Positions 1 to 64,000 of a stretch of DNA of 64,000 nucleotides are shown here, piece by piece. Source of the DNA: Methanosarcina barkeri str. Wiesmoor. GTDB lineage: Archaea > Halobacteriota > Methanosarcinia > Methanosarcinales > Methanosarcinaceae. The stretch's first letter is position 1, and each line of letters starts with the position of its first letter. Position numbers and translations under genes: made by a program. The notes under the pieces were generated by a model, which ran no database searches, was not told the DNA's origin, and saw only the letters and a list, made by a program, of their open reading frames with translations. The stretch is from the NCBI RefSeq assembly GCF_000969985.1, contig NZ_CP009526.1, positions 2,852,001-2,916,000 on the forward strand. Direction: 5' to 3'.

Positions 1-1903
1 CTACTAAGTCCCAGTCAAACCAGCTGGTCTCATTATCCTGGCAATAAGCATTGTTGTTGCCTTTCTGAGTGCGTCTGACTTCATCTCCCATGCAAATCAT
101 CGGAACCCCTATAGACAGCAACAGAATTGCAGCGAAATTTTTGATCTGTCTTTCCCGCAAGGTTTCGACCTCCGGGTCTTCGGTCTCTCCCTCAACCCCG
201 CAGTTCCAGCTTAAATTATTCTCAATTCCATCCCTGTTATTTTCCCCGTTAGCCTCATTATGTTTGTGGTTATACGAAACAAGGTCGTTAAGTGTAAATC
301 CATCATGGCAAGTCACGAAATTAACACTATTGATCGGAAGCCTTGATTCGGACTGGTAGAGGTCAGGGCTCCCGGCAATCCGGCTTGCAACCCTCCTTAC
401 AATCCCGGGATCTCCTCTTACAAAGCGGCGGATCTCATCCCGATAATAACCGTTCCATTCAGCCCACCTTGGGCCCGGGAAGTATCCTACCTGATTGAGT
501 GCAGCTGCATCCCAGGCTTCAGCAATCACTTTTATGTATCCGAGAGCATCGTCAAGTTCAATCTGCCATATAACAGGAGGATACTTCATAACCTTCCCAT
601 TGGTATCCAGCGAAAGGATAGAGCCCTCATCAAAACGAAAACCATCAACATGCATCTCTTTTGCCCAGTATTTCAAGCAATCAACTATCAATTTTTGGGA
701 AATCGGATGGTTGCAGCTCACTGTGTTTCCACAACCCGAGTAATTGCTGTAGTATTGCTCGTCAGGTTCCAGGAGATAATATATGCTGTTATCTATACCC
801 TTGAAAGAAAATACCGGACCCAGGTTGTCTCCTTCAGCTGTATGGTTGAAGACCACATCAAGAACTACCTCAATTCCAGCTTTGTGCAAAGCTCTTACCA
901 TGTCCCTGAATTCTTCCATATGAGCCCCATACTCAGGATTCACACAATAGCCGCTATGAGGCGCAAAAAAACATATAGGGTCATAGCCCCAGTATTGTTT
1001 TCTTCCGTCAAGGCTTGTTGCATCATCAAAATCAAAGACAGGCATTAATTCTACAGCTGTGATACCAAGTTCCTTGAGATATGGAATTTTGTCAATTACT
1101 CCTGAAAATGTACCGGACGCTGTAGCCCCTGATGTTGGAGATCGGGTGAATCCGCCTACATGTAGCTCATAGATGATGGTTTCATTCAGTTCTTGCAGCC
1201 TTTTTTTGCCGTAGAGCTTTTCGCCCATTCCGGGCATCTCATATATCTTTTCTGCAGTTACGTGACTGTTATTTCCCCATTTGTAGTGGGACATATCAAT
1301 TACCACGCTACGCATAGAAAACGCAAGGTTGTCTCCTGGCATGCAGGCTTTTTCTCTGTTCCAGAGTGTTTTGTTGTTTCCTTTAGAATAAGGATCTATC
1401 AGGACCTTATCTCCATCAAAACGGCATCCTCTGGAGGGATCAAAAGGACCACCTATTCGATATGCATAGTGGACTCCAGGCTTCAGGCCTCGCACATATA
1501 CATGCCAGAAGTGGAAGGTTTTATTAAGGGCAATACTTGTGGCTTCAGTGGTTTCACTATTCTCGGAAACCTTAACTGAGCTCTCAATATTTTCAATATC
1601 CTCGGAAACCTTAACTGAGCTTTCAATATTTTCAATATCCTCGGAAACCTTAACTGAGTTCTCAATATTTTCAGAATGGGTAAGTTCTCCAACTCTGTTT
1701 GTGTAAAGGATAAGAGCAGGGTTCAGATCATCACACTTATCAAAAAGCAAAAGTTCAACGTAATCTGCATGTTCGGAATAAATAGAAAAATTTACTCCAT
1801 TTTCATCAGGCGTTGCCCCAAGAGGATGTGGATATCCTCTTTCGATAATATAGTGATATTCCTTTAAATTCTGTTTGTGGTCCGTATATAATTCTCCTAA
1901 CAT
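1..1903 (-). CDS. glgX: Glycogen debranching enzyme, GlgX/isoamylase type (GH13), 5' part
   Basis: Cytoplasmic hydrolase of alpha-1,6 branches in glycogen-like glucan. The frame is open from an ATG at 1903 to the left edge (634 codons), so the C-terminus lies outside the window. Visible: an N-terminal isoamylase/CBM48-like domain (RGYPHPLGATPDENGVNFSI), then the GH13 barrel with DVVFNHTAEG, FRFDEG (predicted nucleophile Asp about 425), IAEAWDA (acid/base Glu about 462) and TCHDGFTL (Asp about 534), and the GlgX-typical GDEVRRTQKGNNNAYCQDNE. All catalytic residues are present. An in-frame repeat lies between the CBM-like part and the barrel. No strong Shine-Dalgarno precedes the ATG. A different type of debranching enzyme (GH133) is encoded at 31.9 kb. 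Function is confident; the exact start is less so. Confidence 0.93.
   Translation of the reverse strand, partial: MLGELYTDHKQNLKEYHYIIERGYPHPLGATPDENGVNFSIYSEHADYVELLLFDKCDDLNPALILYTNRVGELTHSENIENSVKVSEDIENIESSVKVSEDIENIESSVKVSENSETTEATSIALNKTFHFWHVYVRGLKPGVHYAYRIGGPFDPSRGCRFDGDKVLIDPYSKGNNKTLWNREKACMPGDNLAFSMRSVVIDMSHYKWGNNSHVTAEKIYEMPGMGEKLYGKKRLQELNETIIYELHVGGFTRSPTSGATASGTFSGVIDKIPYLKELGITAVELMPVFDFDDATSLDGRKQYWGYDPICFFAPHSGYCVNPEYGAHMEEFRDMVRALHKAGIEVVLDVVFNHTAEGDNLGPVFSFKGIDNSIYYLLEPDEQYYSNYSGCGNTVSCNHPISQKLIVDCLKYWAKEMHVDGFRFDEGSILSLDTNGKVMKYPPVIWQIELDDALGYIKVIAEAWDAAALNQVGYFPGPRWAEWNGYYRDEIRRFVRGDPGIVRRVASRIAGSPDLYQSESRLPINSVNFVTCHDGFTLNDLVSYNHKHNEANGENNRDGIENNLSWNCGVEGETEDPEVETLRERQIKNFAAILLLSIGVPMICMGDEVRRTQKGNNNAYCQDNETSWFDWDLV
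1558..1669 (-). repeat. In-frame 39-bp tandem repeat inside glgX
   Basis: Three near-identical units (1558-1596, 1597-1635, and 1636-1669 partial) encode a 13-residue acidic unit of the type SSVKVSEDIENIE. The unit length is a multiple of three, so the frame is kept. The repeat sits in the linker between the N-terminal beta domain and the catalytic barrel. Confidence 0.85.
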
Positions 1904-2287
1904 TTTTTGGGTTTCTGGAAGAATGCCTGAAGTTCTGCAAACTGCTACTCAGATCAAAATGTAACTCAGATAATCCAGCTTTTCAGTCGTTGACAGATTA
2001 CTTGCTAACCTGTTTACTTTATTTTTCTTCTTTTAAGCAAATAATTTTTGCTGCCTTTGTCTTGTCCATTTAGAATTGCGAAGAGAGCAATTTCACGAAA
2101 TTTCCCTTCCCAGCAGCCTATAAAAACTCATTATGTTGCTTTCAATACTTATCTATGGCTTTGTCTAGATTCATTAACCAGTTTACTTTCTGTAGAAATT
2201 CCGGAAAAATACCTATTTATCAATATACTTATTTATCAATGAAAGATTTATTTTCCTTTACAGATAGAAGCAGATGGAGTACCGGTT
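1904..2287. other. Divergent spacer between glgX and the ABC operon
   Basis: AT-rich spacer containing the promoters of two divergent units. No convincing gene is seen; the short open frame at 2048-2242 has no family features or ribosome-binding site. Confidence 0.5.
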
Positions 2288-3268
2288 CTGGAAGACAATA
2301 TCATAGAAGTAAATAACCTTGAATATTTTTTCGGCGAGATAAAAGCTGTCGATAACATCAGTTTTACGGTAAAAAAAGGGGAGATATTTTCTTTTCTCGG
2401 GCCAAACGGGGCTGGGAAGAGTACTGTAATTAATATTCTTACCACTCTCCTGCCTATGCAGAAAGGAAGAGTAACTATTGCAGGCTATGATTTGAGAACC
2501 GAGCCTGAAAAAGTCAGGGAATCAATAGGGATTGTCTTTCAGGAGTTAACTCTTGATAGGGATATGACTGTTCGGGAGATTCTTGAATACCACGGAAGGC
2601 TCTATTCCATGCCAAAAGTTCAAAGACAGGCGCGTGTTGACGAATTACTCAGTCTGGTAGAGCTTGAAGCAAAAAGGGATGTCCTGACAAGACATCTGAG
2701 CGGCGGAATGAAGCGCAGACTTGAGATTGCAAGAGGGCTCATGACCCGTCCGAGAGTGCTTTTCATGGACGAGCCTACAATCGGGCTTGACCCTCAGACA
2801 AGAATAAGAATCTGGGATTACGTAAAGGACATCAACCGGCAGGGCACAACTATTTTCCTGACAACCCATTACATGGACGAAGCCGACCAGCTCAGTGACA
2901 GAATAAACATCATAGATCATGGTGAAATCATTGTCACAGGCAAACCCTGGGAGTTAAAAAATGCGCTTGGTGAGGATCTTATATATCTCGAAACAAGTGA
3001 TAACAGGGGAGCTTCCAGCCTGTTAGAGAAACTTGATACTGTAAAAGGGGTTCGAGGCAAATCAAAAGGAATAATTGCCATGGTCAATGTGGACGGTACC
3101 TACCTGCTGCCTGAGATCATGGATAAACTTCGGAACGGGGGGATTAAGATCAGGGCCGTAAACCTTAAAAAGCCATCAATGGACGACGTTTTTGTCCATT
3201 ATACCGGAAGGGAGCTAAGGGATACAGGGACCGAAAAAACGACAGTGGTAAAACCAGGAAGGCGTTAA
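2288..3268 (+). CDS. ABC-2 type exporter, ATP-binding subunit (DrrA-like)
   Basis: ATPase of a drug- or lipid-type ABC exporter. Domains in order: Walker A GPNGAGKST (DNA about 2401-2427), Q-loop VFQE, signature LSGGMKRR, Walker B VLFMDEP, H-loop TTHYMDE, then a C-terminal domain of about 90 residues as in DrrA-like proteins. The Walker A lies upstream of the first in-frame ATG (2456), so translation must begin earlier, yet the frame back to the stop at 2240 holds no ATG, GTG or TTG. The start given is a CTG at 2288 preceded by GGAG 8 nt upstream (about 326 aa, normal for the family); ATA at 2264 is an alternative. The permease gene begins 3 bases after the stop. The start codon may have been lost by mutation. 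Confidence 0.85.
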   Translation: MEDNIIEVNNLEYFFGEIKAVDNISFTVKKGEIFSFLGPNGAGKSTVINILTTLLPMQKGRVTIAGYDLRTEPEKVRESIGIVFQELTLDRDMTVREILEYHGRLYSMPKVQRQARVDELLSLVELEAKRDVLTRHLSGGMKRRLEIARGLMTRPRVLFMDEPTIGLDPQTRIRIWDYVKDINRQGTTIFLTTHYMDEADQLSDRINIIDHGEIIVTGKPWELKNALGEDLIYLETSDNRGASSLLEKLDTVKGVRGKSKGIIAMVNVDGTYLLPEIMDKLRNGGIKIRAVNLKKPSMDDVFVHYTGRELRDTGTEKTTVVKPGRR

Positions 3269-3271
3269 TAG

Positions 3272-4108
3272 ATGCATAAAGGCTTTCTTACTATATACTG
3301 GCGGGACATGCTAAGGTTTGTCCGGTTCCGAACTCTCCTGTTTACATCCCTTGTCCAGCCTGCACTCTGGCTGGCTTTTTTCGGAGTAGCAATGTCAAAC
3401 AACTTTGAAAGGCTTACTGCAACCATGCCAGTCATTCCTGGAGTGAGGGCTGTGGGATACCTGACATTTATAGGTGCAGGCGTAATTGCCATGACCACGC
3501 TTTTTACAAGCCTTTTTGGGGGGACAGTGCTGTTATTTGACAAAAACTGGGGGCTTATGCGTGAGACCCTTTCAAGTCCTCTGCCAAGAATCCATATAAT
3601 CATAGGGATAGGACTTTCAGCCATGACAAAATCCTTTATCCAGGCCACTGTGATCCTGGTTTTTGGGCTCTTACTAGGAGTCCAGTTTTTTGAAGGTTAC
3701 ACAGCAATACAGGTTCTGGTTTCACTCTTTGGGATCATGCTTTTTATAGGAGCATTTTCTCTCGGGTTTCTTTTCCTTTCGGCTGCAATAGCAATAACAA
3801 TGGAAAGCCCGGAAGGAATGCAGGCTGTGATAACCCTGCTTACTATGCCTTTCTTTTTTACGAGCAATGCACTTTATCCTGCGAATTCATTTCCTCCCAT
3901 GCTCCGGGCTCTGTCCACAGTTAATCCACTCACACATCTTGTCAGCGGAATCAGGTATTTTGCAATAGGGAGCGAATTCTCGTCAATCGGGCTCCGCTAT
4001 ACCTACACTCAGGGAGAGGTTATTGTCTCCTTCCTGGCTCTCCTGGCTTTTGCGGGGATAATGTTTCTTATTGCGAGGTGGAGGTTTACCAAGGTCACAG
4101 TTACATAA
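3272..4108 (+). CDS. ABC-2 type transporter permease
   Basis: Membrane partner of the upstream ATPase, 278 aa with about six hydrophobic segments and the ABC-2 membrane family pattern: an N-terminal helix after WRDMLRFVRFRTLL, the loop LRETLSSPLPR-like ETLSSPLPRIHIIIG between helices, and a conserved TMPFFFTSNALYPANSFPP loop near the C-terminus. The gene lies 3 bp after the ATPase stop, so the two are surely one transcription unit. The substrate cannot be told from sequence; members of this group export drugs, lipids or polysaccharides. Confidence 0.9.
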   Translation: MHKGFLTIYWRDMLRFVRFRTLLFTSLVQPALWLAFFGVAMSNNFERLTATMPVIPGVRAVGYLTFIGAGVIAMTTLFTSLFGGTVLLFDKNWGLMRETLSSPLPRIHIIIGIGLSAMTKSFIQATVILVFGLLLGVQFFEGYTAIQVLVSLFGIMLFIGAFSLGFLFLSAAIAITMESPEGMQAVITLLTMPFFFTSNALYPANSFPPMLRALSTVNPLTHLVSGIRYFAIGSEFSSIGLRYTYTQGEVIVSFLALLAFAGIMFLIARWRFTKVTVT

Positions 4109-4142
4109 TTGCAATACTGTTTATTTTTAAAGCTGTAAAGAT

Positions 4143-4206
4143 AAAAGTAAAAAGGAAAAGTAAAAAGGAAAAGTAAAAAGGAAAAGTAAAAAGGAAAAGT
4201 AGGAGG
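4143..4206 (+). repeat. 13-bp tandem repeat running into a ribosome-binding site
   Basis: Four units of aaaagtaaaaagg followed by a variant unit aaaagtaggagg. The last unit supplies the AGGAGG that precedes the ATG at 4216. Confidence 0.85.
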
Positions 4207-4215
4207 GTAAACACT

Positions 4216-4476
4216 ATGGTCTGCACACACAGGAATATGATAAAAATAAAGAACATAGAGCAGGGCTCAAAGGGATGTGAGGAATGCCTGAAAAGCGGAG
4301 ATAGCTGGGTGCACCTGAGGATTTGCCTGACCTGTGGGCATGTGGGCTGCTGTGATCAGTCAAAAAATAAACATGCAACAAAGCATTTTGAAGAAACCGG
4401 GCATCCTGTAATCCAATCTTTCGAGCCAGGTGAGGATTGGAAGTACTGTTATATTGATCGCCAGTATCTTGAGTAA
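4216..4476 (+). CDS. UBP-type zinc-finger protein
   Basis: Small 86-aa protein made almost entirely of a ZnF-UBP domain: CTH near the N-terminus, CEEC, CLTCGHVGCCDQS and the His-rich HATKHFEETGHP, ending in WKYCYIDRQYLE. In eukaryotes this fold binds the C-terminus of ubiquitin; in prokaryotes stand-alone copies are common and their partner is unknown. AGGAGGG stands 9 bases upstream of the ATG. It follows the ABC pair at 107 bp, separated by a tandem repeat, so co-transcription is possible but not shown. Confidence 0.88.
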   Translation: MVCTHRNMIKIKNIEQGSKGCEECLKSGDSWVHLRICLTCGHVGCCDQSKNKHATKHFEETGHPVIQSFEPGEDWKYCYIDRQYLE

Positions 4477-4666
4477 AAGTATAACGCGAATGTCAGGTTT
4501 TCGAACAATATTAACCGGGTTTTGACTGTTAATTGTCACCCGTAGCGGTTGCCTATAATCATCCACGCGCAAGCCTTTGATAGCAACATGATTCACTGAA
4601 AGCAGCAAGTCATTATTGGAAATACATGAGGAAAATAACTTCTTTACTTATAGGTAAACTTTTTCG

Positions 4667-5749
4667 TTATATTACTCTAAAAACGCCGCCAGTACCCTGC
4701 TCGTTTGATGTATAGAGTTCTCCTTCTAGCGTATTGTTTGTGCTTTTAAAGCTATAGTATATTTTGAAGTCAGTATTCAAATTTTTATTGTTGCCTTGTA
4801 ACGTGTTATTTTGAGAATTGGCAAGGACAACTGAAAATGAATATCCACGTCTCACAATAGTGTTATTCAAAACTTTATTATTATTTGAGTTAATGAGACT
4901 GAGGCTGAAATAATTATGTAAAATCGAATTATTATTTAGCTCATTATTAGAAGACTCAGTGAAGTTCACGCCATCCCATAACTTTGCTATGGTGTTACTC
5001 ATTAATTTATTGTTGTCTGAATCTTCAAGATAGATTCCTGTTGCATTATTATCTAAGCCAACAAATATCCCAACGCCTGTGATATTGTTACTTTTTAATT
5101 GGTTATTATTAGAATTCCTTAGATAGATTCCAAGTGAATTGTTATTCACTTCATTATTTTCCAGGATATTCACCTTTGAGTCGTTAAAGTAGACTCCATA
5201 ATTGTTATAACTTAGTTTATTTCTAGTGATGTTGCCACCAGACCCACTATAATAGATGCCAGCTTTATCCTGTGACCCAGTTATATTGAAGCCGCTGATT
5301 GTCACATTATCCGCAGTTATGTGGAATACATCTTTTTCTGGGTCTGCAGCTTGAATAGAAGCATATGCAGATCCTCCTTCGTTTGAGCTTATAACCTTCA
5401 GCGGTTTGTCTACAACTAAATTCTCCTTATATAACCCTGGGTAAACAATAACAGTGCCACCAGAACTCACAGTGTTTATTGCGTTCTGTACTGAATCTCC
5501 TGGGTATATTTTAGCATCTATCGGATCATTGTCAATATTATCCAGATTATTTTTTACCGGCTCTCCGGAATGCAAGTCAGCATTTATTGAATTGTTGCTA
5601 ATATTGTCAAGAGATTTTTCAGGATATATTCCACTATACTTTGCATTGAAAGTGTAAAATATTGAGGCGACAAAAATTAACAATAAGATAATTATTAATT
5701 TTGTATTAATTTGTGAGAGATCCATAGTTATCAATCTCAAAAAATACAT
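4667..5749 (-). CDS. Beta-helix repeat (NosD-like) surface protein
   Basis: 360 aa with an N-terminal hydrophobic anchor (IIILLLIFVASIFY) and then a pectin-lyase-like parallel beta-helix: repeats of about 22 residues of the form NNxxGIYLxxSNNNxLxxN run from about residue 140 to 340. The segment IYPGDSVQNAINTVSSGGTV is the usual N-cap of NosD/PGF-type methanogen surface proteins. It is probably extracellular and membrane-anchored; ligand unknown. An internal ATG at 5725 (MDLSQINTK) is an alternative start. No neighbour suggests copper or nitrous oxide metabolism, so the NosD likeness is structural only. Confidence 0.8.
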   Translation of the reverse strand: MYFLRLITMDLSQINTKLIIILLLIFVASIFYTFNAKYSGIYPEKSLDNISNNSINADLHSGEPVKNNLDNIDNDPIDAKIYPGDSVQNAINTVSSGGTVIVYPGLYKENLVVDKPLKVISSNEGGSAYASIQAADPEKDVFHITADNVTISGFNITGSQDKAGIYYSGSGGNITRNKLSYNNYGVYFNDSKVNILENNEVNNNSLGIYLRNSNNNQLKSNNITGVGIFVGLDNNATGIYLEDSDNNKLMSNTIAKLWDGVNFTESSNNELNNNSILHNYFSLSLINSNNNKVLNNTIVRRGYSFSVVLANSQNNTLQGNNKNLNTDFKIYYSFKSTNNTLEGELYTSNEQGTGGVFRVI

Positions 5750-6222
5750 ATGGTAATTAAGGTCTCACCCTCTTAAGGTCTCACCCTCGTTGCCATTGCC
5801 TTTTTCCAATTTCCAAAAGTAATATAATAAATATTTGAATCCCAACAATCATTTATGTAAACATAAACTCTTATGTAAATATAAGCTTTTGAACCTATTT
5901 TTTAGAACCCATTATTTTTTAGAACCCATACATGTAACAGCGTGATCTCCGTAGCGGTTGGAATGTCCATTTTCTATTTCACTTTACAATAATTGAATTA
6001 TTCTTTATATGTTTTATGCAAAAAATATCTAATAGTGATACCCTGTATACCTTTACAAACATATTCATATATCTAAGACAAGTTCGTGAATATTAGCTCG
6101 AAGCCTCATACCAAAATTATATATAATACAAACAATTGCAGATTCTAAAACGAATTTGATTTTCAACATATATTACACTTGATTTTCGGAATTGTTGCCC
6201 TTGTAGGGTAGCCTCTTTATAG
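5750..6222. other. AT-rich spacer without a visible gene
   Basis: Contains a 16-bp duplication (ggtctcaccctctta, about 5759-5790) and further short repeats (atgtaaacataa/atgtaaatataa; tttagaaccca twice). No coding signal is seen. Confidence 0.5.
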
Positions 6223-6298
6223 AGCTCTCTATTTTTGATTTTCATACAGGGCTCTCAATGAAACCACAGGTTTCAAAAGAGGATAAAAATCGAGAGCT
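6223..6298 (+). other. Nested inverted repeat, possible structured RNA or leader
   Basis: AGCTCTCTATTTTT (6223-6236) pairs with AAAAATCGAGAGCT (6285-6298), 13 of 14 positions. A perfect hairpin GAAACC-aca-GGTTTC (6260-6274) lies inside. It ends 16 bp before a small open frame. Confidence 0.5.
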
Positions 6299-6314
6299 AT
6301 AGCCCTCAAAACGT

Positions 6315-6509
6315 GTGCTTCTTGGGATTGTTCTTTCAACAAGCACTATCTTCTATATACTTAACCAATGCAGAATTGCCCCAGATTTGAGCAGGCATAT
6401 CCAGGACGGGTACCTTGTAGCTCTTTACAGGCTTGCCACGAGGTCAAACCTGGGAGTTTGGGACTGGTCAACCCAGGCGGAAAAAGATCTTAAAAGGTAT
6501 GAGAATTAA
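6315..6509 (+). CDS. Small hypothetical protein or gene remnant
   Basis: Open frame of 64 aa starting with GTG; family not recognised. The C-terminal two thirds (QDGYLVALYRLATRSNLGVWDW) look like real protein, while the start lacks a clear ribosome-binding site. Skipping the MITE at 6549-6669 joins downstream sequence into a further open stretch (LSAHHYTYHKRLTTEEIEN), so this may be part of a longer broken gene. Confidence 0.3.
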   Translation: MLLGIVLSTSTIFYILNQCRIAPDLSRHIQDGYLVALYRLATRSNLGVWDWSTQAEKDLKRYEN

Positions 6510-6548
6510 TCAAGTCAAAATTAGGCTTGAGTGCCCATCACTACACCT

Positions 6549-6669
6549 TAGGACTTACGCAGTTGAACTGATAAATCAATAGCATTAAACCTCAAACTAT
6601 CTAAAACACGAGTTTTAATTACAATGCCTAATGAACTTATGATTCCGTACTTGAAGTGCGTAAGTCCTA
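6549..6669. mobile_element. 121-bp MITE with target duplication
   Basis: Terminal inverted repeats TAGGACTTACGCA (left) and TGCGTAAGTCCTA (right). The direct repeat CACCT lies immediately outside both ends (6544-6548 and 6670-6674), and the match extends to TACACCT if the terminal TA is counted. There is no transposase inside, so it would have to be moved in trans. The transposase family is not identified. Confidence 0.75.
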
Positions 6670-6846
6670 CACCTATCATAAGAGGCTGACAACCGAAGAA
6701 ATTGAGAATAACAAAAAGTTCATTCTCACGAGAAGAACTTCTTTTCAGAAACTTAATTTCCAAAAATATATCCCTTTTTTTATCCGTTTTATCTATTATT
6801 TAATAAAAAACAATTAGATAAAAATAAACTGATAAAAGGGATAGTA

Positions 6847-7557
6847 ATGAGTTTAGCAGGTCAAACAGCTCTTGTAACCGGGGGGAGCAAAGGGATAGGA
6901 AGAGCTATCTGCCTTGCTCTGGCAAAAGAGGGAGCAAACATCGTTATTGCAGCAAGGAATGAGAGTGAAATCAAAGAGATGGTAAATAAATTAAAAGCAA
7001 TGGGCAGTAAAGCCATGGCTGTCCAGGCTGACGTGCAGAATGAGGAGGACGTAAGACGCCTGATTTCAATGACAATTGACAAATGCGGCAGGCTTGATAT
7101 TCTTGTCAACAACGCAGGAGTGGCCTACAAAAAAAAGCTGGAAGATACCACCCTGGAAGAGTACAATCAAACCATGGACACCAACTTAAAAGGAGTTTTT
7201 CTCTGCACAAAGTATGCAATTCCATACATCAGGGAGAGCAATAATGGGAAAATCATCAATATATCTTCAGTAGGAGGATTACACGGGCTTCCGGATTTTT
7301 CTGCATACTGTGCTTCGAAGTTTGGAGTAAACGGCATAACAGAGTCCGTTGCTGCCGAGCTGGAAGGAGAAATAAAAGTCTATGCAATCTGCCCGGGCGC
7401 TGTGGATACGGATATGTACAGATCACTCTTTTCGGACAGACCTTCGCTCAAGCCAGAGCACATCGCAGAAAAGGTGCTGGAACTTGCCTCGCCTGATTCA
7501 AAAGTTACATCCGGGAAGATAATCGAGATACAGGCTCTTCCAGTCCCTCAGCTTTAA
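6847..7557 (+). CDS. Short-chain dehydrogenase/reductase (FabG-like)
   Basis: Classical SDR of 236 aa: nucleotide-binding TGGSKGIGRA at about residues 10-19, NNAG at about 88, catalytic Ser in ISSVGG, and YCASK carrying the Tyr/Lys pair. The arginine AARNESE after beta-2 suggests NADP preference. The substrate is unknown; similarity to 3-oxoacyl-ACP reductases is generic and archaea lack the usual fatty-acid synthase. A paralogue is encoded at 11061-11771, with shared stretches including the C-terminal MYRSLFS..P.LKPE. It stands alone between a MITE and an IS701 element. Confidence 0.88.
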   Translation: MSLAGQTALVTGGSKGIGRAICLALAKEGANIVIAARNESEIKEMVNKLKAMGSKAMAVQADVQNEEDVRRLISMTIDKCGRLDILVNNAGVAYKKKLEDTTLEEYNQTMDTNLKGVFLCTKYAIPYIRESNNGKIINISSVGGLHGLPDFSAYCASKFGVNGITESVAAELEGEIKVYAICPGAVDTDMYRSLFSDRPSLKPEHIAEKVLELASPDSKVTSGKIIEIQALPVPQL

Positions 7558-8038
7558 CTGTAAAAACCAAAGAGCGGGCATCCGGCAATTCTGGCGAACT
7601 TACAATATTTTTGTCATGTCTTACTGTATTCTTTTGCCAGAATTATTCTTTCTTCTTTAAACTTGTCTATTTTTTTATAAATTTTCCATTTTCTTTGGCA
7701 TGAAGGTACGTGATTATTTGTTTTGCACATACTCCCTTCTTCATTTTATCCCATAATTACGGTTATTTAACTCATTATTTTAATTCATTCATCAACCGAG
7801 AATATCGTGGTCTCAACAATCTTCCTCTTTTGAATATCTCCTTTTGATATCCGGTTGATATCCGGTCTAGTCTTCATACATCTCGTCATTTATAATAAGG
7901 TGCCATATTATCCTTGCAATTTTCCTTGCCGCTTTCTCTCATATGAATTAATGTAAAAACAGCCTCGTAAGCTACATTGTTAATAAAATGTAAAATCATC
8001 ATATTAATTTCCGATTAAATAGTAATATCATCTATTAA
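7558..8038. other. AT-rich spacer, no gene seen
   Basis: Downstream region of the dehydrogenase up to the IS701 target site. It holds several oligo-T tracts suited to archaeal termination (for example near 7670) and no supported coding frame. Confidence 0.5.
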
Positions 8039-8042
8039 TTAG

Positions 8043-9688
8043 CTTGACATTGTCAGATTATCTCTTTTTTGGAGTTGTTACTACATATTTTTCCAATTGA
8101 TTCCCCTATTTTGAATATTTTTGACTCGACATTTTTGTTTTCTCATTATTCACCTTGATCAATACAGTAATTATTTGTAATGTCCTTCATTTTCACTTTC
8201 AAAATTGCATACTTATCAGTAACCAGAACGAAAATTCAGTAAAATCCTACTCATGTTTTTTGTCAAGAACCTTTCAATCTACTTGCTCTTGCTCTGTCTC
8301 TCATCTCATTATCATGATTTAATATTCTTGCAAGCTCTCCCGCATTTAATATCTTCAATGGATTATGGAATTTCATAATCAAAATGACACCATGAAGTGA
8401 AATCTTATGAAATTTCATAAATTTTATTTTGTACGACAACAGAATAAGCATCGCAAGCATAACCAATGCCATATGGTGATGCCATGCATTCCAGCTTCTC
8501 ACCATGTATTCAGACATTCCACAATATACTTTTGCATCTTGAAATGCTCTCTCAATCCAGTACCTTGAGCTCTGCATTTTTGCAAGTTCGTCTAATGAAG
8601 TATCCTCAGAAGCGTTACATAATGAATATTTAATGTCATTAGACTCTACATCTTTACTTATGAGAAGCCATAATGGCTTCTCACAAGGTAATTTATTTTG
8701 ACGTCTCCAAACTTTTATAGCCTTAAAATAGACTTTTTTGTACCCTCTTTCCGTTTTTCTAACTTTGATAAGTTTCCATCCATCAATTGAACTGGAAAGA
8801 GAATCAATTCTTGTTGATAATGTATTCAAAACCTTAGAAATTGTGGGTTTTCTTCCTCTTGTTCCCTTTTTTTCAGGAATCCCAACTAATGGTTCCTCAA
8901 TATAAACAAGAGTATCGACCGCTACATCTGCAACAAAAGTTAAGCCTCTATTTTCAAGTTCTGTCAATAACTCCGGATTTTCACCGTAGAATCCATCCAT
9001 TGTAACATAGGAAAAAGGAATACCTTCCTCTATTGCGTTATCAATCATTTCAAGGCCAAGCTCATGCTTGGTTCGGAACTTTATTTTCTCAGGAGGAATT
9101 TTAGCCTTTAAACAACGTGCCTTGTCATTAATCCATTTTTGTGGGAGATATAATCTCTCATCAATCAACATTCTCTTCTGTTTCTTAAAATAAGCAAGGA
9201 ACACACCAACCTGACAATTATTCTTTTTTCCAAGGTTGCCGCAATACTGATGAGAAACTCCAACAGAACTATTTCCAGATTTTTTTATGCTTGATTCGTC
9301 AAGTATAAGAACACCATTTTTGCCTATAGTTTTAATGGCATATGTTCGAACAGATTTGAGGAGATCTGCAGGACGCCAAGGAGAAGTTGAGATAAAATGG
9401 CTTAGTGATTGGTTGTTAGAGCATTTACAACAATAGATTGCCATTTTTCTCATATTTTTCCTATAGGGGAGAAGAAACAAACCATTAAGGTAATCAATGC
9501 CGGTTGAAACAACACAACGAGTTTTCGTTTGGAAATAGGATTCAAGATGTTTCTCTGAAATGTATTTTTCTACAGAAATATTATTTGACTTGATAAAATC
9601 ATCTGTTATTTGTTTCACTAAACCAAATTTATAGAGGAAAAATTAGGACTTCACGGTTGATGTGAAAAGGAAATGTGACAAAGTCAAG
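8043..9688 (-). mobile_element. Complete IS701-type insertion sequence
   Basis: A 1646-bp element. The left end CTTGACATTGTCAGATTATC and the right end (read inverted) CTTGACTTTGTCACATTTCC form imperfect terminal repeats. The 4-bp TTAG is duplicated at 8039-8042 and 9689-9692, which fits the YTAR target preference known for IS701. It carries one full-length transposase. The right end and 5' part of the transposase recur as a decayed copy at 27149. Confidence 0.88.
8263..9618 (-). CDS. IS701-family DDE transposase
   Basis: 451 aa and apparently intact. Recognisable features: GVLILDESSIKKSG (first Asp), the block YVTMDGFYGENPELL (second Asp), and SRYWIERAFQDAKVYCGMSEY containing the catalytic Glu in the ERAFQDAK context typical of this family. 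The N-terminal part is probably the DNA-binding region. It is encoded within clear terminal inverted repeats and target duplications, and nothing suggests inactivation, so the element may still be mobile. Confidence 0.92.
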   Translation of the reverse strand: MKQITDDFIKSNNISVEKYISEKHLESYFQTKTRCVVSTGIDYLNGLFLLPYRKNMRKMAIYCCKCSNNQSLSHFISTSPWRPADLLKSVRTYAIKTIGKNGVLILDESSIKKSGNSSVGVSHQYCGNLGKKNNCQVGVFLAYFKKQKRMLIDERLYLPQKWINDKARCLKAKIPPEKIKFRTKHELGLEMIDNAIEEGIPFSYVTMDGFYGENPELLTELENRGLTFVADVAVDTLVYIEEPLVGIPEKKGTRGRKPTISKVLNTLSTRIDSLSSSIDGWKLIKVRKTERGYKKVYFKAIKVWRRQNKLPCEKPLWLLISKDVESNDIKYSLCNASEDTSLDELAKMQSSRYWIERAFQDAKVYCGMSEYMVRSWNAWHHHMALVMLAMLILLSYKIKFMKFHKISLHGVILIMKFHNPLKILNAGELARILNHDNEMRDRARASRLKGS

Positions 9689-9919
9689 TTAGATGAGTTT
9701 GTCATAAAATATATATCAAATATAACTCATTTTTCATTAGCATTATAAAAATTTTTGATATTATATCAATGTCGCTGTTTCTGAAGCAGCTAACTATGCA
9801 GAAAATGAAGTCGAAGGCGAATTTGGAGATGCAACAAATGTTGCAAATAATCGATTAATAGGAAACTCGATTTATAGGAAATTCAAACTTGTGTTTAAGA
9901 ATTTAAGGGGGTGAAAATC

Positions 9920-10834
9920 GTGAAACTTAAGCTAATTTGTATATTAGGTTTGATACTATCGTGTGCAATATTTGCAGCTTTTGCTTCTGAGGAGGAAGGA
10001 ATAATATTTACAAAAAAAGACGTAAAGCAAACAAAATACCTTGATCCATCAACTGCAGACGTAAATATTAGTTTTGAGGATGCAAAAAACAAACTAATAT
10101 CAGAAAATCCGGAAGTAATCAATGAATCTGTCCATGGAGAACTGATTGATGATGAAAATTTCGGGATAATCTGGCGAGTAAGCTCAAAAACAACTAATGG
10201 AAAAAGCATCTTTGCAGGAATAGATGCCTCTAATGGAGAGCAACTTTTTGTATACGATGGATCAAAGAATGTACAGGGCAGAGACAGTATAAGCAAAGAT
10301 GATGCTCTGGAAATAGCAGAAGAATATATCGAATCCAGGGTTTCAGCGGATAGAATTAATGAGATTGAGCTTGAATATGTAAACTACAGAGAACCTCCTG
10401 CTGACGATCTTCCAGGAAATTATCATGTAAGTTACGCAAGAATTATCAGGGGAATACCTTCTCTTTCCGATGGAATACTGCTTGATGTTAATGCAGAAAC
10501 AGGCGAAGTTTCAAGCTATGACAAAAGCTGGTCTATGTCTGAAGAAGAGATAGCACTCATTGATACGGAACCAAGCATTACAGATGAAAAAGCAGTTGAG
10601 ATTCTCAAAGAATACATGAGTAACAAACCATCTATAGGAGAAGAAAAAGCAAGTACTGTAAAAGTTATTTCATCGAACCTTGTCTGGAAAGAGGACGAGG
10701 AAGATAAAATTCATCTGGCATGGTGGATCCGATTCATGGATTCAAGTTTTGCAAGGGACGATACTTATCCTGCTTCAGTATGGATTGACGCGCATTCAGG
10801 AGAAATGTTGCTGTTTAACTATTACAGAGACTAA
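9920..10834 (+). CDS. Secreted PepSY/YcdB-like protein of unknown function
   Basis: About 304 aa with an N-terminal signal peptide (LICILGLILSCAIFAAFA) and several repeats of the PepSY/YcdB type: a helix such as ISKDDALEIAEEYIESRV or ITDEKAVEILKEYM followed by a strand ending in G..LLDVNAETGEV or VWIDAHSGEMLLF. Such domains often inhibit or chaperone peptidases, but no peptidase gene is adjacent. The GTG at 9920 is preferred because AAGGGGGTG lies 6 bases upstream; the GTG at 9911 is part of that site. It sits directly downstream of the IS701 insertion. Confidence 0.75.
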   Translation: MKLKLICILGLILSCAIFAAFASEEEGIIFTKKDVKQTKYLDPSTADVNISFEDAKNKLISENPEVINESVHGELIDDENFGIIWRVSSKTTNGKSIFAGIDASNGEQLFVYDGSKNVQGRDSISKDDALEIAEEYIESRVSADRINEIELEYVNYREPPADDLPGNYHVSYARIIRGIPSLSDGILLDVNAETGEVSSYDKSWSMSEEEIALIDTEPSITDEKAVEILKEYMSNKPSIGEEKASTVKVISSNLVWKEDEEDKIHLAWWIRFMDSSFARDDTYPASVWIDAHSGEMLLFNYYRD

Positions 10835-10837
10835 GTT

Positions 10838-10922
10838 CAAAAGAGTCCTAGTTCAAAAGAGCTCTAGTTCAAAAGAGCTCTAGTTCAAAAATTCTAGTTC
10901 AAAAATTCTAGTTCAAAAAAGT
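10838..10922 (+). repeat. Tandem repeat of tagttcaaaa units
   Basis: Six repeats of (c)tagttcaaaa followed by gagctc or attc begin 4 bp after the stop of the secreted protein gene. Unit length switches from 17-18 bp to 13 bp. Confidence 0.75.
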
Positions 10923-11060
10923 TATAATCATTCATTCCTCTTTTTTCTCATTATTTTTTAAGACAAGAGATAGTTCTTGATTGCAGTTCAGAAATATTGC
11001 TTCCAAAATTATATCCTTATCCTGCTTAATAATTAATTAAATGACTGTAGAGTGACTACT

Positions 11061-11771
11061 ATGAGATTGAAAGGCCAGACAGCCATTGTAACCGGTGGGG
11101 GAAGAGGAATTGGAAGGGCTATCTGCCTGTCGCTGGCAAGAGAAGGAGCCAACATTGTAATTGCCGCAAGAACCGAAAGAGAAATTAGAGAAACTGCCAG
11201 GTTGGTGGAAAGGGAAGGTAGAAAGGCTCTTGCAGTAAAGACTGACATTAGAAAAGAAGAGGAAGTCATTGACATGGTTTCAAAAGCAGTAAATGCTTTT
11301 GGAAGAATTGACATTCTCGTGAACGATGCAGGAGTGGCATACAGGAAATATCTTGTAGAGACTTCAACCGAAGAATATAATGAGATTATGGATACAAACG
11401 TGAAAGGTATGTTTTTCTGCACAAAGTACGCTCTTCCCCATCTGCTTAAAAGGGGAGAGGGCAGGATTGTAAATATATCTTCAGGAGCAGGAAAGCGTGG
11501 CATACCAAATCTTTCGATATACTGCGCTTCAAAATTTGCAGTAATTGGTATTACAGAGTCTCTTGCTTACGAAGTAGGAGGTGGACTTCAGGTTTATGCA
11601 GTCTGTCCTGCAGGTGTGGATACCAGCATGTACCGCTCTCTTTTTTCAAATAAGCCAGTTCTCAAGCCTGAAGATGTTGCAAACAAAGTTTTGGAACTTT
11701 GTTTACCAGAAACCGTTCTTCCTTCAGGTTCTTCAGTAGAAATTTACAGGCGGCCTATGAGGATATTCTAA
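11061..11771 (+). CDS. Short-chain dehydrogenase/reductase, paralogue of the 6.8-kb gene
   Basis: 236 aa from the ATG at 11061 (a GTG at 11052 is also in frame). SDR motifs: TGGGRGIGRA, NDAG at about residue 89 where NNAG is usual, ISSGAG, and YCASK with the catalytic Tyr/Lys. NNAG to NDAG changes a structural residue but is tolerated in some SDRs. Strong likeness to the dehydrogenase at 6847 across the whole length indicates duplication, now separated by an IS701 element and a secreted protein gene. Substrate unknown. Confidence 0.87.
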   Translation: MRLKGQTAIVTGGGRGIGRAICLSLAREGANIVIAARTEREIRETARLVEREGRKALAVKTDIRKEEEVIDMVSKAVNAFGRIDILVNDAGVAYRKYLVETSTEEYNEIMDTNVKGMFFCTKYALPHLLKRGEGRIVNISSGAGKRGIPNLSIYCASKFAVIGITESLAYEVGGGLQVYAVCPAGVDTSMYRSLFSNKPVLKPEDVANKVLELCLPETVLPSGSSVEIYRRPMRIF

Positions 11772-11822
11772 TTTTAACATTTGTACGGAAAAAAGGCATA
11801 TTTTTGAATATAAGGTGGAAAC

Positions 11823-12491
11823 ATGTTCAAAAACCGTAAAGACGCAGGGGAAAAGCTTGCAAAAGCTCTTGAGAAATACAGGACTGAATATCCTATAATT
11901 CTTGCGATTCCACGCGGGGGGGTGGAAGTTGGACTGCGGGTTGCAGCGAAGCTGAATGCCGATTTTTCTCTCATTGTTGCAAGGAAAATGCCTTTCCCGG
12001 ACAATCCTGAAGCCGGATTCGGAGCGATAGCCGAGAATGGGAGCATGTTTATTTTAGAAAGTGCACATTACTGGCTTTCCGGGGAAACCATTGAACGGAT
12101 AAAACAGGAGCAAATCGCAGAGATTGAAAGACGGATAAAAGCTCTCAGAGGAGGAAATCCCCTGCCCGAGCTTGCAGGAAGAACCGTGATTCTTATTGAT
12201 GACGGCATTGCAATGGGCTCTACAATGAGGGCAGCTATTGAGCTTTGTAAAAACAGAAAGGCTGGAAAAATAGTGGTTGCAGTGCCTGTAGCAGGAAGAG
12301 AAGTTGCAGAAGAGCTTAATAAAAAAGTAGACGAGCTTGTAGTGCTTGAGACTCCTGCATATTTCAGGGCTGTTGCTCAGGCTTATGAGAGATGGTACGA
12401 TGTTTCGGATGAAGAGGTTCTCGATCTGCTCAGAGAGAGTATAAGGAAAAAAGAACTGAAAGATCAGGAATTTCATGAGCTTGAAACCTGA
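11823..12491 (+). CDS. Phosphoribosyltransferase family protein
   Basis: 222 aa with the PRPP-binding signature VILIDDGIAMGSTM and an N-terminal substrate region ILAIPRGGVEVGLRVA. A flexible-loop region rich in ionic residues lies between them. This arrangement matches the stand-alone PRTase-like group often found in methanogens whose base substrate is not known. AAGGTGG stands 6 bases before the ATG. It starts 51 bp after the dehydrogenase and may share its transcript. Confidence 0.85.
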   Translation: MFKNRKDAGEKLAKALEKYRTEYPIILAIPRGGVEVGLRVAAKLNADFSLIVARKMPFPDNPEAGFGAIAENGSMFILESAHYWLSGETIERIKQEQIAEIERRIKALRGGNPLPELAGRTVILIDDGIAMGSTMRAAIELCKNRKAGKIVVAVPVAGREVAEELNKKVDELVVLETPAYFRAVAQAYERWYDVSDEEVLDLLRESIRKKELKDQEFHELET

Positions 12492-13387
12492 AAAATATCT
12501 TTATCTGTTATTTATGTTAAATGTTCTCTGTTAAGTAATTCATGCTAAATAATCTTTTTAAAATAATCATCACTGTTGACTAATTTCTATCAGGTAATTC
12601 ATGCTAAATAATTCTCTATTAAATAAATATGAAAATCCTATACAATTAGTAATCTTAAAAACCAAACTTACAATTCGTAATTATGCAATAACCGTTCTGC
12701 TTTTCCAGAGTAAAATATGGAGCAGATTTAGAATCCTTCCACAAAATTTCTGTTTTAAAAATTTCTGTTTTAAAAATTTCTGTTTTAAAAATTTCTGTTT
12801 TAAAACCTTCTTTTTTCAAAATTTCGTTTTAAGAACTTCTTTGAAAGGCTTCTTTATGAAAACCATATCGCAGACGCAAATAAGCCTTGAAAAGTATAAA
12901 CAGATAATCTGTAAGCTTCTCAAGCATTTTTCTCTGGGTTTCATGTCATTATTTCTTGCTTTTGAATCTTTGTTCTACCAATTTTTGTGAAAGTCCCGAA
13001 AAGGCATATTCGAATAAAAACTTTACGTTATCTTGAATAACGGAAAAGTTTTGTTCTCTTAGAATTTGTCCATGTTATCTTCAGATTGGAGATTTAAAAC
13101 CGCCAACCCTTAGGTAAAGAATATGACTATACCAAAAATAGTCATATATAGATCTATAGATTATATAGAGCGCTCTAAAATATATGGAAACTATAAAATA
13201 TAATGAAATGGTCTGAAATACCATACAGACTCGAAATCAAGAGAAGTGTTCAGGAGTTAATGAAAATAATAAATCTTTGGACTAATGAAACAGATAAACT
13301 TATTCTAAAAAATAAAAATTGGAGTTTACGGACTATTATAATTACTATAGCAGGTTTGAAGTTTAATATTTCTGGAGCAGAAAAAAA
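12492..13387 (+). other. 896-bp spacer with repeats and the pit promoter region
   Basis: Holds a duplicated taattcatgctaaataat (12535 and 12595), a 15-bp array at 12743-12805, and an A/T-rich promoter-like stretch at about 13140-13200 upstream of the phosphate transporter. Short open frames at 12601-12990 and 13203-13406 follow the repeats or overlap pit, and show no coding signs. Confidence 0.5.
12743..12805 (+). repeat. 15-bp tandem repeat, four copies
   Basis: Four consecutive copies of tttctgttttaaaaa, followed by further diverged copies up to about 12840. Confidence 0.85.
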
Positions 13388-14422
13388 ATGGATTTACTTA
13401 TCATAGCGCTTATTTTAGCGGGCCTTTATATGGCCTGGAATATAGGGGCAAACGACCTCGCAAATGCTATGGGGACTTCAGTTGGAACAGGATCCTTATC
13501 AATCAAGCAAGTGATTGTTATTGCTGCTGTCTTTGAACTTTTAGGCGCCGTATTATTCGGTGGGCGAGTAACCTCTACAATTGCCAAAGGGATTGTCCCC
13601 ATCAGTATCATTGGCGAAGTTCACCCAAATATTGTGGCGGTGGGAATGCTGGCTGCGATTCTTGCGGCAAGTTTTTGGGTAACTCTTGCGACTTTTTATA
13701 ACCTCCCAGTTTCAACCAGCCATTCCATAGTTGGTTCAGTGCTCGGCTTCGGGCTGATTGCGGCTTACAATGGAATTATCTCTTTTTCTGACATCCACTG
13801 GGGAGAACTTTTGAAAATTGTCGCCAGCTGGTTTATATCCCCAGTTCTTGGGGCGGTTTTTGCTTATCTGACCTTTTCCATAATAAGAAAGATTTACCTT
13901 CACAGAGCAATAGACCTGCCTTTTGTTGAGAAAAAATTCATATCTTTACAACTCATTACTGGTTGTTATATCGCATTTGCTCACGGATCAAATGATGTAG
14001 CAAACGCGATTGGTCCTCTCTGTGCAGCACTTAAAGTTATGGGAGTTTCAGGGACAGATGCCGGAATTCCTATATGGGTGCTTTTGATAGGAGGTCTTGG
14101 AATGGTAATAGGAATGGCAACCTGGGGCTATAAAGTGGTTCTAACAATTGGCTCAAAGATTACGCAACTTACTCCTACACGTGGTTTTTCTGCCCAGTTC
14201 GCAACAGCGTCAGTGGTTTTGCTTCACAGTTACAGTTCCCTTCCGATTTCGACTACACATACACTTGTCGGTTCGGTTATAGGGGTTGGACTTGCAGGCG
14301 GGATTGCAGCCGTTGACCTGCGCGTGATCTGGAAAATTATTTCTTCCTGGGTAGCGACAGTTCCTATAGCCGCCCTTACATCGGCATTGATCTTTGTAGG
14401 ATTAGAGGTGATCTTTTTATGA
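13388..14422 (+). CDS. pit: Inorganic phosphate transporter, Pit family
   Basis: 344-aa integral membrane symporter with about ten hydrophobic segments. The two inverted halves each carry the Pit signature: GANDLANAMGTSVGTGSLS near residue 19 and GSNDVANAIGPLCAALKV near 201; PVSTSHSIVGSVLG and PISTTHTLVGSVIG are the second pair of repeats. It moves phosphate into the cell, in this family with H+ or Na+. Its stop overlaps the start of the DUF47 gene (ATGA), a coupling seen across archaea. Confidence 0.95.
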   Translation: MDLLIIALILAGLYMAWNIGANDLANAMGTSVGTGSLSIKQVIVIAAVFELLGAVLFGGRVTSTIAKGIVPISIIGEVHPNIVAVGMLAAILAASFWVTLATFYNLPVSTSHSIVGSVLGFGLIAAYNGIISFSDIHWGELLKIVASWFISPVLGAVFAYLTFSIIRKIYLHRAIDLPFVEKKFISLQLITGCYIAFAHGSNDVANAIGPLCAALKVMGVSGTDAGIPIWVLLIGGLGMVIGMATWGYKVVLTIGSKITQLTPTRGFSAQFATASVVLLHSYSSLPISTTHTLVGSVIGVGLAGGIAAVDLRVIWKIISSWVATVPIAALTSALIFVGLEVIFL

Positions 14423-15108
14423 AAGACTACATCCGTTCTGTCCTTGACGTGGTTGCTGAATCTCCCTTTGTGCCTCTGGAAATACACGCAAAAAAGGGAG
14501 TTTTAGCGGTTGAAAAGCTGGCTGAAGCAATGGAAGCCTACTGTGCAGGAAACCCGGACATACTGGAGGAGAGAACAGATGAGATTGACAAACTGGAACA
14601 TGAGGCTGATAAACTCAAACAGAAGATAAGGGCAAGCATTCCCTCATCAGTAAGACTGCCCGTTAATAAAAAAGACCTCCTTTCCTTTCTTAAACAGCAG
14701 GACTCTATTGCGGATTATGCTCAGACGGCTGCCTACTGGATGACCCTTCGGCCATGTGAGGATATCCCTAAAGAAATCAAAGAAGGCTTTCTGGAACTGA
14801 TGACCGCTTCTCTGAAGACTGCAAGGCTTTACGATGAACTTGCGGGTGCACTTTACAAGCTTCTTGCAACTTCCTTCAGCAAGGAAGAAATCAAAGAAAC
14901 TATGACCATCATCCCTGAAGTCGAAAAGCTGGAACATGATGTGGATGTGCTTGAAACTGCTCTCTTAAAAAAGATCTTCGAAAACGAGGACACTATAGGA
15001 GGTGCAGGTGTCTGCCACCTAATGGGACTTGTTGAAAGAGTAGGAGGTATTGCTGATAAGTCCGCAAGCGCTGCTGACCGTCTAAGAACGATGATACTTA
15101 GAAGATAA
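14419..15108 (+). CDS. DUF47/PhoU-like partner of Pit
   Basis: 229 aa, almost entirely helical and charged, with the PhoU-like repeat seen twice (EILEERTDEIDKLEHEADKLKQ; IPEVEKLEHDVDVLE). DUF47 proteins accompany Pit transporters and are thought to regulate them. The start overlaps the pit stop by 4 bases, indicating translational coupling and equal expression. Confidence 0.92.
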   Translation: MKDYIRSVLDVVAESPFVPLEIHAKKGVLAVEKLAEAMEAYCAGNPDILEERTDEIDKLEHEADKLKQKIRASIPSSVRLPVNKKDLLSFLKQQDSIADYAQTAAYWMTLRPCEDIPKEIKEGFLELMTASLKTARLYDELAGALYKLLATSFSKEEIKETMTIIPEVEKLEHDVDVLETALLKKIFENEDTIGGAGVCHLMGLVERVGGIADKSASAADRLRTMILRR

Positions 15109-15138
15109 GTCTTTACTTGTTCTCTTATTATAACATAC

Positions 15139-15477
15139 TTTCACCGAGCGCAGCTCGGGTCAGGCCGAAGAAGCAAAAAACAAAATAAAAGACTTTTAAA
15201 ATACAGAATACAGTAGATTTTATAGTTTTTAAAACTGCGAACACTGGACATATATTTGCAGAAAATAGAACGCTCGGGTCAGGCCGAAAAAAATAAGAAA
15301 GAAATAATGAAAGGTTTTTCACATATAGGAGTCAGTAAATTCTCCTTTCTTAAAAAAACACTTAAACTATTTTTTGATTTATTTCTTTTAAAAGGCCGCT
15401 CTCCTGCGCCGAGCGTGGCAAATTCAGTTTAAGATGGCTAATGACGTTGATTTGACTCAGTTAATTCACTAATCTAA
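15139..15477. repeat. Long direct repeat, copy 1 (left flank of the RM island)
   Basis: About 339 bp that recurs in the same orientation at 21734-22077, on the other side of the hsd genes, with roughly 90% identity by eye. It begins with a hairpin CCGAGC-gca-GCTCGG (15144-15158) and contains the motif ctcgggtcaggccgaa twice. No coding frame is conserved between copies. Confidence 0.9.
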
Positions 15478-15624
15478 GGCTCTATCTTAGAATAAACTAT
15501 GCAGAATATCAAAAAACACAAAGTCACAAGTATTATAAAAGCGTAAAAAATTTAATAGTTGACGTAATGAAATAAACAAACAAGTTATATTATAATATAG
15601 CAAAATCTGTCGGATGACTGCCAG

Positions 15625-17919
15625 ATGGAAGACATAGACAAAAGGGAACTGAGTGAACGAGACATCTGTACGAAATTTATCACGCCTGCAATAAAACAGG
15701 CTAACTGGAAAGAGCGTCAAATAAGGGAAGAGGTGAAACTTACAAACGGCAGGATTATTGTAAAAGGCTCGGCCACAAGCAGGGGAAAGCCAAAGAGGGC
15801 CGACTACGTTCTTTCCTATAAGCCAAACATTCCTCTTGCGGTAGTTGAGGCTAAAAAGAATACACATACACTGGGAGATGGAATGCAGCAGGCACTTCTA
15901 TATGCTGAGATGCTGGACATTCCTTTTGCGTTCAGCTCTAATGGGGACGCCTTTTTGTTTCACGACCGGACAGGCACTTTCGGAAAGGTTGAGGAGGAAA
16001 TTCCGCTGGAAAGTTTTCCTTCTCCTGAGTTTCTCTGGCAGAAGTATTGTGAATGGAAGGAGCTTGATGAAGGCAGGCAGAAAATTGTAACTCAGAATTA
16101 TTTTATTGACCATCGGAAATCACTACGATATTACCAGCGCATAGCAATTAACCGCACAGTAGAAGCAATCGCGAAAGGTCAGAACCGCATCCTGCTTGTT
16201 ATGGCAACAGGTACTGGAAAAACACTTGCAGCTTTTCAGATTATCTGGCGTCTCTGGAAAGCAGGGGTAAAGAAAAGAATTCTTTATCTGGCAGACCGGA
16301 ATATCCTCATTAAACAGACACGGATTAACGATTTCAAGCATTTTGGAAACGCCATGACAAAAATTCAGAATCATGAGGTTGAGAAGTCATACGAGATTTA
16401 TCTCTCTCTTTATCAGGCGGTTTCCGGAACAGAAGAAGATAAAAATATCTACAAGCAGTTCTCTCCGGAATTTTTTGACCTTGTAATTATTGACGAGTGC
16501 CACAGGGGAAGTGCAGCTGAAGATTCTGCATGGAGAGAAATCCTTGAATATTTCTCCTCGGCAACGCAGATCGGGCTGACCGCAACCCCGAAGGAAACTA
16601 AAGACGTTTCAAATATCCATTATTTCGGAGAACCGATCTATACCTATTCCCTGAAACAGGGGATTGAAGATGGATTCCTTGCGCCTTACAGGGTTATCCG
16701 CATTGACCTCGACAAAGACCTTGCAGGCTGGAGGCCGGAAAAGAATCAGGTCGACAGGTATGGCACTCCTATAGAAGACAGGATCTACAACCAGAAAGAT
16801 TTTGATCGGAACCTTGTGCTTGAGAAAAGAACCGAACTGGTCGCAAAAAAGGTTACGGAATTTTTGAAAGCTAACGACCGTTTTGACAAAACTATCGTTT
16901 TTTGTGAGAATATAGATCATGCAGAGCGCATGAGAGAAGCCATTGTTAATGAGAACCCGGACCTTGCAGGTGAAAACCGAAAGTATGTCATGCGGATTAC
17001 AGGAGATAACCCCGAAGGAAAAGCCGAACTTGACAACTTTATTGATCCTGAAAGCCGCTACCCTGTGATTGCCACCACTTCAAAATTAATGAGTACAGGA
17101 GTGGATGCTCAGACCTGCAAGCTGATAGTGCTTGATAAACGCATAGAGTCAATGACCGAATTCAAGCAGATAATAGGCAGGGGTACACGGATAAATGAGG
17201 ATTACGGGAAATTCTATTTTACAATAATGGACTTCAAAAAAGCAACAGAACTGTTTGCTGACCCTGATTTTGATGGCGAGCCAGTGGAGATTTACGATTT
17301 TGAAGGCGAGAATGGGTCTGGGAAGTCCAGAGACATGGACGAAGAAAATAACAGGGAAAAGTATTTTGTGGATGATGTGGATGTTGACGTGGTCATAGAA
17401 CGCACACAGTACTATGGCCCTGATGGAAAATTGATTACTGAGTCCTTGAAAGATTATACCCGAAAGACTCTGCTCAAGGATTTTGAGTCCCTTGACTCTT
17501 TTTTGAAGTACTGGAATGAAGCCGAAAAAAAGCAGGAGATTATCTCAGAACTTGAAGAAAGAGGAGTTTTGTTCGATGCGCTTGCAGAAGAGGTCGGAAA
17601 GGATCTTGATCCCTTTGACCTGGTTTGCCATGTTGTTTTTGACCGCCCACCTCTGAGCAGGAAGGAAAGGGCTGAGAGAGTCAAAAAGAGTGATTATTTT
17701 AGCAAATACGGGGAAAATGCACAGGAAGTCCTTGACGCGCTTCTGGATAAGTATGCGGATGACGGGATTGAGGACCTTGAAAGCCTGAACGTGCTTAAAG
17801 TCCAGCCATTTGACATGATGGGAACCCCGCTGGAAATTATAAAACGGTTTGGGGGCAAGAATAACTATCTTGAGGCAGTCAAAGGGCTTGAAAACCAGAT
17901 TTATACGTCGGAAGTTTGA
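15625..17919 (+). CDS. hsdR: Type I restriction enzyme, R subunit
   Basis: 764-aa motor and nuclease subunit of a type I restriction system, which cuts DNA lacking the cognate methylation after ATP-driven translocation. The N-terminal nuclease has the PD-(D/E)XK arrangement RADYVL (Asp60) and VVEAKK (Glu75, Lys77). The SF2 helicase follows: MATGTGKT (about 193-200), IIDECHRG (about 289-296), GLTATP, and a late [11 protein letters not shown] motif VI. The C-terminal domain resembles the EcoEI type, and the length fits that class. A TATA-like stretch (gttatattataatatag) lies about 30 bp upstream. It appears intact and is first in the order R-M-S. Confidence 0.95.
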
Positions 17920-18402
17920 TTCCCCGAGTCCCGGCTCGGGAGGACGGAGCCCTTTTCGCTTCGCTCAAGAGGGCTGAACTATGGACAAGATAAGTTGTTT
18001 TTTTCAACTTGTTGAAAGAGGTTGATTTACCTGCAAGCCTTTTTAAAAAAGCTTGACCGAAAACCATTTCAAAAAACTGCTTGCCAGCAACCCTTTTAAA
18101 AAAAGCTTGACCGAAAACCCCGAAAAACGTTTGAGTTTGAAAATCTTATCCCCAAACCCTATCGGCGTGATAAACCGGCGCAACGGTTGCGCTCAAACGG
18201 ACTGATTTATTAAAGTGCAATTCTTTTTATATTTTCGTGATATGAACCGAATTAACTTAAAAGACATTTACATCTCGGAAAAGTATGGAAGAAAGGAAGA
18301 TAAGTCGGTTTTTACGTGCTTTCCGTGTTCTGCATAGTTATAGAACATCGAGTGAGTAAGTGCAGAATTTATTTAAAAATATAATGTGGGAAAGGAAAAA
18401 AC
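17920..18402 (+). other. Structured spacer between hsdR and hsdM
   Basis: Two hairpins follow the hsdR stop: CCCGAG-tcccgg-CTCGGG and a larger one with arms AGCCCTTTT and AAGAGGGCT around 17949-17977. A 30-bp direct repeat (cctttttaaaaaagcttgaccgaaaacc type) lies at about 18036 and 18090. An AT-rich stretch then leads to hsdM. This could terminate hsdR transcription and give hsdMS its own promoter. Confidence 0.6.
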
Positions 18403-19854
18403 ATGTCTCTGGATACTACAGTCAAAACGATTCAGGATATTATGCGGAAAGATGCAGGTGTTGACGGTGATGCTCAGCGCATAAGCCAGCTCGGCTGGAT
18501 GCTGTTCCTGAAGATTTTCGATGCGAGGGAAGAAGAATACGAGCTTGAGGACGAAAATTACGTCTCTCCGATCCCTGAAGAACTGCGCTGGAGGAACTGG
18601 GCGAAAGACCCTGAAGGCATAACCGGAGACACTTTGCTGGACTTTGTCAATGAAAAACTCTTCAAAACCCTGAAAAATCTCTCTTTTTCCGAAGATGACG
18701 ACCCGAGAGGCTTTGTCATAAAAGACGTTTTTGAAGATTCATACAACTATATGAAAAACGGAACTTTGATCCGCCAGGTCATAAACAAAATCAACGAGAT
18801 CGATTTTACGAGTTCAAAAGACCTGCACACCTTCGGCTCGATATACGAGAAAATCCTCAAAGACCTGCAGAGCGCAGGCAACGCGGGCGAGTTCTATACT
18901 CCAAGAGCCGTTACCCAGTTTATGGTGGACATGGTTGACCCCAGGCTGGGCGAAAAAGTCCTTGACCCTGCCTGCGGTACAGGTGGCTTTCTAACGAGTA
19001 CAATTGAGCACATCCGCAAGAAATACGTGAAATCCGTGGAAGACCACCGGATTTTGCAGGAGTCCATTTCAGGCGTTGAGAAAAAGCAGCTTCCACACCT
19101 GCTCTGTGTAACAAATATGCTTTTACACGGAATAGAAGTCCCTTCCCGCATCCATCACGACAACACCCTTGCCCGCCCTCTTCGCGATTACACACCAAAA
19201 GAGCGCGTAGACGTGATAGTAACGAATCCTCCTTTTGGCGGCATGGAAGAAGACGGGATAGAGACAAATTTTCCAGCAAATTTCCAGACCCGTGAAACCG
19301 CTGACCTTTTCTTAGTCCTGATTGCCCATATCCTTAAAGACGGAGGCCGCTGCGGAATAGTCCTTCCTGACGGAACCCTTTTCGGGGAAGGCGTAAAGAC
19401 TCGCATTAAAGAAAAACTCCTTCAGGAGTGCAACCTGCATACAATAGCCCGCCTTCCAAACGGCGTCTTCAACCCCTACACCGGCATAAAGACCAATCTC
19501 CTCTTTTTCACGAAAGGCGAACCCACAAAAGAAATCTGGTACTACGAACACCCCTACCCTGCCGGCTATAAGTCCTATTCCAAAACCAAACCCATGCGGA
19601 TAGAAGAATTCGCCCCGGAAAAAGCCTGGTGGAATAACCGGAAAGAAAACGAACATGCCTGGAAAGTCAAAATCGAAGATGTAATCGCCAGCAACTACAA
19701 CCTCGATATCAAAAATCCCAATACATCCGAAGACGACCTTGGAGACCCTGAAGAACTTCTCAAAAAGTACCAGGCCCTCCTTTTCGAAATCAAAGAAGCT
19801 CAAACCACGCTGAAAAATGAACTCATGACCGCACTGGCAGGGAAATCCGCATGA
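18403..19854 (+). CDS. hsdM: Type I DNA methyltransferase, M subunit
   Basis: 483 aa. The N-terminal HsdM helical domain (about 1-140, with GWMLFLKIFDAREEEYE) precedes an N6-adenine methyltransferase domain carrying motif I DPACGTGGF (188-196) and motif IV NPPF (275-278). It methylates the recognition site chosen by HsdS and is needed for both modification and restriction. Its stop overlaps the hsdS start (ATGA). About 480 bp separates it from hsdR, which would allow M and S to be made first when the system enters a new host. Confidence 0.96.
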   Translation: MSLDTTVKTIQDIMRKDAGVDGDAQRISQLGWMLFLKIFDAREEEYELEDENYVSPIPEELRWRNWAKDPEGITGDTLLDFVNEKLFKTLKNLSFSEDDDPRGFVIKDVFEDSYNYMKNGTLIRQVINKINEIDFTSSKDLHTFGSIYEKILKDLQSAGNAGEFYTPRAVTQFMVDMVDPRLGEKVLDPACGTGGFLTSTIEHIRKKYVKSVEDHRILQESISGVEKKQLPHLLCVTNMLLHGIEVPSRIHHDNTLARPLRDYTPKERVDVIVTNPPFGGMEEDGIETNFPANFQTRETADLFLVLIAHILKDGGRCGIVLPDGTLFGEGVKTRIKEKLLQECNLHTIARLPNGVFNPYTGIKTNLLFFTKGEPTKEIWYYEHPYPAGYKSYSKTKPMRIEEFAPEKAWWNNRKENEHAWKVKIEDVIASNYNLDIKNPNTSEDDLGDPEELLKKYQALLFEIKEAQTTLKNELMTALAGKSA

Positions 19855-21608
19855 ACCCGGACGTTTTTTTCGAAAACTTTGAACTTCTTGCCGATGCGCC
19901 GAATGGAGTCCAGAAACTGAGAGAACTTATTTTGCAGCTTGCGGTTATGGGAAAACTTGTGCCACAGGACCCGAATGATGAACCGGCTTCGGTTTTTGAC
20001 AAAGAAACTAATAAGAATAATGAACATTCCGCAATCGAAGGAAAAGTAAGAAAATCACAGAGAATTTCCAAAGAAGAAATTCCATATGAATTACCCAGTA
20101 CATGGAAATGGATGCGGTTAAGCGACATAAGTCACGATTGGGGCCAAAAAAAACCTGATGTCAAATTTACATATATTGATGTTACATCGATTAACAAAGA
20201 ATTAGGGCTAATTTCTGAAGATCTTAAAATATTAAATCCTGAAGATGCACCATCAAGGGCTAGGAAAATAGTCAAAAATGGAACTGTAATATATTCAACT
20301 GTTCGTCCGTATCTATTGAACATAGCTATTGTGGACAAAGATTTTGATCCAGAACCTATAGTAAGTACTGCTTTTGGGATACTGCATCCTTATTCTGGAA
20401 CTTTAAACAAATATCTGTACTATTACTTGAGAAGTAAACCTTTCATTTCCTATGTTGAGTCTGAGATGACGGGAATGGCCTATCCAGCTATCAACGATAC
20501 AAAACTGTATAAAGGCTTGATTCCTCTCCCACCCCTCACCGAACAAAAACGCATTGTCTCCAAAGTTGATGAACTGATGGCTCTCTGCGACAAACTCGAA
20601 GCCCGCCGCCAGAAAAAACAGGAAATTCAGAATAAACTCAACAGCGCTGCCCTTGACAGAATGCTCAGCGCAGAAAAACAGGAAGAATTTGAACAGCACT
20701 GGCAGCATATCTGCGAAAACTTTGATCTTCTCTACGACAACCCTGAAAACGTCGAAAAACTAAGGCAGGCAATTCTTCAGCTTGCGGTTCAGGGAAAATT
20801 AGTGCCACAGGACCTAAATGATGAGCCGGCGAGTGTTTTGATTGAGAAAATTAAGGCTAAAAAAAGGCAATTAATAAAAGCAGGGAAAATTAAGAATTCG
20901 AAAGTATCAGCCCAAATAGATTCCCAAGAAATTCCTTATGAATTGCCAGATAAATGGGAATGGATAAGGATTGAAGACATCACAGATATTGGAACAGGGA
21001 GTACTCCGCTGAAATCAAAAAGTGAATATTACGAAGATGGTTCAATTCCCTGGATTACAAGTTCTTTGACTTCACTAAATTACATAGATAAAGCTGAAAC
21101 TTATATTACTGAAACGGCAGTAAATGAATGCAACTTAAGAATATATCCATCAGGCACTTTACTTGTGGCTCTTTATGGTCAAGGAAAAACACGCGGGCAA
21201 GTTTCGGAGCTAAGAATAGAAGCAACAATTAATCAAGCATGTGCATCTATTGTTTTTATTGAAAACTTTGAAAATATCAAACAATATGTAAAGGTACTTT
21301 TTGAACAAAAATATGAAGAACTAAGAGCACTAGCCGCTGGTGGTGCACAACCGAATCTTAACGTAGGTAAAATAAAAGAAACACTAATTCCTCTTCCACC
21401 TCTCGCCGAACAAAAACGTATCGTTGAAAAAGTAGAGCAGCTCACGGGTTTGTGTGATGAACTTGAATCAAAACTCAGAAAAGAACAGAAAGATAGCGAA
21501 AAACTTATGGAAGCGGTTGTTAAGGGTCTGTTAGAAGGAGAGGACACCGAAAAAACGGAATTGGAAAAACCTATCCCGCTACAGGTGGCGACTATTAAAC
21601 TGAAATAA
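19851..21608 (+). CDS. hsdS: Type I restriction specificity subunit
   Basis: 585 aa with two target-recognition domains, each opened by an ELPxxWxWxR block (PSTWKWMRLSDIS; PDKWEWIRIEDIT) and closed by the conserved IPLPPLxEQKRIV plus a coiled coil. Two matching N-terminal segments (NFELLADAPNGVQKLRELI; NFDLLYDNPENVEKLRQAI) start each half, showing the internal duplication usual in HsdS. The two TRDs differ, so the target should be bipartite and asymmetric; it cannot be read from sequence. The start overlaps hsdM by 4 bases. Confidence 0.95.
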   Translation: MNPDVFFENFELLADAPNGVQKLRELILQLAVMGKLVPQDPNDEPASVFDKETNKNNEHSAIEGKVRKSQRISKEEIPYELPSTWKWMRLSDISHDWGQKKPDVKFTYIDVTSINKELGLISEDLKILNPEDAPSRARKIVKNGTVIYSTVRPYLLNIAIVDKDFDPEPIVSTAFGILHPYSGTLNKYLYYYLRSKPFISYVESEMTGMAYPAINDTKLYKGLIPLPPLTEQKRIVSKVDELMALCDKLEARRQKKQEIQNKLNSAALDRMLSAEKQEEFEQHWQHICENFDLLYDNPENVEKLRQAILQLAVQGKLVPQDLNDEPASVLIEKIKAKKRQLIKAGKIKNSKVSAQIDSQEIPYELPDKWEWIRIEDITDIGTGSTPLKSKSEYYEDGSIPWITSSLTSLNYIDKAETYITETAVNECNLRIYPSGTLLVALYGQGKTRGQVSELRIEATINQACASIVFIENFENIKQYVKVLFEQKYEELRALAAGGAQPNLNVGKIKETLIPLPPLAEQKRIVEKVEQLTGLCDELESKLRKEQKDSEKLMEAVVKGLLEGEDTEKTELEKPIPLQVATIKLK

Positions 21609-21673
21609 ATTATATTTTGTTTTCAGTTTTTCAGCCTCACAGAAAGAGTTTGTTGGAGAGAGTTTCCAGCCCC

Positions 21674-21736
21674 AAAAATAAAAATAATGTGGTAAAAATT
21701 CCAGAAAACCATATTCATCGTCTAAAACCTGTTTTT
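21674..21736 (+). repeat. About 62-bp direct repeat, copy a
   Basis: The segment from aaaaataaaaataatgtgg to cgtctaaaacctg recurs at 22093-22155, 419 bp downstream, bracketing the second long repeat. Confidence 0.8.
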
Positions 21737-22077
21737 CACCGAGCGAAGCTCGGGCCAGGCAGAAAAAGTAAAAAACAAAATAAAAGGCTTTTAAAATACA
21801 GAATACAGTAAATTATATAGTTTTTAAAACTGTGAACACTGGACATATATTTGCACAAAATAGAACGCTCGAACCAGGCCGAAAAAAATAAGAAAGCAAT
21901 AATGAAAGGCTTTTCATAGGCAAAAGTCAGTAAATTCTCCTTTCTTAAAAAACAAAAACACTTAAACTATTTTTTGATTTATTTCTTTTAAAAGGCCGCT
22001 CTCCTGCGTCGAGCGTGACAAATTCGGTTTAAGACGGCTAATGACGTTGCTTTGGCTCAGTTAGTTAACTAATCTAA
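21734..22077. repeat. Long direct repeat, copy 2 (right flank of the RM island)
   Basis: Matches 15139-15477 in the same orientation. The opening hairpin is kept although its loop differs (CCGAGC-gaa-GCTCGG), as are the internal gaacactggacatatatttgc and cttaaactattttttgattt blocks. The two copies enclose hsdR, hsdM and hsdS. Confidence 0.9.
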
Positions 22078-22092
22078 AACGAACAGCTGGAT

Positions 22093-22162
22093 AAAAATAA
22101 AAATAATGTGGTAAAAATTCCCAAAAACCATATTTATCGTCTAAAATCCGTCTTTCCGTCGA
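22093..22162 (+). repeat. Direct repeat copy b plus start of a third long-repeat copy
   Basis: Repeats 21674-21736 and continues into a diverged form of the opening hairpin (gtcgagtgagaagctcag), so a third, truncated copy of the long repeat seems to begin here. The rest of the spacer to 22401 shows no gene. Confidence 0.65.
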
Positions 22163-22401
22163 GTGAGAAGCTCAGTATCTATGCACCTTCGGTTAAGTGG
22201 AAAATCATGACAAATTGTTTCAATAGACTCAAAATTTATCAAATATTTTTATAATTTCTGAGCTGGAAAAGGGTATCAATTTCATGCAAATAGGACAAAA
22301 TTTACTGCCGGTTTCTAATGCAAAGTCGATAGCTTTTAGGTAAGAAAATTCCTTAACCGACAACCAATAGTTTTTTTATATAACAATCTTAATTAATTAA
22401 T

Positions 22402-23103
22402 ATGGGGAATAAATATGTACAACTCATACTATCAAGTGTGTTGGGCTTGCTTATGATCGCAAACATTGCTGCTGCGGACACCTATTTAAACTGGTGTGGT
22501 AGAGAGTGGTGGGTAAGAAGTGGAACTGGTAATCCTGGTGGTAACAACTGGAACAATTCAGGCAAAAGTGTTTGGATTGATGAAAACCAGAAATTACATC
22601 TGACAATCCAGAAAGTTGGAGATACGTGGTATTCAACAGAAGTTGATACGACATCCACTGACTACACCTATGGTGTATACACGTGGACAGTTTCATCACC
22701 AATAATGAATCTTGATCCTAACATTGTAGCTGCTATGTTCTTCCGACATAACGATACTAATGAGATAGATATTGAAGCTACTCAGTGGGGTGGGATATAC
22801 AGTGACAGACTTAGTTATAGTGTCCAGCCAAATGCATACCAGAGTGCAATACCTTATGACTCTCCTTACCAAAATGCTACAAACGTAACATACAGTTTCG
22901 ACTGGGAGTCAACGCATGTCCACTTCACCGCAAAGCTTTCTAATGGAACTGTTATATCTGACTGGAACTGTACAGATCAGACAAGTATTCCGCATGTAGA
23001 AGGCGGAGTTGCGATGCAGATGTGGCTTATGAATCATTTGGCGCCGATAAATGGACAGAATGCAGAGATGGTTTTATCTGACTTTAGCTATACACCATCT
23101 TAA
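22402..23103 (+). CDS. Secreted GH16-like (concanavalin-fold) protein
   Basis: 233 aa with a signal peptide (LILSSVLGLLMIANIAAA). The motif NEIDIEATQW at about residues 120-129 matches the GH16 catalytic pattern ExDxxE in its short form (Glu121, Asp123, Glu125). The order of blocks (WWVRSGTGNPGGNNW, YGVYTWTVSSP, FFRHNDTNEIDIE, YSFDWESTHVHFTA, AMQMWLMNHLAP) also fits beta-glucanase-type jelly rolls. An extracellular beta-glucan or other polysaccharide substrate is inferred. No enzyme of the same pathway is adjacent. A TATA-like tttttatata lies about 28 bp before the ATG. Confidence 0.75.
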   Translation: MGNKYVQLILSSVLGLLMIANIAAADTYLNWCGREWWVRSGTGNPGGNNWNNSGKSVWIDENQKLHLTIQKVGDTWYSTEVDTTSTDYTYGVYTWTVSSPIMNLDPNIVAAMFFRHNDTNEIDIEATQWGGIYSDRLSYSVQPNAYQSAIPYDSPYQNATNVTYSFDWESTHVHFTAKLSNGTVISDWNCTDQTSIPHVEGGVAMQMWLMNHLAPINGQNAEMVLSDFSYTPS

Positions 23104-23716
23104 TTGAAGTGAAAACCTTTTTTTAATTTTTAGACACGCTCTCAGAACATAACTTGTTCAATTGTTCAAAACAAAGTAAGCAAATTTTTCTTTTCCGCTT
23201 GCTGCCCAGGTTCCACATTATTTTTTTGAAAATAAATATTTTTTCCGGATAGTATTTCTTAAACAGGTTCTCTTAAACAGGTTCTCTTAAACAGGTTCAA
23301 GCAAATTAAACCCTTAATTGTATTTGGTGAATATTGGATGATATTTTTGCCATTCCTAAATACAGTATATTCCTAAATACAGTATTATATGCTCTTACCT
23401 TCTGCTAAAAGTTCAATAAATCTGTTTTTGATTGAAAACCAATAGCAGTAACTAATTATGAAATATGAAATTTTCTTCTGGAAAGTGAGATTAATCTAAA
23501 GGGCTGCCGCCTAAAAATAAAATACAGTTTTGAAATTTTCCCGAAAACAGTCCTCTTGATTAAAGCGCAGCGTAGCAAAATTCGAGCAAGAATAGCAAAT
23601 AAGCTATGTTGAGCTGTGAAAATCAATTTATTCTTATTAAAATAAATAGGGTCCTCTTAAACTCACTCTCAAACTAGAGGTTATTACTTATTTGTTCCAT
23701 TTATTAAGGTTATTAG
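23104..23716. other. 613-bp spacer with short repeats
   Basis: Contains three copies of the 15-bp unit ttcttaaacaggttc-type at 23258-23300 and a doubled attcctaaatacagta near 23353-23385. No gene is seen. Confidence 0.55.
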
Positions 23717-24901
23717 TAGTTCCCCTCAAAAAAGTACATTCAATTTTTCGTCTGAATTTTAATTAATGTCATAAAAAATCGTAAATTTTATTGAGAAGGA
23801 TTTTCAATCCTTCTCTGGTGATTATTACGAAACCTCCACTTATACCACTAAATGAAGATTTCAAATGGCAATTGTTGTCCGAAATATTAAATGTTTTTGA
23901 TTTGAGATTCTGTAAGCAAACTCTTACAAGGAGGGGCATTGTGCCCCTCCACAGATCAGTACCTACTATAAAAATTGTTCTTCTAAGCATGTTTTTTTCT
24001 TGTGAAATCTCTTATTCTATAAAGGAATTAAAAGAAAGAGAAAGCTTGAGAAACTTTTTAAAAATCAGTTTAGTACCAACTGAAAAGGAAGTTTATGGCA
24101 TTCTTAGTAAGTATGAACCCCAAGAGTTTACTGCTTTTGTTTTTGAAATATTGAATGATTTATGCCCTAAGAGAAAAAATGGATCAAGAGACATTATTAT
24201 TGATAGTACTGACATAAACCTTAACCTGAACTGGCACGCTAAAAAGATTACCAAAGAAAGCCTAAAAAACAAAGAATACAAGTGGGGCCATTCAACCCAT
24301 AGAGGTTTCTTCATTGGTATGAAACTTACTCTTGCACTTGATTCTCAAACATTAAAACCTTTAGCGTTTCTGATTAATGAAGCAAATGTAGCAGAACCTA
24401 AAATTTATCCTGAAATACTTAAAGAACTTAAAAGAAAGAGAATAATAAAAGCAGGTGACGTTATCTATGCTGATAGAGGATACTATTCCTATGAAAACTA
24501 CGTTATATCTGTAAGAAATTTTAAGGTAGTACCTTTAATTTTTCCAAGGAAAAACTGTAATTTTAAGAAACTTTTCAATATGTTTAGATATCCTCTGAAA
24601 ATATTTGATTTAAGAAGAAATACTGAAAAAGAAATTAAATTCTACAAAGAAATAATTGCAAAGTTTAAAGAGTTAATAAGCAAATGGAAAGAACTCAGAT
24701 CTGTAAGGTCAATTATAGAAGATGTATTCAAAATAGCGAAGAAAGCATACTCTATGGAGAATTTACACAGATATACAAGGAGTTCTGTCCAAAAATACTG
24801 TTCTTTAGCTGTACTTTTAGTAGGGGTAACTGTAAATTACGGTATTAATGAAAGGAAGGAATTGCAAGCCTTCTCTGAATGAAGAAATTAAGAGGGGACT
24901 A
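23717..24901 (+). mobile_element. Insertion sequence, family unassigned
   Basis: Short terminal inverted repeats TAGTTCCCCTC (23717-23727) and GAGGGGACTA (24892-24901, inverted) surround a single transposase gene. The repeats differ by one inserted base. A target duplication could not be settled. Confidence 0.65.
23791..24882 (+). CDS. DDE transposase
   Basis: 363 aa. Likely catalytic residues: DIIIDSTDINLNLNW (first Asp), DVIYADRGYYSYENY (second Asp) and RSIIEDVFKIAKKAY (Glu), the spacing expected for an IS4/IS5-like DDE transposase. The gene is uninterrupted. The start is uncertain: the frame opens with TTG at 23791 in a poor context. Terminal repeats lie just outside, so the element looks complete. 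Confidence 0.82.
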   Translation: MRRIFNPSLVIITKPPLIPLNEDFKWQLLSEILNVFDLRFCKQTLTRRGIVPLHRSVPTIKIVLLSMFFSCEISYSIKELKERESLRNFLKISLVPTEKEVYGILSKYEPQEFTAFVFEILNDLCPKRKNGSRDIIIDSTDINLNLNWHAKKITKESLKNKEYKWGHSTHRGFFIGMKLTLALDSQTLKPLAFLINEANVAEPKIYPEILKELKRKRIIKAGDVIYADRGYYSYENYVISVRNFKVVPLIFPRKNCNFKKLFNMFRYPLKIFDLRRNTEKEIKFYKEIIAKFKELISKWKELRSVRSIIEDVFKIAKKAYSMENLHRYTRSSVQKYCSLAVLLVGVTVNYGINERKELQAFSE

Positions 24902-25005
24902 TAAAATAAATTAAAAATTGAAATGGTTATTACTCAATTGTACAATTCAAATAAGTTATGAAACAGCTTGTTGAGTAAAGTACTTCCATTTCTTTGTGCC
25001 TGTGA

Positions 25006-26418
25006 TTAGAAGGATTTAATGTGCGTTTTATCTGCAGTTTCTGACCCTGCACCTTTTTTTGAAGAATATTTACTTTCTTTGAAGATTTTGTATCCCCTGA
25101 AAAGCAGAAACCCGGACAGCATAAATGCCAGAAAGTCCGACACCGGAAAAGCCGCCCAGACTCCATCCAGTTGGTATAAACGGGGAAGGAGAACAACAGC
25201 AGGGATCAGAAAGAGTAGCTGTCGGCTAATGGAAAGAAGGAAAGCGGGTTTTGCTTTTCCCAGGGCCTGATACAGGGTTGAAGTAATTACATTCATACCT
25301 ATCAAAGGCGTTCCGAGCAACATAATCACTATAGCGTTTTTCCCAAGTTCCATATATTCCGGATCTGTACTGAATAACCCAAGAAGTTGTTCTTTTAAGA
25401 AGTAAATACTAACCAATCCAAGAATCCCAGTGACCGTTGTCGCTGCGAGCGATAATTTCACAGCTTCGGTTATCCTTTCATATTTTTTTGCTCCATAGTT
25501 GAACCCGACAACCGGTTGCAGGCCAAAGGCCATACCCAGGAGGGTCATGAAAATAACAGAATTAATCTTCATTACCACACCAAAAACGGCAATAGCAACG
25601 TCTCCTCCATAAGTTGCAAGTGCATTATATACGAAAATCATCATGAGACTGTTCGCGCATTCCATTACAAAAGATCCAGTACCAATAGCCCCAATTTCCT
25701 TAATGATTTTCAGGTCTGGTTTCAAGGTTTTGGACCTGAAGCGTACAGCTCCTTTTCCTCTTATATAATATAGCAGTAACCAGATCGAAGCTATTGTCTG
25801 TGATATTACGGTTGCAATTGCAGCCCCTTTTACACCCATTCCAAAACCGAGCATAAAAACCGGGTCAAGGAAGATATTAAGGCCGCCTCCTAAAATCATA
25901 GCATTCATTGCAAGACGGGCGTTTCCTTCAGATCGAACAATATTCTGAGTGGCCACACCAAAGACAAAGACAGTCCCTCCCAGTATTATATATTTAAGAT
26001 ATTCTCTGGCATAGGGCAGAACTCCAGGAGTTGCCCCAAAAACTTTCAAAAGTGGATTAAGATAATAAAGGCAGAGAGCGGCTATAAATACGCTTAAAAT
26101 CAAACTAAGGGAAAAAACATTTCCAAGTACCCTTTCGGCTTTTTCATTTTCTCGGGCTCCAAGAGCACGCGAGATTATAGAAGAACCACCTGTCCCGAGC
26201 ATAATCCCAAAAGCCATGATTATCATCTGAATTGGAAAAGCTATTGAAAGCCCGCCTATGGCCTGGACGTCATCTGCTCCATAGGCTATTCCCACGAAAA
26301 AGGTGTCCACTACATTATAAATAGCCTGAACCAGCATTCCGACGACAATGGGAGCTGAGAGCTTAAACAGGAGCTTCTTTATGTTATCTTTGCCAAGAAA
26401 CTCGCTTTTTTCATCCAT
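25006..26418 (-). CDS. MATE family efflux transporter
   Basis: About 470 aa with twelve hydrophobic segments in two halves. Typical MATE features: LLFKLSAPIVVGMLVQAIYNVVDTFFVG at the N-terminus and MTLLGMAFGLQPVVGFNYGAKKYER in the seventh-helix region. Na+ or H+ driven export of cationic compounds is the family role. The start ATG at 26418 (MDEKSEFLG) is chosen because GGAG lies 8 bases upstream; the longer frame to 26487 would overlap the MarR gene. It is co-directional with the regulator and 25 bp after it, so they form an operon. Confidence 0.93.
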   Translation of the reverse strand: MDEKSEFLGKDNIKKLLFKLSAPIVVGMLVQAIYNVVDTFFVGIAYGADDVQAIGGLSIAFPIQMIIMAFGIMLGTGGSSIISRALGARENEKAERVLGNVFSLSLILSVFIAALCLYYLNPLLKVFGATPGVLPYAREYLKYIILGGTVFVFGVATQNIVRSEGNARLAMNAMILGGGLNIFLDPVFMLGFGMGVKGAAIATVISQTIASIWLLLYYIRGKGAVRFRSKTLKPDLKIIKEIGAIGTGSFVMECANSLMMIFVYNALATYGGDVAIAVFGVVMKINSVIFMTLLGMAFGLQPVVGFNYGAKKYERITEAVKLSLAATTVTGILGLVSIYFLKEQLLGLFSTDPEYMELGKNAIVIMLLGTPLIGMNVITSTLYQALGKAKPAFLLSISRQLLFLIPAVVLLPRLYQLDGVWAAFPVSDFLAFMLSGFLLFRGYKIFKESKYSSKKGAGSETADKTHIKSF

Positions 26419-26443
26419 ATTTTCATCTCCATCGTTTTCCACC

Positions 26444-26932
26444 TCAATCGTCTGACCTGCCAGATGGAGGCTCGAACCCAGGTTCAAAAAGTTTAGTTAC
26501 AGCTTTATGAATGAGCATCCTGAAAATTTCTTTTTCTTCAAAGGTAAAATCTGAAAAGAGAATATCTGTAAAAGCGGTCAACTTTTTAAAAATAATATAT
26601 CTCATTTCCTTTCCTTTTTCAGTCAGATAAACCCTGTAAGCTCGAAGATCATTTTCGTCCCTTTCCCTGTAAACGTAACCTTCTTTTTCCAGATTCTGGA
26701 TTGCTCTGGCACTTGTTGCTTTGCTAACTTTCAGTTCCTTTGCAAGAGTTTCCTGTGATACTCCATCTTTGTAGTATAATGACATTAAAAACTCAAACTG
26801 TCCGCTTCCGACCCTGTAAGCTTCGAGTTCCTTTACCATGTACGCCAGATGGCTCCTGTAGATGCAAGCAATAGGGCCTAATATTTCTCTTGGGTCTTTT
26901 TTTCTTAAGTTTCCTTCTCTTGGTTTTTCCAT
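26444..26932 (-). CDS. MarR family transcriptional regulator
   Basis: About 162 aa with the winged-helix core YKDGVSQETLAKELKVSKATSARAIQNLEKEGYVYRERDENDLRAYRVYLTEKG, in which the recognition helix and the DxRxxxxxLTxKG wing are clear. It is the first gene of an operon with the MATE exporter and probably represses it until a ligand binds. ATG 26932 is preferred over the GTG at 26947 because GAAGGA stands 7 bases upstream. Confidence 0.92.
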   Translation of the reverse strand: MEKPREGNLRKKDPREILGPIACIYRSHLAYMVKELEAYRVGSGQFEFLMSLYYKDGVSQETLAKELKVSKATSARAIQNLEKEGYVYRERDENDLRAYRVYLTEKGKEMRYIIFKKLTAFTDILFSDFTFEEKEIFRMLIHKAVTKLFEPGFEPPSGRSDD

Positions 26933-27148
26933 AATTTTATCCTTCACATTTATGAGCTGGGCAGCTTGTTTTTGAGTGAACCAGTGTAAAAATCGTTATA
27001 AATGGAACTGATCCGACCTCTATAGGCTGGTGAGGTATATAATAGTTCCGAATGAAACTAAAATTAGATGCAAATACTGGTTAGTATATAAACTTAGAAA
27101 GTAAATGACTTCTATCTCAAGAATAAATATTTATTTATAGGTTTTTAT

Positions 27149-27623
27149 CTTGACTTTGTCACATTTCCTTTTCGCGTCAGCCGTGAAGTCCTAATTTTTC
27201 CTTTATAAATTTAGTTTAATGAAACAAATAACAGATGCCTTCATCAAGTCAAATAATATTTCTGTAAAAAACACATTTCAGAGAAACATCTTGACTCCTG
27301 TTTTCAAACAAAAACTCATTGTGTTGTTTTCACCTGTATTGATTACCTTAATGGTTTGGTTCTCCTCCCCTATAGGAAAAATATGAGAAAATGGCAATTT
27401 ATTGTTGTAAATACTCTAACACTCAATAACTAATCCATTTCATCTTAACTTCCCCTTGGAGTTTTGCAGATTTCCTCAAACTTGTTCGAACAAATGCCAT
27501 TCAAACTATAGGCAAAAATGGTGTTCTTATACTTGACGAATCAAGTATAAAAAAATATAGAAAGAGTTCTGTCGGAGTTTCTTGTCAGTATTGCGATGAC
27601 CTTGGGAAAGAGGATAGTTGTCA
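27149..27623 (+). pseudogene. Decayed fragment of an IS701 element
   Basis: Starts with the same end as the intact element (CTTGACTTTGTCACATTTCC) followed by the transposase N-terminus (MKQITDAFIKSNNISV), but with frameshifts and a loss around residues 14-18. It runs through ILDESSIKK and QYCDDLGKEDSCQV, then stops abruptly at a junction with TnpB sequence. It is about the first third of the element. Confidence 0.85.
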
Positions 27624-28483
27624 GGTTTCACCAGATTTTTCAGAGAAAAGAATGGATTTCCTAAGTTTAAATCAAAGAAAAATCCAATTCAATCTTTTCC
27701 TATACCTCAACACTATAGTGTAGACTTTGAAAACAACACAGTTAAGCTTCCAAAAATCGAACCGATTAAAGCAGTTCTTCACCGAAAGTTTGATGGAGAG
27801 CTTAAAACAGCTACAGTATCAAGGTCTTGCAAAGGGAATTACTACATTAGTATCCTTGTTGAAGACGGAAAAGGACTTCCAGCAAAGCACCCTTTCATAG
27901 AATCAACTACAATAGGTATTGATGTAGGTATCAAAGATTTTGCTATACTCTCTACAGGTGAAAAAATATCGAATCCTAAGTATCTTAAAAACCCCCTCAA
28001 GAGACTTAAAGTACTTCAGAAAAGAGTTTCAAGGAAACAAAAAGGTTCAAAGAACAGAGCAAAAGCCAAAACGGGGGTTGCTGTACTCCATGAGAAAATA
28101 AGCAATCAGAAACATGATTTCCAGAACAACCTCTCTTTTAAACTCATAAGCGAAAACCAAGCTATAGCTCTGGAAACTCTGAACGTTAAAGGAATGGTTA
28201 AGAATCACCACTTATCACAGGCTATAAGTGATTCTTCATGGAGTATCTTTGTTACAAAATTAGAATACAAAGCGACATGGTTCGGAAAAACCATCCTGAG
28301 AATTGGACAGTTTGAGCCATCTTCTAAGCTTTGTAATGTCTGCGGATATCATAATTCATTTTGACATTAAAAGATAGAGAATGGACTTGCCCAGACTGTA
28401 AAACAAAGCATGATAGAGACATAAATGCCGCTATCAATATCAAGAAATTCGCTCTCATAGATCAAAATCTAATTGGGTTGTAA
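27624..28483 (+). pseudogene. TnpB (IS200/IS605 type) pseudogene
   Basis: RNA-guided nuclease family gene, 5' truncated: the first 100 or so residues are replaced by IS701 sequence. Preserved are the RuvC-like blocks TIGIDVGIKDFAILS (first Asp) and QAIALETLNVKGMVKN (Glu), and the zinc-ribbon half [16 protein letters not shown] frameshift at about 28360 then separates the rest ([25 protein letters not shown], with the second CxxC and last Asp). No TnpA transposase is present. It is inactive as read. Confidence 0.88.
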
Positions 28484-28580
28484 CACCTACGGAACGTGGG
28501 GAAGAGCCTGGGGACTTGCCCTCAATGGAGGGGGGAATGAACCAGGAAGCCTCCAAGTCTTTAGCTTAGGGGTAGTTCAC
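28430..28580 (+). ncRNA. Candidate omega-RNA scaffold at the IS605 right end
   Basis: The sequence from the tnpB 3' end to gtagttcac (28580) has the features of TnpB guide RNAs: it overlaps the end of tnpB, is G-rich, and finishes with a hairpin CCTCCAAG-tctttag-CTTAGGGG (one mismatch) just before the element boundary. The bases that would serve as guide begin at 28581 (ctatgcaatctcaatgcc). Transcription is inferred only. Confidence 0.5.
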
Positions 28581-28719
28581 CTATGCAATCTCAATGCCTT
28601 CTCTTGAAGAAGTAACTTACAAATCTTACCATCAAACAAAGGAAAATAAAAACAAAGAAAGATACTAATGGTACGTTTTTTAGCAAGATAATTCACAGTT
28701 GTAATTCTCGATTTTAGGT

Positions 28720-28870
28720 GTTCTTTCCAGGATTGAACGTTCCAGAATTAAATTTTCCAGTATTGAACACTCCAATATTGAACGTTCAATATTTGCTCTC
28801 TCCATAATTGCCTTCTCCAGAATTACTCTCTTCAGACTTGCTTTCTCCAGAATCGCTCTTTCCAGGTATT
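28720..28870. repeat. Degenerate repeat of ttccagaattg/ttgaacg units
   Basis: About ten imperfect units of 14-18 bp (ccagaattaaattt, ccagtattgaacact, ccagaattactctctt and so on) directly downstream of the alcohol dehydrogenase stop. Confidence 0.65.
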
Positions 28871-28871
28871 T

Positions 28872-30032
28872 TCACAGGGCTTTCCTGTAAATTTCAATAA
28901 TATCTTCTTTTGATAGCTCTCTGGGGTTTGTCAGGCGGCAGACATCCTGCATTGCATGTTCAGCCAGAAGTTCGAGATCTTCTTCCTTTGCTCCAAGCTC
29001 TTTTAAGCCAGAAGGAATTCCTATATCCAATGCAAGTTTCCTGATGGCTTCTATAGCCCGGTCTGCAGCTTCTTCATGGCTTAGTCCTTCCACTTTTTCT
29101 CCCATTGCCCGAGCAATATCAGCAAAGCGTTCCGGGACGACTTTCTTGTTGTATGCTTCTACATACGGAAGAAGAATCGCGTTGCAAACTCCATGTGGAA
29201 GGTTATAAAGCCCTCCTAGCTGGTGCGCCATGGAATGTACATAACCAAGGCTTGCGTTGTTGAAAGCGATACCTGCAAGGTATTCGGCATGTGCCATCAT
29301 ATCCCTGGTTCTTACGTCTTCTCCGTGGGCAACGGCTTCACGTAAATATTTTGAGATAAGTTCTATGGACTTAATAGCAGCTGCATCCGTTGTAGGCGTG
29401 GCCATGGTAGAAACGTAAGCTTCAACTGCATGGGTCAAAGCATCCATGCCGGTTGCAGCCGTAAGTGCAGGTGGCATGCTTACCATTAGTTCAGGGTCGT
29501 TAACTGCAATATCAGGGGTAATGCGCGGGTCGACGATTGCCATTTTGATATGCCGCTTCGTATCCGTAATAATTGTAAAACTCGTCATCTCACTCGCAGT
29601 GCCAGCAGTCGTATTTACCGTGATAAGTGGAGGAATTCCTTTTGTAACTTTTCCGACGCCCTCATAATCATTGATTAACCCACCGTTATATACTACAATG
29701 CCAATTGCCTTTGCGCAGTCCATAGGACTTCCTCCTCCGACAGCAATTATTATATTACAGTCCTCTTTTCTGTAAATATCCGCTCCTTCCATAACTGAAG
29801 TATCGGTCGGATTAGGGTCTGCTCCTGGAAAAATTGTGCCTTCCAGGCCTGCGTCTTCAAGAATCCTGTATATATCCAGTGCAAGCCGTTCTCCATGCTT
29901 GCTTTTGCCGGAAACTATAAGGGCTTTTGTAGCTCCAAGATCTTTTGCATGCTTGCCGATCTCTTTTACGCAACCAGCCCCCATCAGGGCTACTTTCGGG
30001 TTCAGATAGGTGTATGTTCTGTTTTCGGTCAT
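28872..30032 (-). CDS. Iron-containing alcohol dehydrogenase
   Basis: 386-aa group III dehydrogenase interconverting alcohols and aldehydes with NAD(P). The nucleotide-binding GGGSPMDCAKA is at about residues 98-108. The metal site is complete: Asp in ATGMDALTHAVEAY with its His, SLGYVHSMAHQLGG, and NLPHGVCNAILLP. The length matches the family (380-390). It is monocistronic by position. Substrate cannot be assigned; in methanogens such enzymes may handle short alcohols or butanol-type compounds. Confidence 0.93.
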   Translation of the reverse strand: MTENRTYTYLNPKVALMGAGCVKEIGKHAKDLGATKALIVSGKSKHGERLALDIYRILEDAGLEGTIFPGADPNPTDTSVMEGADIYRKEDCNIIIAVGGGSPMDCAKAIGIVVYNGGLINDYEGVGKVTKGIPPLITVNTTAGTASEMTSFTIITDTKRHIKMAIVDPRITPDIAVNDPELMVSMPPALTAATGMDALTHAVEAYVSTMATPTTDAAAIKSIELISKYLREAVAHGEDVRTRDMMAHAEYLAGIAFNNASLGYVHSMAHQLGGLYNLPHGVCNAILLPYVEAYNKKVVPERFADIARAMGEKVEGLSHEEAADRAIEAIRKLALDIGIPSGLKELGAKEEDLELLAEHAMQDVCRLTNPRELSKEDIIEIYRKAL

Positions 30033-30518
30033 GATTTATGCTCCCCCTGACAATTCTTTTTAGATACCCCTAAACATATCTTTATAAATTTTTTATTGGA
30101 AACTCAATATATTAATGGAAATAATTTTTCTCGGTAACTAATAAAGTTTTGCTCTGAGACTGAATTTTTGAAGCCATAAACAAAAGTCCTGAGAAAGAAA
30201 GGCAAATATTTTTTAATTTTTATCATCCTTACTTTTTAGAATTATTTATCATAAGGAAAATATATTCCCTTTATTTTATATATTTTTCAGTAATCAAAAT
30301 ATACATAGATTATCAGTCGTTTTCCAATTTATTCAGAATACACGTTATACTAAAACTACACGTATGCTAAAACAGGGAAACTGGATCAAACTTGGTAATT
30401 TTATTGTGGATTTTAAAATATCAATTATATAACGGCAGATAATCCAATTTACTGATTTTGCTTTATTTGCCGGCAATAATGGCAAGTACGTTTAATCAAG
30501 CCAGGAGGATTTTTATCC
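30033..30518. other. AT-rich divergent spacer, no gene seen
   Basis: Divergent promoter region between the alcohol dehydrogenase and the esterase. Includes a doubled acacgtta/acacgtatgctaaaac motif near 30340-30375. Confidence 0.5.
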
Positions 30519-31484
30519 GTGAGTCAAGCAATGGACTTACTCGAACCAGCAACCAGAGAATTTTTAGAAAAGGTAAACAAGCAGGGTGGAACACCAATCT
30601 ACCAGCTCTCACCAAAAGATGCCCGCAAAGTCCTTTCAGATTTGCAGGCTGCTCATGTAGCGAAACTACCTGCAGATATTGACGATCTGGACATTCCAGT
30701 TGGTCCAGGGGGACAGGTTTCAGTCAGAATAATCAGGCCAAAAGGGAATAAGGAAAGTCTGCCAGTCGTGATGTATTTTCATGGCGGCGGCTGGGTGCTT
30801 GGAGACAAAGATACACATGACCGATTAGTACGGGAAATCGCAAATGGAGCTAACGCTGCGGTTTTATTTGTCAATTTCACGCCATCTCCAGAAGCAAAAT
30901 ACCCGACGCCAGTAGAAGAGGCATACGCAGCAACGAAATACATTTCAGAAAATGGGGAAAAACTCAACCTGGATAGCTCAAGGCTCGCAGTTGCTGGTGA
31001 CAGTGTAGGCGGAAATATGGCGGCAGCTGTTTCACTTATGGCAAAGGAGCGAGGTGGCCCAAAAATTGATTATCAAGTGCTCTTTTACCCTGTTACCGAT
31101 GCTAATTTTGATACACGATCTTATCAGCAGTATGCAACCGGCGTCTGGCTTTCTCGTGAGGCTATGAAGTGGTTCTGGAATAATTATTTGCCTGACGAAG
31201 AAGCACGTAAGCAGCCCACAGCTTCTCCTTTACAGGCATCACTTGACCAGCTCAGAGAACAACCTCCGACTCTTGTGATAACTGATGAGAACGATGTGCT
31301 TCGTGACGAGGGGGAAGCCTATGCTCATAAACTGATACAGGCCGGTGTCAATGTTACAGCCGTTAGATATCTGGGAACCATACACGATTTCGTGATGTTA
31401 AACCCGCTAGCTGGAACACCTGCCACTTGCAGTGCAATTGGCCTGGCTAACGAGAATCTCAGGGCAGCTTTCGCAAAATCGTAA
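30519..31484 (+). CDS. Alpha/beta hydrolase, hormone-sensitive-lipase type esterase
   Basis: 321 aa. The oxyanion motif HGGGWVLGD is at about residues 87-95, the nucleophile Ser in GDSVGGNMAA at about 164, the acid in VITDENDVLRDEGEAYA, and the His in IHDFVML. All of the catalytic triad is present, so an active short-chain carboxylesterase is expected. The GTG start has AGGAGG 10 bases upstream; an ATG at 30531 is possible. Codon use and similarity pattern look bacterial in flavour, but transfer is only an impression. Confidence 0.9.
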   Translation: MSQAMDLLEPATREFLEKVNKQGGTPIYQLSPKDARKVLSDLQAAHVAKLPADIDDLDIPVGPGGQVSVRIIRPKGNKESLPVVMYFHGGGWVLGDKDTHDRLVREIANGANAAVLFVNFTPSPEAKYPTPVEEAYAATKYISENGEKLNLDSSRLAVAGDSVGGNMAAAVSLMAKERGGPKIDYQVLFYPVTDANFDTRSYQQYATGVWLSREAMKWFWNNYLPDEEARKQPTASPLQASLDQLREQPPTLVITDENDVLRDEGEAYAHKLIQAGVNVTAVRYLGTIHDFVMLNPLAGTPATCSAIGLANENLRAAFAKS

Positions 31485-31556
31485 TTATGTGGCTGCTTCT
31501 TAAAAGTGCGATTCCAAATATATCACAGATCTCAATATATCACAGATCTTATATAA

Positions 31557-31689
31557 TGAGCCTATCCCATAACTCAAAACTACTTCTACGAATATGGAAT
31601 TAAGAATAATCAATGAGTTTTTGATCACAGAAAATAATTCTGAAGTTCTTATCAGTTTTGATTATAAGGCTGGTTTTGGGATGAGCTCT
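31557..31689. mobile_element. MITE, TGAGCCTATCCCA family, copy 1
   Basis: 133 bp beginning TGAGCCTATCCCATAACTC and ending in a mutated inverse (ttttgggatgagctc). The interior matches the reverse complement of the element at 41281-41412 (ataactcaaaact, gatcacagaaaataattctgaa). No coding capacity. Confidence 0.75.
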
Positions 31690-31857
31690 AATAATAAAAT
31701 CCGTTGATACTGTATTTATAAATATATAAAAATAAATTTAAAACTACATAAAAGCCAGAGAACTAAAAACATATAAAAAAAGAGCCAATAGCTATGGATA
31801 AGTTTGTTTTTTTCCAAACGTATAGCTATTTAATAAATCAATCCTAATTAAATATAT

Positions 31858-33933
31858 ATGAGTGGGATCAGGCTTGGGACAGATTGTCTTTCAACATACG
31901 AAGAAGGAATAAAAAGGGAGTGGATTACAGGAAACGGGCTTGGAGGATATGCTTCCTCTACAGTTATCGGGGCAGGCACAAGGACTTACCACGGGCTTCT
32001 TGTGGCTGCTCCAGAAAACTCACCAGGAAGGTTTGTACTGCTTTCTTCCCTTGATGAGGAAATCTCTACTGATGAAGAGATTTATAAACTTGCAGTCCAT
32101 AAATTTCCAGACGCTGTTTCTCCTACGGGCTTCAATTGCCTTTCCGAATACATTCAAAACCCATTTCCTCTCTGGATTTACCAGCCTGGTGATTTTACTG
32201 TGAAGAAAAAAGTCTTCATGGTTCATAACAGTAACACGACCTGTATTCTCTATGATATCGAATCCAGAAAAGAAGAATCTTTGCTGAAAATTTTTCCACT
32301 GATAAACTCAAGAGACTTCCATTATACTGCTCGCTCAGGATACCTTTCTTTTTCTCAGAAAGCTCATCCAGAAGGAGTAGAGCTGGAGAGTTCTAATGGT
32401 TTTACCTTCTCTCTTTCATCCAATCTTGAATATCATTCTGGTCCCAGGTGGTACTATAACTTGGAGTATGATGCTGAAAAACAAAGAGGGCTTAACTACC
32501 AGGAAGATAATTTCAGTCCTGGTTATTTCGAAGGCAAACTCAAACCGGGAAATTCTCGTTTCTTTATCGTTGCTTCAACAGACAAAATCTCTTCACTTAA
32601 CCTCAGGAAAGTTGATGAACTCTATAAAAGGGCAGTAAACCGACAGAATCTTCTTATTCTAAATTCCAGGCTTACAGATCCTTTTGCTCTTAAACTTCTC
32701 AGGGCAACAGACACTTTAACAGTAAAGAATCCTTCTTCAGGTGAAAATACTGTAATTGCAGGATATCACTGGTACTCTGACTGGGGAAGGGATACCATGA
32801 TATCTCTGACTGGCTTGTTTTTAATTCCTTATCGTCATGAGGAGGCCAGGTCCGTTCTCATGAATTTTGCCAAATATTGCAGGAAAGGCTTAATTCCCAA
32901 CACTTTTCCATCTTTTGGAGGAGAGCCAGTCTATAATACGGTAGACGCTTCTCTCTGGTTTATCCATGCTGTTAGCCGCTATTTTGCATATACGAGCAAC
33001 TTTCTTTTCCTTGCAGATATCTGGGACACTGTAGAGGCTATTATAGATAACTACCGTAAGGGTACGGACTTTGGAATCTGCATGGATTCTGATCATCTTA
33101 TTCAACAGGGGCCTCAATTAACCTGGATGGACGCTAAAATTGGAGAATGGGCAGTAACTCCAAGAGCAGGTAAAGCCTGTGAAATTAATGCCCTCTGGTA
33201 CAACGCCTTGAAAATTGCTTCCAGCCTGGGTACTATTCTTGGAAAGGAGGTCTTTTTATATGAGATGCTTGCCGATGGTGTTGCCTCAAATTTTGAGAGT
33301 GTTTTCTGGAACCCGGAAACTAACTGTCTCTTTGACCTTGTATATCAGGATGAAGCCGGAAACGAAGTTAAAGACCCTGCAATTCGCCCCAATCAAATCT
33401 TTGCAGTAGCTCTTCCTAACACCATGCTCCCCCCTGAGAAAGAAAAAGCGATTGTGGACAGAGTTGAAAAAGAACTTTTGACACCCTTTGGGCTTAGAAG
33501 TCTTTCAACTGATAACCCCTTATATAAAGGACAGTATCATGGAGATGCATTCACCCGAGACACAGCCTATCATAATGGGACAGCGTGGCCCTGGCTCCTT
33601 GGCGCTTATGTGAGAGCTTATCGGAAGGTTAACAATTATTCCGAAAAGAGTCTTGAAGATATGAGGGCTCTTCTGGAGGGCTTTAACACGCATCTTGAAA
33701 CCGAAGGCCTTGGTACCATTTCCGAAGTTTTTAATGGCGATTATCCTTACTCTCCAGGCGGATGCATAGCTCAGGCCTGGAGCGTTGCAGAAATTTTTAG
33801 AGCATATGTAGAGGACGTGCTTGAGATCAGGCCACTCTTAAGCACAATATCCCCAGCACTCTTAAGCACAATATCCCAGGAAATGGATATGATGAGCCTC
33901 TCATCGAGTAAGATAAATGAGAGAACAATATAA
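31858..33933 (+). CDS. Glycogen debranching enzyme, GH133 (amylo-alpha-1,6-glucosidase)
   Basis: 691 aa. The N-terminal GDE domain opens with REWITGNGLGGYASSTVIG and RTYHGLLVAA, the hallmark of archaeal/bacterial GDE. The C-terminal (alpha/alpha)6 catalytic domain contains GYHWYSDWGRDTMISLTGL, NTFPSFGGEPVYNTVDASLW, LTWMDAK and GTAWPWLLGAY. It releases glucose from alpha-1,6 branches of storage glucan. The ATG lies only about 20 bp after an AT-rich box and has no ribosome-binding site, so the mRNA may be nearly leaderless. The last residues include an 8-residue duplication (LLSTISPA). A GH130 gene follows 30 bp downstream. Confidence 0.93.
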   Translation: MSGIRLGTDCLSTYEEGIKREWITGNGLGGYASSTVIGAGTRTYHGLLVAAPENSPGRFVLLSSLDEEISTDEEIYKLAVHKFPDAVSPTGFNCLSEYIQNPFPLWIYQPGDFTVKKKVFMVHNSNTTCILYDIESRKEESLLKIFPLINSRDFHYTARSGYLSFSQKAHPEGVELESSNGFTFSLSSNLEYHSGPRWYYNLEYDAEKQRGLNYQEDNFSPGYFEGKLKPGNSRFFIVASTDKISSLNLRKVDELYKRAVNRQNLLILNSRLTDPFALKLLRATDTLTVKNPSSGENTVIAGYHWYSDWGRDTMISLTGLFLIPYRHEEARSVLMNFAKYCRKGLIPNTFPSFGGEPVYNTVDASLWFIHAVSRYFAYTSNFLFLADIWDTVEAIIDNYRKGTDFGICMDSDHLIQQGPQLTWMDAKIGEWAVTPRAGKACEINALWYNALKIASSLGTILGKEVFLYEMLADGVASNFESVFWNPETNCLFDLVYQDEAGNEVKDPAIRPNQIFAVALPNTMLPPEKEKAIVDRVEKELLTPFGLRSLSTDNPLYKGQYHGDAFTRDTAYHNGTAWPWLLGAYVRAYRKVNNYSEKSLEDMRALLEGFNTHLETEGLGTISEVFNGDYPYSPGGCIAQAWSVAEIFRAYVEDVLEIRPLLSTISPALLSTISQEMDMMSLSSSKINERTI
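33833..33879 (+). repeat. 24-bp in-frame duplication at the GH133 C-terminus
   Basis: cactcttaagcacaatatcc occurs twice 24 bp apart, adding eight residues. A second duplication, acaatataagctgg twice, spans the stop codon (33924-33951). Confidence 0.85.
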
Positions 33934-33963
33934 GCTGGACAATATAAGCTGGAGGGAAATAAT

Positions 33964-34983
33964 ATGACCTGGAAAGACCATGGGGAGCTATTTATACGGT
34001 CTAGTAAAAATCCAATACTTACAGTTGAAGATTGGCCTTATCGAGCCAATTCAGTATTTAACCCTGCAGCTGCAATAACCGATGGTAAAATTCTGTTACT
34101 GGTCAGGGTTGAGGACCACAGGGGTTTTTCTCACTTTACGGTAGCAAGGAGTAAAAACGGAATTGATGGCTGGGAAATTGATAGCGAACCAACCTTTTTT
34201 CCGGACCCCGTAAATTACCCTGAAGAGATATATGGCGTTGAAGACCCGCGTATAACTTACATCGATGAGATGGGAAAGTGGGCTATAGTATATGTGGCTT
34301 TTTCGGATAGCGGTCCCTTGCCAGCCCTTGCCTTTACCGAGGATTTTCGTAACTTTGACCGAGCAGGACCTTTGATGCCACCCGATAATAAAGATGCTGC
34401 TGTTTTTCCTGTAAGGTTTAATGGCAAATGGGCAATGTTACACAGGCCTGCGCCTACTACTCACACTTTAAAAGCTAATATCTGGATCTCCTTTTCTTAT
34501 GATATGAAATCCTGGGAAAAACCCGAAGTTCTTCTGTATGCCAGGGAAGGTGGATGGTGGGATGCTTACAAAATCGGTTTATGCCCACAACCACTCCGTA
34601 CACCTGAAGGTTGGTTAATTATGTACCACGGGGTACGCCAGACTACCCCTAAAATAAGTTACAGGCTCGGGCTTGCTCTTCTTGATCTTGAAGATCCCAC
34701 GAAAGTGCTCCGCAGGTCGGAAGGCTGGATTTTTGGGCCACGTGAGCCATACGAACGTAGTGGAGATGTCAATGACGTTGTTTTTCCCTGCGGATGGGTC
34801 TTAGTAAACGATGAACTCCGTATTTATTACGGAGCTGCCGATACCTCGGTATCAGTTGCCAGTGCAAAATTTGGCGATATCATGGAGTATATCTGCATGT
34901 GCCCTGAGAAACAGTGCCCTGAAGAATACTGCAGGTGGTTTGAAGAAAATAAGGGAAAGAATATTGATCTGAGAAGAGGATAA
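33964..34983 (+). CDS. GH130 family beta-mannoside phosphorylase or hydrolase
   Basis: 339 aa with a five-bladed propeller pattern: NPAAAITDGKILLLVRVEDHRG, YGVEDPRITYID (the conserved DPR block holding the proposed catalytic Asp), GGWWDAYKIGLCPQP, WLIMYHGVR, and GDVNDVVFPCGW. GH130 enzymes phosphorolyse or hydrolyse beta-1,2 or beta-1,4 mannosides. A Cys-rich C-terminal tail (CMCPEKQCPEEYC) is unusual for the family. GGAGGG lies 7 bases upstream of the ATG and the gene is 30 bp after the debranching enzyme, so they are co-transcribed. Exact linkage is not predictable. Confidence 0.88.
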   Translation: MTWKDHGELFIRSSKNPILTVEDWPYRANSVFNPAAAITDGKILLLVRVEDHRGFSHFTVARSKNGIDGWEIDSEPTFFPDPVNYPEEIYGVEDPRITYIDEMGKWAIVYVAFSDSGPLPALAFTEDFRNFDRAGPLMPPDNKDAAVFPVRFNGKWAMLHRPAPTTHTLKANIWISFSYDMKSWEKPEVLLYAREGGWWDAYKIGLCPQPLRTPEGWLIMYHGVRQTTPKISYRLGLALLDLEDPTKVLRRSEGWIFGPREPYERSGDVNDVVFPCGWVLVNDELRIYYGAADTSVSVASAKFGDIMEYICMCPEKQCPEEYCRWFEENKGKNIDLRRG

Positions 34984-35377
34984 ATCTGGAACTGGACATG
35001 GATCATCTACTGAAAACCATAATTATGTATTTAGTTTTAACATTGGTTTGGAAGGAACCTAATGTCTAATGTATCCTGTCTACTGTTTTCCCAACTCTAT
35101 GCCGGATTGCGCAAGAAAATGCATAGAATTAGAATCTGTTCTATCTCAAGCCTGGGCAGGGTTGAGCTCCCGTCCACCTACCACTTAATCTCTATTTTTG
35201 TTCTCAAAAATTAGAGAAGTCAGCCAGACGCCGGAAGAACAGGAAGATTGCGAAAAAATTATTGAGGCAGCCAGAATATCACGGTAAATTCAATATAGGG
35301 AGTAGGTCCTACGATGCGATCACTCTTTTTTACAGCTGTTTCGTTTTTCGAACCGCTACAGAAGGCACCAATTATCT
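34984..35377. other. Spacer with a possible gene tail
   Basis: No full gene. A short open stretch ending TPEEQEDCEKIIEAARISR at about 35224-35287 looks protein-like and may be the C-terminal remnant of a lost gene. Confidence 0.35.
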
Positions 35378-36091
<714 letters not shown>

Positions 36092-36197
36092 AAATTTTCC
36101 TCTTATAATACAAAAATACGGCTATTCGCTGTTTCAAGTGGGTAACTTACATTTAGTTCCTAAATGTTGAAGTCGCATATATCAAATATGTAAACAG

Positions 36198-36408
36198 TTG
36201 TTGCTGAATATCACATTCAAGCTTGGGATTTTCCTATTTGGTATGAATATTTTCTAACTAAACAATTATTTTCACCCCATACAAAATAGCGAAGAGCCAA
36301 AAATACTCGTTGTTGAAAACCAAATTCAAGCTTGATGTTTTCTCTTTAACTTGGCTACTTTCAAACTCAGCAATTATTTTTAATCCACGCAAAATAGCGA
36401 AGAGCCAT
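36198..36408. repeat. Imperfect tandem duplication of about 110 bp
   Basis: 36198-36299 and 36309-36408 share cattcaagcttg, the caattatttt block and the ending caaaatagcgaagagcca. No coding frame is conserved. Confidence 0.75.
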
Positions 36409-37075
36409 AGTCTTTTAAGTCCTGGCCCTGATACTTTTTCGGGTACTTTGCAACCAGATCTGGAAATACGTCAGACAGCGCCGCATTCGAATCGTATAAA
36501 TTTTTAAATTTAAAGAGTTCGACCCCCTTTCATGAGTTACTATTCTGGGATAACAATAATGTTCCTCAAACACTTGCCTCTTCGAGCCTTGCTCATGAAC
36601 CTGAGCCGGGAAATAAGCCTCTGACTTCCATTTCGTCGTCATCGAAATGGACTATTATCAGCGAACCTCATTTCTTATAAACAGAGAAATAGATGTGACG
36701 GAAGAGGAGGTAGCATACGAATTATAGATCCGCGAAAATTCAATGACAAAATAAGACAGGTTTACTGATCTATCTGTCCAGGCTTTACATAGATATCAAA
36801 CTTAGGTTTTAGTTCTGAATTTCTTTTTACTTCAGTCCTTGAAAGTACTTGAAATTTAGTTCTGCAAAAAACAGTTGAAAAAAATCGTTGAAAAAACAGT
36901 TGAAAAAACCATTGAAAAAAAGCCGTTGAAATTTTCAATATCATTGAAAAATCTCATGACTTGAGCTATGTCCATCAGTGGTGTCATGGCGCACTGGCTT
37001 TTCAAATACACAAGCAGTACTCAAGTTCCCACCTATTTTGAAAAAACTCTACAGGTTGGGCTAAATAATTCAGAA
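36409..37075. other. Long upstream region of the mtbC operon
   Basis: About 670 bp without a supported gene. It includes degenerate gttgaaaaaa(c)ca repeats at 36872-36953. It may carry regulatory sites for the methylamine operon. Confidence 0.45.
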
Positions 37076-37090
37076 CTTATATATAAATAT
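37076..37090 (+). promoter_or_regulatory. Probable TATA box of the mtbC-mtbB operon
   Basis: cttatatataaatat is a good archaeal TATA box. Initiation about 25 bp downstream would leave a leader of roughly 55 nt before the mtbC ATG at 37164. Confidence 0.55.
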
Positions 37091-37163
37091 CCAATTAGAA
37101 TGCTAGATTCCATTTTCTCTTCAAACACTAAGGGAATCTCTGGCATTTCATGGAGGTGCAAAA

Positions 37164-37808
37164 ATGGCAACCAAAGATGAACTTATTCAGGAGCTTTCTG
37201 ATGCAGTCATCTCCTGTAAAAAAGATGCAGTGCTCGCAGCTGTTAATAAAGCAAAAGATGTTATGGAACCAGCTGAGATCATTGACAAAGGTCTTTCTGC
37301 AGGCATGAACCAGGTAGGAATTCTTTTTGAGAGGGGGAAACTTTTCCTGCCCCATGTGATGATGGCTGCTGATGCAATGACATCAGGAGTTAAAGTTCTT
37401 GAAGCTGAGCTCCCTGCAGGGACAGAGAGCAAGAAACTAGGGGTTATCGTAAACGGTACGGTCGAAGGCGACGTCCACGATATAGGCAAGTCCATAGTAT
37501 CCACTATGCTCCAGTCTTCTGGTTTTGAAGTCTACGACATTGGCCGTGATGTTCCGGTCAGGAACTTCATCGAAAAGGCAAAAGAAGTCGATGCCAATAT
37601 GATTGGAATTTCCGCCCTTATGACCACAACTCTTCAGGGGCAAAAAGATGTAATTGAGTTCCTCAAGGAAGAAGGGCTAAGGGACAAAGTAAAAGTCATG
37701 GTAGGCGGAGCCCCTGCAACCCAGGCCTGGGCTGACAAGATCGGTGCAGATTGCTATGCTGAAAACGCAAGTGAAGCTGTCGCAAAAGCAAAGGAAATGC
37801 TACTCTGA
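37164..37808 (+). CDS. mtbC: Dimethylamine corrinoid protein
   Basis: 214 aa. It carries the methyl group on its cobalamin between the dimethylamine methyltransferase and the CoM methylase. The N-terminal helical cap (about 1-90) is followed by the B12-binding Rossmann domain with GDVHDIGKSI (His105, lower cobalt ligand) and VMVGGAP. Size and domains are shared by MtmC and MttC, so assignment to dimethylamine rests on the adjacent mtbB. GGAGGTG lies 6 bases upstream of the ATG. Confidence 0.92.
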   Translation: MATKDELIQELSDAVISCKKDAVLAAVNKAKDVMEPAEIIDKGLSAGMNQVGILFERGKLFLPHVMMAADAMTSGVKVLEAELPAGTESKKLGVIVNGTVEGDVHDIGKSIVSTMLQSSGFEVYDIGRDVPVRNFIEKAKEVDANMIGISALMTTTLQGQKDVIEFLKEEGLRDKVKVMVGGAPATQAWADKIGADCYAENASEAVAKAKEMLL

Positions 37809-37867
37809 ACCCCAATTATCAATAAAATCTGTTCGGTCTAAACTAAGTTGATTTTATGGAGGAAAAA

Positions 37868-39271
37868 ATGGCAACTGAATATGCTTTGCGTATGGGAGAC
37901 GGTAAACGTATCTACCTTACCAAAGAAAAGATAATTGCAGAGATCGAAGACGGAACTGCAAATGCTGCCGATTTTGGTGAAATTCCTGCTCTGAACGCCA
38001 ATGAAATGGAGAAGCTTGCAGAGATCCTTATGATGCCTGGCAAGACCGTTAGTGTCGAACATGGTATGGAAGTTCCTGTAACACACGATATCGGCACTAT
38101 CAGGCTTGATGGGGACCAGGGAAACAGTGGTGTTGGTATTCCTTCCAGCCGTTTAGTTGGCTGCATGACGCATGAGAGGGCTTTCGGTGCTGACACAATG
38201 GAACTCGGGCACATTGATTACAGTTTCAAGCCGGTAAAACCTGTCGTATCAAACGAGTGCCAGGCAATGGAAGTCTGCCAGCAGAACATGATTATTCCAC
38301 TGTTTTACGGTGCAATGCCCAATATGGGGCTTTACTATACACCGGATGGACCCTTTGAGAACCCCGGCGACCTCATGAAGGCTTTCAAGATCCCAGAAGC
38401 CTGGGAATCAATGGAACACGCTGCAGAACACCTGACAAGAGACACAGTTTGGGTAATGCAGAAACTCTTTGCCTCTGGTGCTGATGGTGTCAACTTTGAC
38501 ACAACCGGTGCAGCAGGCGACGGTGACATGTATGGTACACTCCATGCGATTGAAGCCCTCAGAAAAGAGTTCCCTGATATGTATATTGAAGCAGGAATGG
38601 CCGGGGAATGCGTACTTGGTATGCACGGAAACCTTCAGTATGACGGCGTAACCCTTGCAGGACTCTGGCCTCACCAGCAGGCCCCACTTGTTGCAAAAGC
38701 CGGAGCAAATGTTTTCGGACCAGTATGCAACACCAATACCAGCAAAACCTCAGCCTGGAACCTTGCCCGTGCAGTTACTTTCATGAAGGCAGCCGTCGAA
38801 GCATCTCCAATACCCTGTCACGTTGACATGGGAATGGGTGTGGGCGGAATACCGATGCTTGAAACGCCTCCTATTGATGCAGTCACAAGGGCAAGCAAAG
38901 CAATGGTAGAAATTGCAGGCGTAGACGGCATATAGATCGGGGTCGGCGACCCAATGGGTATGCCGATCGCACACATAATGGCTTCAGGTATGACAGGAAT
39001 GAGAGCTGCAGGAGACCTTGTTGCAAGAATGGAGTTCTCAAAGAATATGCGCATAGGTGAAGCAAAAGAGTACGTCGCAAAGAAACTTGGTGTCGACCAG
39101 ATGGACCTCGTAGACGAGCACGTTATGCGCGAGCTGCGTGAAGAACTCGATATTGGTATTATAACGTCGGTACCAGGCGCTGCAAAAGGTATTGCTGCAA
39201 AGATGAACATCGAAAAGTTGCTCGATATTAAGATTAATTCCTGCAATCTCTTCAGAAAGCAGATAGCGTAA
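37868..39271 (+). CDS. mtbB: Dimethylamine methyltransferase containing pyrrolysine
   Basis: Transfers a methyl group from dimethylamine to the MtbC corrinoid. Read through the in-frame TAG at 38933-38935, the product is 467 residues with pyrrolysine at 356; both numbers match known MtbB, not MtmB (458 aa, Pyl202) or MttB (about 495 aa, Pyl334). Sequence continues in the same frame after the TAG ([19 protein letters not shown]) to TAA at 39269. The ATG at 37868 is chosen because the earlier ATG (37856) overlaps the GGAGG. It is 59 bp after mtbC. No pyl genes are in the window. Confidence 0.95.
38933..38967 (+). promoter_or_regulatory. Amber (Pyl) codon followed by a nested stem-loop
   Basis: TAG is followed at once by ATCGG (38936-38940) that pairs with CCGAT (38963-38967). 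Inside, GGGTC-ggc-GACCC pairs, sharing the G residues at the base. It sits where PYLIS-type elements have been proposed in methylamine methyltransferase genes. Confidence 0.6.
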
Positions 39272-39513
39272 AGAAAAACTCCGAAATAACTAAGAAGATA
39301 CGAAAAAGTGGATACAGATCTCCTGTAGATCTTTCTCAGGATATTTCTTGAAAATATTTCTTGGTGATATTTCTTGAAAATATCCTGGGAAAGGCTTGAT
39401 TTTTTGGATTTTCCACTTTCTCCATTTGCAGTCTTTTATGAGTCGATTTGTGCTGCAAGAGCTGTGCGAATCGTCAATTTATATCTATAGTAATTAGAGG
39501 AGTGTGCTTTAAA

Positions 39514-40956
39514 ATGAGCGACGAAAACAGTGAAAACGGAGGGCTCCAACGAACAATTGATTGGAAACAGGGACTTGCAATTGCTCTGGGGGTTCCTGTA
39601 CTGATCCTGCCGTCCATAGGCTATTTTGCAAATTATGTCTGGGCCTTTGCAATCATTATCTGGGCGCTATCGGTCTTTCAGGGTTTCATGCAAAATTTTG
39701 CCTACGGAGAACTTGCCACAATGTTCCCGAAAGCATCCGGGCTTCCGGGGTATGCCCAGAGTGTTTTTACGGGGAACGCAAGCAACCGGTATGACCTTAG
39801 CAAATTGCTTGGAGGTTTCAGTGCCTGGAGTTACTGGTTTGCCTGGAATCCGGTCCTTGCAATCTACTCAATCCTTATCGGGAGCTATCTTAAAGGCCTG
39901 GTCCCTGCACTTGCAGGCGTGCCTGACCTTGTTGTTTACCTGGCATCCGGCGCAGTTGTATTCATACTTCTGATTCTGGTTAATTATCGTGGGCTATCGG
40001 GTGGAGCAACGCTTGGGTACATTCTTGCCATACTTTCGCTTGCCCCCCTTATCATTATTGCCCTTGCACCCTTCGTAACAGGGCACTTTGAGATCAGCAA
40101 TATTACCGGCTCTTTGCTTCCCACAGACTGGAGTTGGGATATCCATCATATCCTGATCTTGCTCGGGCTTTTTGCAATGGCCCAGTGGAGTGCCTGCGCC
40201 TGGGAAACCGCAGCGATCTACGGGCCTGAATATAAACAGCCCAAATCAGATGTTCCAAAAGCTCTCTTTATCTGCGGTGCGATCTGTCTTGTGACCTTCA
40301 TTCTCGTCCAGGCAGCCTGTACAGGAGCCCTAGGAATTGAAGGAATCCTAGCCGAACCGGTTTCTCCAATGCTACCTATAGCCCAGATGACCCTTGGCCC
40401 CATAGGTGGATCTCTGACTATCTTTATGTTGATTGCGGCAATGGTCCTCATTATCCAGACTGCCTTCCTTGGAGCTTCAAGGGCTATGTATTCCATGGCT
40501 GGAGAAGGAAATCTGCCAAGGTTCTTTGGAAAAATGAATGCACATGGAACTCCAGTCAACGCAATGATTGTCATTGCCCTCTTGAATATGGGTTTCATCT
40601 GCCTGGGAACTCCTGCAGCTATAGTTGCAGCCTCAGCAATAGGTTATGTCTGTGCCAACGGGATAAGTCTGCTCGCATATGTTAAGGCAAAAATTGACCC
40701 GAAGTTCTCGAAACTTGAAAGACCGTTCAAAGCCCCAAACGGCTGGAGATACGTAGCCCTTTTCTTTGGGTTTTTTAACCTGCCTCTATGTCTAATTGGA
40801 ATAATATACCTGAACAGCCTTGAGTTAGGCTGGACTTCAACGATAGTTGGCTTCGTGGTTCTTGCCCTTTATCTTCCGCTCTGGTATTATTCCCAGAACG
40901 AGAACAGGACAACTTTAGAGAAGGATAATTCCCTATCAGGCGAGTCCACGATATAA
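39514..40956 (+). CDS. APC-superfamily permease, probable methylamine permease
   Basis: 480 aa with about twelve transmembrane segments, starting GLAIALGVPVLILPSIGYF. The length and APC fold (unwound helix-1 region, NYRGLSGG, FLGASRAMYSMAGEGNLP, PFKAPNGW) are typical of the amino-acid permease-like proteins found beside methylamine methyltransferase genes in Methanosarcina. Uptake of dimethylamine is inferred from position 243 bp after mtbB. The ATG at 39514 is preferred over the frame start at 39448; AGAGGAG lies 11 bases upstream. Confidence 0.87.
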   Translation: MSDENSENGGLQRTIDWKQGLAIALGVPVLILPSIGYFANYVWAFAIIIWALSVFQGFMQNFAYGELATMFPKASGLPGYAQSVFTGNASNRYDLSKLLGGFSAWSYWFAWNPVLAIYSILIGSYLKGLVPALAGVPDLVVYLASGAVVFILLILVNYRGLSGGATLGYILAILSLAPLIIIALAPFVTGHFEISNITGSLLPTDWSWDIHHILILLGLFAMAQWSACAWETAAIYGPEYKQPKSDVPKALFICGAICLVTFILVQAACTGALGIEGILAEPVSPMLPIAQMTLGPIGGSLTIFMLIAAMVLIIQTAFLGASRAMYSMAGEGNLPRFFGKMNAHGTPVNAMIVIALLNMGFICLGTPAAIVAASAIGYVCANGISLLAYVKAKIDPKFSKLERPFKAPNGWRYVALFFGFFNLPLCLIGIIYLNSLELGWTSTIVGFVVLALYLPLWYYSQNENRTTLEKDNSLSGESTI

Positions 40957-41280
40957 AGGCGCAAAGATAAATTACAAAAGTAGATACGAAAATTTCCACC
41001 GTTTTCCTTTTCCGGAAACCGGTCAAACTCGTGAGCCGATAAATATCATCGAATCATGAGTCCTGTTTCGGGTGCAAAAAAGGTCTGCAGAAAATATGTG
41101 GCTACAGGATGCATAATCTATATACGATAATATTATGGAAAATATCTAACCTTACTAATCCTGAAGCCTCATACTTATTTTTTATTATCACAAAATAAAA
41201 GCCTTGAAACTAGTTTCATGGTAACTTAGTTATGATACGTTGATATATAGACAACACCTCATCCGTAGTCCCTTTTTTAA

Positions 41281-41412
41281 TGAGCCTATCCCAAAACCAA
41301 TTTTATCCTCAAATAGATAAAAGTTTCAGAACTATTTTCCGTGATCTGAAAACCATTGATCACTCCCTATTCGAGATTTAGAGAAGCAGTTTTGAGTTAT
41401 GGGATAGGCTCA
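41281..41412. mobile_element. MITE, TGAGCCTATCCCA family, copy 2
   Basis: 132 bp with perfect ends TGAGCCTATCCCA and TGGGATAGGCTCA. The interior is the inverse-orientation homologue of 31557-31689. Flanks are AT-rich and the target duplication cannot be resolved. Confidence 0.82.
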
Positions 41413-41604
41413 ATTATAATGATTCATAATGATTCATAACTAAATTTCTTAGACACTAGTACATTGATTCCAAAGTGTCATGAATGAATTTTTTGAAAAC
41501 CACTGAAAGTACGGAAGACACGGAAATAAGTAGTTGTGCGCAAAAACTTGACTTCAAATTTACAGCAAATATGAGACACTATTGAAAATTGCGTTAGAGG
41601 CAAA

Positions 41605-41697
41605 GAAAAAGAGGAAATGGAAAAAATAAAAAAGAGGAAAGAGGAAAAATAAGTAAGAGGAAATGGGAAAAATAAAAAAGAGGAAATGGGAAAAATT
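41605..41697. repeat. Purine-rich repeat (aagaggaaatgggaaaaat)
   Basis: Four imperfect units of about 21-23 bp. Confidence 0.7.
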
Positions 41698-41921
41698 CAG
41701 TTACGGAGGTATCCAGAAGCTATGGCATTCCCACATACCACAGCTTCTGGTACATTTTTAATGCATTTGCTGGAGTTTGGAGTAAAGAAAATTCCAGTTA
41801 TAGGCCTGAAATTTTCTTTTTTAGTTTTTTAGAGATGCCGTGCGTTTCAGCCAGATTTCTTCATAGATCCGGCATGAATCCAGCAGTACTCTTAAATTCC
41901 TTTCTCAAAAGGATATAACAA

Positions 41922-41997
41922 TTTCTAACGTTTTTTAATATTTCTAACGTTTTTTAATATTTCTAACGTTTTTTAATATTTCTAACGTTTTTTAGTG
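41922..41997. repeat. 19-bp tandem repeat, four copies
   Basis: Consecutive units of tttctaacgttttttaata; the last ends in gtg. Confidence 0.9.
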
Positions 41998-42003
41998 TTT
42001 TAC

Positions 42004-42240
42004 TTTTAATCCGTTTTTCGTGCGCCATTTAGTCATTTTTAACGTCGTTTTTATTTCACCATTTTTGATTATTCAGCGGTCATTTTATCCCGTTTTTTCT
42101 TGCCATTTTTGGTTATTCCGTGACCACTTATTTCGTTTTTATTTCACCGTTTTTGATTATTCAGCGGCCACTTAATCCTTTTTTCTTGCCATTTTTGTTT
42201 ATTCCGCGGCCGTTCGTCCCGTTTTTAGTGTCATTTTTAA
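42004..42240. repeat. About 43-bp tandem repeat with alternating unit types
   Basis: Five imperfect units alternate between one containing atttcaccgtttttgattattcagcggcc and one containing cttgccatttttggttattccg, giving a higher-order period of about 87 bp. Confidence 0.75.
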
Positions 42241-42579
42241 TTTATTACCTGCCCTTTCAGAAGTATTCATTGTTCTTTCAGGCAATTATTTTTTGTTGGA
42301 CTTGTTCCTATTTACTGGCAAGTGATTTATCTATGGCTTAATAATATATAGCCCGATCCGCGTTGTTCTTGCAAAAGTTTCGGGCAAAAGAAAGAGCTGT
42401 ATGCAGGTTCTAAAGTAAAGTGATTTTTTAATGCCGTTAAAATTTTCAACCGAGTTTATCAAAGCTCAGAAATTCTTTCAGACCCTCTTTCAGAATCAAG
42501 ATTAAAAAAGCTCTCAAATTAGATTTTGACTTAAATACTTATTCTTTTTTCCACCAACTCTGATAGTACTTGTCTCTGT

Positions 42580-43161
42580 TTGGTAGTGGCAACTTCAAAC
42601 AATACCTTATATACCTTTCTCATGTCAAAAAACAGTATGTTATACAAAGGAGTCCTCTTCGAGGACTCCTTCGATAATTATTTGAGCAGAGAAAGTACTT
42701 CAATTTGCCAATTCCTGTACTTTCTTTGCATTGACGATATTGCAAAGCACGTCGAGCGTACTTTTTACACCAACAAACGTTGGCACTTTAAGTACAGTGT
42801 TTCTTCTATGATAAAACTGTTTGTTGTTAAGTGTTTCAGGAAACTCGGTGGAGATATTCATGTACCAATGGAAAACAAACTCAGATTTCTATATGAAATT
42901 GGAAGGAAAGAACAGGTAGGAATGTACCTGAGAAACCAGAATATCAGAGATGAGACTTTTGATAATCAGTATAAAAAGAGAGCTGAATGTGAAAAGATAC
43001 ATGGACATATTAAAGGTACAGTAAAGTTCGATATCAGAAGAGTGAGAACTCAGAGTAGAAAACTCTACTCTCTATTGAGTTTCATAGCATATCAACTACT
43101 GATATTGACAGAAATGCAAAATAAAGTTGAAAGCAAAAATTCGTTTGGGAGATACTTTTAA
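42580..43161 (+). pseudogene. Transposase with internal deletion
   Basis: 193-codon frame whose N-terminal part (CIDDIAKHVERTFYTNKRWHFKYSVSSM) and C-terminal part (KKRAECEKIHGHIKGTVKFDIRRVR...SLLSFIAYQLLILTEMQNK) resemble the two ends of an IS4/IS5-like transposase, while the central region with both catalytic Asp residues is absent. The frame is nonetheless open across the joint. A perfect 11-bp hairpin lies near the 5' end (42647-42671). Its product cannot catalyse transposition. Confidence 0.75.
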
Positions 43162-43279
43162 AGAAGTGAGTATCAAATTAGATTAGAGATTTTAAAAGCT
43201 AATTTGAGATTCCCTTAAAGACATATCATTTGTAACATAATCTTTTAATAAAAGTACTTTCAATAAATATAACGTAACA

Positions 43280-44065
43280 ATGAGCTCATCTTTGTGTGAC
43301 ACTATCTGGCTTTCTGAAAAAAGAAAAAATCTCCTTCTTCTGCTTATGGAAGGTCCCAGGGACATTGAGCAAATAAAAACCTCTCTCAATGTGACCTCAA
43401 AGGCGATGATGCCTCAGATTAAAATCCTTAAAAAACAGGAACTGGTCCTCCAGGAAGAGAACACTTATATGCTCTCGGAGATTGGAAAACTTGTCGTAGG
43501 AAACATGCTTCCTCTCCTGAATACACTTGAAGTCCTAGAGGAAAACAGAGAATACTGGGCAAGCCGGGATACAAGTGTTATACCCCAGGAGCAGTTTATG
43601 CGGCTTGGAGAGCTGGGGGAGTGTATGGTAATCGAACCCGATCTTAACCATCTGTTTGACCTTCCACGAGAATTTACTGAGAATCTTATAAAGTCCAGAT
43701 GCATCATGAGTTCGCTTTCTTATTATCATCCTCTTTATTCATCGCTTTATTCCAAGCTTGCAAAAAGAGGAGCTGAAATGGAAATTGTGCTTACGAAAGC
43801 CGTACTTGAAAGGCTAAAAAATGACTGTCGAGACGAACTGGGAACCCTTCTCGATTCCAAAAATACAGTCGTCAAGGTCTGCGAGGAAAACCTGAAGCTT
43901 CCGACAATTGCCGTTACTGAAAAATTCATGTATATCTGTCTTTTCGATAAGCAGGGAAAATATGACCACAGGAAAGTAATGAGTTTCGATGCAAGCGCTC
44001 TTCGCTGGGGAAAAGAGCTTTTTATGTATTATAATGAATTGTCTCAAGAAGTAATCGAAATTTGA
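43280..44065 (+). CDS. Winged-helix regulator with FilR1-type domain (Msr-like)
   Basis: 261 aa. The N-terminal winged helix (residues about 10-75: RKNLLLLLMEGPRDIEQIKTSL...MMPQIKILKKQELV) is followed by the methanogen-specific FilR1 middle domain (DUF1724, about 125-250, with SLSYYHPLYSSLYSKLAKRG and LPTIAVTEKFMYICLFDK). Relatives in Methanosarcina (MsrA-E) control methyltransferase genes for methanol and methylsulfides. Lying downstream of the dimethylamine cluster, it may act on such genes, but no direct link is visible. Confidence 0.88.
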   Translation: MSSSLCDTIWLSEKRKNLLLLLMEGPRDIEQIKTSLNVTSKAMMPQIKILKKQELVLQEENTYMLSEIGKLVVGNMLPLLNTLEVLEENREYWASRDTSVIPQEQFMRLGELGECMVIEPDLNHLFDLPREFTENLIKSRCIMSSLSYYHPLYSSLYSKLAKRGAEMEIVLTKAVLERLKNDCRDELGTLLDSKNTVVKVCEENLKLPTIAVTEKFMYICLFDKQGKYDHRKVMSFDASALRWGKELFMYYNELSQEVIEI

Positions 44066-44137
44066 AGCAAGCCTGATTACAGGCAGGACAGAAGCAAGTC
44101 TTTCACCTCTCTTTCATAGCTGGCCGGAGTTTTGACT

Positions 44138-46729
44138 ATGAGTTTTAAAAATTTCTCCCTGAAATCAAAGCTAGTTATCTATATCGTTGTCGGGGTTTTT
44201 CTTGTTCTTGCAGTCTCTACGGCTGTAATCATCAGTACGGTCACTTCTCAGGAAGAAAAGCTGGCTTATCAGAAATCAATCGAAATGGCAAGCAGTTATG
44301 CAAACCAGTTCGATGCCGATATGAAAGCTAACAGCGCAATTGCAAATACGGTTGCCCTTACAATGGAAAATTATGAGGCTTCCAACAGGACTGAAGTCAT
44401 TGGCATCCTCGAGAATGTCCTTAAAAAAAATCCAAATCTTATTGGGGTCTATGTGGGATACGAGCCAAATGCTTTTGATGGCAAGGATGCAGAATACATT
44501 AACGCTCCAGGGTATGATTCAACAGGTAGGTTCGTTCCTTATTGTAACAAGATTGAAGGTAATGTCACGGTAGAGCCTCTTCTTCAATATGATTCTTCTG
44601 ATTATTACCAGCTACCCAAAGTCAAAGAAAAACCCGTCTTAACAGAGCCCTACTTTTATGAGGGCATATTCATGATTAGCCATGTTTCTCCTATTTTCAA
44701 GGACGGAAAGGTCGTAGGGATAGCGGGGGCGGATGTCCCTCTGGAATATATGAACGAAGTAGTAAGTAAGGTCAAGGCGTTTGATACGGGATATGCCTTC
44801 ATGGTAAGTAACACAGGCATCCTGCTCTCTTACCCTACGCACAAGGAGTGGATCGGAAAAAAGACCCTCTATGACTTTAAGTCAAAAGAAATAACCAGAG
44901 CCGCAGACGACATAAAAAATGGAACTGGAGGGTATATTGAGGTTAGTGATTCTACTACAGGCAAACCTGTTGTAATGTTCTACGAGCCTGTGCGAACCGG
45001 TAATCTCGCTTTTGTGCTTGTAATTCCAAAAGAAGAAATGCTTGCAGGCGTTGTCGATCTTCGGAACAAGTTGCTGGTTATTTCTGCGATTTCAATTCTC
45101 TTCATGGCTGCCCTTTCTTATATGATTGCCCGTTCTATTACAAAGCCGATAGATGAAATTGTTCAGGATTTCAAGAGTATCGCACAGGACGCAGTTAAAG
45201 GAAAGCTTGATGTCAGGGCAGATACGGATGTGGAGAGAGACTTCAGGGAAATCCCTATGGGCCTGAATGAAATCCTTAAAGCTGTAATTGTTCCAGTAAG
45301 AGAGAGTATAAGAGTGACCAATGCTCTTGCAGAAGGAGAATTAAAAGAAAGGGTCAATTTAGATGTGCAGGGAGAGTTCAGAGAACTTGGGAATACACTT
45401 GATAAATTCTCCGAAACATTGAATAGTATTATTGGTGATTCAAATGCAGTCCTTACCGCATTCCAGCAGAATGATTTTAAGCGGCCCATCAGTATCCACG
45501 GGAAAGGGGATTTTAAGCTACTTACGGACGGGATTGAAGAGGCGCGCCAGGCTCTTGATACGATTACAACCCAGCGTATAGAAACGCAAAAAGCCCTTAT
45601 GGACTATGCAAAAGAACTTGAATGTTCCAACAAGCTTAAGGAAGATCTGGAAAGGGTTATCAATACAAGTCCTGTAATTGTATTTTTATGGAGGTATGAG
45701 CCCATGTGGCCTGCAGAGTTTGTTTCAGAAAATATTACCCGGCTGGGTTATGAGGTTGAGGATTTTACCTCGAACAGGCTTCTTTACGGGGATATTGTGC
45801 ATCCAGAAGACCTGGAAAAGATGGCTGCCGAACTTAAGATGAACGTTGAAGCTGGCTGTACGAATTATACCTCAGAATATCGGATTTTCACAAAATCCGG
45901 GGAGATTCGCTGGGTTGACGAAAGGACGGTTATCCAGCACAGTGAAGACGGTGAAGTCCATCTTCAGGGCATTATCATGGATATAACCGAGCATAAAAAA
46001 GCCGAGAATGCGCTTCTCAAGATGGAAGAAATTCGTAAAAAAGAAATCCATCATCGCATCAAGAATAATCTCCAGGTGATTTCCATGCTTTTATATCTTG
46101 AGTCCGGTAATTTTACGGACAGGGATGTGATTGAGGCTTTCAGGGACAGCCAGAATAGGGTCAAGTCAATGGCTCTTGTCCATGAAAAACTTTACCAGTC
46201 CGAGGATATGGTAAGTGTGGACTTTGCGGATTATATTGAGAACCTTGTAGATTACCTGTTCCAGTCTTACTCTCTGGACAGCAGGAAAGTGAGTTTGAAG
46301 CTGGATGTCGAAAAAGTTTTCCTGGGAATGGATACTGCTGTTCCCCTGGGAATAATTGTCAATGAACTGGTCTCGAATTCCCTGAAACATGCCTTTGCCG
46401 GAAAGAAAGAAGGAGAGATTTATATTGAGTTACACAGATGTAAAGATAACTCTACCTTGCAGAAAAAGAATCCTGATAACCCCAGTACAAAAGGCAGGCC
46501 GCAGAATAATGAACGGATTGGCCCCTACGGCACAACAGAGAACAAGGAGGAGAAGTTAACCCTTATAGTTAGAGATGATGGCAAGGGATTCCCTGAGGAA
46601 CTGGACTTCCGGAACACAACTTCCCTGGGCCTACAGCTGGTAACAACGCTTGTAGATCAGATTGAAGGGGATATTAGGCTTGACCGAAGCAGGGGAACTG
46701 GTTTCGAGATTAGTTTTTTCAGGAGATGA
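44138..46729 (+). CDS. Cache/HAMP/PAS sensor histidine kinase (HisKA_2 type)
   Basis: About 863 aa. TM1 (about 10-33), an extracytoplasmic dCache sensor (about 40-300, with VGVYVGYEPNAFDGK-like GVYVGYEPNAFDGKD and VGIAGADVPLEYM), TM2 (about 312-332), HAMP (about 333-385) and a second HAMP-like segment, PAS (about 505-625, with LRYGDIVHPEDLEK-type LLYGDIVHPED), HisKA_2 with the phosphorylated His in EIHHRIKNNLQVISMLLYL, then HATPase with NELVSNSLKHAF and DDGKGFPE. The ATG at 44138 has GGAG 8 bases upstream. The signal is probably a small organic ligand bound by Cache. A response regulator follows 38 bp later. Confidence 0.93.
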   Translation: MSFKNFSLKSKLVIYIVVGVFLVLAVSTAVIISTVTSQEEKLAYQKSIEMASSYANQFDADMKANSAIANTVALTMENYEASNRTEVIGILENVLKKNPNLIGVYVGYEPNAFDGKDAEYINAPGYDSTGRFVPYCNKIEGNVTVEPLLQYDSSDYYQLPKVKEKPVLTEPYFYEGIFMISHVSPIFKDGKVVGIAGADVPLEYMNEVVSKVKAFDTGYAFMVSNTGILLSYPTHKEWIGKKTLYDFKSKEITRAADDIKNGTGGYIEVSDSTTGKPVVMFYEPVRTGNLAFVLVIPKEEMLAGVVDLRNKLLVISAISILFMAALSYMIARSITKPIDEIVQDFKSIAQDAVKGKLDVRADTDVERDFREIPMGLNEILKAVIVPVRESIRVTNALAEGELKERVNLDVQGEFRELGNTLDKFSETLNSIIGDSNAVLTAFQQNDFKRPISIHGKGDFKLLTDGIEEARQALDTITTQRIETQKALMDYAKELECSNKLKEDLERVINTSPVIVFLWRYEPMWPAEFVSENITRLGYEVEDFTSNRLLYGDIVHPEDLEKMAAELKMNVEAGCTNYTSEYRIFTKSGEIRWVDERTVIQHSEDGEVHLQGIIMDITEHKKAENALLKMEEIRKKEIHHRIKNNLQVISMLLYLESGNFTDRDVIEAFRDSQNRVKSMALVHEKLYQSEDMVSVDFADYIENLVDYLFQSYSLDSRKVSLKLDVEKVFLGMDTAVPLGIIVNELVSNSLKHAFAGKKEGEIYIELHRCKDNSTLQKKNPDNPSTKGRPQNNERIGPYGTTENKEEKLTLIVRDDGKGFPEELDFRNTTSLGLQLVTTLVDQIEGDIRLDRSRGTGFEISFFRR

Positions 46730-46767
46730 ATTATAAATAATGTGTGATAGTGGTGGAAGGAAGAATA

Positions 46768-47181
46768 ATGGCAGAAGAAAGAAAAAAGGCGGAAGGCAGA
46801 ATTCTGGTCGTTGAAGACGAGCATATCGTTGCAATGGGAATAAAGAGAATGTTAAAGAGTTTGGGGTACACAGTTACCGGTGTAGCCTCATCTGGAGAGG
46901 ATGCTATTAGCAAGGCTGAAAGCACTTTCCCTGATGTCGTGCTTATGGATATCATGTTAAAAGGCGATATGGACGGCGTAGAAGCTGCAAGGAAAATCAG
47001 GGAAGGGTTTGATGTCCCGGTTGTTTACCTGACTGCTTATTCTGATAATATAATTCTTGAAAGGGCTAAGAAAACTGAACCTTTCGGTTATATCGTAAAA
47101 CCTTTTGATGAGAAAGACCTGTACAGCAGCATTGAGATAGCACTGCACAGGCACAGGAAGGAAAAAGAAAAAACTGAATGA
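46768..47181 (+). CDS. Single-domain response regulator
   Basis: About 137 aa: a receiver domain only, with the acidic pair VVEDEH, phospho-accepting Asp in DVVLMDIMLKG, Thr in VYLTAYSD and Lys in YIVKPFDEKDL. No output domain, so it signals by protein contact or to a further kinase. The ATG at 46768 follows GGAAGGA by 6 bases. It is 38 bp after the sensor kinase and is likely its partner. Confidence 0.92.
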   Translation: MAEERKKAEGRILVVEDEHIVAMGIKRMLKSLGYTVTGVASSGEDAISKAESTFPDVVLMDIMLKGDMDGVEAARKIREGFDVPVVYLTAYSDNIILERAKKTEPFGYIVKPFDEKDLYSSIEIALHRHRKEKEKTE

Positions 47182-47658
47182 TTCAAGACGAGAACGATCA
47201 GAACGAAAGATATTCCAGGAAAAAGAAACAGAATGGAAGAACATCTTGAGTGGTCAACAGCAAAGAGATAAGAAAGTCAGATGGCTCAGGAAAAAACTCG
47301 TATCAATCTAGCAGAAAATTGTTTTCTCAGGTTATTTAAGAAATCCTGAAAATCTTCCGGACTGCCAAAGTTTACTTCTTTTTCTTTAAAAGCAAAGGAG
47401 CTCTCTTATTCTTCGCTGTCTTTTTCTTTATTTCTCATTCAATTTTTGCTGACAGTATAATTAAAATTTTTAATTGGATCAAAATATCCTTTGAACCCGG
47501 ACAAAGTTCTTCCCCTTTGCCATGGACAGTGTCAGCTTAAAGTTCCTGCTCTTTTGTAAGTGCCATATGGGGTGGGTTATATATCTTAATTTATATAGGG
47601 TTCAATGCAGGTAACAATAGAGAAGTTTGCCCTTAGTCCCAGGTTTGTGAATAATTAT
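47182..47658. other. Spacer without visible gene
   Basis: Begins with a purine-rich region after the first response regulator. Several T tracts (47340-47450) suit termination. No coding frame is supported. Confidence 0.5.
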
Positions 47659-47822
47659 TGAAATCAAGTAGTTAGTGAAATCAAACAGTTAGTGAAATCA
47701 AACAGTTAGTGAAATCAAACAGTTAGTGAAATCATAGTTAGTGAAATCATAGTTAGTGAAATCATAGTTAGTGAAATCATAGTTAGTGAAATCATAGTTA
47801 GTGAAATCATAGTTAGTGAAAT
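47659..47822 (+). repeat. 17-bp and 15-bp tandem repeats of (ac)agttagtgaaatc
   Basis: Four units of about 17 bp (aaacagttagtgaaatc) are followed by six of 15 bp (atagttagtgaaatc), the second type being a shortened form of the first. Confidence 0.88.
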
Positions 47823-47980
47823 TCTTGAATTTGTTTTCATAACTTAGAGATCGAATGTGCTCGAGTGTTTCTGTTCCGGCCTATAATTTCATTGACAGAT
47901 TGGAGGAACTTAATCCTGAAAAAGGTAGGAAACCTGTTTCAAACCCAGCTCTCCGAGGCTGAATAAAGGTGCAGCAGTAA

Positions 47981-48454
47981 ATGGTAAAAGAAAGAATTCT
48001 GATTGTTGAGGACGAGCAGATTGTTGCAATGGGAATACGGATGATGCTGAAGAATCTGGGATGTACTGTTACGGGTATAGCTTCATCCGGTGAGGAGGCC
48101 ATTAGCAAAGCCGAAAGCACCCGACCTGACCTTGTGCTTATGGATATTATGTTAAAAGGTACCCTGAATGGCATAGAAGCATCAAAGGAGATAATTTCCC
48201 GGTTCGGTATTCCAGTTGTTTACCTTACGGCCTGTTCGGACCGTAAGCTTCTCGAACAGATCTGGAATATGGGGTTTGGATGTATTTTGAAACCTTTCGA
48301 TGAAAAAGATCTGGAAAAAAGTATCAACATCGTTCTTTCAAGGTGCGAGCTAGAGAATGCGGATGTGAAAAAAAACTCGCGAAAGCTTCAAAACGATTCA
48401 GAAAAATTTAATTCTGCTTCAGGTTACTTACCCGGTCTCGAAGGTTCAAAGTAA
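47981..48454 (+). CDS. Single-domain response regulator, paralogue
   Basis: 157 aa with a receiver domain: IVEDEQ, LVLMDIMLKG, VYLTACSD and CILKPFDEKDL, hence all phosphorylation residues are kept. The first 110 residues closely match the upstream regulator (MGI..MLK.LG.TVTG.ASSGE.AISKAEST), so the pair arose by duplication. The polar C-terminal tail of about 35 residues is its own. A spacer of 799 bp with a repeat array separates it from the kinase operon. Confidence 0.9.
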   Translation: MVKERILIVEDEQIVAMGIRMMLKNLGCTVTGIASSGEEAISKAESTRPDLVLMDIMLKGTLNGIEASKEIISRFGIPVVYLTACSDRKLLEQIWNMGFGCILKPFDEKDLEKSINIVLSRCELENADVKKNSRKLQNDSEKFNSASGYLPGLEGSK

Positions 48455-48522
48455 ACTTTCAGGCAATGTGTCAATATTTTTGTAAGGTTATATATTTTGG
48501 TAGATTGGGTAATCTATTTTTA

Positions 48523-48634
48523 CAGATCTAATATTATACAGATCTAATATTATACAGATCTAATATTATACAGATCTAATATTATACAGATCTAATATTA
48601 TACAGATCTAATATTATACAGATCTAATGTTTTT
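48523..48634 (+). repeat. 16-bp tandem repeat, seven copies
   Basis: Contiguous copies of cagatctaatattata, the last one diverged. The rest of the 541-bp spacer (48455-48995) shows no gene. Confidence 0.92.
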
Positions 48635-48995
48635 CATCCTGAAATGAGTTCGCAGATTCAGAAATACTTAAGAGTTCGATATATAATGCAACAACAGGCG
48701 ACGCAAACGGTTAAGAAAAGCTAAACACTGAGTAAATTTCAATTTCATTTTAGTACTTTAGAACGACCATATAAAAGAAAGATATCGAAAGTTTAAGTAA
48801 AATAACGTGTCACCTGCATACTATAATATAACTGCAATAAAAGAAATTAAAAAAGCGAAATAATTTTTGAATAAAACAGTGTCCTACGCATTGAATTCTA
48901 CGCATTGAATTATTAGATAGGAGGGCTTACATTCACAGAAGCCCATTTTTTATCTAATACTTTTCTGCTTGTCAGCTAGGTTTAAACCAGCATCC

Positions 48996-49133
48996 TTACT
49001 CGGCTTTAATGCGTTTAATGGTTGTAGGACGCTCTTTGACCAGGATTCTGTGTCCGCAGTACGGACACCTTATGCCTGTGTACTCGTAATCGATTTCCAC
49101 TTTCTGTTTACATCGAGTGCATTTATAACCCAT
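48996..49133 (-). CDS. rpoP: DNA-directed RNA polymerase subunit P
   Basis: 45-aa zinc-ribbon subunit (Rpb12 homologue): [20 protein letters not shown] followed by [16 protein letters not shown], with both CxxC pairs intact. Too short for usual gene-length cut-offs, but unmistakable by motif and by position 20 bp after rpl37ae, an order widely kept in archaea. It is the last gene of the minus-strand superoperon here. Confidence 0.95.
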
Positions 49134-49153
49134 ACAACCACAACCTTGAGATA

Positions 49154-49450
<297 letters not shown>

Positions 49451-49472
49451 CTAAAATGAAACGTTTAATTCT

Positions 49473-49550
49473 AAGTGATTGAATTCGAAACCTGCTGGCT
49501 CGCAGGTCGGATCCCTGAGGTCCAGATTACCAGGTTCTATAACCACTTAT
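49473..49550 (-). other. Cloverleaf-like inverted repeat in the rpl37ae leader
   Basis: TAAGTGATT (49473-49481) pairs with AACCACTTA (49542-49550), enclosing a perfect hairpin ACCTGC-tggctc-GCAGGT (49491-49508) and a smaller one GGATC-cctga-GGTCC (49510-49524). It lies between rrp42 and rpl37ae and is transcribed as part of the operon if there is no terminator. It does not meet tRNA rules. Confidence 0.45.
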
Positions 49551-49620
49551 TGCACGTATACTTAAACCGTAATACTGCATTTAATATTTATATTTAATTA
49601 ATCCTGCCTGATCATTCCTT

Positions 49621-50403
49621 TTATACCAGTGCTTCCAGGTAAAGTTTCCTGATCTCAGCTGCCTTTTCACATGCCATATCTATTGCTTCCAGCACCTCAG
49701 CCTCGGTGAACGGAACAGTGCCCATTTTTTGCATGCCTGCGACGGATCCATCCGAACTTGAGACCACAGTTAATTTTGTCTCACAAACCGCTCCCTCATC
49801 CAGTGACGGGTCCACCATCAGCTTTGAGCCGATCTTGGCAAGAGTCACGCCAACAGGCATCTCTTTCATTGCAAGAGGTACGTCCGCACCGATTCCATGC
49901 TGCTCATTCGGGACAATTGTAGTCATAAGTGCCGCAATAGCAGCGAGACTGGATGCATCAATGATATTTCCATCATCATTGAGGACATGGACATCTATAT
50001 AGGCAATCCAGACGGATTCTCCAACGCTTATGCAAAGCTTCTTTATATCAATTGCGCCTGATTCTCTGATTCCCCTGTCTACAACCCTTGCCATTTCGAT
50101 TGCTTCTTCTCTGGGTGGGCCTGGCTCAAATTCCGGGGAAGCAATAGGATTGAGTTCCAGATTAGTAATAATTACGCCTTCGTCCTGAGAATCCGGAAAA
50201 GGAGTTCCTGGCTGAAGCTTAACTCCTACAAGGACCTGGGTGTCTCCCAGCGTTACCTTTGCCGAGCCCTCGGCTTTCGGGATAACATTTGTTTCAAGTT
50301 TGATATCTCTGAAATCTTTAAATCCACGACCATCCTGGCGTTTTCCCTTAATCATAAGGTTATAAATATAGTCCTTCTTAAGCGTAGCAATAACTTCACT
50401 CAT
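49621..50403 (-). CDS. rrp42: Exosome complex subunit Rrp42
   Basis: 260-aa RNase PH-like subunit, catalytically silent but needed to form the hexameric ring with Rrp41. Motifs: RQDGRGFKDFRDIKLETNVI at the N-terminus and GDTQVLVGVKLQPGTPFPDSQDEG. The ATG at 50403 is preferred (GAGGTG 6 bases upstream) over the GTG at 50412; the start overlaps the rrp41 stop by 8 bases. Confidence 0.95.
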   Translation of the reverse strand: MSEVIATLKKDYIYNLMIKGKRQDGRGFKDFRDIKLETNVIPKAEGSAKVTLGDTQVLVGVKLQPGTPFPDSQDEGVIITNLELNPIASPEFEPGPPREEAIEMARVVDRGIRESGAIDIKKLCISVGESVWIAYIDVHVLNDDGNIIDASSLAAIAALMTTIVPNEQHGIGADVPLAMKEMPVGVTLAKIGSKLMVDPSLDEGAVCETKLTVVSSSDGSVAGMQKMGTVPFTEAEVLEAIDMACEKAAEIRKLYLEALV

Positions 50404-51901
50404 CGTTTTCACCTCTGCTTCCTGATTCAGAGGGGTCTTTTACTACCTTCCAGGGTCCTTTGCACTTTTCTTCTTCGGACTCCTCTATGGTTTGTTCGGC
50501 AGGAGCCTCTTTCTTGGACTCAGCTTCGGACTCTATCTCTGGCTCGGATTCAAAAGTTTCTTCTGAAGCAACTTCTTCAATTCCGGCTTCTTCTTCAGGC
50601 TGTACTTCTTCAATTCCGGCTTCTTCTTCAGGTTGCACTTTTTCTTCAAGCTGAGTTTCTTCTTCAACCTCTGCCTTCTCTTCAAGCTGAGTTTCTACTT
50701 CAAGCTGAGTTTCTACTTCAGGCTGAGCTTCTTCATCAGCAGATTCCTCGATCTCGGACTCGACTTCTGCTTCTTCCCCGGAAACGACTTCTTCAGATTC
50801 AGGTTCTTCAAGCTCCTCAGCTTCGGAAACTTCCTCAAAAGAAGCCTCGAAAGAAGATTCAAAGTCAGCTTTGTCTTCAAATGCCTCTTCTTCAGCTTCT
50901 TCTTCGACTTCTGCTTCAACTACTTTTTCTGTAACTTCCCCTTCTACTACTTCAGCCTCGGCATCTTTAATGACTTTTTCTAGCTCCTCACACTCTGGAG
51001 CCTCTTTATTAACAGCACAGGCTTCAACGGTTTCTTCAGAGATACCTTCCTCAGGCTCTTCAGCTTCCTCAATAATCTCTTCTACAACTGCTGCTTCGGG
51101 AGCATATTCTAGAGAAGATTCCGTTTCCACAACCTCAAGCTCAGTCTCTTCAACCTCTTCAGCGGCTTTGGCTTCAGGTTCTTCAACAGGAGTCTCAAAC
51201 TTCGTTCTCAACACTGCCTGCTGAATTTCAAGGATTTCCTTGCAGCCTTTCTTAACAAGCTCGAAGCCTTTTCTAATTTCATCAGTAGTTAGATTTCCAT
51301 CCATCTGGAGCAGGGTAATTTCTCCATCCTGAGTCATTGCAACAGGAAAATCAGCCTCGCCATAATTGTCCTCTTCTTTGTTAAGATCAAGCACTATCTG
51401 CCCGTCAACTTTTCCAAAAGCACAGGAAGTAACCAGGCCTTTCATAGGAATGCCTGCATCTGCAAGCGCTATGCTTGAAGCATTAATTGCTGCTGTCCTT
51501 GTCCCTGCATCAGCCTGAAGTATTTCCACAAAAATATCGATTGCAGTTTTCGGGAAGAGCTCTGCCATAATTACCGGCTCAAAAGCTTCCCTGGAAACTT
51601 TAGAAATTTCAATACTCCGTCTGCTAGGTCCAGGCCTAGCTCGGTCTTCAGTGGAAAAAGAAGCCATATTATATTTATAACGGATAACTGCAGTATCTGC
51701 GCGCTGTGAACGACGGGGGTGAGCTTCCCTAGGACCAAATACGCCTACAAGGACCTTATTCCTTCCCCATTCAAGATAACATGAACCATCGGCTCGTGAA
51801 AGAACGCCGATCTCTATTTTCATGGGCCTGATTTCATCCGCATGCCTCCCGTCAAGGCGCAGCCCATCGTCAGTGATTAATTTTTCAGGTTTATCACTCA
51901 T
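50396..51901 (-). CDS. rrp41: Exosome catalytic subunit Rrp41 with long acidic C-terminal extension
   Basis: 501 aa. The first about 235 residues are the RNase PH core (LRLDGRHADEIRPMKIEIG, YKYNMASFSTEDRARPGPSRR, LQADAGTRTAAINASS, with the phosphate-binding and catalytic region DLNKEEDNYGEADFPVA), which degrades RNA 3' to 5' and adds tails. The remaining about 265 residues are nearly all Glu, Ala, Val and Ser, contain short repeats such as VQPEEEAGIEE, and end in a basic patch (KCKGPWKVVKDP). Family members elsewhere are about 240-250 aa. A large negative disordered tail is inferred. Confidence 0.95.
   Translation of the reverse strand: MSDKPEKLITDDGLRLDGRHADEIRPMKIEIGVLSRADGSCYLEWGRNKVLVGVFGPREAHPRRSQRADTAVIRYKYNMASFSTEDRARPGPSRRSIEISKVSREAFEPVIMAELFPKTAIDIFVEILQADAGTRTAAINASSIALADAGIPMKGLVTSCAFGKVDGQIVLDLNKEEDNYGEADFPVAMTQDGEITLLQMDGNLTTDEIRKGFELVKKGCKEILEIQQAVLRTKFETPVEEPEAKAAEEVEETELEVVETESSLEYAPEAAVVEEIIEEAEEPEEGISEETVEACAVNKEAPECEELEKVIKDAEAEVVEGEVTEKVVEAEVEEEAEEEAFEDKADFESSFEASFEEVSEAEELEEPESEEVVSGEEAEVESEIEESADEEAQPEVETQLEVETQLEEKAEVEEETQLEEKVQPEEEAGIEEVQPEEEAGIEEVASEETFESEPEIESEAESKKEAPAEQTIEESEEEKCKGPWKVVKDPSESGSRGENDE
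50571..50636 (-). repeat. 33-bp in-frame duplication in the Rrp41 tail
   Basis: acttcttcaattccggcttc starts two consecutive 33-bp units (50571 and 50604), each encoding the 11-residue unit QPEEEAGIEEV. Weaker repeats built on ETQLEVE follow. Confidence 0.85.
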
Positions 51902-51974
51902 ACTTTAATCTCCAAAAACTCCTAACAAATACTTTACAGAAGCTTCCCTAAAATCCCTCATGCCTAGCCAGAAC

Positions 51975-52757
51975 TCAGTTATTTGGATCCAGTAACACAT
52001 CGATCTTCCTGTAAATCTCTTCGGAATGATCTTCTTTTGGCAACTTTACCTCTTTCTTACCACTTTTAAAAAACTTGGCGGGCTTTGACTCTTTCTGCTT
52101 GCTCCGCTCATTTTTCAAAAAGTTGTAGATCCTGTCCGTCAATCCGGAACGCTGGGCTTCGGCTTCGATCTTCCGGAGAGCCTTACTTAAAAGCTCCACA
52201 TCATCGTCCTTTCCATCGATCCATATTCTGCCGTTCTGGCCAACGAAAATGCTGCAGTTTGTTTCTTTCTTCAGCATTGAGATCATGGAACCACCGTGTC
52301 CTATCACACGTGGGACTTTCACAGGCTCAACTTCAACGATCTGACCTGTTTTCAATTTATGGAAGCTCGAATCTCTAAGGGCAAGCTCGACTTTCATGGA
52401 ATTATCTACATCTTTTACTCTAAGGATTATAGAGTCGCCTACATTCAGAACTTCATGCATCTCCCGGGATTCTATTCTTCTGGGATACTCGGATACATGG
52501 AACAGGCCGTCATAAGGAGAAGCAATATCCATTATCCAGTTGGATGGAGTAACCACAATAACGATCCCGATCACCACATCATTTGCGGAAGGGATATAAA
52601 CTCCCGCAAGAGGGATCACTCCAACTTTATCTTCTTTGAGATTTTCAATGCCACAAAATAAAGAATAGATCTTGTCGTTCTTGACATAAGTCCCGTATCC
52701 AGCTTTTTTCGAATTCTCGGATATCAGGTCACCAGGGATCACTATTTTTTTATCCAT
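51975..52757 (-). CDS. rrp4: Exosome RNA-binding subunit Rrp4
   Basis: 260 aa: an N-terminal domain (PGDLISENSKKAGYGTYV), an S1 domain (about 65-145, DGLFHVSEYPRR), and a KH domain with the GxxG loop in VIGHGGSMISMLKKET. It forms the cap that feeds RNA into the Rrp41/42 ring. A Lys-rich C-terminal tail follows. It starts 11 bases after the SBDS stop and lies 73 bp before rrp41. Confidence 0.96.
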   Translation of the reverse strand: MDKKIVIPGDLISENSKKAGYGTYVKNDKIYSLFCGIENLKEDKVGVIPLAGVYIPSANDVVIGIVIVVTPSNWIMDIASPYDGLFHVSEYPRRIESREMHEVLNVGDSIILRVKDVDNSMKVELALRDSSFHKLKTGQIVEVEPVKVPRVIGHGGSMISMLKKETNCSIFVGQNGRIWIDGKDDDVELLSKALRKIEAEAQRSGLTDRIYNFLKNERSKQKESKPAKFFKSGKKEVKLPKEDHSEEIYRKIDVLLDPNN

Positions 52758-52768
52758 CCAACATCCTC

Positions 52769-53467
52769 TTATAAAAGTTTAGTTTGAGCCTCTCCCTTCG
52801 TAAGATGATTTATAAGAGCGTAAAGATCAGTCTGGACTCCTGCCGGAATTCTTACCACTGCAATCCAGGAGCCGTCACGCTGCCATTCTTCTTTCGTAAT
52901 GCTTCCTATCTTGGAAATATCTCCGTATGCTTTGGGAGCATATTCGGGAGGGATTTTCACAGCAATATTGACCTCTTCAAAGCGTATAGGTATAAGCGGG
53001 CGAATGGCTTTCATTGTGATATTGACCAGCTGATCCACGCTTTTTAAGGGGTCTATGTGCACCTTTGCCTCTTCCATTGCCTTTTCTATCCTTGCGGGAG
53101 GATGAGGTGCTTTTGTCTGGGGGTTTATTGCATTCCTAGAAATGGTATAAATAACTTTTTTCTTTTTTTCCTCAAGCATGCGCTTTCTCTGTTCAGCAGT
53201 GAGCTGAAGCTCCCCACTTTTCAGGATCACGGCAGCAATCTTGAAGGGATCCGTTGTCTCAAAAGAATTGAGAATATCGGACTCTGCTGCTCGGTCCCCT
53301 CGGTTTGCGTCTTCGAAGATAGTTTCAACCGCCAGAATATCTTCAAGGTTTACGTCTTCTCCTCGCTTATAGGCCAGAGCTCCTTCGGGCTCGACCAAGA
53401 CTTCGAAGTGTTTACTGCCTCTCTTAAGCCGCGCAGTCACTGCCTCGTCCAGGGACACCATTTTCAA
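52769..53467 (-). CDS. Ribosome maturation protein SBDS homologue
   Basis: 232 aa with the three SBDS domains: FYSH-type N-terminus ([20 protein letters not shown]), a central helical part ([37 protein letters not shown]) and a C-terminal ferredoxin-like domain. It acts in late large-subunit maturation and anti-association factor release. Placement between psmA and rrp4 is the classical archaeal order. Confidence 0.96.
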
Positions 53468-53539
53468 ATACCTTCTCCAAAATATAATTTTGAGAATCCG
53501 AAGATTCTCTGAGTACTCAATCTCAACTATATATAGATT

Positions 53540-54289
53540 TTATTCTTTGTTCTCAGTTTCCTTATGTTTTTCAAGGATCTGCTGAACATAATTCTCAACT
53601 TCTTCAGGAACTAATTTCCTGAATTTCTTGTCCTGAAGTGACACGATACCTACCTCAAGGGTAGACGCATCGAACTTGCCTTCGGCAGCTCTATAGAGTG
53701 CATCCATACCTAGAAGGATAGCCGCATCCATATTCATGTCTTGTCTGTATTCTGCTTCAAAGACCTCAACGACTGCGTTTCTGCCTGCGCCTATAGCTGT
53801 TGCCTTGTATTCCAGAAGAGCACCGCTCGGGTCAGTCTCAAAGAGCCTTGGCAGATTGTCATCCACGCCTGCAATCAGAAGTGCAGTCCCATATGGGCGA
53901 ACTCCACCATACTGGGTGTAAGTTTGCTTGTGGTCGCAGATTTTCTTAGAGATAACCTCCACACCTATGGGTTCATCATAAGAAACTCTGTTGACCTGCG
54001 CTTCTACACGGGCTCTGTCAACAAGGGAACGGGCATCTGCCACAAGCCCTGAAGTCGCAGCCCCTATGTGGTCGTCAATCTGAAATATCTTTTCGATTGA
54101 CTCGGCTTCTACAAGCCTGCTGGTTATTCGCTTGTCAACAAGCAGCACTACCCCATCAGCTGCTTTGATTCCCACGGCTGTTGTTCCCCTCTTGACCGCT
54201 TCGCGGGCATATTCTACCTGAAAAAGTCTTCCATCAGGGCTAAAAACCGTAATTGCCCTATCATAGCCCATCTGTGGTGCCATCTGCAT
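53540..54289 (-). CDS. psmA: Proteasome alpha subunit
   Basis: 249-aa outer-ring subunit of the 20S proteasome. The N-terminal gating segment and alpha signature [22 protein letters not shown] are clear, followed by the [19 protein letters not shown] strand and a C-terminal EENVQQILEK-type helix. It has no catalytic Thr, as expected for alpha. GGAG lies 9 bases upstream. It heads the psmA-SBDS-rrp4-rrp41-rrp42 block after a 1.06-kb gap from rnp2. Confidence 0.97.
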
Positions 54290-55351
54290 ATTCCGTATCT
54301 CCCTTAATTTTTATTGTATATTGTTTTCATCTTCCCGGCAAGAAACCGGTCTTTTTTTCCTTAAAGGATCTTTGTCCGCAGGTTCGTAGCTAAATCACCG
54401 CCCTCCCCAAAAAGGCTTTGGTCAGTGATCGTGAACTGCTGCGAGGATATCCCGAAAATTCAGGAGCTTAAAGTCCCCGACCCAGCATTCAGGTAAGGAA
54501 ACCAATTTTTGATTTCCTATAACGTATTTCTTCCTTATTAGAGTTTTTTACCTTTTATTCGGAACTTCCAATCCTGAGATACTTTTTAGGACGAAACCTG
54601 CGAGAAATATCCCGGTTACAGGGAATTCAAAGGCACTTCTACCCTGCAAAACTTCTACCCTGCAAAGTACGTTTTCCAGAACCTGGGTTCGCGCACTTCA
54701 GGAGGTTTTTAATAGTCATTAAGGTCCAGTTTCAATGTTAACTAAGTCCGCTAATAAAGTGTATTTACTCAGTTATAATGCTTATGAGACCCGAAATTTT
54801 CCCGTGCTTAAAGCCGTATTTTGAGCCCTCTATAAAAGGGTTTTTGCTTCCACCGTTTCACTCAATTCAGGTTTCAATCTGCGTTCCGATGAGGCTCGCA
54901 ATCGTTTGAATTTACTCTGGACCAACTATTTTACTGCTAATCAGCTTTGCCAATGAATATTATATCTGTTACATCAATATATTCATTGAATCTGTTATCC
55001 AATGAATATTATATCTGTTACATCAATATACTCATTAAATCTGTTACCCAATGAATATTATCTGTTACATCAATATATTCATTAAATCTGTTACCCAATG
55101 AATATTATCTGTTACATCAATATACTCATTAATATACTCATTCATCATAGTATATATCAGACAGCGTCCTGATAGTTTATTATAATAGTTTCCTTAAAAC
55201 CTCAAAGCTGAGGATTCTCAACCCTGGCGCAAAGCCGTTATCAGAAAAACTGCTTAATTAACTTTCCCGAACCCGGAAAGTTTGAAACTTTTAAATTCCT
55301 GGGCTTTGACATTCACGAATCCTAGATTCAGTTTTTCTGAACCCTTGCAGT
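54290..55351. other. 1.06-kb gap inside the superoperon
   Basis: Separates rnp2 from psmA. The part next to psmA is GC-moderate (54340-54900) without a supported gene; the rest carries the 48-bp array. A psmA promoter is expected here. Confidence 0.55.
54950..55143. repeat. 47-49-bp tandem repeat, four copies
   Basis: Units start ccaatgaatatta at 54950, 54999, 55048 and 55095 and contain ctgttacatcaatata(t/c)tcatt. The two later units lack an AT dinucleotide. Confidence 0.9.
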
Positions 55352-55759
55352 TTAGCTTTCCTGAACCCTGCTCAGGTTATTATTCTTCAGACGTTTTGGA
55401 TTGATCCTGATTTCTGGCTCAAAGGCCGTATTCTGAAGAAATTTTTCGGTTGCTCTTTTAATTGTGCCTGAAGTTCCAAGTATATGCACAGTTGCCCTTT
55501 TTCCGTTGATCCTTGTAAGAGTTGCCATGGATGCTCTCGTTTCTTTTACTTTCGTATGAGCACATTGAATAATACCTTTAGATTCTTCAAAACCGAGCAC
55601 TTTGATATCACATTCACTGGCAGTGACATCTCCAAGCAAGGACGAAGCCGAAAACATGACCTCTTTGACCAGATCACTCCTGCTGACTGGCACCTCGGAG
55701 ATCAGCTCAAAGGCCAGATAGCGCTTTTTTGCACGAAGCGAAGGAAGCAGGCGTTTCAA
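55352..55759 (-). CDS. rnp2: RNase P protein component 2 (Pop5 homologue)
   Basis: 135 aa with the Pop5 pattern LPSLRAKKRYLAFELISE at the N-terminus and a central GIIQCAHTKVKETRASMATL strand-helix. It partners Rpp30 on the catalytic RNA in tRNA 5' processing. Its ATG overlaps the rnp3 stop (ATGA). Confidence 0.93.
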   Translation of the reverse strand: MKRLLPSLRAKKRYLAFELISEVPVSRSDLVKEVMFSASSLLGDVTASECDIKVLGFEESKGIIQCAHTKVKETRASMATLTRINGKRATVHILGTSGTIKRATEKFLQNTAFEPEIRINPKRLKNNNLSRVQES

Positions 55760-56475
55760 GAGTAATCTCCCTCCTCAAGCACCTCAATACCTTCTCTAAC
55801 ATGGCCGGGACCAGGGCGGTTCCTTGAGATTATTCTTTCAGGTACAACAGTAATGGCTTCAAGGGCCTCATCTTCTTCAAGCCCGCAGACTTCAGCCAGA
55901 GCAAGAGTCTCCATGGGAGAGCGAAGATCAAAACAGGACATTGCGCCACTTGAAAGAACAAGGGAAACATCGTACTTTCTGGCAAGGTCAAGGTTTGCTC
56001 TTAGATTAGACAGCAGACGAACGCGCCTTGGACCTCTTGAATGAAGGAGGGGCCTTATTATCAGGCTGATTGCAACATCGTTTTCGGCTGCGGATTTTGC
56101 AAGCACCTGATTTAATCCACTGCTTTTAGCAAAAGCTGGGTGGTTCAGGATATCTACTCTCGGGTTTTCCAGAGCAGCCCTGTTGACGTTTTCTGAACCT
56201 CCGTGAACTATCAGGACATCCACGGACTTCCTGAATTTTCCGATGAGTCCGTGAAGTTTCGAGGGATTTTCCTCCACAAGCTCGATTCCCTTGAAAACCT
56301 CAAATTCGTTAGTAGAGGGCAATACAGGTTGTGATTGAGGAAGTTTATCCGAATGGTTTGTAAGCGCAATTCCGCTGTACCCTAAATGCCGGGCAAGAGC
56401 AGAAAGTTGATCAACCGTATTTTCTCCATCAGGCACTGCATGAACGCAAAAGTCGTAGAATTTAGGTTTACCCAA
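55756..56475 (-). CDS. rnp3: RNase P protein component 3 (Rpp30 homologue)
   Basis: 239 aa from a TTG at 56475 ([20 protein letters not shown]), a TIM-barrel protein with FYDFCVHAVPDG, LGYSGIALTNH and VDILNHPAF. GGAGG lies 6 bases upstream of that TTG, inside the end of the preceding gene; the longer frame to 56553 would read through that gene's coding sequence. It overlaps the preceding stop by 8 bases and rnp2 by 4. Confidence 0.94.
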   Translation of the reverse strand: MGKPKFYDFCVHAVPDGENTVDQLSALARHLGYSGIALTNHSDKLPQSQPVLPSTNEFEVFKGIELVEENPSKLHGLIGKFRKSVDVLIVHGGSENVNRAALENPRVDILNHPAFAKSSGLNQVLAKSAAENDVAISLIIRPLLHSRGPRRVRLLSNLRANLDLARKYDVSLVLSSGAMSCFDLRSPMETLALAEVCGLEEDEALEAITVVPERIISRNRPGPGHVREGIEVLEEGDYS

Positions 56476-56911
56476 ACAATTCCTCCACAATAGCTCCAGC
56501 TTTTTCCCTATTTTTCGGATAAGTCTCGATCTTGACTTTTGCAATAATCGCATCCGAGGAATCAGTCAGCCTCACCTGCTGCAGGTATGCAGCCTGCTTG
56601 TCAAAGCGGAGATGAAAGACCTGATCATCGTCCAGCCTCTCGGGCATTTCTTCCCTAAGCTTTGCTACGTCTTCTTCGGAAAATCCCTCCCGAATAAAGC
56701 GTGCAAAATTCAGACAGTCTGCCTTTCTTTTAAGCTGTACGCTCAGAATAGTAATGGGATTTCCATGGTGCCCTTCAGCCTGGAGTTCTTCAATCAGTTT
56801 GCCATCTTCCCGAACGCCGGCACCGGATAAAAAAAAGTCCAGAGCCTCACGGACTCTGGTTACGTCTTCGGTTGCGTGGGCGATCACACGCAGTATTATG
56901 TGATGAATCAC
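56468..56911 (-). CDS. RNA-binding protein of the DUF54 (PF01877) family
   Basis: 147 aa; [23 protein letters not shown] and [17 protein letters not shown] are family blocks. A widely conserved archaeal protein next to L15e and RNase P genes, probably RNA-binding. It starts with GTG overlapping the rpl15e stop (GTGA), so translation is coupled. Confidence 0.92.
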
Positions 56912-57498
56912 TTGCCTCGACTCTTGTTTGCACGGATACTCGGCCTGGTCTTTTCAGTACCTTTTCCGCGTGCAGACATGCCTCTGCCCTTCTGGCCGGC
57001 ACTGGTCTTGCCCCTTGCGGCTCTGTCCCTAACGGACGGGTCGCATACCCATTTAAGGTTTTTATCGCTCTTAATTACAGGGTGGAAGGGGTCTACAAGA
57101 ATAACTTCAAACCACTTGTTCTTTCCGTCCTCCCCTACCCAGTAGGAGTTCAGGACTTCAAGGTTCGGGTACTTGCGGTCCGCACGAGCTTCGGCAATTC
57201 TCTGAATTCTCATGCCACCTGTGATCTTACTCGTCCCCATTTTTTGGGTTCTTCTTCCACGATTGGGCCTTGTTTTACCAAGTCCTCCGCGGCGTACTTT
57301 TACCCTGGCGACGACAATGCCCTGCTTGGCTTTGTATCCAAGAGATCGTGCTTTGTCGATTCTTGTGGGTCTTTCAATTCTGGTCACGGATCCCTGCTTT
57401 CTCCAGACCTGCATGCGCTCCCAGCGGAGTTCGTTCACGTAAGTCTCATCAGGGTTTTTCCATGCATCACGTACGTATGTATAATAAGATTTTACCAA
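56908..57498 (-). CDS. rpl15e: Ribosomal protein L15e
   Basis: 196 aa and very basic: [37 protein letters not shown] and a C-terminal [18 protein letters not shown]. The TTG at 57498 is chosen: it gives the usual family start (MVKS) and GGTG stands 6 bases upstream; GTG at 57507 and TTG at 57510 are also open. It is the first gene of the minus-strand block. Confidence 0.96.
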
Positions 57499-57772
57499 TT
57501 TAAACACCAAGTTTCACTTTTGTTTCACGGTTCAGCCCTGCCTGCAGGACCACATTCCAACGGGATCTAATCCCGAAAATGAAACATGGGATAAACTGAA
57601 CCATCTGATTTAAAGCTTTGCCCATAAACAGCTCGATTAAGTGAAAACTCTACGCAAAAAGAGAGAAGATGGGAAATATATTAAAAAGAGAAAAAGAAAA
57701 GCTGTGGGTTTCTGAGAAAATTCAGGGAAGTAACCGTTAGAACTCAAGCTATTTCTCAGATGTAGAAATAAA

Positions 57773-58396
57773 CTACTGATCATATATGTGGTCAATGTAT
57801 ACAGAAAAAATATTTTCGTTCATTTCAAGCTCATTTTTTATTTGGATTGCATTTCTCTCTGGAATCCAATACCTGGACCCCTCCGGCTTTTCAAAACGAA
57901 CTAAGCACTCGACAAATTTATTCACCTGAATATTGTATTTATTCAGTATCGCAAGAAAATTTTCATCTTGGACCGCTTGTTCAGATACCATAAATACGTA
58001 ATCATCGCCTTTCCTGATTACATGAGCAGGAGAAGATATAATCCAGTCTTTTTTCTCTTCCCTCATCTTTTTACTTATTTCACGCCTTATGTCCCAATTG
58101 TCTTTGTCTAATATTATGTAGTATTTGCCTTCTACATAATGAGTGTTATACTTTATGCTATAGTTCATAGTTAGGTTGTAGCTTTCAAGAATAGTTTTAA
58201 CTTCCGATTCGGAAACACCGTCTTCAAATTTGATAAATAAGCCAGCTGCCTTTAGTTCATTAACTGGAGTTTTCGTATCAATTGACATTTTCGAATCAGT
58301 GTTTGTTGATGTAAATAATATCATAGGGATTATGAAAATCAGAAAAATAATGAAAACAACTATAAGCAATATTTTATAAATTGGTTTTTTCGTCAT
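57773..58396 (-). CDS. UPF0228 family membrane-anchored protein
   Basis: 207 aa with one N-terminal transmembrane helix ([20 protein letters not shown]) and an outside domain [33 protein letters not shown], the signature of UPF0228, a family largely confined to Methanosarcina. The fold looks like paired ferredoxin-like units (I-x-FEDG... and [15 protein letters not shown]). Function unknown. ATG 58396 is preferred: AGGAG lies 10 bases upstream. Confidence 0.85.
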
Positions 58397-58588
58397 GAAA
58401 AACAAACTCCTGTGTAATATTCCCCATGTTTAAAAAAATTAGGAGTCTTAGCCCCCTTATATACTGTAATTTTCTCGATCTACATTTGCTTCGGTTTAGA
58501 GAACATACCTTTTGCTTTAGTAAAAGGTTCTAGAATTAATCCAATAGAAATTTCAATGGTAAATAATAACATGAACCCCATTTTGGCA

Positions 58589-60349
58589 TTACTTCTTTCT
58601 GAACTTCCATCCTCCATATAAACAAATCAAGCTTCCCAATAATCCAAAACCTGGAGTAGATCTAATTTCACTTGATTCACTTGGTTTACTTCCATTATCA
58701 GATTTGGAATTGCTATTGTTTGAATTACTGAGTTCTTCATTGTTTTCTTCTAGAGGTATCTTTACATCTTCAGTCACGAGTTCATCGATAAATATTCCCT
58801 CATCAAAAATAACTGGAACAGTAGTCACATTTTGTTTTCTTGCTTCTTCATCAATAATCTGATAAATCTCCTTAACTATGGCATTCTTTTCTTCAGAAGG
58901 CAACGTTTCGTTAATTCCTACATCCAGTCTAGTTAGCTCCGCTCCGTATACTATTACCTGACCTTTTTCCATATATGGAGTGATTTTATCCTGGGTGCTA
59001 CCAGAAATCGCAGAAAGTTTATCTGCCCAGGTCATGATTTCATTTTGATCTTTTAATAAAGGAATTTTTCCATAAGCTACAACAGTTTTATCCATTGGTA
59101 TTGTTGGTTTTTCCTTCATATATTCTTCAAGAACATGTATGTCTGATTCGGACAGGTTCGCGGTACTATCCCCAAACCAATGATAGATGCCCTGTTCCGA
59201 ATCCAGTGGAATTTCTTCTCTATAGATACCATACCCGAATTCTACCGGAATATCCTGTATATCCATCTGCTTTGCAGAATTATCAATTAGAGAGTAGATA
59301 TCGTTTATAAGCGATTCACTTACGTTACCATACTTGAATAAAATCACAAAGTATCCCTTGGAATTAGTTCCACATGTTACGACTTCTCCATGAGGATACA
59401 TGTATTTGGAGGCAACTGTATCTTTTATATTATTGCCAAGCTCTCCAAGAGTAGAGTTCCAATTTTCTTTTTGTTCATCAGATTTTAGTACAGGAAGTTT
59501 TCCATACCTGGCAATTACAGTATTCCCATATGAATCAAGACCAAAAAAGTAGTGATAATAGCCATAGTATACATTGCTGGTTTCATAATTTGAATAATTA
59601 TCCAGTATAACTGGCACACTGATGCAAATTCCCTTATTAGCTACCTCTTTTTCTATAGATTTAGTATATTTATCACTTTTATTCCACTCTATTAAATTTC
59701 CGCCTACTCTATTCTTCACTTTGTGTTCGTACATTGACCAGACGCCAAGTTGTGTTTCAGTTACAGGTCTATCCGGTACCACCTCAAGACTGTATACATC
59801 TACAAATATTCGATGTTCATCTCCTGAAGTCTTGTCTTTTACTACGGTCATTGCCCCAATACGGGGATAGCTATATTCAACCATCTTAGTTGATTTTATT
59901 TCCCCATCCGGATATTCGTTTCTGGCAACTTCAATTGATTTTTTCAAGGCTTCAGTTGTATTGTACAGGTTTGTAGTAGTTTCGATGACCTGGACTGATG
60001 GCCCCAGTGTTTTATTTGCACCAACGTAAATTTTACCTACTAATATATTATGTTTATATGTTGAAAATTCATAAAATAATTTTTGACCGTTTATATCATA
60101 AAGTTCAAGCGGTTCAGGATCAATAGACGCCCCTGTCCAGTTTTCAAAACCGGGGGCGCCGGATGACATAAAATCTATTATGTGCGCATTTGCGTGTTCA
60201 AAGGCTTTCTCCGCAGTTACAGAATAATTCTCCTCTTCCTCTGCGCTAACAGCTGGTATTAACTCCACAACAACCAGCAGTATTGCTAAAATTAGTGTTC
60301 CTATTATTCCAAACTGTTTCTTAGTTAATCGTAGTTTACTGAATAACAT
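58589..60349 (-). CDS. Large secreted protein with PGF-CTERM anchor
   Basis: 586 aa with a signal peptide (FGIIGTLILAILLVVVELIPAVSA). The C-terminus is a low-complexity Ser/Asn linker followed by TPGFGLLGSLICLYGGWKF RKK-type tail: a PGF motif, hydrophobic helix and basic end, the PGF-CTERM signal processed by archaeosortase A. The mature part includes two related modules ending in DEEARKQNVTTVPVIFDEG and DNSAKQMDIQDIPVEFGYG, so it is internally duplicated. Surface-exposed; function not recognised. Confidence 0.8.
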   Translation of the reverse strand: MLFSKLRLTKKQFGIIGTLILAILLVVVELIPAVSAEEEENYSVTAEKAFEHANAHIIDFMSSGAPGFENWTGASIDPEPLELYDINGQKLFYEFSTYKHNILVGKIYVGANKTLGPSVQVIETTTNLYNTTEALKKSIEVARNEYPDGEIKSTKMVEYSYPRIGAMTVVKDKTSGDEHRIFVDVYSLEVVPDRPVTETQLGVWSMYEHKVKNRVGGNLIEWNKSDKYTKSIEKEVANKGICISVPVILDNYSNYETSNVYYGYYHYFFGLDSYGNTVIARYGKLPVLKSDEQKENWNSTLGELGNNIKDTVASKYMYPHGEVVTCGTNSKGYFVILFKYGNVSESLINDIYSLIDNSAKQMDIQDIPVEFGYGIYREEIPLDSEQGIYHWFGDSTANLSESDIHVLEEYMKEKPTIPMDKTVVAYGKIPLLKDQNEIMTWADKLSAISGSTQDKITPYMEKGQVIVYGAELTRLDVGINETLPSEEKNAIVKEIYQIIDEEARKQNVTTVPVIFDEGIFIDELVTEDVKIPLEENNEELSNSNNSNSKSDNGSKPSESSEIRSTPGFGLLGSLICLYGGWKFRKK

Positions 60350-61524
60350 TCGTCTAACTCCTGGTTATTTTCCCTAGGAGGCAGAATCAGGCAGTCTTAC
60401 ATTATACAAAAGCTAACATGCACAATGCCGCTTAGGGTTATTCTATGAAGTTTAAGCTATCCTGAAAAGTACTTTTGAACTCCATAAATTCCTCTCTATT
60501 GGCTCCTTATAAATTTTCTGTGCAGACTCTCAAACTATATAATTTTCACACTCACTTTGAATCCTCAATTTTTCCCTGGAGTTTGATAGTTTGATGATCT
60601 GGTTAGAAAGTATATATATCAGCGAATTGCCCTAACTCGTATTCAAACATATATAAAAAAGAATTAGCGCAATTCTACAGTCTTGCAAGCCGATATTTCA
60701 ATTAATCCATATGAAATTTAGAATTATCTATTCTCTAACTGTAGTTTAGTGGTGAATAAATGCGTGAGATGATTAGAGCGATTTATGTCTATAACCGCTA
60801 AGTTTAGGAATTTTTTAAACATAAGGTCAAGTTTTTCCCTCTGGAATTGCTCTATAATTCCATTTCCCCAAATAATCATCAAAAATAATTTTCATATCTT
60901 CTTTGAAGTTTTTACTTACTTTTTTGTCGTTACATAAGCTTTATCCTTTATGGTCGAAAACACTTTCAGTCCTGTTTTTCATTCTCTATTTCTACTTTTT
61001 CTTTTTTTTCCGCTTTACTGGTATTATATATTTTACAATTTTCTAGAATCAGATTTTTTTTCAATGACCGAATATGAGATCTTGCCTCAATAACCGAATA
61101 TAGGATTTAGCAAAAATAACTTTTAGAAGAGTATAATTAAATCTCAACTTTTATATGAGAGTAATTTTATTGCTTTTAAGATAACTTCGAGGATAAACTT
61201 TTGGTGATAATTGAATATTTTTTCTACGTCAGTAATCTTTATCTAGGTTCATTTTATAAAACAAGAAACCTCAGAGATGATTTAAAAATTAATCTAAAAG
61301 CACAGAAATAAGTTCTGTAGAGACTTCAACGAGGCTTAAAACTGACTTATATATGCTGTTGTAAAGAGACTTTGTTCCAATTTGCTGTCAATTTCAATTC
61401 AAATCTTCCTCTATTATTGAAACTGGCTCTAAATTGAAGTTTGATAAGGATTTATTTGGTTTCAGAAATTTCATAAGTGGTATTTTACAGATAAACTGAA
61501 GCACTGTTTAGGAGAAAACGGTAA
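60350..61524. other. 1.18-kb AT-rich divergent spacer
   Basis: No gene is supported in any frame. Contains a doubled caat(a/g)accgaatat near 61063 and 61089 and many oligo-T tracts. Confidence 0.5.
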
Positions 61525-62466
61525 ATGTCCGATAAATTAGATCTCTCAATCGTAATCCCGGTTTCCAATGAAGAAGAAAACGTAGGGGAATTATATAATC
61601 AATTGAATGTAGTTCTTTCAAGATTGGGAAAAACATCTGAGATTATTTTCGTAGATGATGGGTCTATTGATGATACTTTTAAAAAGTTAAAAGCAATCAA
61701 AGATAGCAAAATTAGGATTGTAAGGTTCCAAAGAAACTATGGAAAGGCTGCGGCTCTTTCCTGCGGGTTCAAGAAATCACAGGGAGATTTTGTTATTACC
61801 ATGGATGGAGATCTACAGGACGATCCCAAAGAAATCCCTAGATTTCTTGAAAAATTAGAAGAATATGATATGGTTTCAGGCTGGAAGAGTAAAAGACACG
61901 ATCCTGTTTCGAAAACCTTCCCCTCAAAATTCTTTAATGCGTTGACTCGATATATCACAGGAGTCAAAATTCATGACTTCAACTGTGGATTCAAAGGTTA
62001 TAGAAATTATGTTGTAAAGAACGTAAGATTATATGGAGAATTTCATCGCTATATTCCAGCTCTAGCGCACTGGAAAGGATACACAGTTGGGGAAATTGAA
62101 GTCGAACACCACCCTAGAATTCATGGAAAATCAAAGTATGGGGTTGAAAGGTTACTTAAAGGCTTTCTGGACCTGATTACAGTCACATTTTTGAACCTAT
62201 ACAAGAAAAGGCCCCTTCATATCTTTGGAGGGATCGGCTTCTTACTAATATTTTCAGCAATAATCATAAACCTGCATCTGGTTTCTCTATGGCTCAGGGG
62301 TGTCAGGATCGGAGACAGGCCTCTGCTGATGTTGAGCATATTAATTACGGTTCTTGGAGCTCAATTTATTTCCCTTGGCCTGATAGGAGAACTGATCACA
62401 AACTCCAGAAATAACGATGATTATATTATAAAGTACGATAGCTATGAACTGGAAAACAATAGGTAA
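61525..62466 (+). CDS. Family 2 glycosyltransferase, membrane-anchored (GtrB/Dpm1-like)
   Basis: 313 aa. The GT-A domain has LDLSIVIPVSNEEENV, VDDGSIDDT, the DxD-type TMDGDLQDDP and the acceptor region HDFNCGFKGYR. Two C-terminal membrane helices (IFGGIGFLLIFSAIIINLHLV; MLSILITVLGAQFISLGLIGELI) are as in polyprenyl-phosphate sugar synthases. It probably loads a sugar onto dolichyl phosphate at the membrane for surface glycosylation. AGGAG precedes the ATG. Its end overlaps the next gene by 23 bp. Confidence 0.9.
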   Translation: MSDKLDLSIVIPVSNEEENVGELYNQLNVVLSRLGKTSEIIFVDDGSIDDTFKKLKAIKDSKIRIVRFQRNYGKAAALSCGFKKSQGDFVITMDGDLQDDPKEIPRFLEKLEEYDMVSGWKSKRHDPVSKTFPSKFFNALTRYITGVKIHDFNCGFKGYRNYVVKNVRLYGEFHRYIPALAHWKGYTVGEIEVEHHPRIHGKSKYGVERLLKGFLDLITVTFLNLYKKRPLHIFGGIGFLLIFSAIIINLHLVSLWLRGVRIGDRPLLMLSILITVLGAQFISLGLIGELITNSRNNDDYIIKYDSYELENNR

Positions 62467-63337
62467 AACTGTAGTCAGTTTAGGGCTAATGTTTTACCTT
62501 ATAGCCAAACTTGACCTGGGGACAATCTACCAGACCTTTACCCAGATGAATCTGGAATTTCTTTCTCTCTCATTACCTTTTATTGCTCTGATGTACCTGA
62601 TAAAAGCGATAAAATGGCAGTCTCTACTCAATTGTATAAACGTTCAAATCCCTGTAAAAAGGTCACTTGAAATAATTTTAATGGGCAACTTTTATGGCGC
62701 TCTTACTCCGGGAAGGGCAGGAGAAGTTTCAAGAGCTTTTTACTTAGATACTGAGAGCTCAAGAAGCATACCAACCGTAGTAATGGACAGAGTCATAGAC
62801 ATGGTCTGTCTTCTGGTTTTAAGTGTACTATCTATAGCTTTCTTTTTTAAGGATAAAAATTTAATATATATAATGACGCCGATGATAATGATTTTTATCG
62901 CTGGCATTTTCGTTATCACAAATGAAAAGATCGTAACTTTTATTTTTGGGATATTTTCGAAAAGAAGCGAATTTAAAGAAAATTATATTAAAACGATAAA
63001 GCAAATCACTGGAAATAAAAAAGCTATTTTTTCTGTTTCTGCATTAACTCTTGGATATTACTTACTGAATTTATTTGTATACTGGATAGTCATAAAATCC
63101 TTAAATCCCGCATTAAACAGCTTACTTACCTTTTCTCTTCCAATAGTAGTAGTTCTGGGTAATTTTCCAATTTCTATATCAGGGTTTGGAGTTAGAGAGT
63201 TTGTAAGCGTTACAATATTCAAGTTATTGAATGAAAGTTCTGCATATGGGTTTTCCTGCTCTATAGTTCTATATTTCTTGACTACACTATTACCCGCGAT
63301 ATTTGGATTCATGCTTACTCTAAGAAAAAAGCCTTAA
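62444..63337 (+). CDS. LPG-synthetase-TM/UPF0104 family membrane protein (flippase-like)
   Basis: 297 aa with seven to eight transmembrane helices. Family blocks: YLIKAIKWQSLLN, GNFYGALTPGRAGEVSRAFYL, VVMDRVIDMVCLLVL and NFPISISGFGVREFVSV. Members are linked to lipid modification or flipping, and the archaeal AglD/AglR-type context with a GT2 gene suggests handling of lipid-linked sugar. The start overlaps the glycosyltransferase by 23 bases. Confidence 0.88.
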   Translation: MNWKTIGKTVVSLGLMFYLIAKLDLGTIYQTFTQMNLEFLSLSLPFIALMYLIKAIKWQSLLNCINVQIPVKRSLEIILMGNFYGALTPGRAGEVSRAFYLDTESSRSIPTVVMDRVIDMVCLLVLSVLSIAFFFKDKNLIYIMTPMIMIFIAGIFVITNEKIVTFIFGIFSKRSEFKENYIKTIKQITGNKKAIFSVSALTLGYYLLNLFVYWIVIKSLNPALNSLLTFSLPIVVVLGNFPISISGFGVREFVSVTIFKLLNESSAYGFSCSIVLYFLTTLLPAIFGFMLTLRKKP

Positions 63338-63372
63338 AATTTCAAGGCAAGTCGAATTGTTATAAAAAGGAC

Positions 63373-63545
63373 ATTGAGAATGGATATCAAGAAAGGATAT
63401 CAAGAAAGGATCTCGAGAATGGATATTAAGAACGGATATTGAGAACGGATACCGGGAACGGATATTGAGAACGGATATTGAGAAAAGACGTTGAGAAAGG
63501 ATATTGAGAAAAGACATTGGGAAAAGACATTGAAAACGGATATTG
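63373..63545 (+). repeat. 15-bp tandem repeat of ggatattgagaacgg type
   Basis: About eleven imperfect units: ggatatcaagaaagg, ggatattgagaacgg, agacattgggaaaag and others, in the 3' spacer of the flippase-like gene. Confidence 0.88.
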
Positions 63546-63665
63546 AGAATTAAGTTAGAGCAGTTGACAATAATTCTAAATAATCGGGTTATTAAGAATA
63601 AAAAGTTAAAACTGAATATTAAAACGAAACAAAATTAAAAACGCATTTTAAACAGGTGGGGCTAA

Positions 63666-64000
63666 ATGGACCAGGACCAGAGTAGAAATTACAAGAAATA
63701 CAACTCTAAAAACCCGCTTATGGGTATAGTGATATCTAATTTCATGAAGAATTTGAAAGAAACCGCAGCCACTTTAGAAAATATAAATAATGTTATTGAT
63801 ATAGGTTGTGGGGAAGGATTTGTCATTAACTGCCTTGATTATCCAAAAATAACAGGTGTTGATATCTCCAAAAATGCTCTGAAAATTGCAAAGGAGAAAA
63901 ATCCAGAATGTAATTTTTGTTCAGGCAGCATATGTGAAATTTCTTTTAAAGAAAACAGTTTCGATCTAGTTATAGCAACTGAAGTACTGGAACACCTCGA
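63666..64000 (+). CDS. SAM-dependent methyltransferase, 5' part
   Basis: The first about 111 codons of a class I methyltransferase of the Methyltransf_11 type: NVIDIGCGEGFVI (motif I), VDISKNALKIA (motif II) and FDLVIATEVLEHL (motif IV region). It is cut by the right edge. GGTGG lies about 7 bases before the ATG. Being downstream of glycosyltransferase genes, it may act on a sugar or lipid, but no substrate can be given. Confidence 0.88.
   Translation, partial: MDQDQSRNYKKYNSKNPLMGIVISNFMKNLKETAATLENINNVIDIGCGEGFVINCLDYPKITGVDISKNALKIAKEKNPECNFCSGSICEISFKENSFDLVIATEVLEHL

Follow-up and report, generated by a model that had tools for sequence, protein, structure and literature searches.

Whether the mRNA helps in the decoding of pyrrolysine codons has been debated since the PYLIS element was proposed. 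Reviews lean towards no; the available parts of two of them state that a cis element is not required and that conservation of structure is slight (PMC8211752, PMC9499178). For mtmB, replacement of PYLIS decreased the full-length product and increased the truncated one, and the element was not essential; in the part of that paper available to us, mtbB showed nothing resembling the mtmB element, and covariance in mtmB was limited (PMC2933860). A second study, as far as its available part goes, ranked genes by structural-similarity and synonymous-codon features and gave consensus structures for two genes, mtmB and mtbB, but not for mttB, and called these structures not necessarily correct (PMC3639795). 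Effects of weakening or removing the element on UAG translation are reported for mtmB only in the available portions of both papers (PMC2933860, PMC3639795). The literature searched yielded neither probing nor readthrough data for mtbB. The mtbB consensus of Have et al. 2013 (PMC3639795) is probably the one linked to Rfam family RF02509 (PYLIS_2), the mtbB counterpart of RF01982 (PYLIS_1, mtmB).

The window analyzed here is a 64,000-nt stretch of the Methanosarcina barkeri str. Wiesmoor genome. Its mtbB gene (37868–39271, + strand; PF09505, TIGR02368) encodes dimethylamine:corrinoid methyltransferase, with a product of 467 residues (1047.6 bits to NCBIfam TIGR02368) when the single in-frame TAG is read as pyrrolysine. 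This copy is one of three mtbB genes in the genome, each with one in-frame TAG; here the codon, read from the sequence, occupies 38933–38935 (+). The ORF that precedes mtbB (214 residues, 37164–37808) presumably encodes the corrinoid protein MtbC, which it resembles. Elsewhere in the window are an eL15-Euryarchaeota ribosomal protein leader (Rfam RF03144; 57524–57575, − strand; 46.5 bits) and an ORF (35372–36091, − strand) in which a lipoprotein-like start is followed by a long poly-Ser/Asn tract; the opposite strand reads poly-Leu. The two-stem PYLIS_2 model (RF02509) matches at 38933–39032 (+; 111.4 bits, gathering 36, E = 5e-27), spanning model positions 1–100 of 100 and starting at the T of TAG. 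Because this match covers the region, the element is already known. The initial annotation, which had suggested a PYLIS-type structure after the UAG, is supported in this respect: PYLIS_2 sits exactly here, and codon-level selection on it is visible.

A hairpin better than chance follows the mtbB UAG, but it is not the one that was first drawn. The hairpin supported by energy, codon shuffles and covariation consists of PYLIS_2 stem 1 plus two pairs, at 38941–38968 (+). Nucleotides 38941–38952 pair with 38956–38968 (GGUCGGCGACCC with GGGU.A.UGCCGAUC), leaving a loop at 38953–38955, a bulged A38960 and a 5-nt spacer between the UAG and the first pair. Counted from the T of TAG, its pairs run from 9–36 to 16–29 and from 17–27 to 20–24. 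The initial annotation had instead drawn nested stems at 38936–38967 (+), with ATCGG/CCGAT (38936–38940 and 38963–38967) around GGGTC/GACCC (38940–38944 and 38948–38952). The letters are there, and the stretches are complementary; the pairing is neither favored nor conserved. The drawn stems give −6.9 kcal/mol, compared with −18.3 kcal/mol for the supported hairpin. The two drawn stems have G38940 in common and can form no more than 5+4 or 4+5 pairs together, and ATCGG adjoins the TAG with zero nucleotides between rather than starting 1 nt after it. In the 39-nt segment, the ensemble is almost wholly the supported hairpin, and the drawn pairs have a probability of 0.0. When the 35-nt segment was compared with dinucleotide shuffles, z was −2.38, and 4 of 200 shuffles folded as well.

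To look beyond this genome, we collected 337 mtbB gene matches; 301 of them cover the site, and removal of redundancy left 282. Of these, 268 are 400 codons or longer, and 254 serve as representatives <97% identical to one another. The genes come from Methanosarcinaceae, Methanomassiliicoccales, Bacillota and one other archaeal family (f14), whose lone representative was pooled with Methanosarcinaceae in the Gly-codon, silent-conservation/parsimony, 87-sequence pair-covariation and 143-gene fold counts. Group labels follow kinship: Methanomassiliicoccales is the order of the genome with the Methanomethylophilus locus, Bacillota the phylum of the genome with the Thermincola locus, and genus labels are those of the nearest named locus. 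TAG stands at the UAG column in 282/282 non-redundant site-spanning genes, a count in which genes with TAA or TGA would be split and left out; no homologue without TAG at the site was found among them. Viral contigs gave 42 pattern matches, none of which encodes an mtbB relative. Because the protein is so conserved at the site that ordinary covariation is nearly blind, synonymous codons were shuffled within each gene, holding protein and codon use fixed, and folding energies were compared. Gene-wide fold scans covered 84 of the 254 representatives (18 from the Methanosarcina set, 28 other Methanosarcinaceae, 24 Methanomassiliicoccales and 14 Bacillota).

In the 39 nt that follow the TAG, the 55 genes of the Methanosarcina set had a mean z of −2.96, and 87 other Methanosarcinaceae representatives one of −2.57. 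In the gene-wide scan of 46 of these 142 genes, windows +2, +1 and +3 ranked first to third of 438 (z = −3.03, −2.92 and −2.47, respectively); the next-best window reached −1.78, and the mean of all windows was −0.24 (SD 0.45). By genus, the signal was strongest in Methanolobus (z = −3.92; 32/34 significant) and weak in Methanococcoides (z = −1.04; 2/16). Codon shuffles gave no hairpin signal in Methanimicrococcus mtbB (z = −0.29; 0/5 significant). Nor did they give any structural constraint in Methanosarcinaceae at stem 2 of the Rfam model (model 73–92; 39005–39024, +), where z was +0.53 in the Methanosarcina set (2/55 significant) and +0.19 in the others (1/87). By computation, stem 1 of PYLIS_2 forms and is under structural constraint in Methanosarcinaceae.

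Synonymous conservation was scanned in 79 Methanosarcinaceae genes <90% identical, and the peak 11-codon window of mtbB starts at codon −1 (0.33 versus a mean of 0.092, SD 0.057, over 369 windows). Among 43 conserved Gly columns, the two most restricted to a single codon are +8 (GGT, 94%) and +4 (GGC, 87%), and the wobble bases of both pair in the hairpin. On a tree built without the hairpin region, parsimony counts 5 changes at Gly+8 and 9 at Gly+4, compared with 16–45 at the 40 other counted Gly columns. Such restricted use of silent codons among relatives suggests that the hairpin is maintained by selection. We consider the evidence of selection on the catalogued hairpin in Methanosarcinaceae fairly strong and, as far as the literature was searched, new: no earlier codon-shuffle test of the mtbB element was found in the open-licence literature searched, which does not prove its absence.

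The sequence upstream of the UAG was also surveyed. A second folding signal lies at mtbB codons −17 to −5 (mean z = −1.44; 31/87 significant among Methanosarcinaceae outside the Methanosarcina set). The codon just before the UAG (38930–38932) is ATA in 136/142 Methanosarcinaceae representatives, whereas ATA makes up 12–15% of Ile codons in the rest of the gene. At this position, Bacillota mtbB genes have TTG or TTA (29/30), mtmB mostly ATA, GTT or GTC, and mttB many codons. A base rule shared upstream of the UAG was therefore rejected.

Covariation was assessed in 87 distinct 51-nt sequences. In the hairpin, 89.8% of cells are paired, and both sides are changed in 39 cells, versus 16.0 in shuffles. 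Slid versions of the hairpin score lower for paired cells (at most 41.5%), for both-side-changed cells and pairs, and for covariation score; in further pair types, two slid versions reach 14 versus 13 for the hairpin. Pair 12–33, which joins two wobble positions, switches between C-G (57 sequences) and U-A (17) and is broken in 13. The third bases of Val+3 and Pro+10 read C-G in 106 and U-A in 22 of 133 rows, with 5 mismatched. In the third mtbB copy of the genome, A-U replaces G-C at pair 9–36. The outermost and innermost pairs hold less well, 9–36 being broken in 38/87 sequences and 20–24 in 30/87. By parsimony, double switches at 12–33 are few (three CG to TA, one TA to CG). This pair stands 417th among all 35,778 third-site pairs and 29th among the 2,168 short-range ones, a low position since lineage base composition also couples sites. 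The RNAalifold consensus energy is weak (−2.74 kcal/mol). Overall, covariation support for the hairpin is modest. For the nested stems, the outcome largely matches what the initial annotation had named as refuting them, a lack of compensatory changes: the two informative pairs, 6–33 and 9–19, are broken in 45/87 and 52/87 distinct homologues, respectively. With this and their much lower stability, we rejected them as a functional element.

For comparison, we analyzed mtbB from other lineages. In Methanomassiliicoccales, the 39 nt after the TAG gave a mean z of −1.22 (81 genes), and in the gene scan (24 genes) windows +1 to +3 were the top three of 435 (best z = −2.07). In 21 of these genes (e.g. 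L217, L245), a longer, register-shifted hairpin is predicted (GUGGGNGAC with GUCCCCCAC; z = −2.42). It uses the 5′ strand as in Methanosarcina, with a partner ∼7 nt farther on (pairs 10–42 to 18–34, inner pairs 22–32 to 24–30), and Val+3 is GTG in 21/21, versus 22% of Val codons in the same genes. Eight Methanosarcina-like genes gave z = −2.14, and the remaining 52 gave −0.96. The strongest synonymous conservation in Methanomassiliicoccales mtbB lies at codons +91 to +105, near the 3′ end, perhaps the start region of the next gene.

Bacillota mtbB showed no signal at stem 1 (z = −0.06; 1/30 significant; window +1 ranked 170 of 428 in the 14-gene scan). Bacillota loci L213 and L255 nonetheless match the PYLIS_2 model at 89 and 98 bits, so matching the Rfam model does not by itself prove a structure. 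In the same 14 genes, folding is strongest at windows +20 to +22 (best z = −2.15, rank 1 of 428), where synonymous conservation in Bacillota also peaks. At codons +21 to +33, the stem 2 position of PYLIS_2, z was −2.01, with 16/30 significant. The 13-pair stem has a covariation score of 0.269 versus 0.147 in shuffles. Pair 75–90 shows three-way wobble covariation (U-A 15, C-G 5, A-U 4, U-G 4, broken 2) and ranks 9th of 25,878 third-site pairs; pair 78–87 (C-G 23, U-A 5, U-G 2, broken 0) ranks 944th. Pairs 73–92 and 69–96 are poor, being broken in 19/30 and 14/30. At codons +22 to +32 of these loci (e.g. L260, L255, L264), the hairpin has the loop AGAU, with GGA GAT in 27/30, and the covarying wobble partners are ACT/GTA, ACC/GTG and ACA/GTT, and GCC/CTG and GCT/CTA.

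It may be, though we hold this only tentatively, that mtbB in three lineages keeps lineage-specific hairpins after the UAG: stem 1 in Methanosarcinaceae, the shifted hairpin in part of Methanomassiliicoccales, and a hairpin ∼65–95 nt downstream in Bacillota. The element would then have been re-invented rather than simply inherited, with pyrrolysine decoding under widespread cis control. If true, this would run counter to the prevailing idea that such decoding can do without mRNA context.

The mtmB set, with 30 loci plus 23 stretches with TAG and 17 stretches without TAG, allowed comparison of genes with and without the UAG. In mtmB with TAG, window +2 was rank 1 of 424 (z = −2.65; 53 genes), whereas mtmB homologues that encode Met or Phe there instead showed no signal (z = −0.24, rank 155 of 427; 18 genes). 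With more shuffles, z was −2.36 for the 53 genes with TAG and −1.93 for the 13 from matched genera, versus −0.20 for the 18 without TAG. The homologues with Met or Phe replacing pyrrolysine are L399–L415 and a further match in L359; three of this type, searched against NCBIfam, gave no match. A related pyrrolysine-free homologue is described, in the available part of PMC13044021, as required for tetramethylammonium use. In mttB (30 loci), the signal was slight despite the UAG (6/25 significant). At windows +1 to +4, z ranged from −0.78 to −1.23 (ranks 16–41 of 469), not outstanding, and mttB was rejected as a third case. A few mttB matches, in G183 and G339 (L389, L390) and G279 (L369), contain TGA besides TAG, or TAA; possibly the start was called too far upstream, or these genes are decayed. 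Codon-level selection after the UAG in mtbB and mtmB, missing in UAG-free mtmB homologues, suggests that cells gain something from the hairpin. The codon data also point to silent bases worth changing and could guide the choice of amber-codon contexts in genetic code expansion.

Probably, the mtbB feature is stem 1 of PYLIS_2, drawn in the wrong register at first, and biases the UAG toward pyrrolysine over termination. A ribosome with the UAG in its A site would meet the hairpin near the mRNA entry. The hairpin would most likely slow the ribosome and disfavor termination by the archaeal release factor; Pyl-tRNA would gain time, and more full-length MtbB would be made. We infer the effect on decoding and its mechanism, an action favoring pyrrolysine being indicated by the place of the hairpin, the mtmB parallel and the UAG-free control. 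The hairpin signal is weak, slight or missing in Methanococcoides, Methanimicrococcus, Bacillota mtbB and mttB, though all carry the UAG.

Silent-site conservation could also stem from codon-pair or tRNA effects by the UAG, from co-translational folding or from a sequence motif, the hairpin being a by-product. This would fit the conserved ATA at codon −1, which takes no part in the hairpin, and some of the double changes do track base composition. Yet the freezing falls on codons +4 and +8, which both pair through their wobble bases, and Val+3 and Pro+10 switch together. Moreover, the 21 Methanomassiliicoccales genes with the invariant GTG form a hairpin by other pairing at the same place. We think a by-product unlikely.

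Alternatively, the hairpin could act in the opposite direction, aiding termination at the UAG under pyrrolysine shortage, as a ribosome-termination-type structure. The codon data show that the hairpin is kept and are silent on the direction of its action. Growth on dimethylamine requires full-length MtbB, which argues against such a role. For bacteria, a role in translation re-initiation has been proposed for a structure immediately 3′ of stop codons (available part of PMC7518266), but the product shift after PYLIS replacement in mtmB, described above, runs the other way (available part of PMC2933860). An aid to termination thus seems improbable.

A third alternative is a ribosome-driven switch, in which the UAG lies in a stem before translation, and the ribosome frees the 3′ arm, which refolds as the PYLIS_2 hairpin. 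In a 148-nt fold, an alternative, unproven structure at 38926–38965 (+) pairs 38926–38933 with 38958–38965 around 38940–38944/38948–38952 and locks the U of the UAG in a stem; the inner GGGTC/GACCC stem is preserved solely in this structure. With ten extra upstream bases, the two folds are near isoenergetic (−19.6 versus −18.3 kcal/mol; pair probabilities 0.55 versus 0.45, for naked RNA), and a switch would account for the ATA preceding the UAG. But the UAG-burying fold is predicted in 51 of 143 genes, compared with 85 for the hairpin, and ATA is kept in 7/9 rows whose codon +8 partner base is not T. In addition, shuffling upstream codons with ATA fixed gave z = −0.74 and −0.05, weak codon support for this fold. 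We regard the switch as very improbable. That the nested stems themselves are the functional element is hardly credible: they are present in the window and 84.8% of their cells pair across the 87 homologues, but the protein sequence dictates most of the paired cells, the informative pairs do not hold, and the structure is 11 kcal/mol less stable than the hairpin.

Among known systems, viral stimulators of UAG readthrough (for example, the murine leukemia virus pseudoknot) likewise place a structure a few nucleotides downstream of a read-through UAG; mtbB differs in having a plain hairpin and a dedicated tRNA, and in using the ribosome and release factor of an archaeon. Bacterial SECIS, which is obligatory and binds SelB, also works in cis from a position immediately 3′ to a recoded stop codon. 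Conservation of the SECIS kind, in all UAG-using genes, was not seen here, with no stem-1 signal in Bacillota or Methanimicrococcus mtbB and a slight one in mttB; and, unlike for SECIS, no such strict need is known for pyrrolysine (available part of PMC2933860). PYLIS_1 of mtmB (RF01982) is also a hairpin close 3′ of a UAG-pyrrolysine codon, with similar codon-shuffle strength, but its sequence and pairing are different, and its main stem is farther from the UAG (pairs 17–32 to 21–28). Stem 2 of PYLIS_2 (RF02509) has codon-level support in Bacillota and none in Methanosarcinaceae. With RF02509, the element described here shares gene, coordinates and stem 1, to which it adds two pairs, 9–36 and 20–24.
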